Below are positions 1 through 64,000 of a stretch of DNA of 64,000 bases, piece after piece (positions within the stretch are counted from its first letter, which is position 1; each line of letters starts with the position of its first letter). A model generated the notes under the pieces. The model ran no database searches and was not told the origin of the DNA. It saw only the letters and a list, made by a program, of their open reading frames with translations. Origin of the DNA: Tachypleus tridentatus (Eukaryota; Arthropoda; Merostomata; Xiphosura; Limulidae); NCBI RefSeq assembly GCF_004210375.1, contig NC_134834.1, positions 140,339,009 through 140,403,008 on the forward strand, given 5' to 3'. Position numbers and translations under genes: made by a program.

Positions 1-2045
1 TACAGATGTATTTTGGGAGTTTGAAGCGTAGTAGTACTACACATAGTACTTTATTAAGATGCCTGCTCAGGAGCCATTTGTAAGGAACAGTTAATATTTT
101 TTATTAATCTAAATGCTGACTTCAAGGCAATAAGAGAAATTAACTAACATACCTTGGTAAGCCAAAAACTTAACAAACAATATTTAATACGTAATTTCGG
201 TGACTAAAACATATACAGTGCACATTGGTTATTCAGTTTTAAGCTGAGGTTGGATAAGAAATAGTAAGTTGGTTTCTCATCTCCTGTTTTAGGACTATTA
301 ATACTGAAGAAATCTATATCTCGTTTACTATTTTACAACAAACTTCATTATTTAATGATGGGGACATATTTCGCTTTCTTTTAAGTTTAATTTTATTGAC
401 ATATCTACACCACATATAATTTATATTTCGAGAAGTCTTGTTTTTAATAGGACAATGTCATATAATAATTTCTTTTTAGGTTTGTTTGTTTCTTTTTGGC
501 AAGAGTTCTTCATTTTAATGTTTCTTAAATTTTAAAATAACGAAACTTGATACAATGGAATATCATTATTTTACATACTAACCATACGCTTTAACACATT
601 GAAAAAACATAAATCGAAGGCAGTGTCTAGAATATAAATAAGGCATTAAATTTCTCTCAAACATTCTACTTTATAATAAACATAGCTACAAACTAAAATT
701 GGGAATGTTGTAAACTGGATTGAAAATAGGAAAAGATCGTTGAATATTGTCTGCCAAGCAAATTTATCATTCTTATTTCGGACAGGTTATCAATACATAT
801 ATGTTTTCAGACTCTATCGTTAGTGACAGAGATAAAGCAACTGTCCTGGATATACAAGCATAAGTACAGCACTTTACATTGTCTAAGCCCTCTATCTCTC
901 TTTCCCTGCCACTACTGTGTTTCTCATAATGTAATGTATTCTATAGGGTGAGTACCAAATTTAGAAGTGTTACAAACTAAAGTGTTGCTACACTGCTGTT
1001 TTTTTTTTCATTTTTATAAGCAAAAACAATTCCTTTGAGCTACATAGTTACAATTTTTGGGGATTAATTTTAAAGAATACAAAAATATATTTTCTTGCAA
1101 TAACAAGATGCAATTGTATTTCATGTCTTACAGTTTTCTGGAAGAGACTGATACGAGTCGAAAACAAGAAACACGTGCTACGATTATCAGTTAGATGTCA
1201 GGCAATCTGCTTTTATGGAGTTGCTTATAGGAACTTATAATTATGCGTATAATTTTGGACCTAGCTTAAAACTTTAAAAATATATTTGATTCAAGCCTTC
1301 TTTTTAAACTTATATTAATTATATAATTTTTAGCAATTAACAATTAGTAATAATTAAGATGATGAAATAAATTAAGTTTAAAGAAGAATGAAGAGTATTG
1401 CACCATATCATCAGAAACAAACGTGAAAGATAAATATAATTTTCTACGATTATTCATATCACAATCACCGGTGCTCCACATGTTCGTTAACCAACAATTT
1501 TATTTTAAACAAAAGTAATATGTCACTCACGACCCTAATAATAAAGTGGCGATAGATTAATTCTAAATTTATGAAAAATTAAAAGAAAGTCATAAAATAT
1601 CCCTCAGACATATTTCGTTCAATTCAATGTTGTGAAACTGACGTCAGCGACTGTACAATACATAATAGTAGATAAAAGTATAAAAAAATGTAGCATGTGA
1701 AAATGAGAACGCAGTACTTTCGTTATATATTTTATGTCCATATGTACACAATAAAATAAATAATTCAAAACTCTTTAAATTGGATGTTCTCTTGACGTAT
1801 GAACCGTTGCCATGACGATTTCTGACAATACTGTTGAATGGCTCAGATAGTGTGTTTAATCTCTATACAAACTGTAAAGAGGTAGAATGGTTTCGTTTGC
1901 AAGTATTTCTTCAATGACAAATTAAAGCTATTCTCTATACGTCTGTATAGTTTTATCAAGTATAAACATATCTACAGAATTAGTTACTGGAACATAATTT
2001 TGCGAGAATGAAATTTGTCAAAAACATACAACACATTGTAGTAAA
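1..2045. other. AT-rich non-coding stretch
   Basis: No open frame with recognisable motifs and no known repeat is visible on either strand. A consensus CRE octamer TGACGTCA lies at 1639-1646, but an 8-mer is expected about once by chance in a window this size. Homopolymer runs and AT-rich sequence fill the rest. Confidence 0.5.
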
Positions 2046-2159
2046 TATTTTATTATGTCCTATTGCTTCTAGTACACTAGGTGTATTTTATTATGTCCTA
2101 TTGCTTCTAGTACACTAGGTGTATTTTATTATGTCCTATTGCTTCTAGTACACTAGGTG
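2046..2159. repeat. Perfect tandem repeat, 3 x 38 bp
   Basis: Three consecutive copies of a 38-bp unit start at 2046, 2084 and 2122. Each begins TATTTTATTATGTCC and ends CACTAGGTG. The copies look identical base for base, so the expansion is recent or the array is kept homogeneous. Flanking DNA does not continue the period. Confidence 0.95.
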
Positions 2160-3371
2160 AAATTTCTGAACAGGCGGACACTTCAAAATGACTTTTTCCT
2201 CTTGTCTCTATGTAAAAATCTTTCAGAAACCTAAATATGATGGAGAATTACGTTTTGTTTGATGTGTGATTTTTCTATCAGTGGAAATGATTTGTTTGAT
2301 ATATGCGACACTTTTGTGTCAGTTGAAGTTTTTATTTGTCGGAAGAGTTTATTTTGGGAGAATTTGGTTGCTACAGAACTTTGTGTTGATAAAAGTATTT
2401 GTTAAGCGTGTGACTTGTCTGTTCTAAATGTTATTTGTTCGACGTGATTCTTTCAGTGAATGGGATTTGTTTGCCTTGAATGTGGTTCTTTTGTCAATGT
2501 CTTTTTTCAGTATAATATATTTCTCTCATTAGAAGTAATTAACTTGCTATGTCACTTTCTCTGTCAGGGACAGTAGAGGATGCGATATTTTTGTAATATA
2601 TGAACTGTCGTTTTCATTTAAGTATAAATCACCAGTTTAGTGGGTTACATTCCCTAGTGTTTGTTAATCAGACTTTTCTACAGTGTATTTTGTATTTATG
2701 GCAAAGCTACTAACTTTATGTGCTACTGTTCTTAATTTTTACTTACACAGCAGATAGAATGTAACTAGTAAGCGCATCTCTACAACCTACTATTCCAGCT
2801 AAGAGACTGACTTTCACTCTTATAATACTCAAAGCTGAAATTGCATGAAATATTTTGTGATATCTCATAAATTCGAACGCGGATCGCCAACTGCGAAAAG
2901 CATTAACACAAGGTCCACCCATACCTTACCCTTAATATGTGTCATCTATTTGGTATTAAGATTTCCTATCAATATGTATTTGGTTAGAACGTGTCTTTCT
3001 AACTGAAGATAAAAGTTTGTGTTTTATGTCATTCATACATATATATGTACTTTTTAGTTTGTTTGTTGAATGTCGTTTATTTCATACAACACTTCTTGTT
3101 GCAAGACATTACTTACCTATGGTTTCGTTATCAAAAAATGAAGAAATAAACATTTCAAACCACAATAAATTATTCAGTTATTATTATACAAAACGTGTAG
3201 TTATATTGGTACCAAAATGGTCACGAAAACAAATAACTGTTGTTAATCTTTGGGAAATAAAACTAATTATCTAAGTAGAAATGCATTAAACAAATTCTGA
3301 AACTCGTGTCGATTGTTTCAGTAAACGACTTGTGAGAGGTTTAACGGTATTGCTCCTTGACAACTTTGCAG
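2160..3371. other. AT-rich non-coding stretch
   Basis: No recognisable gene or repeat. An open frame at 3017-3274 (+) shows no family motif, and its length is expected by chance at this base composition. Confidence 0.4.
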
Positions 3372-3520
3372 TTTAGTTTGAATTTCACGCAAACTTATAC
3401 GAGAGCTACCGGCGCTAGCCGTCCCTAATGTAGCAGCGTAAGACAAGAGGGAAGGCAGCTAGTCATCACCACCCATCGCCAACGAATGGTGGGATTGACC
3501 GTCACATTATAAAGCCCTTT
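3372..3520 (-). mobile_element. SINE-A fragment (lacks tRNA head)
   Basis: Matches the 3' two thirds of the tRNA-Thr-headed SINE seen fully at 19641-19920. It keeps the tail-proximal GAATTTC..GC box, the GCTAGCCGTCCCTAAT box and the GGCAGCTAGTCATCACCACC box on the plus strand. It breaks off after GTGGGATTGACCGTCACATTATAA. The tRNA head is missing and the copy is diverged, so it is an old insertion. Confidence 0.85.
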
Positions 3521-6219
3521 AATTTTATTACTTCTTTTTTATATATACAATGCGGTGAGCTCGGAAGTTTAAAAATAAAAACGGTATATTATAATTTCAC
3601 GGCTCGGAGCCTTTTCCCTAACTATCAGCACTAACGGACTATGGATGATGACAGCGCTGCTAAGTTCAACATGGGTGAAACTTATCACTTTAGTTATCGG
3701 AATGTAAAACTACCTCACATTTGCGCTGCGCTAGATTCTGTGATATTTAAATTATGAAAAATAAATCAGTGCTTAAAGCGTGAAAATAGTCATATATTTT
3801 CAGGTATGTTTTTGAGCTAAATGTCAGTATAAATTCTTCCAAACAGCCAGATAAAATTCAGTGAGAGACAATTTTTTAATTGGTTGAAAACCTTAATGAA
3901 TGCTACGAAAAACAAACTTCCCGCTAGAAAATAAATGTCAAATTTGTCACAGGGTGGTAAAGGCTTGTGCTTATATCAGCTCTTTTAACACTACAAATTT
4001 CCGATACAATTAATATATACTAATTTTTCACTTATTTTATCATAGTAGTAAATTGTTTAGCAAATGAAAAGAGAAAAGTATAATAATATATGTGAAAATG
4101 TAAACTTATTTTGCATGTGTCTATATGAAGTTATTTCTTATGAAAAAATTATTATTGAAGGAAACAATTAACACAATACAACGTCTATTAATACAGATTT
4201 TTTTTCTGCTTAAAAGACTACATGTGGGCTTCTACCTAATGTTTCTAGCATTCAAAAAACAAATAAACTGACCATTAAAAATTTGCAGCCCAAAATGTAC
4301 ATTATGTAGAATTATTTTTTTTTAACATATTAATTCGAATTTTCATCAAAGCCTCTCTAACAGAACATTACTAAATTAGCTTCAAACTATTTTTATGGCT
4401 TCTATTCTACTCATCAAATTAAACGTAAAGAAGACAATAAGTAAACTTCCCAGAATAAAATAAAAACAAAACTTTTCTCACAGTAAAACATGCGGTCATA
4501 AGTTCAGTCAGGTAACTTTTATCTTATTCGCTATGAGCTTGGGGTGAATTGTTTAAAACTTAGTCACACTAAGTTGTTTCGTTTCATCTGTAGCCCTAAA
4601 CATTTACCGCAGGCTTCCCCAACCTTTTGTTTCTCAAACAACTGATAACAATTATAAAATTATATCAAACATTACTATGAGCGCTCATTATTAATATCTG
4701 TAGTGCATATTTGTGCATAAAATATATTTTAATACTAGCAATAAAAGACATTATAACACCATATATGTTATTTTTCTTGAATTGAACGTTCAATGCTTTT
4801 TCTTTTCAACTTTTACGGGAATGTTACTCCAAAGCACAAACTGTAACTAATTATACAAATCTTCAACTGGTTTAACTAAGTAATTCTATTCGAATCACTA
4901 GCATGCATTTCTAAAGCTTAGTAAACCTTATTATTTAAAGAGTTTTGTTGCTACTTATGGTAATAAAAAAAACACTCTTTCAAAGTTAGAGATTGAAACA
5001 ACAAAAGTTAAGATGATAAATAATTATAGTTATAAGCGTCATATTTTATCTCTATTCATCTGTGGTCGTTATTGTACGAATATAATAGCTTCCTTAAATT
5101 TTCTGACAGTGCACTTGGCGGTTTTGGTAATAATATATATGGAGAATAGTACTTTCATTTTCATGTGTTATTTGTCCATGATAAGTTTAAATATCATCTT
5201 TAACTGCACTTATTTCGTGTTGTTGTTTGAAACTAGTATCAATACGCTCTCATATCTTATTGTGTAAGATTGTTCCGATTTCACCGATGAATGTATGAAG
5301 GTAGACAAAAATGTTAGATTTCCAATTCGCTCTGAATTACTCGAATGACGAGATGGGTGTAGACTTTCTTAACGTTACCTTAAAGATCTATAATGATAAT
5401 AATATACAATTCACTTTGTTTTGCACACACTTTAGAAAACATTTTTTTTCTATTTTCAATTCCCTTTACCGAATATTTTTTTAAAAAGGTGCAATTATTA
5501 GAGGGTTGAAAATCATCTTTTGCATTTGTAGTGAAAAACTGAAATCTCTCCTTCTGAGCAACGAACTCCCACCTTTTTCACATACGAACACATTTTCAAA
5601 TACTATGACGAGCAAAAATTAACATCACACCTCCAATATGAAAAAAAATACAAATACAACAGAAAAAAATACTTTTACGGTACATTAATAGAATAAGCTA
5701 TCTACACGAAAATAAAAACTATGCTCAGAAAATCTAAACTTATAAAATCGCCAGGTCCATGTCTAAAAAAAGAAGTTTCAAAATCTCAGAACACTACCCT
5801 ATAATATAACAAAAGTAACTGCCTAACAAAAACGTATTTTCAGTCTACAAATTGGTTTCTTGTCTCCAGTGTTGTTTACCAGCTTACATGTAGCATCTGC
5901 AATCATACTTACATTGAAAAAAACCGGAAGAACCTCATACAAAAAGATATGAGAACATATTGACTCTTTAAAAACATGAAAGAAGTGCAGTTGAAACTGA
6001 TTTTTAAACTAATCATGAACAAATAACACCTGACATTAAACCACCATTCTCCGTATAAATCTTCACCAAGTTCACTGACAGAAAGTTTAAAGGTTTTATC
6101 AAACACTTCTGACTACGAACGCTGTAAATATATACTTAACATATTCGATTATAATTTATTATTTAAACAAACTGAAGCTTTGTACCGATAGTTAGGGTTT
6201 TTGTGTTTTGTTTGTGTGT
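3521..6219. other. AT-rich non-coding stretch
   Basis: No gene, RNA or repeat family is recognised. Short open frames at 5013-5267 (+) and 5909-6106 (-) are hydrophobic, AT-driven and without motifs. A few local similarities were seen but nothing that can be named. Confidence 0.4.
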
Positions 6220-6221
6220 CT

Positions 6222-6262
6222 AGCATTCTTGAAGAAGATGTGAAACGAAACGTTGAACGTCC
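6222..6262 (+). other. Possible decayed PLE terminal-repeat core
   Basis: The stretch contains CTTGAAGAAGATGTG followed by CGAAACGTTGAACG. This resembles the CTGA..GA / CGAAACGTTG core in the terminal repeats of the Penelope-like element at 41.5 and 44.3 kb. Stem II is not clearly formed. It could be a very old PLE end or a chance match. Confidence 0.25.
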
Positions 6263-6522
6263 ATTTAAAGAAAAGTGAGAAATTTGATGTCATAACGTCG
6301 TTTATTAATATTATTACTACAAGTAATATGATTCAAATTTACTAGCGAGTTGTTGTGTTGAAAAAATCTTAGCAGGAGATAAAGCACTGATTCAATTTTT
6401 TTTCATATATAATTATTGTTAAGCTTGTCAGAAAAATAACTTTTAAATTATTATTTATTTCAGTTATCGCCACATATAACACTCTATAAACAGTTATCCT
6501 TTTATATTTTCACATCAATGAA

Positions 6523-7010
6523 CAAAACCCTATTTAACCTGATGTATGTTCACTACTAATACATGTATCATATTTAAAGTGGTCACCATGAATTAGTCCG
6601 GCATGGCCAAGTGGTTAAGGCACTTAATTCGTAATCTGAGGGTCGCAGGTTCGAATTCCCGTCACACCAAATATGCTTGCCGTGGGGGCGTTATAATGTG
6701 ACAAATAACCCCCCTAATTAACCCCACTATTCGCTAGGAAAATAGTAACCTAAGAGTTAGCGATGAGTGGTGATAACTAGCTGCTAAATTAGGGACCGCT
6801 AACGCAGATAGCCCTCGTGTAGTTTTACGCGAAATTCAAAACAAACCAAATCACCATGAGTTATGGTGCCTTGATATCTTTTTACAACAGTATAAGTGAA
6901 TCTTAAAGACGCCACCATGAATATCTGCCAGTCTAAATTTCTGTTTACATCTATATAAATGTATCTTAATGTAAATAACCATCATGAATATTTGCCACTT
7001 TTGTTTGTTA
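6523..7010. repeat. Degenerate 61-66 bp tandem repeat split by a SINE
   Basis: The motif CACCATGAATAT recurs at about 6585, 6853, 6914 and 6980. Between copies lie related stretches ending in 'gtatcttaa' or 'gaatcttaa'. With the SINE at 6596-6850 removed, the spacing is 61-66 bp. The units are strongly diverged, so the array is old. Confidence 0.5.
6596..6850 (+). mobile_element. SINE-A, near full length
   Basis: The tRNA-like head starts with CCGGCATGGCCAAGTGGTTA (A-box region) and has the B-box GGTTCGAATTCCC. The body and the GCGAAATTCAAAACAAACC tail follow. Likely target duplications flank it: TCACCATGAATTA at 6583-6595 and TCACCATGAGTTA at 6851-6863, 12 of 13 matching. Part of the body is deleted near TAGCTGCTAAATTAGG. 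Confidence 0.93.
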
Positions 7011-7566
7011 CTTCTCATAGAAAATGTTTAATTTTGAAACGCATATGAAAGTTATTAAATTAAAAGATGTATTCTAGAAAAAGGACTCAGTTTAAGCTCA
7101 CAAAGAAACTAATTACTAAATTCTTTGATCAATCAACTCATTCCGAAGTGAATCGTTCAAAAATATATCGATTTTATTATCCACTGCAGCATCAGCTGGG
7201 AAAGACCTGTAGTTCTCCCACACTACTGTTTCGCTACAAATAATTTATGTAGTAATTATAGACTAGCATATTGTTCAGGAAAAAAGAGCATGTATTCCTC
7301 TCCAAGGTTTTCTAAACATTCATTCCTTTGCAAAAAAGTATAAAAAATTGTATATTTATGAATATGTCTACCATATTTCCAAACTGGGATATGTGTAATG
7401 ATATAAAAAAAAACGTTCAAGCGATTTGTACCTAAAACAAATCATTTTAATGTTAAGTTTCTTGATTCGTTCACAATTAATTTTTCTTCTAAACTCAGTT
7501 TGGTGTGAACTTCGATGACTCGCACTAAATGGCTTTCTACTATAAGTTCCGGAATGAAGCGAATAG

Positions 7567-7684
7567 CGTGTGTGTGTCTCATAGCAAACTCACACCGTGT
7601 TATCTGCTGTGTTCATCAGGGAGAATCGAATCTCTATTTTGGCGTTGTAAATTCGAATACTTCTGCTGTCCCACAGGAAAATGA
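7567..7684 (-). mobile_element. SINE-B copy
   Basis: Shares with the copies at 11.4, 46.9, 52.6, 54.8 and 56.3 kb the order ATAGCAAA, then GGGAGAATCGAATCTC (B-box on the minus strand), then GGCGTTGTAAATTCG and GCTGTCCCACAGG. Read on the minus strand it is a tRNA-derived SINE, with a Val(TAC)-like loop in the best copies. A 66-codon open frame over it on the plus strand (7515-7715) is an accident of the SINE. Confidence 0.7.
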
Positions 7685-7865
7685 AGCGAATACCATGAAC
7701 ATGAAAGAGAGATGAGAGGATGTAAACACGTGTCATTTTGGTGCAATAATTATTTTCTTTATTTCGAGAATTTCATAATACAGGATTCAATCGATACATA
7801 TAATGTGAATGAGAGGATAAAAAAAAAACCACTAAATAGGACTTAGATTAGATAGTAAATATATT

Positions 7866-8052
7866 CGCGGCTACACAACGTACAGCCGCCAATTCTTGAA
7901 GAACACTTGGCCAAAGAACGGAACTCAACTGTCACTTCTGTAGCTTACCCACTGCCTTAAAGTGCCGAAGCTGTGTTTGCAATAACGGACCACGAACTCT
8001 GAATCGTCAAGTTCACAGTTTTAGCACGTTAACCACTAGGCCAGGCTTGGCC
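7866..8052 (-). mobile_element. Different tRNA-derived SINE (single copy here)
   Basis: On the minus strand it starts GGGCCAAGCCTGGCCTAGTG, a plausible tRNA 5' end with A-box. A degenerate B-box region AGAGTTCGTGG follows about 40 bases on, then an unrelated body. It does not match SINE-A, B or C outside the tRNA part. Boundaries are approximate. Confidence 0.5.
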
Positions 8053-8476
8053 CATCAGTGTTTCAAAATCTGATAACTGCTTCCATATTCACTTTTATTT
8101 AATTTCCATAAAATGTAAATGTTTCCATATCTATGTTCATCGAGCTTTCATCTGTATTTATAAATCGTAACTGCTTTTGCATCACTTACATTGAACTTCT
8201 TTTAATCTTTTGATACCGCAGATGTTTTTTTGTACTTGCCCTTTAAATTTTCATTAGTTTTGGAAAATCCAAGTGCAAATATAAAGATTTGATAGAATAA
8301 AATATGCCAAACTAGAATTTGAAAAACATTCCCTTCATTAAAGATCCAGAACATAAAATATACCAAGTGAATTGCGTTATAAAACTTTTAAAGTAATTCT
8401 CATAATATTTTATAACTAAATATTAGTATCAAATTGTAATGAAAATGAATCGTCGCCACGATTTCTGTACGTACAG

Positions 8477-8613
8477 TACAGTTTATGAAGGCAGGTTATT
8501 GAATACTACAGTTCGTAAATACAGGTTATTGATATTCCCTTTTCCATATACTCCGCCTTTCCTACAAGGTTTTTTGTTTGTTTCCATTCTCAATATGAAT
8601 TCTTAAATTTGTC
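8477..8613 (+). repeat. Local direct duplication, copy 1
   Basis: Begins TACAGTTTATGAAGGCAGGT and ends ATTCTTAAATTTGTC. Copy 2 lies 259 bp downstream at 8736-8878. Matching is near exact, except for a small indel after the first 'ggttattga' and one near 'gatattcc'. The two internal half-units (TACAGTTTATGAAGGCAGG / TACAGTTCGTAAATACAGG) are themselves related. Confidence 0.93.
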
Positions 8614-8735
8614 AATGCTGTCTCAGTTAAATTTCTTTACTCAAATTTATTATCTGAGTATGTTACTTTAGCTTAGTTTTTCATTATCTGACAAGCAACA
8701 AAGAACAAATAATTGCCGTAAAATATTTTTAATAC

Positions 8736-8878
8736 TACAGTTTATGAAGGCAGGTTATTGATATCCCCTTTTGAATACTACAGTTCGTAAATACAGGTTA
8801 TTGATATTCCATATACTCCGCCTTTCCTACAAGGTTTTTTGTTTGTTTCCATTCTCAATATGAATTCTTAAATTTGTC
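8736..8878 (+). repeat. Local direct duplication, copy 2
   Basis: Second copy of the block at 8477-8613, with near-exact sequence and two short indels. The 122 bp between the copies do not repeat. Confidence 0.93.
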
Positions 8879-10962
8879 TCTTGGAAAATACATTTTAAGT
8901 ACGTACATAATTGAACAGGTTTACAAACTGTTCTTCTGCTATATATGATCCGCAGTTTAAATTTCACTTAAAATAATATCAACTATAAATTCCATAAATT
9001 CTTCTTGATATGGATTTAGAGATTCACTTTTTGTGTCGTATAGTACATCAAATTATTTCTCTTAAACTTTCACACACTAATCAGTGTTGAGAAATTGAGA
9101 TTGAGGCTATTATTCCTGTTTTTGATTATACTCGATATCATTTTTTGTTAATTTTCTGGTTTCGTTTTTTATTCGTAAACTGTAGCCTAACGTTCACACA
9201 AATACATGTATGTAGACAGGTAATGAATATCCTAACACCTATATACAAAACTTTGCACTATCCAGTATCTGAAATTAGCATTCGAATAATTTGCTTTCCA
9301 TAGGTGAAACGTATTACATCATTAGTGAAACAAACAAAACATACTGAAGTTGCAATATCCGAGTGATTCTTCAAGAGCACGTGATAATGTATAAAAATGT
9401 ACACGTGACTTTCGATCGAATTAATGACGTATACGGTTAATCTCTATATATTCTACAGCCATAGTGAACCTTTATTACCATCCTACAAAGAATACGCTCT
9501 GTAATCTTAATACATCATATTTTTTTTGGAGGTTACAGACCGAACACCCAGAATCATCATAATGCATCATCTAAGTACTGAAAGAACAAATTAGCATTAT
9601 TTTGCTTTATTTTTTACTGTTTTGTTGCAGAAAATAGCATAAGCTTACTGCATTACTCATCTGCAGTTGAGTAACAGACCTTTAACGTGCTGTGTAAAAT
9701 TTTAATTTTACGTTCCTTTAAAAATAGAAGGTCTGGAAAGGAATATTAAAAAAGAGATATGTGAAATTGATACAAACAATGTAAGCAGATTATGAAATGT
9801 TACAGAAGCTTTCCATCGCTGTTATATTTCAGATTATTTATTTTTTCAGTAAGCAGTCATCTCTTACCTCTATAAATTAATTACGTAATGCTACAATACG
9901 AATTTCAATTCCGTTAAATATCTATGTAATTCTATAGTTTTTATTATATCCCTTTATATGAATTTATGTTACACAAATACTTCAAAGTAAATTTTGTTTT
10001 TCTAGCACAAAAGAATGTTACTATGGAAACCATTTTGCAGGTTATCACGCGCTATGAATTTCTATTTTGTTTCTTTCATTTTTGTTAAACAGAATTTATC
10101 GTTGTAAGGTATTGTCAGATAAAGTCATTAACTATACAAATCCCTCAGGGAAATACTAACTTATAGAAGGAGTTATAGAAAAAACAAAATAATTACTTCG
10201 TTCTCTAAGAATTTTCCGTTCCTGCTCGTCATTGTCGACAGTGTATTTCCAACAATTGGTAGTTCAGTTGATACAAATGAGTCTTAGCGCTGATTGTAGT
10301 CATTAGATACGAGACCATTACACAGGACTCGAATTTATTTCTGTTTTTATCTTTTGGTGCAATGAAGAACGTAGAAAAGTTTAAAGAACATGAATAATTT
10401 TCGCTACTTATTCAAAACTATTCAAAGTTGTCAATGCTGTGTTTGTAGTTTTGTTAAATATTTTCAGATTTTACTTGCTTATAGAAAATAAATAAAAGTA
10501 TTTGTTCTCGTGTATTTTACAAAGAATAACTTATCCAATAACCACAACTAGAAGTGAATAGCTCCAACATTGTTTTCCCTTTAAATACAAGCTTAACTTA
10601 CAACCCTTAGAAAAGGGGTCAGGTCAAGGACACTAGTCTGGTGTAGCGACCTAGGCCTCGATGATAGTGCCAAACGTCTTTCTTTTTGCTAAATCAAATC
10701 TTTTCAGAATGACTCATATTTTTAAGATCCACATGAAGATGCCGGTAAATTACGTACTTACAATTTTTTCCACCAGTTTGTTTTTTCTACTTTAATATAT
10801 TCCTTCTTTCATTACACGTGTGCATGTAATAATGTGCTGCTGAAACAAGGAAAACGGAGATAGTTTGTTAACTATGGAGCATAGTTACTGTTATCGTTTT
10901 AAATAAATTATAATTAACAATAAAATAATGTTAACAATACGTGTCTCTGATTTTAACACTGT
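8879..10962. other. AT-rich non-coding stretch with an X-box-like site
   Basis: No gene or repeat family is recognised. GTTACTATGGAAAC at 10017-10030 fits the RFX X-box consensus; a second such site is at 25275-25288. Confidence 0.35.
10017..10030. promoter_or_regulatory. RFX X-box-like motif
   Basis: GTTACTATGGAAAC is an imperfect palindrome matching the X-box bound by RFX factors, which regulate ciliary genes in animals. No nearby gene is visible, so function is unproven. Confidence 0.3.
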
Positions 10963-11055
10963 TGTCTGTCAGTGGTTCAGCGGTAGACTTACAACACAAA
11001 AATTCGGATCAAAATGCATACAGTTTATTATTTAGCTTTGAGCTAAAACAAACAA
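10963..11055 (+). mobile_element. SINE-C fragment
   Basis: CAGTGGTTCAGCGGTAGACTTACAAC.. forms the tRNA-like head. It is followed by a degraded B-box region and TTTAGCTTTGAGCTAAAACAAACAA at the tail. Orientation is opposite to most SINE-C copies in the window. The body is shortened. Confidence 0.55.
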
Positions 11056-11436
11056 TTCAACACCCTTATATTACATATTTTTGCCGCGCAAACTTTCCTT
11101 CATAGTATTGCTTGAGGTATACAGGACATAGATAATCCACTAAATAATCAGCTAAAAAAAAAACCACCAATAACAACCTACTACTGGCATTAACTTTCAA
11201 TTACAGGGTTGTATGACTGATAGAATAACTCGCATGCATTATCATCTTTGAACGAAAATTTGTTCAGTTGATGAGTATTGATAACGTATTTTAATAGTAA
11301 GGAACATCGGCTGACGTTGAGAGAGGTGAAAAAATGGTCGACTTAGAGATTATTGAATTACAGCAGTTAAAGTCAGCAGGAAAGTGTTAAATGGAGCTGC
11401 AGTCTTTCTTCTTCAGTGGCATGAAAACAACAGTGT

Positions 11437-11563
11437 GTGTGTGTGTTTTTTTTTTCTTATAGCAAAGCCACATCGGGCTATCTTCTCAGCCAACCTAGTG
11501 GAATCGAACCCCTGATTTTAGCGTTGTAAATCCGGAGACATACCGCTGTACTAGCGGGGGGCC
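11437..11563 (-). mobile_element. SINE-B copy
   Basis: One of the best preserved SINE-B copies. It reads CTTATAGCAAAGCCACATCG, GAATCGAACCCCTGATTTTA, GCGTTGTAAATCCGGAGACA, TACCGCTGTACTAGCGG. Read on the minus strand the head has the A-box and the B-box GGGGTTCGATTCC. The loop TTTACAA suggests a tRNA-Val(TAC) ancestor. Confidence 0.85.
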
Positions 11564-12114
11564 GAAAACAACAGGAGTCCCTATTATTATAAAATGTTAT
11601 AATCAAAATAGATGTACAAAGTCAGAAAGAAATACTTTGTTCGATGTGGTTTGCGACAGGAATGTAACGGGAGAAAGAGTAAATAAAGTAAATGATGTGA
11701 GAGAAACCGAATAAATCAAGAGAGAGGCGAAGAAAAAATATTAATGCAAGTTAGAAACAATATCTTATTCTGAATATCTGCATTATTGATTATGATAATA
11801 AACAACAATTTGTTATTTATATTAGTATGAGTCAATTCCTAACACAAATAAGCATAGTCTTAATAAAGTTGAAAATAAAACAATATTCAGGTATAGTATG
11901 TGTTAAAAGCGGATTATAACATAATACTAAATAGAAACATGATGGAAGTTTATTTTTAATTATAGCGAAATATAACATTTTGTCTATATTGAGCATTTAT
12001 TCATGAACTGACCAAAAAGAAAACAAGAAGATTTAGTTAAGTGATACAAAAAGCTAACTCGATGATAGATGTCAAAGTACATAATAAAAGAAAACAATAA
12101 ATGTCGTAATTAAC

Positions 12115-12705
12115 AGATCAGACCGAAAATTAAGCAATGAAGAAATACATATACTTAACAAAAGACTTAACTTCGCAGTAACACCTAGAAATATTCCATC
12201 CATCGAAATGAAAGCCAACCTGAAAGACGTAGCTAGAAGACTGGTGATTCACTCTACACAAACAAAAACACCAACAAAACAATCACCAGAAAGAAGACAA
12301 CTTCGACAACAATTCCACCGACAGCCAACAACCTCTCTTTCCAGGTAGAACTGAAAACATCTCTTCCCCCGAAACACCTCTAAACAGTATCTTAAACAAC
12401 GTTTTCAAAGAGTTTTCACATAAAACTACCAACATAATTTCACAGAAAATAAAACTAAAAAATAATCTCACCCAAAAAAGATATTAATTCTATAAACAAC
12501 TTAAAACAAGACAACAACATCAAAATTCTAAATGCAAATAAAGGCAGTGCTATCATTATAATGAACACAAATGAATACATTCAAAAATGAACATCTTATC
12601 AGATACAAAGAAATTTAAATCAATACACACAAATCCAACAAAGACACATGAAAATCAATTAAGCAAATACCACTACAAGTGAAAAAAACAACACAATATG
12701 AGAAA
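12115..12705 (+). mobile_element. Penelope-like element fragment (N-terminal coding part)
   Basis: The plus-strand translation from about 12120 gives DRKLSNEEIHILNKRLNFAV and then PRNIPSIEMKANLKDVARRL. This matches the linker of the minus-strand PLE at 41.5-44.4 kb (its 43538-43747). Further on, MNTNEYIQK followed by a stop, then ILSDTKKFKSIHTN, matches that element's 43113-43295. Several stops and frame changes are present. The copy ends before the reverse-transcriptase core, so it is a truncated dead insertion of the same family. A chance frame at 12283-12471 on the other strand should be ignored. Confidence 0.85.
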
Positions 12706-13375
12706 ACATCTATTCTTACCTATTCTCTTGTTTGTTCAGAAAAGTCCTAGTATTGTCTGTAAAACTTATATTTTAGATTAATACTATTTAAAGGATTTCA
12801 GTTCTCTGTGTATGTCAAAGTATGTGTTTTGATTCTAAACAAAACAACAATAAACAGTTATTATTTATTAATTACTTTATTGTCCTATAACAACATTAAA
12901 TTAATTTAATATTTACTATTTTTGGATTATTAGCAAGTAAATACATTGCATATGAAATACAAGCTGAGACAGTTCAGATCTACTTTTGTTTGAATCTGTA
13001 TACTTGAATGTAAGCATCTATAAACAACAACCTTGGTGCTATTTTATTTTTCGTTATGTAGTAGCGATGCTTGTATTTGTTAATTCTGAGGCATTTTTCT
13101 TTTATCGTAACGCATCATGCATTTTTATTCAAAACTTAAATATTAAGAGAAATAGCTGGAAGAGTGAGAAACTTTGGTATACCTATTATTTTCTTTTATA
13201 GCCATATCTTGAGAATCAGTGTTAAACTGTAACAGGGTATGTCCAGAGTCGTATTTTTTTATATCACTATAATATAAAATAAATGAAGTATTCGTGTAGA
13301 GGAAAGATATCTTGTGTTAACGAGTATAGCATACTACTAATGTAAAATAATTATAGACTGGTTCTAGTGTAATGC
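12706..13375. other. AT-rich non-coding stretch
   Basis: Nothing recognisable. An open frame at 12986-13201 (+) is of chance length and shows no motif. Confidence 0.4.
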
Positions 13376-13660
13376 ATGTATCAATATATTAAAGTGATTT
13401 TCCACATGACAAACCAAGAAACGTATGGAATGTTGGAAAGAGAATCTTTAATTCAGCACATTCTTCAGAATGCTAAACATGATGCTCAAGTTCAAAAATT
13501 CCTTTTACCATTTGCCCTTCCTTACTTACTGTACCCAGTCTTTGTCAGATATATTATAAAAATACTTACTTTTTCCAATTGTGTTAACAGAGATCTCAAC
13601 ACGGATTGTCAAATATCGTTCTATCAGATATATAAAACGACAACAAAGGCTTCAATGTAA
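13376..13660 (+). other. Unidentified open frame, possible exon or gene relic
   Basis: A 94-codon open frame. Its central part, about residues 10-50, has a balanced composition unusual for chance frames in this AT-rich DNA: a Glu/Arg-rich helix-like part (ETYGMLERESLIQHILQNA) followed by a Leu/Pro-rich part (KFLLPFALPYLL). No family is recognised. No convincing splice sites bound it and no neighbouring exon was found. It could be an isolated exon, a retro-copy fragment or chance. Confidence 0.25.
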
Positions 13661-13790
13661 AGCCTATTGTTGGCTTCAACAGCATCTATATGGCTGAAAG
13701 CTTAGATTTAAGTAAGCATCGTCTTTAAACAATAGCACGTAATGCATTGTTTGAATCAACGATTCTTCAGTATTTTTTGAATACTTACCA

Positions 13791-14390
13791 CACCTTATCC
13801 CTTTTCAGTACACAAAGATTTGTTCAATAATTACATAACTTTATTCCTTTTCAGTACACAGTTCAATAATTACATAACACTATTCTTCTTCGCTATGCAA
13901 AGATTTGTTGAATAATTACATAACCCTATTCCTGTTTACTACGCAAGGATTTGTTGAATAATTACATAAACCTATCTTTCTTCAGTGCTGGCCCGGCATG
14001 GCCAGGTGGTTAAGGCACTCGACTCGTAATCCGAAGGTCGCGGGTTCAGATCCATGTCACACCAAACGTGCTCGCCATTTCAACCGTGGGTGCGTTATAA
14101 AGAGACGGTCAAGCCCACTATTCATTGGTAAAAACGTAGCCCAATATTGGTGGTGGGTGGTGATGACTAGCTGCTTTCTTTCTCGACTTACACTGTTAAA
14201 TTAGGGACGGCTAGAGCAGATAACCCTCGTGTAGCTTTGCGCGAAATTCAAAAAACAAACAAACCCTCTTCAGTATGCAAGGATTTGTTGAATAATTACA
14301 TAACCCTATCCTTCTTCAATACACAATGATTTGTTAAATAATTAATAACTTTATCCTGCTTTACTACGCAAGGAATTTTGAATAAAGAGC
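13791..14390 (+). repeat. 46-bp minisatellite interrupted by a SINE
   Basis: The unit is CCCTATTCCTGTTTACTACG, then CAAGGATTTGTTGAATAATT, then ACATAA (46 bp). Four units precede the SINE at 13990-14264 and three follow it. One unit near 13839-13877 is shortened by about 8 bp. The last unit decays into AATAAAGAGC. Confidence 0.88.
13990..14264 (+). mobile_element. SINE-A, full length, inside minisatellite
   Basis: Starts GGCCCGGCATGGCCAGGTGG and has the anticodon-loop region CTCGTAA and a B-box-like CGGGTTCAGATCC. It then has the body with GGTGATGACTAGCTGC and ends GCGCGAAATTCAAAAAACAAAC. TCTTCAGT occurs on both sides as a short target duplication. The open frame at 13998-14204 lies wholly within the SINE and is not a gene. 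Confidence 0.93.
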
Positions 14391-15470
14391 ATACATCAAA
14401 TCATAAGCAGCTGTTAAATGTTAGATTCAAGCATGTCGGATTTCCTCAACACAGCGTTGATGATCGACCTAGCCGTGGTGGTCAGACATGGTGAGGCGTT
14501 GAAGCTGTTTATGGAATAGGGTTTACATCCAACACACGCTTGTATATTTTCATGATACATCTGAACTCTCTGAAAGGTGGTAAACTGAAAGTCAAAATGG
14601 AAGAATATAAATGTAATTCTTGTGTCCAAAAACAATTCAGAGATATGTTGATGCACATTATTGTTAAAAGCCTTCTTAATACCTACTGAGAATTTAATAT
14701 TTGAAAAGTTAAATGAAAGTCATAAATTAGAGTATTATTTGTAACAATTGTGACGTAGGTTAATGAAATCTGTACGTTCGTTCAATTCCATCTATTTTAA
14801 TTATAAAAGTAATTCGACTGCACAAGCTTATTGTACGATTTTTGTGTTATTAATGGCAAGTAGTGCTTTACACTAGTCTGTCTTTATGTTTGTTTCCCTG
14901 TTGAATCCGATGTGAAGTGTCTTTCTGTTCTAAACTACTAGAACTAACTTCTGTGGTCTACTGAAATATTGTAAATAATAGTTTTGGTTTATTCAAGTGT
15001 TAGTGATTAATTGGGCTACAGTTTCAGGCTACTTCTCTGTGTTTCATATCAAGCAGACGTTAATCCTTGTCTACCACCCCAGATCCTAATAGGATGAAGA
15101 ATTCAAAGAAAACATAGGATTTCTGAGGACGACTTCTACAAAACATTTTTTTAAAATAAATCAGGTAATGTTTTTTTCCTAGTCATGATCACATGATAAT
15201 TACCTTACTTTCCTAAATTTGAGCATGATATCTTCCAGTGTAATAAATTATCGAGACATTCAGAAAAAACTCTAGCATTTAGAGTAATTTTTCACATTCT
15301 TAACATGTTTCAATAAACATGTATCTACATTTTAACAGTTTCCGCCTGGAGATCGTGCCCTCTAGCATTATGACTGTTTATACATGTACAAGAATGTAGG
15401 CGTAAGGCTGGTGGTGTTAATCTACTTCCTTTTCAATCCGTTAAAACAGACAAATTATTTGATGACCACA
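14391..15470. other. Non-coding stretch
   Basis: No gene recognised. The segment 14440-14660 is less AT-rich and open on the minus strand (14414-14656) but carries no known motif. Confidence 0.35.
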
Positions 15471-15597
15471 CATTGGCTCAGACGTAAATCTGTGGTCTCA
15501 TAACAATAATTATCAGGGTTTAATATCTTCGGTAAGTATAGAGCAGATAGCCCATTGTATAGCTTTGCGCATACACCCACAAACAAACAAAAACCTG
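15471..15597 (+). mobile_element. SINE-C copy, plus orientation
   Basis: Has a tRNA-like head (TTGGCTCAGACGTAAATCTG), a degraded B-box TCAGGGTTTAATATC, then the family body AGAGCAGATAGCCCATTGTA, TAGCTTTGCGC and a CAAACAAACAAA tail. Confidence 0.65.
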
Positions 15598-17329
15598 TCG
15601 ACCTAAAAATATATACAGTCAAAACGACACGAGATATGATTTTGATTTTTTTTTTGCCTTATAAACTTACATGGATAAAACACCGGAGTAATTGAGACTG
15701 TTTATTAAGCTAAACAAATTTCAATAATGTTTAACTAGCACCTTTTAAGCCAGATAACGTCGAAACTTTGTTTCTAAGTTTTATCTATGATTATATTTCT
15801 TCCGATTTTTACACATATAAAATATTTTAATTTCAACTGCTTGTATCATTCTATAACATCTTTTAAGTTTCGGGGTTTGTTTTCAAACATCTAGAAGTTA
15901 AGATAGACTAGAAAAGAATAAAGTTTTCCCTCATTTATAAATGCTCTGTCTAATGATGTTAAACGAATAAAAGAAGGAAAATCAAATTTAACTGGGAAAA
16001 ATTTGTTGTCAATAACAAAAACAAGACAGTGAAAACTTGTACTACATGTCAAAGAATTGCAAAAAGTGTACTTTTGAAAGATATCGCTCTTAAAATAACC
16101 ATCTTACTTTATCAAATAAATAGATTTTACTATTAGTGTGTGTGATTCTCTTGTAATATTCAAAAACAAGAGCTACTCGGCCTTTTTAATAGAAACCTTG
16201 AAACTGTTTACCTCCTTCGTATGAAATAAAAAACAACAGAATCAGCGTCATTGTTCTCCCTTCCGCCATAACAAGGGATTGATATTAGTTGTAAGAAATT
16301 AGCAGGACAGGAATTGCATGTAACGTTCTTCCTGTCCTCAATAAATACAATTATTTGTAGCTCTGTAACCTTTCAGGCAAACAAAAAATGCAATAAAACA
16401 GTAGTGTACCAATGTCACTGTAACAGTACGACTGTAAATTTCTTTTAGTTATTCTAGTGATTCGTTTCGTGTTTAGCAGAAAGATAGTTAGAGTGTTAAA
16501 ATGATATAACTTCTGCTGAATTCTCTTCTTTGTTCGACGATGAGGCAGTGTTTATTATAATTGTTGTTATTCAGACCGATGGATGTTGCTGTAAATTTGG
16601 TGAAAAACTTATTGTTGTTGTTATTCAGATGTATGGAAATTGCTGTAAGTTTGGTGATACACTTATTCTCATGTGTGAGGAGATTCTTGTGTATAACATA
16701 TTATAATATAATATAATATCCACTTCAGGATCGTATCGTTTTGTCAATGTTCTTGAATAAGCGAAATGATGTTTTGTTTTCCAAATGTCAGAATATCATT
16801 TCGTACGAACTCTATGATTACTGTGTGCGAGGAAGTGTTTCTAGCACGTGATAAAACGTTTCCGATTTGAACATAACTGTTTCCTTAAATGATTACCTTT
16901 TTTTGCAAGGTTAAAGTTTACGAACCTAATATACTTCTCTTTTCCTTTCTATGCATAAAAAAGCAAAGATCGTTAGAATATTTGTATATGTACTACATAA
17001 TTTTTAAATAAACTTTCACAGAAGCTAAGCTCTAAAGTGCTTAAGCTGTAATAAGAAAAATCCCAAAGTTAATAAATAATTTCGTACGAAATTTCAAATC
17101 TTTCCCAACTGCCCAACTGGTATTACATATTGCAGTACAACTTTGAAATAGTATACTACTCAGTGAAACTAGTATACGAGTTCCTCCTTCAAGAGCTTAT
17201 TTATTTATTTTACTGAGTTCAAGAATGAATATTAATTTAAATAACTTCTAGCGAAATAATTATCGAGTTAGTTTAGCAAATCTATACTATCTACAACTAC
17301 CTGCCTGAATTAAAACTGATCAAGTCAGT
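15598..17329. other. AT-rich non-coding stretch
   Basis: No gene. A short TATAATATAATATAATAT run lies near 16700. A 25-bp phrase near 16560 ('ttgttgttattcagac..ggatgttgctgtaa') recurs at about 16616, suggesting a small local duplication. Confidence 0.35.
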
Positions 17330-17445
17330 TGTGGGAGATCAATTTATTTATCTTCTGTAAAAACTACTGCTGGGTTTAAGAACGTTTCAGTTAATTAAGG
17401 TAATTTTATTTACCCTCTATCAAAAGTAATCTTTGGTTTAAGAAT

Positions 17446-17570
17446 GATTGTTTGTAACTAAGCACAAAGCTGCACAATGGGCTGTCTGTGCTCAACCCAA
17501 AATGGTATGGAAACCCGATTTCTAGCATTGTAAGTCCGCAGGCATACTGCTGTCGCATTAGGAGGCGTTT
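17446..17570 (-). mobile_element. SINE-C copy in the 61-bp array
   Basis: Reads TTTGTAACTAAGCACAAAGC, TGCACAATGGGCTGTCTGTG, ATGGAAACCCGATTTCTAGC, ATTGTAAGTCCGCAGGCATA on the plus strand. The tRNA-like head is on the minus strand. The array unit resumes directly after it. Confidence 0.85.
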
Positions 17571-17832
17571 GAGAATGACTTAATGGGTAAAGGTCAATTT
17601 ATTTATCTTCCAACAAAACTATTAGTGGAATAACTTAGTTAATGAAGACTAGCTTATTAAACTTCTAAAAAATCTGTTACTCGGTTTAAGAAGCATTCAT
17701 TTGTAGCAGATCAGTTTATTTACCTTCTAATAAAACTTATGTTTAGTTTAAGAAATTTAGTTAGTAAATATCAGTTTATTCACCTTCTACCAGAATTATA
17801 GGTGGAATGAAGAATAATTCAACTAATTCTGT

Positions 17833-17950
17833 TCATGGTTGTTATTAAGCACAATACCACACAAAGGGTGCTCTGTCCACTACGGGTATCGAAACCTGAT
17901 TTCTAGCAGTATAAGTACGCAGACATACCACTGTGCCATTGGAGGGGCTT
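17833..17950 (-). mobile_element. SINE-C copy in the 61-bp array
   Basis: Reads GGTTGTTATTAAGCACAATA, TATCGAAACCTGATTTCTAG, AGTATAAGTACGCAGACATA, CCACTGTGCCATTGGAGGGG. Same family and orientation as the copies at 17446 and 18125. Confidence 0.85.
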
Positions 17951-18124
17951 CAGTTAATGACCATTGGTTTATTCGTATTCTATCAAAACTAAATCTTTCT
18001 TTAAAAATGATTCACTATATGAGATCAGTTTATTTACCTTATATCAAAACCCTTGCTGGGTTAAAGTTAAAGAAAATTCGTTTATTTACCTTCCAAAAGA
18101 ACTACTCCTGAATTTAAAAATGAC

Positions 18125-18248
18125 TGATTGTTTGTAACTAATAACATCTCTACATAATGGATTATCTGTTCTCTTCCAACAACGGGTTTCGAAACCCGGT
18201 TTCTGGCATTGTAAATCCGAAGAAATATGGAACTGCAACGGAGAGGCG
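18125..18248 (-). mobile_element. SINE-C copy in the 61-bp array
   Basis: Reads GATTGTTTGTAACTAATAAC, then ACGGGTTTCGAAACCCGGTT (well-kept inverted B-box/T-arm), then GGCATTGTAAATCCGAAG. Third same-orientation insertion in the array. Confidence 0.85.
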
Positions 18249-19212
18249 TTTAAGAGAGACTTGGTTAGTAAAGATCGGTTTAACTTCTGTAAACAATATT
18301 AAATGGCTTAAGAATGATTTAGATGGTAAAGATGAGTTTGCCTACCCTCTAACATACTTGCTTTGAGAATGATTCAGATAATGGAGATTACTTTATATAC
18401 ATTTTAGTGATACTATTAATGGGTTTAAGAATGATTTAGTTGGTAAAAATCAGGTTATTTACCTTCTCTCAAAACTATAGCTGGATTAAAGGATCATTCA
18501 AACAGTTTTTTTTTACCTTCTATGAAAACTATTACTGGGTTTAACAATATTTTAGATGATCAAGATTAATTTATATATCTTTTGTCGAAACTACTGCTGG
18601 GCTTGAGAATGATTCAGATGTAAAAATAAGTTTATTTACCCTCTATCAAACCTTCTGTTGGGTTTAAGAATGATTTATTTCGTAAAATTCAGTTTACTTA
18701 CCTTCTAAAAAATTATTGCTGGACATGATAATACTTCAGATAATTAAGATCAGTTTATTTACCTTCTAACAAAATTATTCCTGGGTTTAGGAGTTATCCA
18801 GTCGGTGCAGATAAGGTTATTTACCTTCTAACAAAGTTATTGTTTGGCTTGAGAATGAAATAATGAAGAAAAGTTTGTTTTCCTTTTAGCTAAACCACTG
18901 CTGGATTTAAGAATTGATTTAGATAATGAAAATCAGTATATTTACCTTATTCCAAGCTATAACTGGGTTTAAAAATGATTCAGTTTATCTTTACCTTCTA
19001 ACAAAACTACTACCGGCATTAACATTATTTAATTGATATATATCAGTTTGTCTTTACCTTCTAACAAAACTACTACCGGCATTAACGTTATTTAATTGAT
19101 ATATATCAGTTTATTTACCTTTTAACAAAACTACTGCTGGATTTAATAATGATTCAATTGATGAAAATTAGCTAATTTATCTTACGAAAAATTATTGTTG
19201 GAGTTAAGAATT

Positions 19213-19640
19213 ATGGGTGTACGAGTCCATGCATGAAATATATCTTTAGTGATATAGATTTTCTACAACAGCCATATACAAGTTTTAACTGTAGAACTCT
19301 TAGTTTTGCTAATCCACGACTGTAAATACTTCGGTATACTCACACATACATGTACGTCATTCTGTATTTCCTACACCAATATGTATATATATATCAACCA
19401 CATTTATAAGTGGTTACTGGTGTCTATGCGTATTTCCATAAACGTACGTGCATATGCTTTTTTTATCTTACGTTGATCAATATATTTTTCATTTTAATAT
19501 ATTCTGTTGATATTATATCTGATATGACTAGAAGACCAAAATTATCTATTTCACTTTTATATAAACTCATTGATTGCATTTTAAAATCGTTTTTCGTTCG
19601 TGTATTTCCATCTGCTCTAGAACGTAAATTTAACAACAAG
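19213..19640. other. Non-coding stretch
   Basis: AT-rich, with a short TA run near 19384. An open frame at 19410-19706 runs into the next SINE and shows no domain. Confidence 0.4.
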
Positions 19641-19920
19641 TTTGTTTGTTTGTTTTTGAATTTCGCGCAAAGCTACTCGAGGGCTATTTGCGTTAGCCGT
19701 CCCTAATTTAGCAGTGTAAGTCTAGAAGGAAGGCAGCTAGTCATCACCACCCACCGCCAACTCTTGGGCTACTCTTTTACTAACGAATAGAGGGATTGAT
19801 CGTAACATTATAACTCCTCCACGACTGAAAAGGCGAGCATGTTTGATGTGACGGGGGATGCGAACCCGCGACCCTCAGATTACAAGTGGCACGCCTTAAC
19901 CAACCTGGCCATGCCGGACC
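19641..19920 (-). mobile_element. SINE-A, full length
   Basis: Best full-length minus-strand copy: tail TTTGTTTGTTTGTTTTTGAA, body with GCCGTCCCTAATTTAGCAGT and GTCATCACCACCCACCGCCA, head with CGAACCCGCGACCCTCAGAT and GGCCATGCCGGACC. Target duplication TTAACAACAAG (19630-19640) versus TTAACAGCAAG (19921-19931). The head folds as a tRNA with anticodon-loop CTCGTAA, pointing to tRNA-Thr(CGT). Confidence 0.95.
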
Positions 19921-21387
19921 TTAACAGCAAGAACTTGATGTTATTCAAAGTAATCGTAATACCCAATACTAGCATAAATATTTGAATAGGTTTCTCAAAT
20001 GATTTTTTTTCCTAATTTAACTGTCTAAAAATCTACTTATGTGAAAAGAGACTTATAGAAAATATTTGTAAAAGCATGTACACGTACTCTTTTGTGAGTA
20101 CTTGTGAAAAGTCGACTTAATAAAAAAATCATGTCAGAACTTCCGGTTACACGATTTTTCACTTTCGGTCTAAAGTGTTGTGCATGTTTAATTTTCATTC
20201 TCAACTGGCTATGATTTACTTTTCACCTGATGGCACCATAAAATCGGAACTATTTTAACTTGGTTATCCAACAAATCTTTATAACTATTAGCGCTGTGTA
20301 GATAAAGCTCTCACAATGCTTTTTTTTTTTAATTGCTGCCACATAATTCTTACTAAGTAAATAACTTGGGTTACTACAGCAACACACAATTCGTTATAAC
20401 TAACTTTGCATATATTTTTTCCTAAAGTGAATAACTGGTTAATTATTAAATTCTGGTTTTGAAGCAAGATTTAATTCAACTACCCATAAACAGATCATAA
20501 CTCGCCGAGATTCTGGTAATAGGATGAATTGTTGACTCATTTTATGAATGAATATTACAAAAAGACATATTTTGTTTGGAATACAAGCATTTTCTAATAT
20601 AAGAAATTTATATTTGAAAGTGAAAAACGGAATAAATTTGTCACTTAATACATGAGAAACACAACCTCATAAATTTTTACTTTAGCTTTCAAAAAGTTAA
20701 ATTAGTCGTTATGTTTGAAAACGCTAAAATAAAGAATAAACAATGAGGTACTAAAACTTGCAACAGTATGCGGACTGGAACAATTACGTAATATCAATCA
20801 ATGGAATGCACATCAAACATAATTATACCGTATTGCCAAGACTATAATACGTATAAACTCGAGCATTCTTGAAGGAGAAGCTCAAATCAACTGTAGAATA
20901 TTGCTAATTATTCTTGCTAAACCTTTTCTAAGAACGTTTAACAGTAAATCTTCAATACATTAAAAATATTACAAAGTTACAACTAATAAAGATATATTTC
21001 ACATTCAAAGCTATGTAATTTTCAACATACGATTAATTGTCAATAATAAAATAGAATATGAAATACCAAGGGCTTAAAAACTGGAAGCACTGAAGCGTTT
21101 TTATTGCAGTGTATTTAGTACTTTTCTAAATTGTGTTTTCTCTACCTGCTTCTTCTATACACATAACCTGAAACTTCAAAGTTGTGCTTGTTAAAAACTG
21201 TGCAAATTAGTTAAAATATTTACATGTGGGAGAAATCTGACACTACTGTTATTATGTAATTAAGATACGTCACTGAGAAACCTTAACTACATTATTGTAA
21301 ATGAAACGATTTTGTTTTAATAAAGCTAATATTTTTCTCACTATGTCAAAGCTATTGACCATGTATAGCTAAAGTGGAAATTTATTT
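19921..21387. other. AT-rich non-coding stretch
   Basis: No gene, RNA or repeat recognised on either strand. Confidence 0.4.
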
Positions 21388-21512
21388 GTTTGTTTAGAAT
21401 TTAGCATGAAGCTGCACAATGGGCTGTCTGCACTCTCCCCATCACGAGTATCGAAACTCGGTTTCTAGCGATGTGAGTCCGCAGACATACGTTGTGCCAC
21501 TGGGTGGTGGAG
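21388..21512 (-). mobile_element. SINE-C copy
   Basis: Reads TTTAGCATGAAGCTGCACAA, GGGCTGTCTGCACTCTCCCC, AGTATCGAAACTCGGTTTCT, GATGTGAGTCCGCAGACATA and ends near GTGCCACTGGG. The tRNA head is on the minus strand. Confidence 0.82.
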
Positions 21513-21657
21513 AGCGAATACTTTTTTTTTCTTGAAAGTGTTACAATTTACAAACTCAAAATTATTGTTTTATCTACAGAAGAATAACATAAGACTATTG
21601 ATATAATTATATTAGGCTTGCTTTATAAGTATTGTGGATACTTAAAAGATCAATATA

Positions 21658-22180
21658 TTAAGTGTCCAGAAATAAATGTCGTTTTTGAACTGCGAAGTTT
21701 GAAAAAGTATAAACCAGTGTTGTACAACATGCTTTAATCAAAATAAGCACCATTTGTTTCAACACACTTTTGCCAACGTGTAACGATGCTGTTTATGCCA
21801 AGTTTCTATGGTCAAGCTTCTTCTGCAGCTACCTGGGTTTGAAAGCGTTTATTGTCTAACAAATTGTCAAAGTGCTTGAAAAAATGAAAATATGTAGAAG
21901 AAAGGTCTGGGGAATAAGAGGGATGAGGGGGAACCTCGATTCCCAATTCGTTCAATTTTTGAAGCGTCATCCTTGACAGGTCTCATAACACCAATTTTGT
22001 TGGTCTTCAGTCAGCACATGTGGAATCCACTTATCAAACGTTTTCGTACTTCCAATCGCACCCAGGTGGTTAGCACTGCTTGACTTGCTTGTGCCTAGCT
22101 TTACTCCAAGAAATTACAGCAGGCTGTTTTGGCCGCACGACACACTACCGTGTCTCTTCACTTCATTAATAACCCTAACG
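21658..22180 (-). pseudogene. Mariner transposase remnant, C-terminal part
   Basis: The minus strand carries TFDKWIPHVLTEDQQN, which fits the mariner 'KLDKWVPHELTENQK' block. Then, in another frame, come GIEVPPHPSYSPDL and the C-terminal SIVTRWQKCVETNGAYFD with its stop near 21733. These are characteristic DD34D mariner transposase blocks. The catalytic centre between the WIPHVLT and PHPSYSPDL blocks is deleted. The element end at 21658 carries TGTCCAGAAATAAATGT (21663-21679). Frames are broken by stops and shifts. An N-terminal piece of the same type of element lies next to it in the opposite orientation (22198-22495). Confidence 0.88.
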
Positions 22181-22197
22181 TTTTTATAAGTAACTGT

Positions 22198-22495
22198 TAG
22201 ATTGTCCAGAAATAAATGTTGGAAATTTCACGATGACATTTAGAACCTGAATATTGAGTAACTTATCGTTGTTTGGTTGATTTAGTCCAATGTTTATCGC
22301 TTACAAGGTGTCTTAATTGTCTCTTGTTTCAACTCTACTCAGAGTAAGTTTTGCAGCATGTACAAGAGGGGCATGCGTCTGATTTTCCTTTCTAACTTCA
22401 AATGTGGACGAAAAACTACCGAAACAACACGAAAATCAACCAGGGATTCGGCCATGGATCTGTTACTGAACGTAGAGTTCGACATAAAAAACTAA
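22198..22495 (+). pseudogene. Mariner transposase remnant, N-terminal part
   Basis: Begins with the same terminal 17-mer TGTCCAGAAATAAATGT (22203-22219). After a roughly 140-bp leader the plus strand codes for MYKRGMRLIFLSNFKCGRKT and then, after a one-base frameshift, KINQGFGHGSVTERRV. This is the helix-turn-helix DNA-binding region of mariner transposases. Similarity stops near 22495. It is probably the inverted 5' part of the element at 21658-22180, or else a second truncated copy. Confidence 0.8.
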
Positions 22496-25274
22496 TAGTG
22501 ATTTAAAACTATGTAATGAAAGATATTTTTATATCCAAGATAACAACCGCAATGCTCGACTTTAAACGGATTTAATGAAAATATTATAGCATTCAGTGAA
22601 CAATTGTATATACTCTAGTTTGGATGGGTTTAATGAATATATTGTAGGACATACGCATAAGTAAATTCATTGAAAAAAATATTGTTTTAGTTAGATGCTT
22701 TAAATAAAAGTACTAGTAGTACCCGAAGATAAATGCGTTGAATAAAATTACCTCAATACTCCAGGGAGTAACTTTACAATGAGAGAATATATACTTATTA
22801 AAAATGTCACATTATATTCATCAATGAAATAACATGTGAATAATACACCACAAATGCTTAAATAACACAGACCTACGAATTTAAATTTCATAAAAGTTTT
22901 TTTAGGTTTTAATACTTGACTTTCCTTTATTCAGTTACTCATATTTCGAAACAAATTAATATGCATTTTTTCATCACGTAAGGTTTTTACAAATACATCC
23001 AATTTACCACAAATATAACAGAATATGTTTGGGTAATTTACACAACCTCTTGTTGCCATATCGACGCAAAAATAATATCGAAAAAGAAAAATCAATAATC
23101 TAAAAGTGCACACACAAATAACTACTATCCAGAAATGAGACGTCATAAGGCCTGTTAACCGTTTATATACTAGTGGTGTGTTTCTCATGGGTTCTAGAGC
23201 AATCGATAAGACTCTAACCTCGCGACTGATCTAAAGAAATCAATAGCGAGTGGTTGTCAACATTATAAGTGCAACAAAATGAGACTTGATTTCAATAAAA
23301 ATTATTTACTGATGTTAAAGTGCATATGATGTTTTGTGAAAAAACCACACGTGATTGAGACAAATTGATACATTTTCGGATTCAGCGTACAGGAATTACT
23401 ATAGATCATGGAAAAAGTTCAAGCCAGTAAAACCTTATGTAATTAGTCATTTGCCTATAATTACAATTATTTACCTCAAAGATGTTTTACAATAAAGTTA
23501 GAAAAAATTATGTTTATACTCCAAATAATTATAAGAGGTCTTTTATTTTAACCGACTTTTCGACTTTGTGACTTTTATAATGCTAGTATACAAAACTATT
23601 TGTCATTATAATATTGAAAAACAGCAAAAATTCCATTAAAGATACTTCTTGAAATGTTGTACGTGCTTTCAAAATATTTTTGGAAATTATACAGGTTTAT
23701 TTTAAGAACTTTCCTTGCTCTTTTAATGATATGCTCGTAAAGAGCACGTAATAAAAGTATTCAAGTCTTTTAGAAACTTAAGTGGTAAAGAGTGAACGTT
23801 ATTAATACATTTAAATCCTCTCATAGCTCGAATAAAAAGTAAATCAGGCTTTATTAGTAACTGTCAGATTACTCAAAACAGCACAGAAGTAATTTAGATC
23901 ACACGAAAATAGTCAAACTCTGGAGATATTAGTATCTGTCTCACTATTCATATAATTTTAAACCAGTATAAATTGAATTCGGTATCTTACACCCATTCTG
24001 TAGGAAAATGTTTCAAGTTAAATCTAAAGCAACGGCACCTACAACGGTTGTGGCTTGTCAGGAGGCAAGGAAATTTCGTTGCTTTTTATTGAAACAATAA
24101 GAATCTGTTTCCTTCATTATATAGACAACAAGGGAATTTTTTCTTTTGAATTATTTATGAAATGTTAAAACAATATATTGGATTTCAAATCAGGTCGATA
24201 TACATTTTGTTTTCTCTTTCTTTTGTGTTTGTTTTGACAGTAATATACATAACCAAGAATTAATAAAAATATGGTTCTCTTATTAAGCTTTATAACAAAG
24301 GTATGAAATAATGTAGAATGTTTAAACCAATATCAAGTTGATGTAAATGCTAATTTTTCATATTTCATTGAAAACTTATATCGTATTCTTTGTCCTCATG
24401 TTTTAATTGCAAGAATTTGTAGCTTAAGGGTTTGTTTGTACTTTAGTATTTTGAACATTCTTATTAAAACTTGTTGAAAGGTTAGAAACTTGCTGAAACA
24501 AAGACCAATTAGAAGTTCTTATTTTGGAAACTTAACATAACCCAGTGGAATATAAAATGACAAGATAATATAATAAATTTCTCAAATATAACTTGAAAAA
24601 TACGTTGTTATTGGGTAATTTCAAAAGGCTTACTCCTAAAAATTCTTGTTATTTGTAAGCCAAACACATTCGTTCAATTTTCAACATTAAGTTGAATTTT
24701 TAGGTTAGTACTAGAACACGAAAATACGTTTATATACCGTACTTATTTGAGTCATTATAAATTCGATTACAAATAATTCCTAATGGTTTGTTACTAAACA
24801 ACCAAATGAATAAAGAGTTTCTTCAAAGTACCTCTAAATGTAGCTTTGGCCAATCGTTCTCCTTTGCTCCTGAGTCCTGTTATCTGCTGGAGTTTTAGCC
24901 TCAATGCCATCGTAAACAGATAGAAAAATAATTCGAGGGAAGGAAAGTTTATATCTTCGAAAGTCTGGCGTAGAATGGAAAAGCTGGGTTCATCAATGAT
25001 GTTCTACTCTTATAAATAGTTTCTGCATTACTTTATTGCGTCGCCTTTTAACAAAAGTGCCAACGTTTAAAATAGAATGTTAAATATAAAAATCTGAAAA
25101 TATAGACTAGCTCGGTGACTGCAAGTACGCAAGATTTTCAGTAAAACATATCGTTAGCTAGTTGTCTGCTCGAAAGTTGTTGTTTGACTGATTCAGTAGG
25201 AAAGGAGGAAAGAGCCTCAATCTCATTCTATTGAACACTCTACCCGTGCCACTCCAACGTACATTGGTTCCCTT
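22496..25274. other. AT-rich non-coding stretch
   Basis: No gene or repeat family recognised. The open frame 22931-23188 (-) has no motif. From about 25100 to 25340 the sequence is less AT-rich. Confidence 0.4.
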
Positions 25275-25288
25275 GTTGCTATGGAAAC
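25275..25288. promoter_or_regulatory. RFX X-box-like motif
   Basis: GTTGCTATGGAAAC fits the RFX X-box. It lies in a locally less AT-rich patch (25150-25340), with an ATTGG (inverted CCAAT) 12 bp before it. X-box plus CCAAT spacing is known from animal promoters, but no transcript start or gene is visible here. Confidence 0.35.
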
Positions 25289-26343
25289 ATTAGAAGCGTA
25301 AAGGCAATTGGCGGAAAATTTAACGCCAGAAGGATGATCGGGTAGAATCAATATAGATTCCCGCTTTACAGTGCGAACATTAGAAAAGCTGTGTTATATT
25401 AAAGGTTTCAATTGAGCTTAGCAGGTATGCAACCAGTAATTGAGTCGATATACTTTTCTATGTAATAGTCACGTCATACGTAGATAGAAGATATATAGAT
25501 TCCTCTCGGTATGCATTTGTGTTTTGAAATCTCGGTTCCAAAAACTGCCTTTTCTATACGGATTCTAAAACACGCTGTTATTTATTAAAGGTATATGTCG
25601 TTAAAAAACAAATAAAATTGTCCTTTCCTAATGTGACAAGAAAAACAATATATTTTCATTAATTTTGGAAATAGGTTAGGACCTAAAATTTGATAAGTTG
25701 CACGTCTGATTAATTAATGTTAGACGTTGTATGATTAGAACAACAAAAATGTACCTATAAAAATTTAAGTATCTTTTTTTAAGTACTCAATATTTTCATA
25801 ACAAATTAAAAGATACCAATAGTTTTATCAAGCGAAATAGAAAAATCTGTAACATAGAATACTAAATTATATAAAATAATTATCGTCTGCCATCTATTGG
25901 TGAAAGCCTTATTTATATTAAATAAAAAACGAAGGCTTAAGCTAATGTATATATTAGAATTTGTAAGCTCAGGTATTAACAATTTGAACCTGGCTTAAGC
26001 TCTATGAATAGCTTTGAAAGTATATACGAATACCAATTTGTTCTGTTAACTTACACAACGCGAAAATTAGGCTTACGGTTCTATTAAGCTTATTGCCGTG
26101 ATTTAATGTTTACAAGAAGAGTTTACAATATTTTAATGAACTTATAATCTATGAATGAATAATGCTTTTTAATTATGCATTGGTTTTTCTATCAGTGAAG
26201 TTAAGCCAAAAGACTCAGATACAAATACATTTTGTTTAAATATGTCTGATTTTATGATGACAAAAATAAAAGTGTTTTTGATAAACACTTTCTGTGCCGG
26301 TAGTGCTATGCTAGAATAGAATCGTTTGTTACTATACTGTCTG
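25289..26343. other. AT-rich non-coding stretch
   Basis: Nothing recognisable beyond the motif at its left edge. Confidence 0.4.
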
Positions 26344-26532
26344 GGCCCGGCATGGAAAGCTGGTTTGGCTATTCGACTTGACGGTCAATCCCATTATTAA
26401 TTGGTAAAAGAGATGGCGGCGGGTGGTGAGGACTATTTTTCTTCCCTCTTGTGTTATACTGCTAAATTAGGATAGCTAGCGCGGATATCCCTCGCCCTCG
26501 TGTAGCTTCGGGCAAAATTCAAAAACAAACAA
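26344..26532 (+). mobile_element. SINE-A, internally deleted
   Basis: Starts GGCCCGGCATGGAAAGCTGG and jumps from the A-box region straight to GACGGTCAATCCCATTATTA. The B-box and the following 60-70 bp are missing. It ends GGGCAAAATTCAAAAACAAAC. ATACTGT flanks both sides, a short candidate target duplication. Confidence 0.88.
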
Positions 26533-26582
26533 GCGAACAATACTGTGACGATGAAATGTTTGCTAGAAACATTGATTTTATT

Positions 26583-26695
26583 TGTTCTTAAGCGCAAAAT
26601 TAAACGATGGACTACTTATACTCTGCCCAATGCGAATATCGAAATCCGATTTTTAACATAATGAACCTACATGCTTCTTACTAAAGCACTATAAC
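26583..26695 (-). mobile_element. SINE-C copy, degraded
   Basis: Recognised from AAGCGCAAAATTAAACGATG, GCGAATATCGAAATCCGATT and the CATGCTTCTTACTAAAGCAC end. The order matches the other SINE-C copies but sequence identity is low. Confidence 0.55.
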
Positions 26696-27090
26696 AATAA
26701 TAAATAAGGGTATTTTAATTGTTCACGTTTCAAAGTTTTCATTAATGAATTAGTAATACGAAATCAGTTCAAAACAAACATTACTCCAAATTACATGTAA
26801 CATCATTTTGAATTTAAAGTTTTTATGGGCTTCATTTGCTCAGTGTATAAGAGTGGAAGATATCTTGACCAAATAAAGGCCTCAACATAGAAACCGAAAC
26901 GCCTTCCGCTGTTGTACAAAGGATACGAAGATTCTGAACAAACTGGTGCGTAAAACTGCTGTTCAACAAACATGAAGTACTAAAAGTTAATAAAAAACGC
27001 ATTAAAGAGTTCTGTGAAAACATTGGTGTTACACTCAAAGGCCTTTTTAATACATTGCGTTTCATTATGCATCCTTTTCACTGTATATTA
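26696..27090. other. Non-coding stretch
   Basis: The segment 26820-27065 is open on the minus strand (77 codons) but no family is recognised. It may be a piece of an unidentified repeat. Confidence 0.3.
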
Positions 27091-27094
27091 CATG

Positions 27095-27200
27095 CTCTAT
27101 CGTTAGATCAACGGTAATCTGAAGGCTTATACCACTAAAATTAGGGTTTAGACGTCTGTGGTAGGCAAAGCACAGACAGCTCATTGAGTAGCTTTATGAT
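27095..27200 (+). mobile_element. SINE-C copy, plus orientation, degraded
   Basis: CTATCGTTAGATCAACGGTA gives a tRNA-like head. TTAGGGTTTAGACGTC is the degraded B-box region. GCAAAGCACAGACAGCTCAT and GTAGCTTTATG follow as body and tail. Confidence 0.5.
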
Positions 27201-27566
27201 AATATATTTTTAATAATTGTAGGCTGTATTAAAGCTTCATTTATAACAACTGATTTACTCACATTTATTTACTTAAAAAATAAGTAGTCTTTTTTAATAG
27301 TGTTTAGACTTGCATTTCTTATACATTTGTTGAAACTTCATAATACAATAACATACCTTTTATGTAACAAAAATATTTTTGTCTATGTGATCTCTACTCT
27401 ATTACACATGTGTGAATGATTTCGTGATTTAATAAAAATGTTCAGTGACAACCAACTTCAACTTTAAAACTTAACACCCTTCACTAACGCAACAAATATG
27501 CAGCGAGCGCCCTCCACCCAGAAACTACAAGACTAACATTATCTGTAAAAGTCCATCTGACAAGAG

Positions 27567-27723
27567 CAGGGGTTCTCAACCGGTGGGTCGCGACCCTCCA
27601 GGGGGTCGCGAAGCCATGACAGGGAAGTCGCGTAGCCTTGTTAGAAGTAGCTTGGGATAACATTAATTTTATTTCATCAATTACATTTTCAAGTCGCGAG
27701 TGCCAAAAGGTTGGGAACCCCTG
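27567..27723. mobile_element. hAT-type MITE
   Basis: Ends are CAGGGGTTCTCAACC and, inverted, GGTTGGGAACCCCTG, the terminal repeats of hAT transposons. Eight-bp flanks GACAAGAG (27559-27566) and GACTAGAG (27724-27731) differ at one base, as expected of a hAT target duplication. At 157 bp there is no transposase, so it is a non-autonomous copy. GGGTCGCGACC near the left end can form a local hairpin. Confidence 0.92.
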
Positions 27724-27730
27724 GACTAGA

Positions 27731-27997
27731 GGGCTCGACATGGCCAAGCGTGTTAAGGCGTTCGACTCGAGGGTCGCGGGTTCGAATCCCGCTCGCACCA
27801 AACATGCTCGCTCTTTCAGCCGTGGGGGTGTTATAATGTGAGGGTCAATCCCACTATTCGTTGGTAAAAGAGTAGCCCAAGAGTTGGCGGTGGGCGGTGA
27901 TGACTAGCTGTCTTCCCTCTAGACATACACTGCTAAATTAGGGACGGCTAGCGCAGATAGCACTCGTGTAGCTTTGCGCAAAATTCAAACCAAACCA
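27731..27997 (+). mobile_element. SINE-A, near full length
   Basis: Abuts the hAT MITE. The head CTCGACATGGCCAAGCGTGT lacks about 10 bp in the anticodon arm (GTTCGACTCGAGGGTCGCGG). The B-box GGTTCGAATCC is intact. The body is complete and the end is GCGCAAAATTCAAACC. Open frames 27484-27801 (-) and 27638-27841 (+) lie across MITE and SINE and are not genes. Confidence 0.93.
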
Positions 27998-28202
27998 GGA
28001 GTCACTACTGCTGTTATCGATAATATGGAAGTGAAAATTGAGAAGAAGAAAAGTTCAGTGACTTGTCAGGAGAAGTAGTACAACAAGGAGGAAGAGAGAT
28101 GCATTTGTATTTCCATTGTTATCATTATACCGCAAAACTAAAGAACTTTCTGGTGACAAATGCGTCCCAAAATACATTTAGAGACAGAGGAATTTAGAGA
28201 CA

Positions 28203-28235
28203 TTTGCGCGAAATTCAAAAAAACAAAGAAACCAT
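28203..28235 (+). mobile_element. SINE-A tail fragment
   Basis: TTTGCGCGAAATTCAAAAAA matches only the last 30 bp of SINE-A. No body precedes it. Confidence 0.4.
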
Positions 28236-28664
28236 CTGACTAGAACACTCAAAAACCTGTTTTGCTGTGTAATCCTAAAAATATGATGCAAAACTTAATT
28301 ACCAGACACACAGTAAAATATATGTTTAAAAAATATTATTATGTGTACGAAACATTTAAAAATACAAATTCGTTAAACATTAGTTTTACACTCTTCAACT
28401 TAATTCTTACATTAAAAGAAAGTCATGCTTGTGGAAAAGGATTAAAGATAAATAAACACATATTTATCGTTTTTATTTAAAATACATTTACTTCAGAATG
28501 TTTGACATATACAGGATGCGGACAAAAAGTAATCCTCTTGAAAAATGTTGTTAATTTGTTATATCTTTTATTAGATAACAGAAAAATATGTAAAATTATA
28601 TGTCTTTAGAAGGCGCTCGACAAAATATGTTCAAATATAATAAAAACTGACAGACTTTTAGAAA
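28236..28664. other. Non-coding stretch
   Basis: No family recognised. The open frame 28262-28480 (+) is Asn/Lys/Phe-rich without motifs. ACAGGATGCGGACAAAAAGT at 28512 looks like a DNA-transposon end, but no partner was found. Confidence 0.3.
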
Positions 28665-29010
28665 TTAATAGACTATTACACCAGGGTCCATTTCTTTAGT
28701 GACATACAAGTTATATTTATAACACAAATTATGAAAATACACATGCATTATCTTGCATCTACCATAATTAAAACTAATCTGCCATTTATTTGCCCAACTC
28801 AATAAATGATCTAAATCATTTCGTAAAGCAGCAGCAGCATCTTCACAGCTAGCAACACCCAATATCTCAATATCATTCACAAATTTAAGAACTTTATCAA
28901 CTATTCCTTCATCTTTGTCACTTGTGTTAATCAAAAACAGCAGTTTGACTGAACTCCATTTATAACAACCATCTACCTTTTTCCATACAATCACTCTTCT
29001 ATCCAATTTG
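28665..29010 (-). pseudogene. LINE reverse transcriptase fragment
   Basis: The minus-strand frame reads VDKVLKFVNDIEILGVASCE, then DAAAALRNDLDHLLSWANKW, then QISFNYGRCKIMHV. This fits the palm and following region of non-LTR reverse transcriptases of the jockey/CR1-like type: LKFADDT, 'L..DL..L..W...W...FN..KC..MH'. The catalytic pair, normally ADD, reads VND, so the first Asp is Asn. No other part of a LINE is visible within 1 kb. It is a short truncated relic of about 113 codons. Confidence 0.85.
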
Positions 29011-30074
29011 CTAACTTATCCCTCTCCAACTACAGAGACAATTTTTATACAAGCCTTTTATATGGCACCTTCTATTGAAAGGTTAATAGTAAATGCTGAA
29101 ATATAAAATACAATAAACTATTTCTTTATTTTCAACTTTTTTTGTTTTAGGAACGTACAAACCTTTAAAATAATTATTATTAACACTATAAATTAACTGT
29201 ATAGGGAAACTAATTTTTTGAAAAACAACCTTTATGTCTTACATTTCTTCATGAAAAGAAGTCATAAGTTCGATGAATAAAGTTATAAATTAGGTTGTTT
29301 TTGAACTCAAAAGATAAAAAAACTATCAAAATTAAAATACTGACCTGTGAATATTTACTTATATTAACTAAATTAACAATCCTAGTGTCTAAAAAAAGTG
29401 TAGACTGTTAACTTTATATTTTTCAATCGTAAATTAATTTTTATGTTGATTATTCAGTAATTTTGAAATCCCTAAGCAACAGATTTATTTTGAAAAACTT
29501 AAAAGTATCATTGATATATCTTCTATAGTATAAAGGTTTAAACTTTATTGGACAACGTTTTAACCATTTTCTTCTTAATAACTTAAAGTAAATAAATATT
29601 ATTTTAAAACTTATTATAACTGCAAAACTATACAATAGGATATCTGTACTGTGTCTTCTAGGTGAACTGAACTCCGATGAGTTACAAGGCCTGAAGCTAC
29701 CTATTAGCTGCTATAATTAGAGGGATTATGAAAAATTGGAATGAATCTTGATTAAGTAATGTGGAGGTAATTTGGTCAGAGAGAGTTTTGACAATAATGT
29801 TTCTTTTGTCTATCACTTCATATCTGCAGAGAACTGTAATACGTTTATGGATTGAATATGAACTTTCTACTTTGCTCTTTGTGTAACATTATAATTTTTA
29901 TATGATCAAATGATAAATCACAAGCAGTCATAATACAGATTTTGACTTTTCTACTACACATGTCATTATGCTGCATTCCTATTTTCTATAAACCACAGTC
30001 TAATCCCTCTACTGTAATGGTTGGTATATGATTACCCTAAATACAGAATACTATTGAAGCTAGTGTTTTTAATG
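29011..30074. other. AT-rich non-coding stretch
   Basis: Nothing recognisable. Confidence 0.4.
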
Positions 30075-30213
30075 AGACCTGGCATAGTTTGGTGAGTGGA
30101 GCACTCAACTCACAATTTTCGCGTTGACTAGCTGAGTTTCCTCTAGTCTATCACTGCTAAACTAGGAATGGCTAGTGCAGCTAGCCCTCAAATAGCTTTA
30201 AGCAAAATTCTAC
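30075..30213 (+). mobile_element. SINE-A, degraded and internally deleted
   Basis: AGACCTGGCATAGTTTGGTG is the altered head. GTTGACTAGCTGAGTTTCCT, CTAAACTAGGAATGGCTAGT and AGCAAAATTC are body and tail. About half the element is missing. Confidence 0.75.
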
Positions 30214-32038
30214 TCAAATCTTTTATATAAAGCAGTTTGATAATATATAGACGATCACTTTTGACAATAACAATAAAGTTTAACCCATTTTTTTTATTAC
30301 CAGTTGTTTTTTTTTGTAGTTGATACAGCCAAGAAGAAGCCCTATATGCCACTCTACGAGACTGTCAGCTTTATGAGATTGTTTTTAATGATTTACTTAT
30401 ACAGTGTAACTTCAAATATATTATTATAAAATTACGTTTAATTATTAGTTTTAAGACTTTGCTATAATGTCATATTCATCTACTTCATACCATTATGCTT
30501 TCTTGTTCTCTTCATGAAAATACTAAAAAGCGACCCTTTGGTTTCATTTCATGGAACTATGACATCACTCTCTCTCTCTTATACTTATCTTAGTTCTCTG
30601 GTGGCACATACTGTAACTATGGCGTTTTAGTCTCTAATGTCTGTGACGTCGTCGTCTCTATCTCTTCACCATTGCCAAATATCGACACAGTGTGTCACCC
30701 ACTGGCGGCAAGCCTAGCAACTGCTGCCCTAACCACTGACAGTACATTTTATCAAAAGGTTTAAATTTATTTTATTACAAGACTGTAAAATAATATTTTA
30801 ATCGAAATTTTTGCAGAAAACTAACTGTCACTATTTTAGCTGTATATATATATTATCTATTTAATAATTATCTATGTGATTGATATACTTGCTTATAAGT
30901 TATGTTTTTTGTCCTTTGTATTACAACTCACATGGATAGTGTAAGTTCTTCAGTTATTTGATAAGAATATAACTTGCAGTACTAACCTACGTATAAAACA
31001 TTCATTAGGTATTTGCTTATTTCTCTCTCTCTTGTTCTCTCTATATGTAAAGTGTAGAAACTTACGAGCAAATGCAATGTGATATACTTTTAAAATTATA
31101 AATAATCACACGAAAGTTTGAAAAAATCTCTTTTTAATAAACATAAGCTGCACACAAAAATGTTACATAACTAACAGTATTAGAGTATAACACAATAAAA
31201 TTGGCAATGATGAGACTTTATGATCACACATACCATTCACTCATATGGTGAAACAGATTTACTGTTGTACATTTATTTTAGTGCCTACGCTTGTTTCTGT
31301 ATAGTTTGTTTGTTTTTGCATGTGACTTATATTCGTGGCTGAATACTGCGCAAGTCCTGCCTGTTCTCCAAATTTGTAGAGCATTCTTGAAAGTGAGAAT
31401 CAGCAATATTTGTTCAATAAAACGTGCTACATTATTGTTGAAGTGTCGAGAGAATCGCATGAGTATTATGAAAAGAGGCTACGCTATAGGCCTAGGAAGC
31501 TATAATTGTGAGTAATGTCTATCAATCGGAAAACTACAGAATTTGACCAGGAACGTTGTAGATTTCGAATATTACCAAATGTTCAACTTCAGTGAATTAC
31601 CTCGGACATATTATTATTAAAGTGAACTTCTAACCGGCGTGAGACTAACCAAGTTAACTGGCTTAAGCGAGATGTAACAATATCAACTTAGAATTAATTT
31701 GCTCGTCGTAGACCAAGATCATCGATAAAATATTCAGTTCTAGACCAGATACAACTCGGTATTGTCTGTGAGGTTTCAAAACTCTTGTATATATACCACC
31801 ATTTATAATAACTATTAGTAGTAACCGTTATAATAAATTGCAATATTTTAATGTATGTACATTAAAATATATTAGTGTTAAAAACGAAATATGTATTTAT
31901 CAATCTTGTTCACATATAACATAAATTTGATACGTATTAACATGTTATTAACTTCTAAATTCATATTTTCGGTTATCTGAAATAGTAGTACATTGACTAC
32001 GTAACGTTTTAAATTATAATACCTAACAATGGTCTTCG
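30214..32038. other. AT-rich non-coding stretch
   Basis: No gene recognised. Overlapping opposite-strand frames at 31278-31515 have no motif. A CT-rich patch lies at 30570-30665. Confidence 0.4.
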
Positions 32039-32051
32039 TTATTCAGAAAAG

Positions 32052-32306
32052 ACCCGGCATGACCAGGTGGTTAAGGCGCTCGACTCTCAATTCGTAATCT
32101 GAGGGTCGTGGGTTCGAATCCCCGCCACACCAAACATGCTAACCCTTTCAGCTGTAGGGGCGTTATAATGTGACGGGCATCCCACTATTCGTTGGTGAAA
32201 GAGTAGCCCAAGAGTTGGCAGGGGTGATGATTACTAGCTGCAGTTAGTTAACGGCTAGCGCAGTTAGTCCTCGAGTAGGTGTGCACAAAATTCAAAACAA
32301 AACAAA
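32052..32306 (+). mobile_element. SINE-A with perfect 13-bp target duplication
   Basis: CCCGGCATGACCAGGTGGTT at the start, B-box GGTTCGAATCC, tail CACAAAATTCAAAACAAAAC. TTATTCAGAAAAG stands on both sides (32039-32051 and 32307-32319) without mismatch. This is a clear retroposition signature and a relatively young insertion. Part of the 3' body is deleted (TAGCTGCAGTTAGTTAACGG). Confidence 0.95.
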
Positions 32307-32319
32307 TTATTCAGAAAAG

Positions 32320-34616
32320 TTGACAAAATAAGAGATATGGTGTTTTTTTTTCCTTTTTTCCGGCATTTATTCCAACTCCTATATAAAATACCTGCAAGAA
32401 AAATTTTACATTAAGATACGGACATACTAATAATTAAATTTACAAAAAAAAAACCACATTACTCTGAAGGAATACTCTCCACACTAAAGCATTATTCGTA
32501 TTAAGTTTTCATTAATACAAAAACGTGTTCTATAGAAACGTTTATGTCACCTATATACGTACTTCTTTTTTTTCAAACAACGCTCCTTAAGTTATGATAA
32601 GGCCAAAAAGACCCCTTAATTATATACAAGAAAGAGCTGACAAATACAAATATTAAAATCCCAATGACTTCCTCTTCTAATTAGTATGCATGGAATAATA
32701 CAAATGAAAAACATATATGAACATGTAGTGTACACAAGATTATTAACTATTTTTAATCTAAAAAGGGTAACAGGGATGATAAAAATTGCCGTAAAAGGAT
32801 AACTAGCTTGAAGTAAAAATTATATCGTCAAAAAGAAAACAAACAAGCTTCACATTTAGTCACAAAGTAAATAAAAAACTGGGAATTTAAAAACCGCTAC
32901 ACTATTAGCTATATTACATTTGGTGAAGTCAAAACAGGGATTTGTTACTTGAGTAAATAATTCTATAGTATATCAGTCTTGTGTGTTTATCATGTTTACT
33001 ATTTCCATTTGTAAGCTTTTAAATTCCCAGTGTTTTTTTATCTTGTGTCTGACAACTTTAAGCTTGTTTGTTTCTTTCTTTGCGACAGCGTTTTCACTTT
33101 AACCTGGTTATCTTGCTTCAGAATTTCTTTACAACCTCTATTCTGTTTAGTTTAAAGAAATATGTAGTTGGTGTATAATGCTTTGTGGGGAAACAATAAC
33201 AACAGACAGGATTGGTATTGTTCCTGATACCATTTGCACAATATTACTATGATGCATGGTGATCAACATACAACATTTTATTTATATACTTGTAAAACAC
33301 ATATACCATACTTATATACTATATTTATACATAGGGAGTATGTAAACATTGAATTGGAGGGAAACTGAATTATACTGCAATCGTGCATGGATCGGATTTT
33401 GTAACTATGTGAGTTTTATGCATGCACGCATACACATGAAATGCATAATGTCTAGTATTTATATCTGTATAAATACATGCAGGCTTTAACGTTTTTAAGT
33501 TGTAAAGTCATACGTCTAGATAGCCGTATGAAGTTTTCAAGTTGTATAGATGCATGCATATATATTTTGCAAATATAAGAAATAATAACATACTTACATA
33601 AATAATGATCGTTTTTGATATTTCTTATAGTTGATATATCTCCATCTTTCTGCTGACCACAGTAAAGCCAGTTGCAGTTTTAGTCCAACTCATATTCTGC
33701 ACTCTCTACAAGGTCGAAAACACTATAATTAACAATTTATAGGGTGATTATATTAATCTAACTCTCCCTCTATTTCTAGTCGAGTTTGGGTCATGACACT
33801 TCTACATTCCATTGTGATGACCCTAAATTCCCTGGACCACCGCTGCTGCATACTTTATATGAAACTAATTATACTCTAAATTATATATATCTACAAAATA
33901 TCTGGCTCTCTTTAACCATCTCCTGCTTGCACAGTTTTTGTCGCTTTTTATAGTCACCGTCAACGATGACTGTTTAATCTGCAGTATCTATAAAATTCGT
34001 AATAAGACACAGTTGGCTATAATTCGGCATTTAGGATCGGCAATCACCATGACTGTTGATCCGATGTTTGAAACTGAGCTTGCTGCTATCTTTTAAACTA
34101 TGACTTAGAGGTGACTGTTGTAAGAGACTAACTGATATGGTTCAAGATGATTTGCTGTATCTATTGACTATTTGATGACATGAGTTCGAGATGTAAAATT
34201 TAAGCTGCAGTTGGAGATTATCATGACGATTTGTTTGATAATTTATAGCTTCCGCGTATCTAAGTTATCTAAGCGTAATGCATAGCAATGAGCATATATA
34301 TGTCTAGACTAAAACACAACCCGCAGTTAGAGCGAATACAATTTTACTAGTAGAAGAAAACAACTTTTTGAAATGAAACATATGCATCTCACACATCGCC
34401 TTAATTAAACTTTTCAGCTATTCTATGAGTGTGTTTAATAAATTTTAATATTATGTTTATCGCTTTTTTATAATATTATTCCCTCATTTCATACATAATA
34501 AACGGATTGGCTCAAGTAACCAATTGCATAGTTTACAAAGCATTGAATGTCTCCATATTACAGTCATCTAATGTTCATTTCTTACTGGCTTGTAATTGAT
34601 GAATTACAACATATAT
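32320..34616. other. AT-rich non-coding stretch
   Basis: No gene or repeat family recognised. The segment 33700-34250 is slightly less AT-rich but carries no identifiable coding motif. Confidence 0.35.
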
Positions 34617-34899
34617 ATTTTAGTGAAATTAAATCATTATCTATAAATGAAGTTAAATGAATAAACAGGAATGACTGCGTTAAAAACAGCAAATCCCAAC
34701 CTCTGATTAATTATATTATAACCGTAAAATTTTCAAGCCATAAACCAGAACACATAACATTAATTTAAAAAAAAACTGCACATTTTTAAAAAAGGGATCA
34801 TAGGGTACAAACTACAACGTGGGTTTATAAAATAAATAGTGACTGAGGTGACTGAGGAAGTAGAACTTACATTGCAGTGGAGATACACTGTCTATCAGT
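34617..34899 (+). repeat. ~285-bp direct duplication, copy 1
   Basis: Shares with 35132-35425 the order AAATGAAGTTAAATGAATAA, AACAGCAAATCCCAACCTCT, CATTTTTAAAAAAGGGATC, GGTACAAACTACAACGTGGG and GGAGATACACTG. Divergence is moderate. The left inverted-repeat phrase begins at 34728, but no right partner is seen after this copy. Confidence 0.85.
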
Positions 34900-35131
34900 T
34901 TTCTTTTTTGTAATAGGATGAAACGTATTTAAAACAGGACATGTGAGACATCTTTTCTAGTTACATTTTATTACATTAGCAGCAATATAATTACTATAAC
35001 CAGCTTGCTAGGCTAAATTATAGTTTAAGTTAATATCTCTAGTTAAGGCTATTACACTTAACTTCATAAAGTTTGAACAATGCAATGAAAGGTACGACAT
35101 AGTCAGCGACAATTCATATACATTGAATACA

Positions 35132-35425
35132 TTTTAGCGAAATTTAATAATTATATTTAAATGAAGTTAAATGAATAAACAAAATCATGGGAAAGAACTA
35201 CTTTAAAAACAGCAAATCCCAACCTCTGATTAATTATATCATAACCATAAAATTTTCAAACCATAAACCAAAACTTGATTTTTTTTTTTAATGCGCTGCA
35301 CATTTTTAAAAAAAGGGATCCTAGGGTACAAGCTACAACGTGGGATTCTAAAATGTATCCTAGGTTTTGAAGGTGACTACGGAAGTGGGAATCACATTAC
35401 GGTGGGGATACACTCAGTCTATCAG
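35132..35425 (+). repeat. ~285-bp direct duplication, copy 2
   Basis: Second copy of 34617-34899, about 515 bp downstream. Phrases such as AACAGCAAATCCCAACCTCT and CATTTTTAAAAAAAGGGATC are conserved. Confidence 0.85.
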
Positions 35426-35528
35426 ACTGATAGGATCCCTTTCTTTCACATTTGCGGCGTATATTTATAAAATATTTTATATTTCATGTTAACATTTTTG
35501 GTTTATGGTTTGAAAATTTTATGTTTAT
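35241..35528. mobile_element. Element with 33-bp terminal inverted repeats
   Basis: ATAACCATAAAATTTTCAAA.. (35241-35273) is inverted at 35496-35528 (..TTTGAAAATTTTATGTTTAT) with about one or two mismatches. The enclosed 288 bp have no coding potential. This fits a MITE-like DNA element, but its left part belongs to the larger duplication above, so element boundaries are uncertain. A TA run follows directly. Confidence 0.55.
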
Positions 35529-38500
35529 AATATATATATATATGCTACAATGCTAGTATGCTAGAACTTGTATCCATTGTGTCTTCTTCTTCGTCGGTAT
35601 TTCGTCCATATTTTGAACCAGAAAGGGTCAGGTTCAGTGTTGACCTCTTTCTCCTTCTCTGGAATTGCTATTTTGTTTACACTTTTACTTAATCCTAGAT
35701 AACAATCCTTGTTATATTATTACATTATTTACAATATGTTGAATTTTATTATTGTCCATAGTTTTAATTAGCATACCCTTTTTATGCCATGTCTAGTTCA
35801 TAAAGTAATATTAACTCGTATATTATTACTAGCTTCACTTATGTATGATCATACTGTTAGTCCGTGTTCACAATACAATTATTCTTAGCAATCATATACA
35901 TACACATGCAATCCTATTTTTACATACAAAACCTTTTTAAAATAAAACTACGTTTGTGTCTAGGATTCAGTTAAACCAGTACTGTTTCACTTGTAATATT
36001 ATTAAATATGATGTTTAGAGAGAAGAGGAATTTAGGGCTTCGTTCATCATGCATTATGTAACTCTACAATTTGCTTATCAGTTACATTTTATAAATATGT
36101 TTCTTATAATATTGAAGCGAGTTACGTAGGAGCCTGTCTAATAGTATTGCCATGTTTGTGTATTGATCAACAAATAGGCTTCACTATAGATGTTGTACAG
36201 ATGTTACCGAACAACTTGAACTTGGATTCATATGCACAGACTCTCATCTCCAGTTTTTCTTCTGGTTCGAACCTCTCTCTACGTTTCAGCTGGTTTAACC
36301 TTTCTGAACAGTAATTTTCGGATAGTTACACATCCGTTGAAACCACCTCGTGCTAATATACATAACTTACTGTATTCGAAATAATAAGTTTTGGCAAAAT
36401 TCACTATCTGACCTTAAAGAAAATATTCTGAGGTATATAATACTTATAGAAAATTTTGTTTTTACCTCATCTGTTTCTATTATTAACAGTACAGGTTTCG
36501 CGTAACCTTATAGAGTCGTGATCATAACTCCAATTAAAATATAGTCGCAGTGTTTCATATTCACCACCTTTCATCAGAAAATAACTTTGATTTTCATAGT
36601 CTTCTTATGTAGTACTTTATCTTTAAGGATATATGATTATACTTCTTTTCCTTTCTGTTGTTGTTGTTTCACGAATGTTTATACTCTGACGCTCGTATCT
36701 TTTGTTATATATTATTTTTAAATTATTACGGTAGTAGCATTAATAACACTATGTAACACAAATTTTGTTCCTGGATAGTATGTGTTATTTCTTAATACCT
36801 TATGTTATAAAAGTACAGAAAATGGCCATTATTCCCTTCAAACTTTGCTTTTGTGATCTGGATAATGAAATTTAGAAATTAGCCTATTTTCTATGTAAAA
36901 ATGGGCAAATTTGCACATTTTCATTTACATAAGATCTGAATAAAACATCATATGAATCAAAATTTACATGTATTTATACTAAAGTTATAAAAATTAAACA
37001 AAAATGCTTAGAAGTGAGTAGTTTTTAGAGATTTGCGTTAGTAGGGTCATAAAGTCGAATCAGAAGGTGTGTTGCTAGGCCACAATGATGATCTCACCGT
37101 AGAATATATCAATGCATCTCAACATATCAGCAATGTCTACTTTCTATTATGTTTTAAAATTTACAAGTAAAACTATTTTAACGAAACAGTGTCAGTTTTT
37201 ATCACACATCATTTGAAAAAGGCAAATAATATCCAATAATTTACTTTACATACTTTTACATTATCATTCTGGTGTTTTTCTTTCTGTAACTCACATATAT
37301 TTGTCCTGAAAAAGGCGTTTATTTGAATCTTGTGTTTAACTTTATAATTCATCAATCTTTGTGGTTTAAAGGAACAAACGTAATCGAACCTTTCTTCATA
37401 AGTTAATCAAAATGCTAGTAATGATTCATATAGACGTTATTTTAGTTTATACCTGTAGGTCACTAACACCATGAACATAGTTCACTCTGACTTATTATAA
37501 TGTGTTCAACCTAAAATCAAACATTTTAACTAGCTTCAGAACAGCTAAGCTGACACCAGACATAAAATACACTGAAATATATTTACACTATATTGAATGA
37601 GTTTTAACTTAAATTGTTCAAATTTAAAATATTCGAGGTTTCTCACGTTTATTCTTAAACGCTTATAGCACATTTACTATTTCTCTTTATATATTAGGTT
37701 TTACACCAAAAATGAAACTAAGTTTATGACACTTTCAAACGTATATATTTGTTGACGAATCAGAAATTCTATTATACTATATCAAACTTATCAGGCACCA
37801 AGAGTAACTTACTTTATAAAGAGTAATATACATTTCTTCTATCTTAGAGCAATTGGTCAAAGTTCAGACTGTGTAAATTACTCAGAATAAACTTCCATGA
37901 CGAAAAGTCAATTCATTTCCATTTTATCATCTACTTAGACATGCTAAATGTATGAGAATTCATTATGCACTTGAATAATAATAATCTAGATTGAGTGTTT
38001 GGTCACAAGTTCAGTCTACAGTCTAATTATTACTTTGAATACTTCATGTAATAATGTTTCAAAACTAGCACATAACTTGAAACCTCTAAAATCAGTATCC
38101 ATTTACACGCAGATAACACTTTAAAATACTGTATATTGAGATCATTGACCAAGTCTATTTCACAATATACACTGAACTTAAAAGTTAGTAGATATGGTGA
38201 TAGAGAAAAATGTGAGTTTAATATTTGATAATAGAACGTTTCAGTTAACATACATTTTTATATGCTTTCTATTCAGTTAGACTCCATAACCTATTGTTCA
38301 TGTTTCAAAGTAATGCATGTAAATAAAATCACAAATTCTAAACAATACTGATGACTTTTTGAAACATTTAGTAACAAATCTTCAACATAAACATCTTAGT
38401 TTATAAACTACTGAATTAGCTTTCATACCACTTATGTACGTCAAGTTCATTTTACTATTTGTTCAGTATAAGTAATTCTTTCTTTTCTACAAAAGTTACA

Positions 38501-40159
38501 GACAAACTAGAAATTCTATTGTTGCATATTTAAAAAGTTTACTTTATGTGCATTTATATTTATTAGTCTTCCAAATACATTTTTTTAACAAATGAACATG
38601 AAGGAATTAGAATTTCTAATTAGTAATAAACAATCATTCTTTCTTAGGAGTAAAATAATTATTCTACGATTATTTGAAAAATATTTTATTTTTATTATTT
38701 TATATAAAACTCAAGTTTTATACAAAAATTGAAGACATAATAATATACTATTTACAAAAAAACATTTTATTTTATAAAATACTAACTCACTACTCAATGT
38801 AACAATAACTGAAGTGCAAAGTTGTTCAAGCATGTTAATAATCGAATATAATCAACTATCGTAAAAAAATATATTTCTTCAATATATGTAAATATTTGTC
38901 AAGTATTATATATCCTGAAAAATTGTACTGACAAATGTTCAAGTGTCACTAATAAACAACTTATAAAATACTGAATTAATTTGAATACAAATTTTTCTCA
39001 CGTTACTATTTCAATCAGTGATATCTTTTCATTTGTGCAAACAAACACTGAACTTGTCTTGAGATATTTTGAATAGATTTTTAAACATGATGTATTATCT
39101 TTTACACTTATATTAAGGACATCAAATTTTATGTTTCGTTTTGTCAGTTCGTGTTCAATCTGAAATGCAGCACATTTTGAACAAGTATACTCAAAGCCTG
39201 ACTTGATCAAAGATTAATTAATTTTGTGTCTAGGTTAGCCAATTATGATAAACTTGAGAGGCAAAACAAATGAACATTTATGAAATTTACTAAAACTTAT
39301 ATAAGACAAGGTGTAATTTTATCGAGAAGTACTTGAAAAGCTACATACATCGATAGTGTAAAAAGTTGTTCTCGCTAAAAAAAATATATAAATATCTTTA
39401 AAAAATCAGTCAATAACTTATGATAATATTTATTATAAATATAAAATCCTTTCATCAGTACAGGTGACGTGCAATCATTGCTTTCTCAGAATGTTGTGAA
39501 TTTAAAATCTTGTATGTTTAAACAAATCATTTTCTTCAGAAGAATAAGGTAATAATAGCCCCTCTATTTTGTTTACGTATCAATTTGATTATCTTAGTAT
39601 TAAATCAATACTAATAAGTGTTTTATCAAGTTCAGAATAGCAAGATTTATGTACACAGATTTTACATCTTCATATTTACTTAAACATAATGTAAATCAAC
39701 TGAATAATCAGCTTAAATTGATTATTTCAATAAATACACTGCAAAAATGTCTTAATTTACAAGTACCGAATAAAAAATATTGTTAGGCAAGAGAAAGAGA
39801 CGATCTTAATCAAACTAATCATTCTTGTGACATGTTACACCATGGTAAATATGTGTGATTGTATATGAGATCTGCAGTGACGAGCATGAGTAAATTTATT
39901 GTTCAATCTATGTTTAATCAAAAAGCAACCCAGTTACACTTATTACGTCCTATTAACGAAATTTTCTGATATACTAGTACAGAAAAAGATTTCATCCAAG
40001 ATTTATCAAAAATAATGTGCATATATTCTATCCTTGAAGATTTTAGGAACAAACAAAAGCTGTAAAAGTTCTTGATAAAATACTGAATTTGTTGTTTCTC
40101 ATGATAAAAGACAAACCATTATTATTACAGATTGCAATTCACAACTAAAATAAGCTGTG
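35529..40159. other. AT-rich non-coding stretch
   Basis: No gene or named repeat. Open frames at 38030-38251 (-) and 38998-39210 (-) have no motif. Phrases such as 'agaaattctatt' and 'aaatactgaatt' recur around 37.76, 38.40, 38.51, 38.96 and 40.08 kb. They hint at a very old, diverged repeat that cannot be delimited by eye. Confidence 0.35.
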
Positions 40160-40770
40160 AGTACGCATTCTTTAGAATGATGAATCACGCTTCACTATAT
40201 GGCAGTCTGACGGATAAATCTGGGTTTGATGGGTGCGTGGAAAATGCTATCTGCCTGAATGAATAGTGCCAACTGTAAAGTTTTATGGAAGAGGAATAAT
40301 GGTCAGGGGCTGTTTTTCGTGGTTTGTGTTAGGATCTTTAGTTCCAGTGAAGGGAAATCTTAATACTACAACATACAATGACATTCTAGAGAATTGTGTG
40401 CTTCCAACTTTGTGGTAACAGTTTGGGGAAAGCTCTTTTTTGTTTCATTATGACAATATCCCCGTGCCCAAAGCGACTTCCATAAAGACATGGTTTGGAG
40501 GTTGGTGTGGAAGAACTTCACTAGCCTGCACAGAGACCTGACCTCAACCCCATCGAACACCTTCTCAAACGACATTACTGCAGGACCTCAATAATGCTCC
40601 TGTTCCAAAATCTAGTGAAAAGCCTTCCCAAAAGAGTGGAGGCTATTGTAGTAGCAAAGGAAGGGACCAACTCAATATTAATGCCCATGGTTTTGGAATG
40701 AGATGTTCAACAAGCACATATGGGTGTGATGATTCGGTGTCCACATACTTTTGTCTATAGTGTAACTTAA
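40160..40770 (+). pseudogene. Tc1-like transposase remnant with right terminal repeat
   Basis: Plus-strand translation gives NDESRFTIWQSDG, then [37 protein letters not shown] and SSFLFHYDNIPVPKA. In a shifted frame PDLNPIEHL follows, then NLVKSLPKRVEAIVVAKEG. These are the Tc1 catalytic-domain blocks in the right order: DES.F, P.VK..GG.IMVWGCF, the second Asp in 'DN.P.H', PDLNPIE, and the C-terminal helix. Stops replace several residues. The right end GTCCACATACTTTTGTCTAT is the Tc1-type terminal repeat. The left third of the element is absent. Confidence 0.9.
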
Positions 40771-41130
40771 TGCAATTTTGTATTGATGGAAAATAAAAAA
40801 TGAGTAAATAATAAACGAAAAATATGCCTTAAAAATAAAAATAAGATCACAAAACAAATATCCGGAACCCGAGCCCCAGTCATAGAAAAGATCATCACGT
40901 ATTGTGCTCTGGTTTGGGGAATTCCAGCGGAAGTAGACACAAATTACATTGGGGGTACACTCTCTACCCGTGTAACCTCAATTTTGCTGGCTTCACATGC
41001 TTATAATAAAAGATGAAAGGAGTAGGTGTAGGGGTTCAAGCCCAGAGTGTTCCGCATTTTTGCCACCTCTTGCTGTCTGTAGTCAACTGTGCAAAGGTGA
41101 CTGGTCAAAAAATTAATAAAGATAATAACT
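40771..41130. other. Non-coding stretch, possible unnamed repeat
   Basis: The part 40920-40975 ('gcggaagtagacacaaattacattgggggtacactct') resembles the phrase 'acggaagtgggaatcacattacggtggggatacactc' of the duplicated block at 35.38 kb. They may be members of one repeat family. No coding motif. Confidence 0.3.
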
Positions 41131-41385
41131 ATTAGCATTCCAGCTCCAAGTATGACAAATAAGTAGAATACTACTAAACATTGACATTAGCATTTGAGCT
41201 CCAAGTATGATTAATAACCATAATGCTATAAAACATTGACATTAGCATTCCAGCTCCAAATATGATCAATAATTATAATGCTATAAAACATTGATATTAG
41301 CATTCCAGCTCCAAGTATAATCAATAAGAAGAATACTATAAAACATTGACATTAGCATTCAAACCCCAAGTATGATGGTTGAACA
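41131..41385 (+). repeat. 55-bp tandem repeat, about 4.7 copies
   Basis: ATTAGCATTCCAGCTCCAAG recurs at 41131, 41186, 41241, 41296 and 41351, exactly 55 bp apart. Units differ at a handful of positions. The last copy is partial and changes to AAACCCCAAG. The array ends about 100 bp before the Penelope-like insertion. Confidence 0.95.
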
Positions 41386-41468
41386 TAAAAACCAAGTTAT
41401 TAAGGACTTCTTTGAAATCTATGTAGATTTATACGAATATGTAGAGGAAGGATTAGGTCCGGCTGACC

Positions 41469-41483
41469 TAACGGTTAACATAT
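41469..41483. repeat. Target-site duplication, left of PLE
   Basis: CTAACGGTTAACATAT here and ATAACGGTTAATATAT at 44410-44425 share 14 of 16 bases and bracket the element exactly. Confidence 0.7.
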
Positions 41484-41529
41484 ATGCAAAAACGGCTCGT
41501 TTGGGTTGAGAAAATATTTTACATAGAAG

Positions 41530-41572
41530 AGCAAACAACGTTTCGACCTTCCTCGGTCATCGTCAGGTTCAC
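41530..41572 (-). ncRNA. Hammerhead-ribozyme-like core, left PLE end
   Basis: Minus strand: stem I GTGAAC, core CTGACGA, one extra T, stem II GACC/GGTC with loop GAGGAA, then GAA, the self-complementary ACGT, T, and stem I partner GTTTGC. The layout is a minimal type I hammerhead in which stem III is a 4-nt palindrome that would pair between two molecules, as described for PLE hammerheads. The extra nucleotide before stem II departs from consensus, so activity is uncertain. Confidence 0.6.
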
Positions 41573-41697
41573 AAAGAAAGAAAGAGGTAACTGACCGGAA
41601 GCTGACCATATGTTTGGAAGGGGTTGTGTAACTGAGTGTCAGAATGTAGAGGGCGGTGTTAGATGTTTGAATATATAATTTTATTTATTTTATTATA

Positions 41698-41990
41698 TTA
41701 ATATAGGTATAAAGGCGTTCCTTCATATTGGTTTATTTTGGGTTTAAGTTGTTGTATAAGTAAGACTTCTTTAATTTTGCGTTTGTTTATGTTTCTTTCT
41801 TTATTTAGTATTTGAGTGTTTTCTATGGTTATGTTGTGTTTATTTGACTTGCAATGTTCGAAAACGTGTGAAGGTGACTTTTTATGTTCTTTGAATCTGG
41901 TTTTCATTTTTCTACTTGTTTCTCCAATATAGAAGTCGTGGCAGTAATCACATTGTATTTTATAAATAATGTTGGTGTGGTGTTTGTCAG
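41698..41990 (-). pseudogene. PLE GIY-YIG endonuclease domain
   Basis: Minus-strand reading NIIYKIQCDYCHDFYIGETS, then RKMKTRFKEHK, then VFEHCKSNKHNI and EVLLIQQLKPKINQ. This carries the CxxC-type pair before YIGET, the conserved Arg in RFKEH, and the Glu in KEVLLI, the expected catalytic elements of the PLE GIY-YIG nuclease. The stop is at 41698. This domain appears uninterrupted, unlike the rest of the element. Confidence 0.88.
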
Positions 41991-42337
41991 TGTAGTTTTT
42001 ACATAGTATAGACCTCAGTTTTGTGCTTGGTTTTTGAATAAATTTGGTATTAATTGGAATGTCATATATTGTAATTAGTTTTTGCCAAATGTTAGTTGTC
42101 TGCTGATGTCAAGGATATATGGTATACAGCAGTATATGGTTTCGTGATTTTTTGATTCGTGAGATATATTTACTTTTGTTGGTTGATTTTGCCTTCTGTC
42201 TAGGTGTGTGCTTACAATGTTTTCTACGGTTTGTGGAGGAAACTTATTGATGTTGATGAAGTATTGTTTTATTTTGTCTAATTCATCGTTAATTTTATCT
42301 GGTGAGCATAGTTTTATGGCTGTGTTTATTTGGTTTC

Positions 42338-43162
42338 TTAGTATGTTGAGTTTTTGTTTTGTTTCATGTGTTGAGTCCCAAGGAATGTATAGTCTAGTAT
42401 GGGTGATTTTTCGGTGGATTTCTGTTTTGAATTGAATTGAATTGTAATTTTGAGGTTAAGAAATGATATTTGATTACTTTCTTCCTGTTCACATGTGAAG
42501 TTAATGTTGGGATGTATAGAGTTAATGTGATTGAAAAAATTAAGTATGTGTTCTGTAGATCTAAATCCCGCAACCGTGTCATTTACATATCTGTACCAGT
42601 AAAATGGTGGATGTAATACTGTGTTAATTGCTTGTGTTTCAACTTGTGTCATAAAAATATTGGCTAGAACTGGTGATACTGGGTTGCCCATGCTTAGGCC
42701 ATTTGTTTGTATATAGTTGTGGTTGTTGAACATGAAGTTTGTCTTTATCGTGGTGAATTCTATGAGGGTTGCTAATTGGTTGCTGGGAATGTCTATAGTT
42801 GGGTTCGGGTCTCGGATATAAAGTTCTAAGGCTATCTTGCAGGCTTCAGTGGTTGGAACTTCTGTAAAGAGGGATATAACATTAAAACTGGCCATTAAGG
42901 CTTTATGATTAAGTTGATTTAGATTAGACTTGAAATTAAAAGAGTCTTTGATGAATGAGCTGGCTGATGTTACATATTTGGAGAATGCCCACGCTATGTA
43001 TTTACCAAGATTGTAATTAAACGATTCATATGTGGACATTATTGGTCGTAATGGACAATCTGGTTTATGAGGTTTGGGGATGCCGTATATTTGTGGTGTG
43101 CGTGAGTCGGTTTTACGTAGATAGGGATAAAGTGTTTGTGAAATTGTGTTGGCTTTTTTCAT
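42338..43162 (-). pseudogene. PLE reverse transcriptase core
   Basis: A 274-codon open minus-strand frame. It contains TPQIYGIPKPHKPDCPLRPI (fingers), ASFNVISLFTEVP (motif A, normally FDVVSLFT), GLSMGNPVSPVLANIFM (motif B, normally GLPMGSPLSP.LAN), and YRYVNDTVA (motif C, normally RYVDDT). Both catalytic Asp positions, in motif A and the first of motif C, read Asn, so the enzyme should be dead. The frame ends at TFLGTQHMKQNKNSTY, where a shift separates it from the endonuclease. Confidence 0.93.
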
Positions 43163-44238
43163 TTTTTATTAGTATTTTGTTCAGTTGCATCTCGTGTGTC
43201 TTTGTTAGATTTGTGTGTATTGGTTTAAATTTGTTCGTGTCTGATAGGATATTCTTCATTTTTTGGATGTATTCATTCGTGTTCATTATGACCATAGCGT
43301 TACCTTTATCTGCTTTTAGAATTTTTATGTTTTTGTCTTGTTTTAGATTTTTAATGGAATTAATGTCTCTTTTTGTAAGATTGTTTTTAGTTTTCTGTTT
43401 TGTGAAATTATGTTTATGGTTTTGTGAGAAAATTCTTTGAAAAAATCGTTTAAGATGTTGTTTTTAGGTGTTTCTGGAAAATATAAATTTTTAATTTTTT
43501 TCTGGGAAGTTTGGCTGTTGGATGTCAATAAAATTATCTAGGTTGTCTTCTTTCTGTTGGTTGTTTTCTTGTTTTTGTTTTCTGTAGAACGTGTCACAAG
43601 TCCCCTGGCTAGATCTTCTAAACATGTTTTGATTTCTATGGTTGGAATGTACCTCGGTGCTATTGCGAAGTTGAGTCCTTTGTTAAGTAGATGTATCTCG
43701 TCTGTGTTTAATTGTCGGTCGGATCTGTTAATTATGAGGTTAGTCAACGGTTTGTCGTGTTGTTGTCTTTTCTGTTGTTTGCATCATAGTTTTTCTAGTT
43801 TTTTGTTGTGGCAAATCTTTTTGTCTCTGTCGTTCTTTGTATTGATTTGGTTTATGTTTCGTTATATAAGTCCGTAAATCTCTGGTTTAATGCAATATGC
43901 CAGTTGATGGTCTAGGTTCATTTTTTGTTTTTGTAAGTCATGTAGTTCTTTGTATTTTGTGTTCAACGTGGCTTTAATTAGTTTTTCTGTAAATTTTGGA
44001 TAATGTTTGTGTATTTATTAAATTTTTTTGAAAGTTTTGCCTTCACAAAATTAGGGGTTAGTTGTTCCTTTCTACATTGTTGAATGAAACAGATGTCATT
44101 TCTTTTATTGATAATTCTTTGGTTTAAACTTCTTAGTTTCTTAACGATCGTGTGAGCGTGTACTGTTAATAGTGGTGTACGGTAAACTAGTTCAGACATA
44201 ATGGTAACAGGTAAGTACAAATACACTGAGAGAAACAC
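43113..44238 (-). pseudogene. PLE N-terminal region, frame-broken
   Basis: Four minus-strand open pieces lie in changing frames. 43978-44238 contains NDICFIQQCRKEQLTPNFVK, typical of PLE N-termini. 43538-43747 contains LLNKGLNFAIAPRYIP. 43343-43528 is Lys/Asn-rich. 43113-43295 contains MVIMNTNEYIQKMKNIL, the region normally preceded by KADKGN. Together they cover the part upstream of the reverse transcriptase. The frame changes are disabling. Confidence 0.85.
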
Positions 44239-44283
44239 AAAGACTTACACTTCTCGTACAATCAGTTACCTCTTTCTTTCTTT

Positions 44284-44325
44284 GTGAACCTGACGATGAC
44301 CGAGGAAGGTCGAAACGTTGTTCGC
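44284..44325 (+). ncRNA. Hammerhead-ribozyme-like core, right PLE end
   Basis: Plus strand: GTGAAC (44284-44289), CTGACGA (44290-44296), T, GACC-GAGGAA-GGTC (44298-44311), GAA, ACGT (44315-44318), T, GTTCGC (44320-44325). GTGAAC pairs fully with GTTCGC (one G-U). Cleavage would fall after T44319. It differs from the left copy by one base (GTTCGC versus GTTTGC) and is in inverted orientation. Confidence 0.6.
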
Positions 44326-44409
44326 TCTTCTATGTAAAATATTTTCTCAACCCAAACGAGCCGTTTTTGCATATATATTTCTCTACAAGTGGGTTTTCTC
44401 GACATCACT

Positions 44410-44425
44410 GATAACGGTTAATATA
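44410..44425. repeat. Target-site duplication, right of PLE
   Basis: ATAACGGTTAATATAT, partner of the left copy at 41468-41483. Confidence 0.7.
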
Positions 44426-44728
44426 TTGTGCTTCAAATCGAAAGGTTTAGGTTTCGTGTCCAGTACTTTCAGCTATGAGCATTATCAACAACAACAGTAA
44501 ACTTCGTTATTCAGTTAAGAATAGACGAAAGGCCTTGATGAGTGGTAAAGTTCTGTTTGGTCAGCAGTCCTAAGTTAACTGTATCTGTGTCTTAGCTTTT
44601 GGGTATATAATCTCGAAAATTAGCTCATGTGTGAATTAAGAGTGCTATTCAAGGGAAAGCTACAGAATATAAGAAATCACACTTGTATTAATAAATGTAA
44701 TTCATGGCATTTGTATTAGACCTTGACT

Positions 44729-47700
44729 CTAATTTTCTCTTAAAACCTTTATCTTGGACACTTGATTTGATCCAACTATAAGAACTCCTCGATATTCTAA
44801 GTCTAGTGTCAATTCTTGATTTTCTACTTTTTTTCGTTTTGACACCACTCTCTCATGTCCTTTGTTGGAATGTAAAATGTATAACAGATAGTCCGAATTA
44901 GAAAAACACATTTGATCAATTTCGTCATTACACATAATGTAGTAAAGCACTACTAAAGTTGTATTACTTTCTGTTATTCAAAAGTCCCCTGAAACTGTTT
45001 TTTGTACAAACATATTTATATAATAGAAATTAAAAGACAGAAAATGCGTTTATTCATATGATAAATAAAAAACATTTATATTCTAGAAGCTAAATATATA
45101 TTTTTATCTAAGCCTTATTTGCATTCATCTTAAGCTTATATTTATTCAATCTTTTGTAATGAATATTGTTTTCTGTTTGTATGGTTCTTTGCTGTGTTGA
45201 AGATTACATGCCAATGTTACTCTTTATTGACGTATCTGGATTTCAAAATACTTATGTGCACAGAATTTGAAATTAATTTATTTACTTTAACAGTTAACAT
45301 ATGAATATGCTGAATATGCTAAAACACAGTTGACTTAATTAATTTCATCAAAATATTAATCACTGAAACGGTGGACGTTTTAATTAACTGGCTTTCTATT
45401 AAAACTGTTATTTATGTTATTTAATAATTTAAAATCAAATGTCTTCTTAAGAAATAAGGATTTTCAAAATTAATTTTAATACGTTTTTTAATGATAAAGT
45501 TACTAGCTTTTATGTGTGTGTTTGCTGTCCACATCGACTCAGCCATTCCTAAAATAGGCATGATTTTTTAGTTGATCTTGAATTCCAGCAAATAAGTGTT
45601 TCTTGGGTGTCTTATCAGGGCCAATAAGCTGTTTGTGGTAGCTAGTCAACTTATATTTTCATTGGACCTCCCATGTTGTGTGTTTACATACAGTAGCCAT
45701 TAATACAATTTCCTCTTATAATACTGTAATGAGTGAAATCAGCAAATACAAAATATTATCCTTTATTCATGTAAACTTTAGTTCCTTTTATCTTGAGTAG
45801 GACCATAATAGTTTTTAATCGTATCAGACCGAAGTGGGAATAAAATTGTCATCTTTGTTTATCCAGAAAGACTTACTGACTTCTCTAGATAAGTTAAAAA
45901 TCTTTGATCAGGAAATTTGTTAATCGAAACAACTAAGCCTAAGACCATCCACAGTCTTTTTATTTATAAGACTCTCTGGTGTATTTCCTGACTAAATACT
46001 TTTCGCACCACCTTAAACGTTTTTAGAGTAATGTCACACACACATATATATAATCTTTTTGGTTTAGTGAAGTACTTTTAATTTGTGAGAACAAAGTGTC
46101 ACACCTGTGAAATTTATTCTTATCCATAAGAATAAAGTATTTAAGCCAACAAGGGAAGTACTTCTTACCTCATTATTTTGCGAATTTCAAACTAAGATAT
46201 TTAAATTGCCTTGAATGTTTATATATCATGCATTCTCTTGGATCTCTCAAATTCCAAATATCAGACTTTTCAAGAGTTCCTGGAATGACCATGATTGCAA
46301 GAAGTATAATTTTGAATCACTGAACGTCAGCAGTAAATGATTACTCCTCTCTTTCTCACAATCATATCCTAAGCAAAAGGATGTAATGGAGTAATATTGC
46401 TTCTGAGGCAGAGTTGCACTTCCACCATTTCATTTGGGATATAAACATTCATTATCTGTTGCACATCAGAATCTTCTTCACCCAATCTGAAAGCTTTACT
46501 AGCTCCAGAGTCTCTATTTTCTAGTAACGTTATCTCAGCTTTCATTTTTCTAGTAGTAAGCAACTCCACATGGTTTGTCACTTCTGTCCATTTGGTTCTG
46601 TTTGCAAAACTATTGTGTAGTCTTAACATCTCTTTGAAGCTGTCGAAAAGAATAATTAAATGTTATTCACGGACATACAACTTCTAAACGTTTCAACCTA
46701 GAACCTTATAAGTAATGATGGATAATTCTGTTTAGTGGAATTGCCAAGGTTTTTGCTTTAATACGAAATTATACGAAAGTCTCAACATGACTTCTTCAAC
46801 TCACTTGTACCTCCCTATAAGAAATATTATATTATATTAAACTCTTCCATTATTTTCTTCATTTTTTCACTTTTTAATAACGTGGAAAGCGTGCGATTTC
46901 TTTGAGCAAAGCTACGTCGAGCTATTTGTTGTGTCCACTGAGGAGAATCAAATCCCTGATTTTAGCGTTATAAATCCTTAGACTTACCGTTGACCCAGCA
47001 GAGGCAACGTAGAAAAAAAACACGAGAAAAGTGTTGATGATATTGACATCTCGTCTACATGGACTGTATGATCAAAGTTTGATTTCTGTTACTATCCTCT
47101 GGAGAGAATATTAATCACGCACATCTTTATTACTGTATAGTTCATGTTACATTTTCATTTTGTATCATTAGAGACTTAAATAAAGCAATATTGAGAAAAT
47201 AAAAGGTGCATATTAATTGGCACCTACTTCTGAATAATATATTTCTCTTCAAACCTGATGTAATGACATAATAGCTTGTTCATTTTCAGATTTTAACGTT
47301 ATTAACCGATCTTATTGTTTATCTTGTCTTCTTTCGTCATGTTTTGGAGCATGGGTGATAATCCGTATAGTAGTGATTATTTCCCACCAATTTAAACAGA
47401 AATAACAGGAGTCAAGCCCATTTGACTCAAGTATAATGATAAAACTGAAGAAGGCCAATTATTTGTAATTTCCTGTGTTCTTTCAACTTTATCCTTCTGA
47501 TATGCTGATGAGTCATTCGATGCATCGTTGCTTGTTATTTCAAATATATGACACATTTCCTTTTACTCCTTCTCTATAGCGGAGCCTTGCCTACCAGAAT
47601 GTTGAATAGAATAGGAACTGGATTATCTTCTGAAGATATTCTATTATTTCCTACCATCTTGGATTTTAGAAAATGTTGAGGCGCAATAAATTAGCTTTTG

Positions 47701-48540
47701 AAGCTAGGGGAACTCATACACTAAATTTACTTCTAGCGTCTCTTCTTCTTAAACAAGTTCAAAGATTGCTTGGGGTATGACACAGAAGATAATTGAAAAA
47801 CATGTATCCCATTTCCTTTCTATTTTGCATCCTGATGGGGACATGGAGGTTGGTTCTTCCAACTTTTGTTCTGACTTGTGGTGATTAAGCCAATCAAAAG
47901 CTTTTCTCTCGGTTTTTCAATAATTCTACTAAACCAATCTGGAAATATAACCATTGAACAAGATAGCCTTCCCTATAAGACCCTGCTCCATCTCTACCTG
48001 GCTTCGTTTACTATATTTTCCCTTTTAAGCATATTTGACAGAAAAAGACTTTTTCTAAATTTTCTTGTTGATCTATTCGTATTATTTCTCAATTCTGTTA
48101 AGGATCTCTTCAGATTTATCGCTTCAGTTGATTTCCTTATAAAATGTTTTATTCTGTTCTTTGAATCATATAACCTGTTTTGCAGAGTCCAATATCAAGT
48201 TTATAGGCAAATATTTAATATTGACCCCATTATAAAAACTCAAAACATCTAACTAGAAGACTCTTCTCAAGCGCAAGTCTATTTTACATATGTGTGGCCT
48301 AACGTGTATTGTATCTTACAAAACATTAATTTTTATAGGATGCATAACTAATAATCCATTTTATCATGTAAACATTTTACATGATGGTACACGTTTTAAA
48401 AACCCTTTTCATTTTGTCCTCTTATGGCCTTCACACAGAACTTGGTTATTCCTCAAGAATATTTTAAGTGTCAAAATTTTCCATCAATGTTGATGTAATT
48501 GACAAATAACTTCCTCCATCAGTTGCCAACTGGCTACATG
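44729..48540 (-). pseudogene. Decayed coding-like block, identity unknown
   Basis: Read on the minus strand, several consecutive stretches look like real protein rather than AT-rich noise, broken by few stops and frame changes. They are 44729-44950 (KVENQELTLDLEYRGVLIVG), 45540-45660 (HKQLIGPDKTPKKHLFAGIQ), 45780-46050 (FPDQRFLTYLEKSVSL), 46130-46320 (VIPGTLEKSDIWNLRDPREC), 46369-46629 (FRLGEEDSDVQQIMNVYIPN) and 48300-48540 (FLRNNQVLCEGHKRTK). Acidic, Gly- and Pro-containing stretches like these are unusual for chance frames here. No family is recognised. Just upstream of 46629 a splice-acceptor-like TTATTCTTTTCGACAG occurs. It could be a host pseudogene or an old integrated mobile or viral element. 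Confidence 0.4.
46895..47008 (-). mobile_element. SINE-B copy
   Basis: GAGCAAAGCTACGTCGAGCT, GAGAATCAAATCCCTGATTT, TAGCGTTATAAATCCTTAGA, TACCGTTGACCCAGCAGAGG. It lies inside the decayed block and breaks its frames. Confidence 0.75.
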
Positions 48541-49159
48541 TTTACAACATTTTAATTTTTTTTGTCTACAGCCGTATGTAAAATATCTTAATCAAATACG
48601 TTATTATTTTAGTTTTATGTACCTACCTTAAATGTTTTACTGATTCATTCTTAACTGTTTTTCTCTATAATTCTTTTGCTTATACACTTTTTATTGGCTA
48701 TTTTCTCAGAAATGTTTAATATAAATTCGTTTACTGAAGAAAATGCGTAAACTTATCTCTGTTGTTTGTTATTATAATGAGCTAGAAAACCAAGAATCAT
48801 TACATTAATGAATATTTGTTGGTATATGCTCATAGTTTAAAAAAAAATCTGATGTTTTAGGTTTAGAAATAAAAAAATGTTAATTTAATTTTAAGTGTAA
48901 ATTGCTCCAAAATGCGAATATGTTTTCTTTATATTCAGGTCACATAAATAGTTTGTATATCGCTTATAAAATGTATTCAGACTAAAAACTTACAATGTAT
49001 CGATTTATAAAAAACAAACATACAACGTAAAACACAGTGTTTCAGAAATTTGGTATCATTAGTTTTGCCAGAAACGCATTTTGATGCGACAAGTTAATTA
49101 AATGGCTTGTTATAAGTGAAGTATAAGATCTTGAAAACTTATTTGGATATCTAAGGTTC

Positions 49160-49345
49160 GAGCACAGATATTCCTATTTTAGAACTACTGAGTACAGGGA
49201 GCTCAGCCAGTCAGAAACTCTAGCTACCTACTAAACAACTCTACAATGAATAGTGGGATAGATTATCGTAGTTATAACACCATCACAGTGAAACGTGTTC
49301 ATTTGCATATTGAGACTCGAACCTTGGACCTGCTAAAACTAACAT
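49160..49345 (-). mobile_element. Old SINE related to SINE-A
   Basis: Plus strand AATGAATAGTGGGATAGATT, then AGTTATAACACCATCACAGT, then GAGACTCGAACCTTGGACC. The order matches the SINE-A head-to-body region (B-box plus 'CCCACTATTCGTTGG'), but sequence and spacing differ. Probably an older subfamily. Confidence 0.5.
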
Positions 49346-49519
49346 GTCATGTCAAACCCCTTCAAAATTGCATAATAAAAATATATACGTTTACTAATAT
49401 GTTAATCACTAAATAAACAACCTGAAGCTATAATGTAAGTCTTAACTGAATAATCCTTTTTCTACTATAAAACAAAATCTTGATTTTTTAAAAATTGGTT
49501 TATGTGAAAAGAGTTTGAA

Positions 49520-49548
<29 letters not shown>
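49520..49548. repeat. (TA)14 microsatellite
   Basis: About 14 TA repeats, followed by TGTATGTGTCTGTGTG. Confidence 0.95.
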
Positions 49549-49555
<7 letters not shown>

Positions 49556-49909
49556 CTGTGTGAAATTATGTGATATTTGTAATTAAGCAGATTAATCGAG
49601 ACACTGTGATTAATACGAATTCGAAACTCACTCTTCTGTCAACTATCTAATTAAGAATGCTATTAAAATTAACAACTTAAGTATAGAATGATTTTTATAT
49701 AGGTATGACAAAGTTTACTATTACTAAATAATCATGTAGGTCCTACTTGTGATTTTTCTCTTGAGACTTTTCTCCATAAACATAATTCATGTAAGCCATT
49801 TTATTGCCTATCATATAACACATACTGCATTTTAATCGCATATACTAGCTTCCAACACATATATTTAGTGATTATAAGTTAAACATATACTACGTATACT
49901 GACACATGA

Positions 49910-50148
49910 CGTAATCTGAGGGTCGCGGGTTCGCATCCCCGTCGCGCCAAACATGCTCGCCCTTTCAGCCGTGGGGGCGTTATAAAGTGACGGTCAATCC
50001 CACTATTCGTTGGTAAAAGAGTAGCCCAAGAGTTGGCGGTGGGTGGTGATGACTAGCTGCCTTCCCTCTAGTCTTACACTGCTAAATTAGGGACGGCTAG
50101 CACGGATAGCCCTCGAGTAACTTTGCGCGAAATTCAAAAAACAAACAA
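49910..50148 (+). mobile_element. SINE-A, 5'-truncated within the tRNA head
   Basis: Begins at CGTAATCTGAGGGTCGCGGG, in the anticodon loop, so the A-box is missing. The rest is close to the family consensus. A perfect 12-bp duplication ACTGACACATGA flanks it (49898-49909 and 50149-50160). This shows a genuine truncated integration rather than later deletion. Confidence 0.95.
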
Positions 50149-50160
50149 ACTGACACATGA

Positions 50161-50696
50161 GTGAAGATTAAAATATTAAACTAATTCATATTAAAAACTA
50201 GTTTAGTTCCTCAAACTTCTACTTAATTAAAGTTAGTTATAAGTAAAGTGTACGATCTGTAAGATTTATACGAATATTAAGCCTAAGATCTGCAATACAT
50301 TTTTAATTGTAAAGTCAGTTAAATCTAAATGTTGTGGCTATAACTTTTCTTACTTTTAATACTTAACAACGAGAATGATAAACGTTGAGACATTTCAACA
50401 TATTAGTGGCTATGTTTAACTCCAATGCTCATTAATCAGGCTCTCTAAAATCAAAATATGATAACTGTAACGAAATCAAACATCTGTTCAAACATCCGTT
50501 TTAAAGAAACCGTACAAATTACAATAGCACAGTAATCGTTTTAATCCAATATAGCAAGCCTAAAGTGTTTTGTTATTTTTTCATTACGCAATGCCAAGGA
50601 CAAGATTCAAAATCCGCAACGAGATAAACATAAAATTTCATACAATCCATTATGTAAGGGATCGATCATGACTTCTTGCCTCGACAGTCACTGAAA
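50161..50696. other. Upstream region of the astacin gene
   Basis: AT-rich with no clear TATA box or repeat. An upstream ATG at 50668 opens an 8-codon frame that stops at 50692-50694, three bases before the astacin start, and could dampen translation if transcribed. Confidence 0.3.
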
Positions 50697-50748
50697 ATGT
50701 GTCTATCTGTACTTGATCTATGTTTCCTATTAGCCATCACATCAGCCA
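50697..50748 (+). CDS. Astacin exon 1: signal peptide
   Basis: [17 protein letters not shown] is a 17-residue hydrophobic leader ending in a small-residue cleavage context. Donor is A|GTAAGTATA, intron phase 1. This ATG is chosen because it gives a signal peptide and joins exon 2 in phase. Confidence 0.75.
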
Positions 50749-53700
50749 GTAAGTATAAGCCTGAAAATAAACCAATCTAAATCCTGTTAAACAAGTCCAA
50801 TATCATTTTTATGCATTTGTTGGCCTATGCTTTATCCATATTGGTTTTATCTCATTATTTCTACGTAACGCACTATTCAATAATGTTGTTTTGTATTTAT
50901 AAATTATATGCTATTCTAAGCTTCTCGCATAAAGATTCTTGGTCTAAAAAATCAGTTTTACTTTTCATCATTATTTGCGATATCGTTAGCAACAAATAAT
51001 TGCAGGTTTTAATGTAACGATCTAACCTCCGCCCTGAAAAAAACAATTACTTCTCTCTAAGTTACTTTCACGACAAAGTTTTATTCTTGAAATTCATACC
51101 AAGCTCTCCCAGACTCTCGATTAGTTTATCTCGATTTTTTTAAATATATTTTATTTCATGCGAAACCGTATAATTTATTTTTTTAAACGTCCTTCACATT
51201 GAAGACCTACCTATGCTCAACCCTGAACTATTTGAAGGACATATAGTGGGAATTGATAGTTTTGAGGTAAGCTAACATCTTGTATTGCTACCACACTTAA
51301 GCCTACAGCGTCCCCTTGTGGACAGCTGTAATTCACTATCTACGTAATGGTTGTATTTGAGGTAGTTATTATAAAAACAAAAGAAATTCATTACAAAAGA
51401 AGAATACAAACAGGCTTATTTATATTGATCACTTTGGTTAATAGTTAAAAACTTATTATTGTTAGGATTTCAGTTCCCAGATAGACAAACGAACCAACTG
51501 GCAAATAGATAATCGTTTGTTGCTTTTTTCTCATATCTCTGTTATATGTATACTTATGTTCGCAGAACAGAAATGCTCTTCCTTATGACGACCAGCTCTA
51601 GCCAGATGGAGTTATACCTTATATGATTGACTCCTCACTGTGTAAGTTGGATGTCTAATATTTCACACATATCTATAAAGAATTAATTGAATTAAATTCT
51701 TCTAAACTGCTTCCAGCACATTAAACTATCCCAATAACACATTCCTTTCAATTTCGTCTTTACTGATTTTGAACTAGAAATGTGTAAAAATATTATTTCA
51801 GATTTATCGTTTTATCAAACATATTAGAATTATTACAATCGTTTGTGACCGTCTTTCTTCCTTTGTGCTGCTTTAGTGAAACATGATCTTCTTTATATTG
51901 GAATTATACGACTAAACTTGTGAAGTTATTCATTTTTTGTACCATTTTATTCTATAGCGGAGATCGAAGGCTTAATCCTACGTTCTATGAGCCAATATCA
52001 TGAAAAAACTTGCATTAGATTCAAGGAGAGAACAAATGAATTGAACTACATTCGAGTGTTTAAAGGAGAAGGGTAAGATCAATATTGACTATCATATCTA
52101 TAGAATTTATCAAAACATGAATATTTAAGCTACTAGAAATTTTTCACTTGATTCTTTTGCTTTAATTGCAGTTTTGGACATATGTGGTAACGATTTGTGT
52201 TAACCTTTCCTTTAATAACTGTTTGTTTGTTTGTTTTTGAATTTCGCACAAAGCTACTCGAGGGCTACCTGCGCTAGCCGTCCCTAATTTAGCAGTGTAA
52301 GACTAGAGGGAAGACAGCTAGTTATCACCATCCATTGCCAACTCTTAAGCTACTCTTTTACCAACGAATAGTGGGATTGACCGTCACATTATAACGCCCC
52401 CACGGCTGAAAAGGCAAGTATGTTTGGTGCGACGGGGATGCGAACCCGCGACCCTCAGATTACGAGTCGCAGACTTTAATCCACCTGGCCATGCCTCCTT
52501 TAATAAACTTACAAAACTGACTTTGACAATATCCAGAAAGATACGAAACCCTATAACCGAAGCGCTTTCGAAAGGTGGCATTTCTTTAAGGGAAAAGTGG
52601 AAAATATATGAATTGTTTAATGTGTCTGTGTGTGTGTTAGTTTTTTCTTATAGCAAAGCCACATCAGGGTATCCACTATATCCACGAGGGAAATCGAACC
52701 CTTGATTTCAGCGCTGTAAATCAATAGATTAACCGCTGTCCCTGCGAGAGATGACAATCTAAAGTAAATAAAATGTGTCTAAATGCTAAGCTATATGAAC
52801 TTTAAAGTCTTGGCTAGTATTATATTAAGTAGTTCAATTTTTGAACACAGGAGTTGCTAAATTTAAGTTCTAGAGATGAATGCTATTTGTAATTTTTACT
52901 ATTGCCAGCAGGTAGTGTTATTAATCTAAACTTATTTCTATAAGCTTATAGCTCATACATATTCTGCAATTTCTGTTTTTAAACTTAGTAATTTTCAATA
53001 ATACTAGCTATTCTCTCTGTTTGTGCAAAACTATACAACGGGCTATTCTTTTGTGCCTTCCACGAGTATGTTGTCACTTTAATAATTTTATCTAAACAAA
53101 GGTTTGTAAACAAACTGTATTTGCACCTTATCCTTTAGTAGTTTGATAAACAAAGTAGGCTCAACCACCTCAACATAGTTAAGGTTCGTCTGTAGTTACT
53201 ACTTACAGGAAATTATACACACTTGTAACAATATCAAAACACATAAACTCAAATTAGGACTTTCTCGAGAAAACTGATAAAATGTTATAAATGTAGAAAC
53301 ATTGGTTTAGTTACATTTCTTACCGACAGAAGAAGAAATTATCTGTCTTTCATATATTAATTAGAAATATAACACAAACTAATAGAAATATAGTACAAAG
53401 TAATGAAAAACGTTTTGCAAATGGCGCCAACAACAATCACCTGCACGCAGATCCTGTTTGCTGGAGAGTAAAATCAACTATTACTCTTAGGTTCATTTCG
53501 AACATTTAGCCTGGCTATATAAAGTATACGAATTTTAATATCCTATTATTTCTGCATATCTACGTTGTTATACTTAATAAGAATAAAAAATGTATAACAA
53601 CAAATTAAATTATGCATCTAACATTTCTGTAGGTTGATTACATTCAGAATTTTATTTAATTAATTATATTTGTGTTAGAAATGAGGTCTTCATGAAAAAC

Positions 53701-55684
53701 TAATTCGTTTTGTTCCTTTAATAAATTAAGTTTTATGTTTACATTCTGCAGGAATAATCAAACAAAGAAAATGATTGTTCATTTTTTTTAATATTTTAAT
53801 CACGTACCGCCGCATTGTCGTTTTTACTAATACAATGTTGAAGCTATTTTTTCTTCAATTTTTCAGATGTTATTCGTATGTCGGTGATTTAAAAATAGGC
53901 TCTCAAAAGTTGTCTCTGGGCATTGGATGTGACTATTTAGGAACTGTTGTTCATGAACTTGGTCATGCTGTAGGTGTCAGGCACGAACACAGCAGATCTG
54001 ATCGAGATGACTACCTGTACATCTTTTGGAACAATATCAAACCCGGTATGTTAGTAAAAAAAATATTGTATCCAAAATCGTTACCGAGTTGGAACATTCA
54101 CACATTTTCACACAGATTACAAAACAAAAGATGTATTTCACAATATACCATCACATGAACAGGAAGCTTTGAGTTTTAGCTTTGTTTTATTATGTAAGCT
54201 AAGAATGTATCGATTTTCATGACTTAATAGTAATTAACAAGAGAAAATAAATAAAGTTTGGAGTAACTTCTACAATTTTACCTTAAACATATTTGATTGA
54301 AGTTCAATACATTGAACTTACTTTTATTTCAATCATGCTTCGAAAAGCTAGAAAACACGTTATTTTTACTGTGTTTCAGATCAGATCATTAATAAATAAT
54401 GCATAAATGTTTATTGTCGTAGTACATTTCTGAAAAAAACTTTCAAATGCCTCAGAAAACAGAAATATGTATGTTTTGAAACACAAAATTACTCAAACTG
54501 TTTATCTGTGCTGTATTTACAGCGAGTATTGAAATCCATGTTTTAGCATTATAAGCTGTGCCACCGGAAGAGGATAGGACGGAAGCAATGTAATCCTTAA
54601 ATGTAGGTCTTGTTGACTCATACTTTGATTATTTGAATCTTGGAACGTTCTATAGAAAGTGTTTGACACTTTATTAATGTAAGCTCTTTTCAGGTGACCT
54701 CACTTTATTAACTAAATTGTACAAAGAGAACAATTCTAACTTAAACTCACAAACAGAAAGTAATTAGTAAACTTGGTTTCATTGCAGGGAGTGAGTGTTA
54801 GCTTATAGGAAAGCCACATTGGGCTACCTGCTGAGTCCCCTGAGGTGAATCGCACACTTGATTTTAGCGTTGTAAATCCGTAGACTTACCGCTGTACCAG
54901 CGGGAAACGTTTATTGCACGGATGTAAAACGTAAAGATGGCAAAATATCTCTAAGTTGAAATCAAGAAAAGATAATTAAGACTAATGGTTTGATATTCGA
55001 GTTAATTTTCAGATATGTTTTTCTCATTGTGTAAGAGGCCCGGCGTGGCCAGGTGGGTTAAGGCGTTCGACTCGTAATCCGAGGATCGTGGGTTCGAATC
55101 CTTATCGCACCAAAATGCTCGCCCTCTCAGTCGTGAGGGCGTTATAATATTACAGTCAATCCCACTATTCGTTGGTAAAAGAGTAGCCCAAAAGTTGGTG
55201 GTTGGTGGTGATAACTAGCTGCCTTCCCTCTAGTCTTATACTGCTAAATTAGGTACGGCTAGCGCAGATAGTCCTCATGTAGCTTTGCGCGAAATTAAAA
55301 ACAAAATCATTGTGTAAGATAAACCTAAGATTTAGTTTATAGTTTTGTTTCTTAGATAAGAGTATATACAGTACAACCTATGCTTTTTTTTAAAAAAAAC
55401 TTTAGAATCGTTCACTGCTTCATGGTCATAATAAACTGTATATTAATTTATTTGGCACAGGTATGGAAAATCAGTTTAAAAGGTTACTACCATCCCAGAA
55501 TCGTTTGTTGGATAATTTCGACAATGACTCTATCATGTTGTATGGTAGTAAAACATTTTCTAAGGACAAAGTTTCGATTACCATGGCAGCCAAAGATGAT
55601 ACCATTCTACAGAAAGTTACCGAAAAGAAAAGTTTAAGCAAGAGTAACGTCATTCGAATCAATAAATTGTATAAATGTGTTTAA
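50697..55684 (+). CDS. Astacin-family zinc metalloprotease, six exons, one internal TAG
   Basis: A secreted M12A endopeptidase. Exons are 50697-50748, 51205-51266, 51566-51641, 51958-52072, 53867-54045 and 55461-55684; all introns are GT..AG and phases agree (708 nt, 235 codons plus stop). Residues 1-17 form a signal peptide, about 18-40 a short propeptide, and 41-235 the catalytic domain, close to the 200 residues of crayfish astacin. Zinc site [13 protein letters not shown] has His131, Glu132, His135 and His141. The Met-turn SIMLYG has Met187 and Tyr189. All four astacin cysteines are present (TCIRF, GCYS, GCDY, LYKC). No CUB or EGF domain follows. Codon 50 is TAG where the family has Trp (WPxGxIPY), so the allele is a null, a recent pseudogene, or a sequence error. 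Substrates are unknown. Confidence 0.92.
51205..51266 (+). CDS. Astacin exon 2: propeptide with FEGH
   Basis: Codes [20 protein letters not shown] after the split codon. 'NPELFEG' is the conserved astacin propeptide block. The Asp that normally follows (FxGD, the inhibitory zinc ligand) is His here (CAT at 51240-51242). Acceptor CATTGAAG has a modest pyrimidine tract; donor GAG|GTAAGC, phase 0. Confidence 0.8.
51566..51641 (+). CDS. Astacin exon 3: mature N-terminus, contains TAG
   Basis: Codes [11 protein letters not shown], stop, [13 protein letters not shown]. 'RNA' marks the maturation site and 'WPxGxIPYxI' follows in active family members; the Trp codon reads TAG at 51599-51601. Acceptor TTCGCAG, donor T|GTAAGT, phase 1. 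Sequence on both sides of the stop is normal astacin. Confidence 0.88.
51958..52072 (+). CDS. Astacin exon 4
   Basis: Codes (S)[21 protein letters not shown] and then [17 protein letters not shown]. 'AMxxYHxxTCIRFxxRT' is a family hallmark with the first disulfide Cys. Acceptor TTCTATAG, donor GG|GTAAGA, phase 2. Confidence 0.93.
52219..52495 (-). mobile_element. SINE-A, full length, in astacin intron 4
   Basis: Tail TTTGTTTGTTTTTGAATTTC, complete body, head ending GGCCATGCC. Perfect 11-bp duplication TCCTTTAATAA at 52208-52218 and 52496-52506. Open frames 52384-52581 (-) and 52424-52705 (+) are SINE-driven and not genes. Confidence 0.95.
52621..52745 (-). mobile_element. SINE-B copy in astacin intron 4
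   Basis: TTCTTATAGCAAAGCCACAT, GAAATCGAACCCTTGATTTC, AGCGCTGTAAATCAATAGAT, TAACCGCTGTCCCTGCG. Minus-strand tRNA head. Confidence 0.85.
53023..53075 (-). mobile_element. SINE-C tail fragment
   Basis: TTTGTGCAAAACTATACAAC, GGGCTATTCTTTTGTGCC and CCACGAGTATG match only the 3' half of SINE-C. Confidence 0.45.
53867..54045 (+). CDS. Astacin exon 5: zinc-binding motif
   Basis: Codes [40 protein letters not shown] and [20 protein letters not shown]. This carries the HExxHxxGxxHExxR site with SxRxDRDxYV-like continuation and two disulfide cysteines. The first His codon is at 53952-53954. Acceptor CAATTTTTCAG, donor CCCG|GTATGT, phase 1. A longer unspliced reading (53775-54158) would run into intron sequence. 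Confidence 0.96.
54505..54575 (-). mobile_element. SINE-C fragment in astacin intron 5
   Basis: CTGTTTATCTGTGCTGTATT, GAGTATTGAAATCCATGTTT, TAGCATTATAAGCTGTGCCA. Degraded, middle part only. Confidence 0.5.
54788..54906 (-). mobile_element. SINE-B copy in astacin intron 5
   Basis: GTTAGCTTATAGGAAAGCCA, TTGGGCTACCTGCTGAGTCC, TTTTAGCGTTGTAAATCCGT, AGACTTACCGCTGTACCAGC. One of the clearest family members. Confidence 0.9.
55037..55306 (+). mobile_element. SINE-A, full length, in astacin intron 5
   Basis: GGCCCGGCGTGGCCAGGTGG start, B-box GGTTCGAATCC, tail GCGCGAAATTAAAAACAAAA. Perfect 13-bp duplication TCATTGTGTAAGA at 55024-55036 and 55307-55319. Confidence 0.96.
55461..55684 (+). CDS. Astacin exon 6: Met-turn and C-terminus
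   Basis: Codes [36 protein letters not shown] and ends [11 protein letters not shown] plus TAA at 55682-55684. It contains the Met-turn SIM.Y and the last disulfide Cys in LYKC. The usual His of SIMHYG is Leu. Acceptor TTGGCACAG. No AATAAA signal is seen soon after the stop; AATAAA at 55661 lies within the coding sequence. Confidence 0.95.
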
Positions 55685-55854
55685 AGACAGCTTTAGATAA
55701 ATGTCCTTTGTAACATGGTTGTGTGTATTAGTGTTATATGACTCTTTATAATGTCAGTAAAATTAAGTAAAGTCTTCATCGACATTATGCGTCATTTAGC
55801 TTCAGCATTGAAGCTTCTTATGGATACTTTACTGGTAATAACAGTGGACCGTAT

Positions 55855-56121
55855 ATTGGCCAGATGGTTAGGGTGCTAGATTTGTAATCTGAGGGTCGCG
55901 GATTCGAATACCCATCACAAACAACATGCTTGCTCTTTCAGCCGTGAGGGCATTATAATGTGACGATCAATCCAACCTCTCGTTGGTAAAAGAATAGCCC
56001 AAGAGTTGACGGTGGGTGTTATGACTAGCTGCCTTCCCTCTAGTCTTACACTTCTAAATTAGGGATGGCCGACGCAGATAGCTCTCGTGTAGCTTTGCGC
56101 AAAATTCCAAAACATACAAAC
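55855..56121 (+). mobile_element. SINE-A, near full length
   Basis: GGACCGTATATTGGCCAGAT is a mutated head, GATTCGAATACCC a diverged B-box, and the body is complete to GCGCAAAATTCCAAAACATAC. Lies 170 bp after the astacin stop. Confidence 0.92.
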
Positions 56122-56267
56122 AGATTGATATGAGTAACGCAACTACTAATAATTGCAACATATATAAATTTACATTGGGTAGCAAATTCAAAATCATAAC
56201 ATATAAAGCACTCAATTCCGTTTAAATAACAATGACAGAGCTTTGCACTAAAGTTTTATATTGTTTG

Positions 56268-56378
56268 TATTTTTATAGCAAAGCACATCTGACTATTTGT
56301 TGTGTCAATCTATGAGGATCGAATCGCTGATTTTAGCGTTGTAAATCCATAAACGTATCGCTGTCCCTGCGGGTAACA
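56268..56378 (-). mobile_element. SINE-B copy
   Basis: TTATAGCAAAGCACATCTGA, TGAGGATCGAATCGCTGATT, TTAGCGTTGTAAATCCATAA, TCGCTGTCCCTGCGGG. Confidence 0.85.
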
Positions 56379-56884
56379 TCGTTGAGGCAATGTAGGCGTG
56401 GAAGAGTTTAATATTGTTTGGTATAGTTTTTGTTCACACGATTATTTAGGTTTCAGTCTGAAACAAACGTGGAAACTCTTCAGTTTTATAAATAAAATTT
56501 GTGTCATTTCTTTTGTGCATTGGATCAAGTATGAGGCCACATTAGGTTGTGGAACCCAAATAAAGTAATATACATTTGTATGCATATATAAATACGTCAT
56601 ATTACATGTCTATTTTTACGTAGGTAACACTATCTGTCCAGTTTATCCACGATGTTAAAAGAATGGTCATTACTTCTGACTATGGCATTAAAATGGGTAA
56701 ATCATTATCTTCTTTAATTGCCTTGTAAATTTAATAATTTTCGTAGTTTAGAAATATGACAGTACACATAGAATAGAGAAATTATAAAACTCTGAAGAAT
56801 ATGACTATATTTCATCATCTACGGAAGTTTAAAAAAATATATATTTAATAATATTACTAAACATAGTTTACTATTTTATGCTTG

Positions 56885-57110
56885 AGGGTGTGTGTTCTTC
56901 TTATACCAAAGCCACATCGGATTGTCTGCTGTATCCACCGAGAAGAATCGAATCCCTGTGTTAGTTTTTCAAAACTGTAGAACGGGTAACTTATTCTTTA
57001 AATATCATAGTTATGAAAATACGTCACTTTTAGAGCAAGTCAACATAGTTGACTATGTTTTGCATTCACCTCGGGGATCGAGCCTAGAATTTTAGGGTTA
57101 TAAGTTCTTC
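56885..57110 (-). mobile_element. Two SINE-B fragments
   Basis: CTTCTTATACCAAAGCCACA with GAATCGAATCCCTGTG (56885-56965) breaks off. A second piece with CACCTCGGGGATCGAGCCTA and TTTTAGGGTTATAAG lies at 57060-57110. They could be one copy split by about 90 bp of insertion or two truncated copies. The open frame 56892-57095 (+) is spurious. Confidence 0.6.
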
Positions 57111-57389
57111 AACAGGGATCTTAAGAATATAAATAAAATATCAATAAATGAAGTAATAAGCGCGATTATAATTGTTTATACCACTTACAGATGGCTGAAT
57201 TTTTAAATTCAGGATCCCATCCTCAGTCTGGATTTTGTGAAAAATCCGCTTTTTCCTTAATTAAAAAAAAATTAATTTGATGTTATATTATTATTATGTT
57301 TTGTGTTTGTTTGCAATTCTATTATGGCTATATGCCGCCGCCCCCAACTCCCAACTTTCAATCACAGCAAATACAACCTACCAACAGCA

Positions 57390-57447
57390 CCTTCTGCCAA
57401 CTATTGGGCTACTTTTACCAATTAATAGTGAGTTGGACAATCACATT
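57390..57447 (-). mobile_element. SINE-A middle fragment
   Basis: GCCAACTATTGGGCTACTTT, TACCAATTAATAGTGAGTTG, GACAATCACATTA matches the central body only. A short (TTAG)4 run follows. Confidence 0.55.
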
Positions 57448-57559
57448 AGTTAGTTAGTTAGTTATCACCAGTAGATTCCATCCAGGAACATAGGGCCGCA
57501 ATCGCTTGCGGATTCTTCAACAAGTATTTAAGTGAGTAGGTTGTTAGCCCACTGCACCG

Positions 57560-57783
57560 AGCCGTCCCTAATTTAGCAGTGTAAGACTAGAGGGAAGGCA
57601 GCTAGTCATCACCACCCACCGCCAACTCTTGGGCTACTCTTTTACCAACGAATAGTGGGATTGACTGTCGCATTATAACGCCCCCACGGCTGGGAGGGCA
57701 AGCATGTTTGGCGCGACGCGGGCACAAACCCGCGACCCTCGGATTACGAGTCGCACGCCTTACGCGCTTGGCCATGGCAGGCC
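57560..57783 (-). mobile_element. SINE-A lacking its 3' tail
   Basis: Starts at GCCGTCCCTAATTTAGCAGT and lacks the usual tail part; head ends TTGGCCATGGCAGGCC. The sequence just before it (CCACTGCACCGA) belongs to something else, so the tail end was lost or the copy is a chimera. The open frame 57602-57787 (-) is SINE-derived. Confidence 0.9.
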
Positions 57784-59439
57784 ACAATCACATTAAAGTA
57801 TCCCTAATTCCAAAACGACCAATGTGTGTTATTCTGATAACTCTTTAGTAGCCTCCATAGACACTTTACAAAGTACATTAGACGTTTTTGTACGAACTAA
57901 TTTATTTGCTGCCTGTATTTGTAAACTTGTTACAATTTTAAACTACAAGTTTGAACTTCAAAAACAGAAGTCTGATTTAGGTTCTATTTATAGAAGACAG
58001 AGTTTAATCCCTAAAATTCAGAGGAAAGTTCTCCTTTGAAGTGTTTCATTGAGGTTTATCAAAACATTTTCCTCTTTTGTAAATGAAACTACATTTAATC
58101 TATTATTAAAAAATTTTCAATGGGGATGGTGAGAGAACTTATTTTCTATATGATACATTGGAATGTGACACCACTAATAAATAATTACTATTTTAAAAAA
58201 CATTTTCACTGAAATTGGTAAAGTAGAAGTAAAGTGCTCTATAAATATATTATGTCATATGGATAGTTACCCTTCTATTTCATTGTTATAAAAGTGTAAA
58301 CCGCACTTCGTCATAACTCCCTAGTTTTCATAATAATTTCTAATAGAACTACTATTAGATTCACATCAAATTTGTGATAGATCACATTTTCAGTTATACC
58401 AATATATTCCAAATAGTTATTTGTAGCTCATTCACAGACAGTCTGATCAAATGTTGTTTTAAGCTGAACATTGCGACTTATTCTTAAACACACACACATA
58501 TATTTGTGGCATGTACAATGGTTACATAGAACGTTCTGATACCAGACCGCCAACCGACTAGTGCTAAATCAAAATGTCCATTTAATAAATCACGAAATAA
58601 GACTAAAAATAAGCAAAAAACAATAAATCTTTCAATACTGTAATTCTTAAAATTACTAGAACTCGTTCATTGATACAGACGTAAAATACGTTTTACTTGT
58701 GGAAGATTAATATAAATTAACATCTTACTCGAGTCTTCTCCTGGCTCTATTCAGATTTTTTGAACAATTAATATTGCAATTTTTTCTTTAAGTGCAACCT
58801 CAATGCTGACAAATTATTACTCAAACCAAATTTTATATCTAGTTTAAACGAGATCTAATTGAACTTTGTCTTCTGTGATATCATGCTCTCACTAACGATA
58901 TATATTCAATAAATGCGACGAAAAATAAAAAAAAACAATTTAAAATAAACTACCATCTTCACGCTTATATTTTAATTCACGAACTTTCTTTCTTCTTCGA
59001 ACATAGCGCAGCCCATCTACATCTCAACTGCTAGTGACAAATAACCTAGGAATCTCACATTGACGTTCAGAGCTCCAACAAAATACCTTGGAATGAAGCG
59101 GCATTCCCTTACATATAATTAAGACTAGGAAGATGAGATGCCTTGGGAATATCAGAAAAAACAAACAAAGCTACAAGCAAGAAAAATACTCCTAATTCGA
59201 TAAAAACGTACACAGGGCTCTATATCTGAATAAAACACTGCTGGAAATTGATATGTATGAAAGTAACAACAAGGTTTTTTTCACAACCTATATTTTATTA
59301 ACCAGTAACAAGTTACTGTAAAAACACTGACTAGGTTACTGGGTTCCCTAGCCATTCTGGTGATTTATACAATGTGAAATGAAACAATATTAATTGGACA
59401 CCAATTCGAGAAGTTAAATATATCAGTCACTTAGAATTT

Positions 59440-59704
59440 GGTTTGAATTTCGCGTAAAGCTACACGAAGGCTATCTGTTATAGCCGTCCCTAATTTAGCA
59501 ATGTAAGATTAGAGGGAAAGCAGCTAGTCATCACCACTCACCGCCAACTCTTGGGCCACTTTTTACCAACACATAGTGGGATTGATCGTCACATAATAAC
59601 ATCCCTACCAGTAAAAGAGCGAGTATGTTTGGTGTGATGGAGATTCGAACCCGCAACCCCCAGATTACGAGTCGATTGCCTTAACCACGTGACCATGCCG
59701 GACC
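59440..59704 (-). mobile_element. SINE-A, full length
   Basis: GGTTTGAATTTCGCGTAAAG tail end, body complete, head ATTCGAACCCGCAACCCCCA to GACCATGCCGGACC. Imperfect duplication GTCACTTAGAA / GTGACTTAAGAA flanks it. The open frame 59589-59774 (-) is SINE-derived. Confidence 0.94.
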
Positions 59705-61770
59705 GTGACTTAAGAAGGAATGTTGTCAGAGGAAAGATATTACCATAAAGATGTTTGATAGCTGGCAAAAACATTATACAGTAATAAATAATTTTTTATT
59801 TGCATATCTTTAAAATTTCTTTTCTAATATGATTTTATTAATAATTATTATTTAACTAATAAGTTCCTTCGCAAATAATATTTCTTTTCCTCATCTTTCC
59901 TTTCATATTTTAATCTACTGCGTACTATTTACTTTATCTCAGAGGGTAACTGGTAAATCTATGTACTTAAACGCTGAAATCCAAGATTTAATTCTACTTG
60001 TTGACAGACCGCTAAACACTTAAACTGTAGTTTTGCAAAAAAGCAAACAACAATAAAAATACTTATTTCCTTTCCAGTTAATAATTGATTTCGATTTATA
60101 ATTATCTTTTGTCATACTGTGAAGTCTTTCCAAGTTGATTAAGCATAATTGTAATTAAGTATACTTTTCATAGGACATTAGTATTATACATATTATATTT
60201 GTAATGCTGCATTCCTTTTAGTACCCTAGTCATTTTAAATAATTAGAGTAGTTTATTTTCTCTAAATACATTGTTGCCTGTATTACTCAATCCAAAAATT
60301 CATCACTTATTCATCTTATTAAAACATTTCACAAAAAACAACCATATAAAGATCTGAATTTACCCAAAAATTCAAGTTATATAAAAAGATAACCCCTATA
60401 AAGATGTAAAGTGAAAATTAAAATTGGGTAAGTCAAAGAAAAAAAGTTGGGGAATCTTAGCCGTCTTGTTTTGTACATTTACATTGTTGCTTACTTCAGT
60501 TACTTTAAAAAAGTATACCCAGTGTTTTCTTTCTTAAATTATCAATTTTTGACTTACATTTTTAGAGGGTTTACCCTTTTACATAACATTGATATATTTT
60601 TGTACCACATCATTTTGCGGCTGACCCGTTATTCTAACTTGGTTGTTTCTGTAGATTTAAAATATTATAATCAGACATCAATAACTGTTGCTTTTACTAG
60701 GGATTTAAACAAGTCAGAACTTGAACTAACTTAATAAAAATTCATTATTCCAGCAAGAAACTTGATTTAGCAAGTTATGAACTTCAGGACCAATAAAGTG
60801 AAGAAAAATTAAACAATGGCTGCGGGATACATTAATCATTATAACAATAGCAGAGCTACATGTGGTAAGAAGGGTATTACCCTCAATTTGCCACGCCGTA
60901 AATTTATTTCTACACATTAAATCAAATGTAATGTGTACAACAAAATAATACGATGACACGCGCACATCCGTTGTGCAGGGTGTTGTTTTTTCTTGTGTGC
61001 TAGAAGTTAACCAAATATATCCTACAATAATAAATATTCCCTTTAACCCTACTTTTTATGCTTTTGGTATAATGCACTAAATAATTATCTATTTAATTAA
61101 ATACTGCTCACAAGAACACAGAATAATAACTTGCGAAAAGCAGAATATGTTCCATAACCATCACAATTTTTCTGGCTTTCTAACTATGCCACAAACGCGA
61201 CTAGAGATTAAGAAAATCTGATTGATATGTTTCCCGTGGGACCAAAAGTAAAACTGAAACCGAAAATGCACATTGTATATTAAAAAAAGAGAAAGTAGAA
61301 TAATACGTCATTTCAAAGTCGAAGCATTTTGCTTTCTATTATTTACACATAATATAGGATTAAACGTCAAATAACACCAAAGGCAAATTCCGAAAGAGAA
61401 GACTGACAGGTGAGGGTGGCAAGAGCGGTCTGATTTTCAATTTTATAGCCTTCAAATTAATTAAAGTTGAAGACTTAGAACATTATTTTTGCCTGAGCGA
61501 TGAAAATAATATACTGGTTCCTGTAAAAGGATTAAAAAGAGACCTGCCATTCTCAAAAACGTTGATAAAGCTTTAGATTGGTTTAGCGGTAAACAGTTGT
61601 GACAATCACCAGCTTGTTGTGTACAAGTTCTCTTCGGGGCTTTTACTTTGCGTCTCAGTACTTATCGCGAGATTGTTTTTCACTTTTCTGGATCAAAATA
61701 TTACAGTTATCTCTAAATAACACATTTTACTGTTGTTAACTGTTCATGAAGTTGGTATTCTGCATGCATG

Positions 61771-62352
61771 TACGAGGGCTGTTCAAAAAATACGCGGACT
61801 GGCGTCATAAAACAAAATGTACTTTATTTAGAAGTTACAGGTCTGGGACCTCTTCAAAGTACTCTCCTCCCCAACGCACACACTTATCGCAACGGTGTTT
61901 TTACTTGTTGAAACAGTCCTGGTACGCTTCTTTTGTAATGTCCTCCAGCTCCTTCGTCGCATTTGCCTTAATCTCGGGAATCGTCTCAAATCTTCTTCCT
62001 TTCAAGGGTCTTTTGAGTTTGGGGAACAAGAAAATATCTCAAGGAGCAAGGTCAGGTGAGTAGGGGGGTGGGGAAGAACAGTGATCGAGTGTTTGGCCAA
62101 AAACTCACGAGTTCTGAAGCACAAATTTCGAAGAAAAAAAAAACTTCTTGTTCGTCCATGCATGGACTGAGCCCTGAAATGGACCTGAGTATGATGTTAT
62201 ACTTTTACTCTGGCCCAAAGCTTTAAAAAAAAAACCCTAAAGACAGACGCTATAATCGTTCGGGAGGGAGGAAGAGGTCAAATGTACCTGACCCTCCTGG
62301 GTATTTAACAACATCAATACCCAAATACCCACACAGTCAGTCAGCCCTCGTA
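61771..62352 (-). mobile_element. Internally deleted mariner-like element
   Basis: Left end TACGAGGGCTG (61771) and inverted right end CAGCCCTCGTA (62342-62352) start and end in TA, as expected for mariner insertion. The minus strand codes EFLAKHSITVLPHPPYSPDL, then, across a stop, DIFLFPKLKRPLKGRRFETI, then KELEDITKEAYQDCF and CDKCVRWGGEYFEEVPDL. These are the third catalytic block and C-terminus of a mariner transposase. The N-terminal and first catalytic parts are missing, so the copy cannot be autonomous. An open frame 61746-62063 (+) is antisense to it. Confidence 0.92.
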
Positions 62353-63260
62353 TAGACACAACAAGTTTTACTGTAGAAAAAGTAGATATCAAGAAATTTT
62401 ACAAAAACCCACGTAAATTACGGGATTACTAAGAAGTTGAATCTATCAAGGAGACAGGCGGGCCAGGCGAAAGGTGCCTAAGAAATGAAGATGAAATAGT
62501 CGTACCTTAAGATCCGATAAAGAATAGATTATTGAACCAAAGAGGCAGTGTCGATACTTTTGATCACGAACATAAAGATATATTGGGTGAACCCACTAGT
62601 ATTGTAGAATTACACGAGCTAAGCAGCAGTAGTAGTAAATCAACACTGCCTGGGCTAACTCTTGGAGAAGTGATCCAGCTGGCATCCTGAATGGCCAACA
62701 GTAGACCAATTCGACTTGGTCTTAATGAGACCTTATATTTTCCAAGTCTTGCAAGCGAACATTCTTACCTGAATGGTATAGGTAATATTCGTAGCTTCAG
62801 CTTCAATATTTCACAACTACTGTCAAAGTTTACCGTTTTATCTCTCGTCATTTTAACACTGGCGCCAAATGTTAAGGTAAAAAAGCCTTTGTGTCTAAAG
62901 GGGTCAATACATAGAAACAATGCACAAGTGAATCTCCAAGAAACAATAAACATTTGAATAAAGTGTGCAAATATAATGCTTATTTAGAATTAAAACTTTA
63001 TGGGACAATACAATTCTTCCGCATTAACGAAACTCACCGACTATCTCAGGAAAAAAACAGGGAATATATCAAAATACTTGGATATGAGTTGACACTTAAA
63101 ATTGTCCAAAGCATAGTTCAGAGGAGTTATGATGAAGGAGACACAACTGAAAATGAAGGACACGTTTTAGCAATATTAAACTTCTTAAAGACTTATTCTT
63201 ATATCGTAAATAAACAACTGTGTGAAGGGCCATTATGGATATCCTCAATGATGTAACTTT

Positions 63261-64000
63261 GGACGAAACTGCATAAAATATGACAGGGTTAGAGCAATAC
63301 TAATATATGTGTATATTCTGTTTTTGATGGCTTTCTTTAGGCTAATATTAAATGTATTTATATTTAAAGTACTAACTTTGTAAATTTGTTTGTAGAATTA
63401 ATTTCATCAACTAAAACATGTGAATACAGTTTTCAAATACAAAACCAAAATGACAATCAACTTTATCAACTGGGGTAAAAATAAATTATTCTTGAACTTT
63501 CTTTATTTTGTTTTTAAAGATATTGAAAAACATATCCATCTTATATTTAGATACGTTTAGTTTTAAACAATGTAAAATTTTTGCTTTTTACCGAAAAATT
63601 CTTTAGAATTTTACTCCATTTTAATCAAAATTCAATCACGTTTACAATTAAATCTTTAATATGAATTTGTTTGAATTCACATTTAGAATGTACCTTCCGA
63701 TAAGATGTTATCTGCTTGTGATAAGCCATGTTATTTTACATAACTTTGTGAAGCAGCATTGTTCGTACTGAGGTTTTGAATGTCACGCACATGTTCAAAT
63801 ATTCTATCATGTACGGACTGGCAAATTTCTCATATATTTATACGTATTAGAGCATCTGCCACAAGTTACTTCAAAAATGTTCTTACTATAATGTTTATTA
63901 TGTAATCCCTATTTAGTAGCTTTAAAGCTATTTTCTTACAACATATTTCTTTCTTTTTTGGTGAACTTGTTTTTAATGATTTGAAAGAGATGTCTGGTTT
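63261..64000. other. AT-rich non-coding stretch
   Basis: No gene or repeat recognised. Confidence 0.4.

Follow-up and report, generated by a model that had tools for sequence, protein, structure and literature searches.

Among described systems, the horseshoe-crab astacin proteases LAST and LAST-MAM (M12A) stand closest to the gene analysed here. They have in common with it a signal peptide followed by a short propeptide and then the catalytic domain, an identical zinc motif and a Met-turn with Leu before Tyr; the gene differs from them by a stop at codon 50, by His in place of the switch Asp, and by Val-Arg instead of Phe-Trp before the third zinc His. Its lesion resembles those of unprocessed pseudogenes of multigene families, in which a point nonsense mutation strikes one member and the sisters are open or decayed, and set against that class the gene has so far shown nothing distinctive beyond the single lesion. 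In Carcinoscorpius rotundicauda, Unpg-A1 offers a similar case of the ongoing loss of a duplicated horseshoe-crab gene (PMC7815833 section 10), but there a deletion was scored in individuals, whereas here a nonsense codon is seen in one assembly. The correction of premature stops by A-to-I editing in fungi, as presented in extracts of PMC7306014, likewise concerns UAG at a Trp position, and our site differs from it in having no unusual duplex and in being known from DNA alone.

A six-exon astacin gene with a stop at codon 50

The window, that is, the whole stretch of 64,000 nucleotides from Tachypleus tridentatus that was analysed, contains the following parts of an astacin gene:

50697 to 50748, + strand: exon 1 (52 nt), with the start codon and, by eye, a signal-peptide-like stretch; ends in phase 1
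51205 to 51266, + strand: exon 2 (62 nt), propeptide with FEGH (FEGD in the paralogues found)
51566 to 51641, + strand: exon 3 (76 nt), maturation region and N-terminus of the catalytic domain; contains the nonsense codon
51599 to 51601, + strand: nonsense codon TAG, codon 50, at the family Trp position
51958 to 52072, + strand: exon 4 (115 nt), first disulphide Cys
53867 to 54045, + strand: exon 5 (179 nt), zinc site
55461 to 55684, + strand: exon 6 (224 nt), Met-turn SIMLYG, last Cys and TAA

Splicing of these six exons gave an in-phase sequence of 708 nt (235 codons and the terminal TAA), with GT-AG borders at all five introns. The frame expected of an Astacin (M12A) gene is interrupted once within the 708 nt, by the TAG at codon 50 of 235, which is an inactivating lesion at a conserved position of the kind that marks a pseudogene or null allele. 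With X placed at codon 50, the product matched the Pfam Astacin profile at 189.2 bits (E 7.5e-56; cut-off 22.5) over residues 51-234. Its best solved relative was 8a28_A (‘Metalloendopeptidase’; 190.8 bits over residues 18-234), which we assume is the zymogen of Limulus pLAST-MAM described in PMC9629494. Motif definitions were taken from extracts of PMC9848320 (HEXXHXXGXXH, the following Glu and the Met-turn) and PMC9629494, and the translation was found to contain the three zinc His, the catalytic Glu, the Met-turn Met with its Tyr, and the four catalytic-domain Cys. These results bear out the first-pass annotation of the locus as an in-phase astacin of six exons and 235 residues, with zinc ligands and cysteines kept and no second frame break. 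Leu for His of SIMHY in the Met-turn was considered as a further lesion and rejected, being shared with paralogues and with the solved Limulus zymogen, whose Met-turn ends in L197 (PMC9629494).

Astacin loci elsewhere in the genome

A Pfam profile search of the T. tridentatus genome (2,167,478,450 bases in 205 contigs) returned 54 exon matches, of which 26 (counted by hand) cover the zinc-site exon; the genome therefore holds about 26 astacin loci, locus counts from this search being lower bounds. For the exon comparison, 22 loci were fetched and exon 3 was readable in 15. No exon-3 match was printed for the other seven (L010, L024, L028, L029, L030, L034 and L035), with L035 left without a reading as loci lacking an exon-5 match were passed over. 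Every readable paralogue exon 3 (15/15) has Trp at the position of codon 50, encoded as TGG, just as had been expected from the family motif at first reading, and TAG is one transition away from it. Two transitions lead from TGG to a stop, and its stop-prone weight was 3.14 against a mean of 1.31 over the 85 other codons that lie one step from stop; Trp codons are therefore ready targets, with a single TGG codon receiving only about 2.7% of all stop hits. Hence a stop is mildly more likely at a Trp codon, and no special cause has to be invoked for it.

The closest exon match of the window gene elsewhere in its own genome, by protein search, was 67% over 66 residues. A DNA query of 421 bases with exon 3 in its middle retrieved only the window from the same assembly; as far as this search shows, its counts being lower bounds, the exon-3 region occurs there once. 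On these two results we rejected a near-identical working copy elsewhere, and we regard the gene as a diverged member, present in single copy, of a T. tridentatus astacin family that is both tandem and dispersed.

Lesions were also found in other members of the astacin group (L026b, L010, L022 and L012). An open-looking copy, L014, lies about 56 kb downstream of the window gene (exons 2-6 open, exon 1 not established) and is preceded by two decayed copies. The neighbour L010 is decayed, with TAA and TGA stops and a zinc motif that reads HKLNQ, as is L012, which consists of remnants and fragments on the other strand. In L022 (C10:146.79 Mb), which by exon 5 is nearest to the window gene, the frame is broken within a T run of exon 6 (about 285-315, - strand), either by a true lesion or by an assembly indel. 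L026b (C10:95.48 Mb) carries TAG at a different Trp codon; L026a and L027 are open across exons 2-6. The group therefore mixes open and broken genes, which gives a picture of birth-and-death evolution.

In the near-identical tandem group at C10:95.46-95.49 Mb, the third member (L026, 8426-8247 and 7557-7336, - strand), with TAG at a Trp codon, showed far too many differences that change amino acids (omega at bound), of which gene conversion is a possible cause.

Altered residues and selection on the window branch

At first reading the gene had been called otherwise perfectly spliced and complete; an otherwise perfect gene would be an overstatement, as several residues conserved in the family are altered (Asp to His, Phe-Trp to Val-Arg and Tyr to Asn). 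The propeptide reads FEGH, against FEGD in 8/8 of the paralogue exon 2s found, and so departs from the pattern FXGD with a zinc-blocking Asp; in the horseshoe crab this zymogen residue, D38, blocks the zinc (PMC9629494). The gene thus descends from astacins, but it may not encode a zymogen that is latent in the normal way. Before the third zinc His it reads GVRHE, with Val-Arg instead of Phe-Trp, at two positions where paralogue exon 5s have F in 22/22 and W in 19/22, and the Tyr of FDY is replaced by Asn. Counted over columns invariant in the other rows compared, changes numbered 5/55 in the window gene (stop column not counted) and 2/52, 2/50, 3/53, 0/50, 0/50, 0/47 and 4/54 in the seven other rows, the comparison covering 8 of the 11 aligned rows (L010, L026b and L027 left out). 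This apparent excess over the other rows is suggestive, not strong. The altered residues hint at relaxed constraint preceding the stop, for which codon-model support is weak, and drift at several conserved positions had probably begun by the time the stop arose.

Codon models were fitted to 9 of the 11 aligned rows with stops masked (L010, which is decayed, and L028 left out). With long-branch distances near saturation, omega was 0.219 on the window branch and 0.134 in the background, a difference that is not significant (2dlnL 1.21). Fixing omega = 1 over the whole window branch fitted worse (2dlnL 5.56) and the estimate is not significantly above background, so most of the history of this branch was constrained. 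Control values of omega were 0.156 for L014, 0.146 for L022, 0.123 for the L026-group stem and 0.026 for L031; for the broken L026b omega hit the upper bound (7.39), and this value therefore means only ‘high’.

A two-epoch model (functional, then neutral) of the window branch gained 2dlnL 4.47 over the model with no neutral epoch, with 0.33 substitutions per codon in the neutral part. We treat this signal as weak because the open copy L014 also gained 2.22; L022 gained 0.11, and L031, L017 and L025 nothing. A neutral epoch of the fitted length predicts about three further stops (stop fraction 0.0444) and none was observed, so that only a shorter neutral epoch or relaxed-but-open evolution fits. 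Under an indel rate that we assumed to be 0.05 to 0.15 per substitution, the probability of a further lesion would reach 95% once more than 0.045 to 0.022 substitutions per site had accumulated after the loss. Given that there is no other frame lesion, the best reading of the residue changes is that selection was relaxed or altered while the frame remained open, and we infer an order in which such selection came first and the stop late.

Interpretation of the nonsense codon

We observe a stop codon, a frame and splice sites that are intact elsewhere, Trp in the paralogues, and decayed sister copies. The gene has probably become a pseudogene that was fixed recently, or else the sequenced animal carries a null allele of it; in either case the origin would be a genomic nonsense mutation. 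A transition from the Trp codon to TAG in the genome would have inactivated one member of the astacin family. Translation of a transcript, if one is made, would end in exon 3 of 6, at codon 50, and would yield no more than the signal peptide and propeptide; the transcript would be an expected target of nonsense-mediated decay. The product would then be absent and the loss recent. With about 25 further astacin loci still present, such a loss may be tolerated, and it is ordinary in kind for a large family with other broken members. A very young pseudogene or null allele was among the first-pass suggestions, and it is the one best supported by the single lesion, the intact splice sites, the purifying selection seen over the branch as a whole, the lack of a near-identical copy and a family with broken copies. 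Its youth fits the absence of a second frame lesion; the picture of an otherwise perfect gene is not supported. Restart at the next ATG (codon 58) was rejected as a source of secreted enzyme, since the product would lack signal peptide and propeptide.

The main rival is an assembly or sequencing error, by which the animal would have the Trp codon and the gene would be intact. The assembly agrees in size with a T. tridentatus assembly published before mid-2019, which comprises 2,167,470,406 bases in 204 scaffolds with a contig N50 of 1.69 Mb (PMC7815833 Table 1), so that some remaining errors are plausible. The frame break of L022 in a T run is in a typical place for an indel error, and the remaining frame of the window gene is clean. 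However, the TAG is a substitution and not an indel, it sits in a group with other lesions, and an error does not account for the several other altered conserved residues; we consider an error unlikely, while giving it more weight than any of the other alternatives. Two other T. tridentatus assemblies exist (WCHN00000000 and QXHF01000000; PMC7815833 Table 1).

The stop might also be bypassed by joint skipping of exons 2 and 3 (62 + 76 = 138 nt), which joins the signal peptide to exon 4 and leaves the frame open to the end. The product, however, would have neither a propeptide nor the beginning of the catalytic domain, and so would also lack the mature N-terminus, which in astacins binds the family glutamate (PMC9848320), and we hold this bypass to be very improbable. 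Skipping of exons 2-5 also keeps the frame; skipping of exons 3-4, 3-5 or 2-4 breaks it, as does skipping of exon 3 alone because it is 76 nt long. An alternative exon 3 in the window was rejected, the sole exon-3 match (E up to 5) being the exon itself.

RNA editing from A to I would turn UAG into UIG, read as UGG (Trp), and render the stop in the DNA silent. A context that ADAR enzymes favour has U before and G after the edited A, as at the TAG site. Fungi correct UAG to Trp in pseudogene-like kinase genes, according to the extracts of PMC7306014 that describe them. Against this, the best duplex of the site within 50500-55900 (5.4 kb) was -33.3 kcal/mol, a value equalled or bettered by 38% of 88 tiled segments, and no inverted-repeat arm covered the site in any of 16 pairs (at least 20 nt, 49500-56500). 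Local folds gave z -1.66 over 115 nt (10/200 shuffles as good), which speaks mildly for a hairpin, and z -1.14 over 241 nt (24/200). Among the matches listed in the literature for horseshoe crab and RNA editing, the titles concerned mitochondrial or mite genomes. ADAR-type editing calls for double-stranded RNA around the edited A, and neither a duplex nor a hairpin out of the ordinary was seen in the segments covered, a remote partner being outside their scope; editing, which the first-pass annotation had raised, is without positive support. We regard it as extremely unlikely, and would say the same of an editing switch for production of this protease as an animal counterpart of the fungal correction.

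Ribosomal readthrough of the UAG, also raised there, is just as improbable: UAG followed by C, as here, is moderately leaky in some settings and constraint persists along the window branch, but the context CUC-UAG-CCA lacks the readthrough motif CARYYA, and 15/15 paralogues keep Trp, so that such recoding is not something that the family conserves, and no positive evidence favours it.

If the gene is indeed a pseudogene or null allele, it would add one more case of turnover among the astacin genes of horseshoe crabs. Its use would lie mainly in being a marker, a clean single-base lesion by which the loss could be dated through scoring of populations and of the three other species. Gene models built on this assembly may leave the locus out or distort it. 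The case would be of wide interest only if the RNA had the Trp codon.

Other elements

Copies of a tRNA-derived-looking SINE lie in opposite orientations at 49910-50140 and 52234-52464, and at 55042-55306 and 55879-56131. The pairs reach up to 231 nt at 93% complementarity and flank exons 1-4 and exon 5; pairing of the copies in the pre-mRNA could affect splicing. Upstream, a reverse-transcriptase frame at 42338-43165 (- strand; Pfam RVT_1 31.9 bits, cut-off 29.6) adjoins frames at 41698-42108 and 43113-43463 (both - strand), and looks Penelope-like by eye. The frame at 41698-42108 (- strand) is possibly a GIY-YIG-like end, with no Pfam recognition. Outside the window, two coagulogen exons of this genome agree with PDB 1aoc, a T. 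tridentatus protein, at 48/48 and 48/51 residues; the three mismatches fall among the first five residues, which are probably intron. At L036, an intron of the coagulogen gene contains a long tandem array, visible as a repeated peptide in all three frames.
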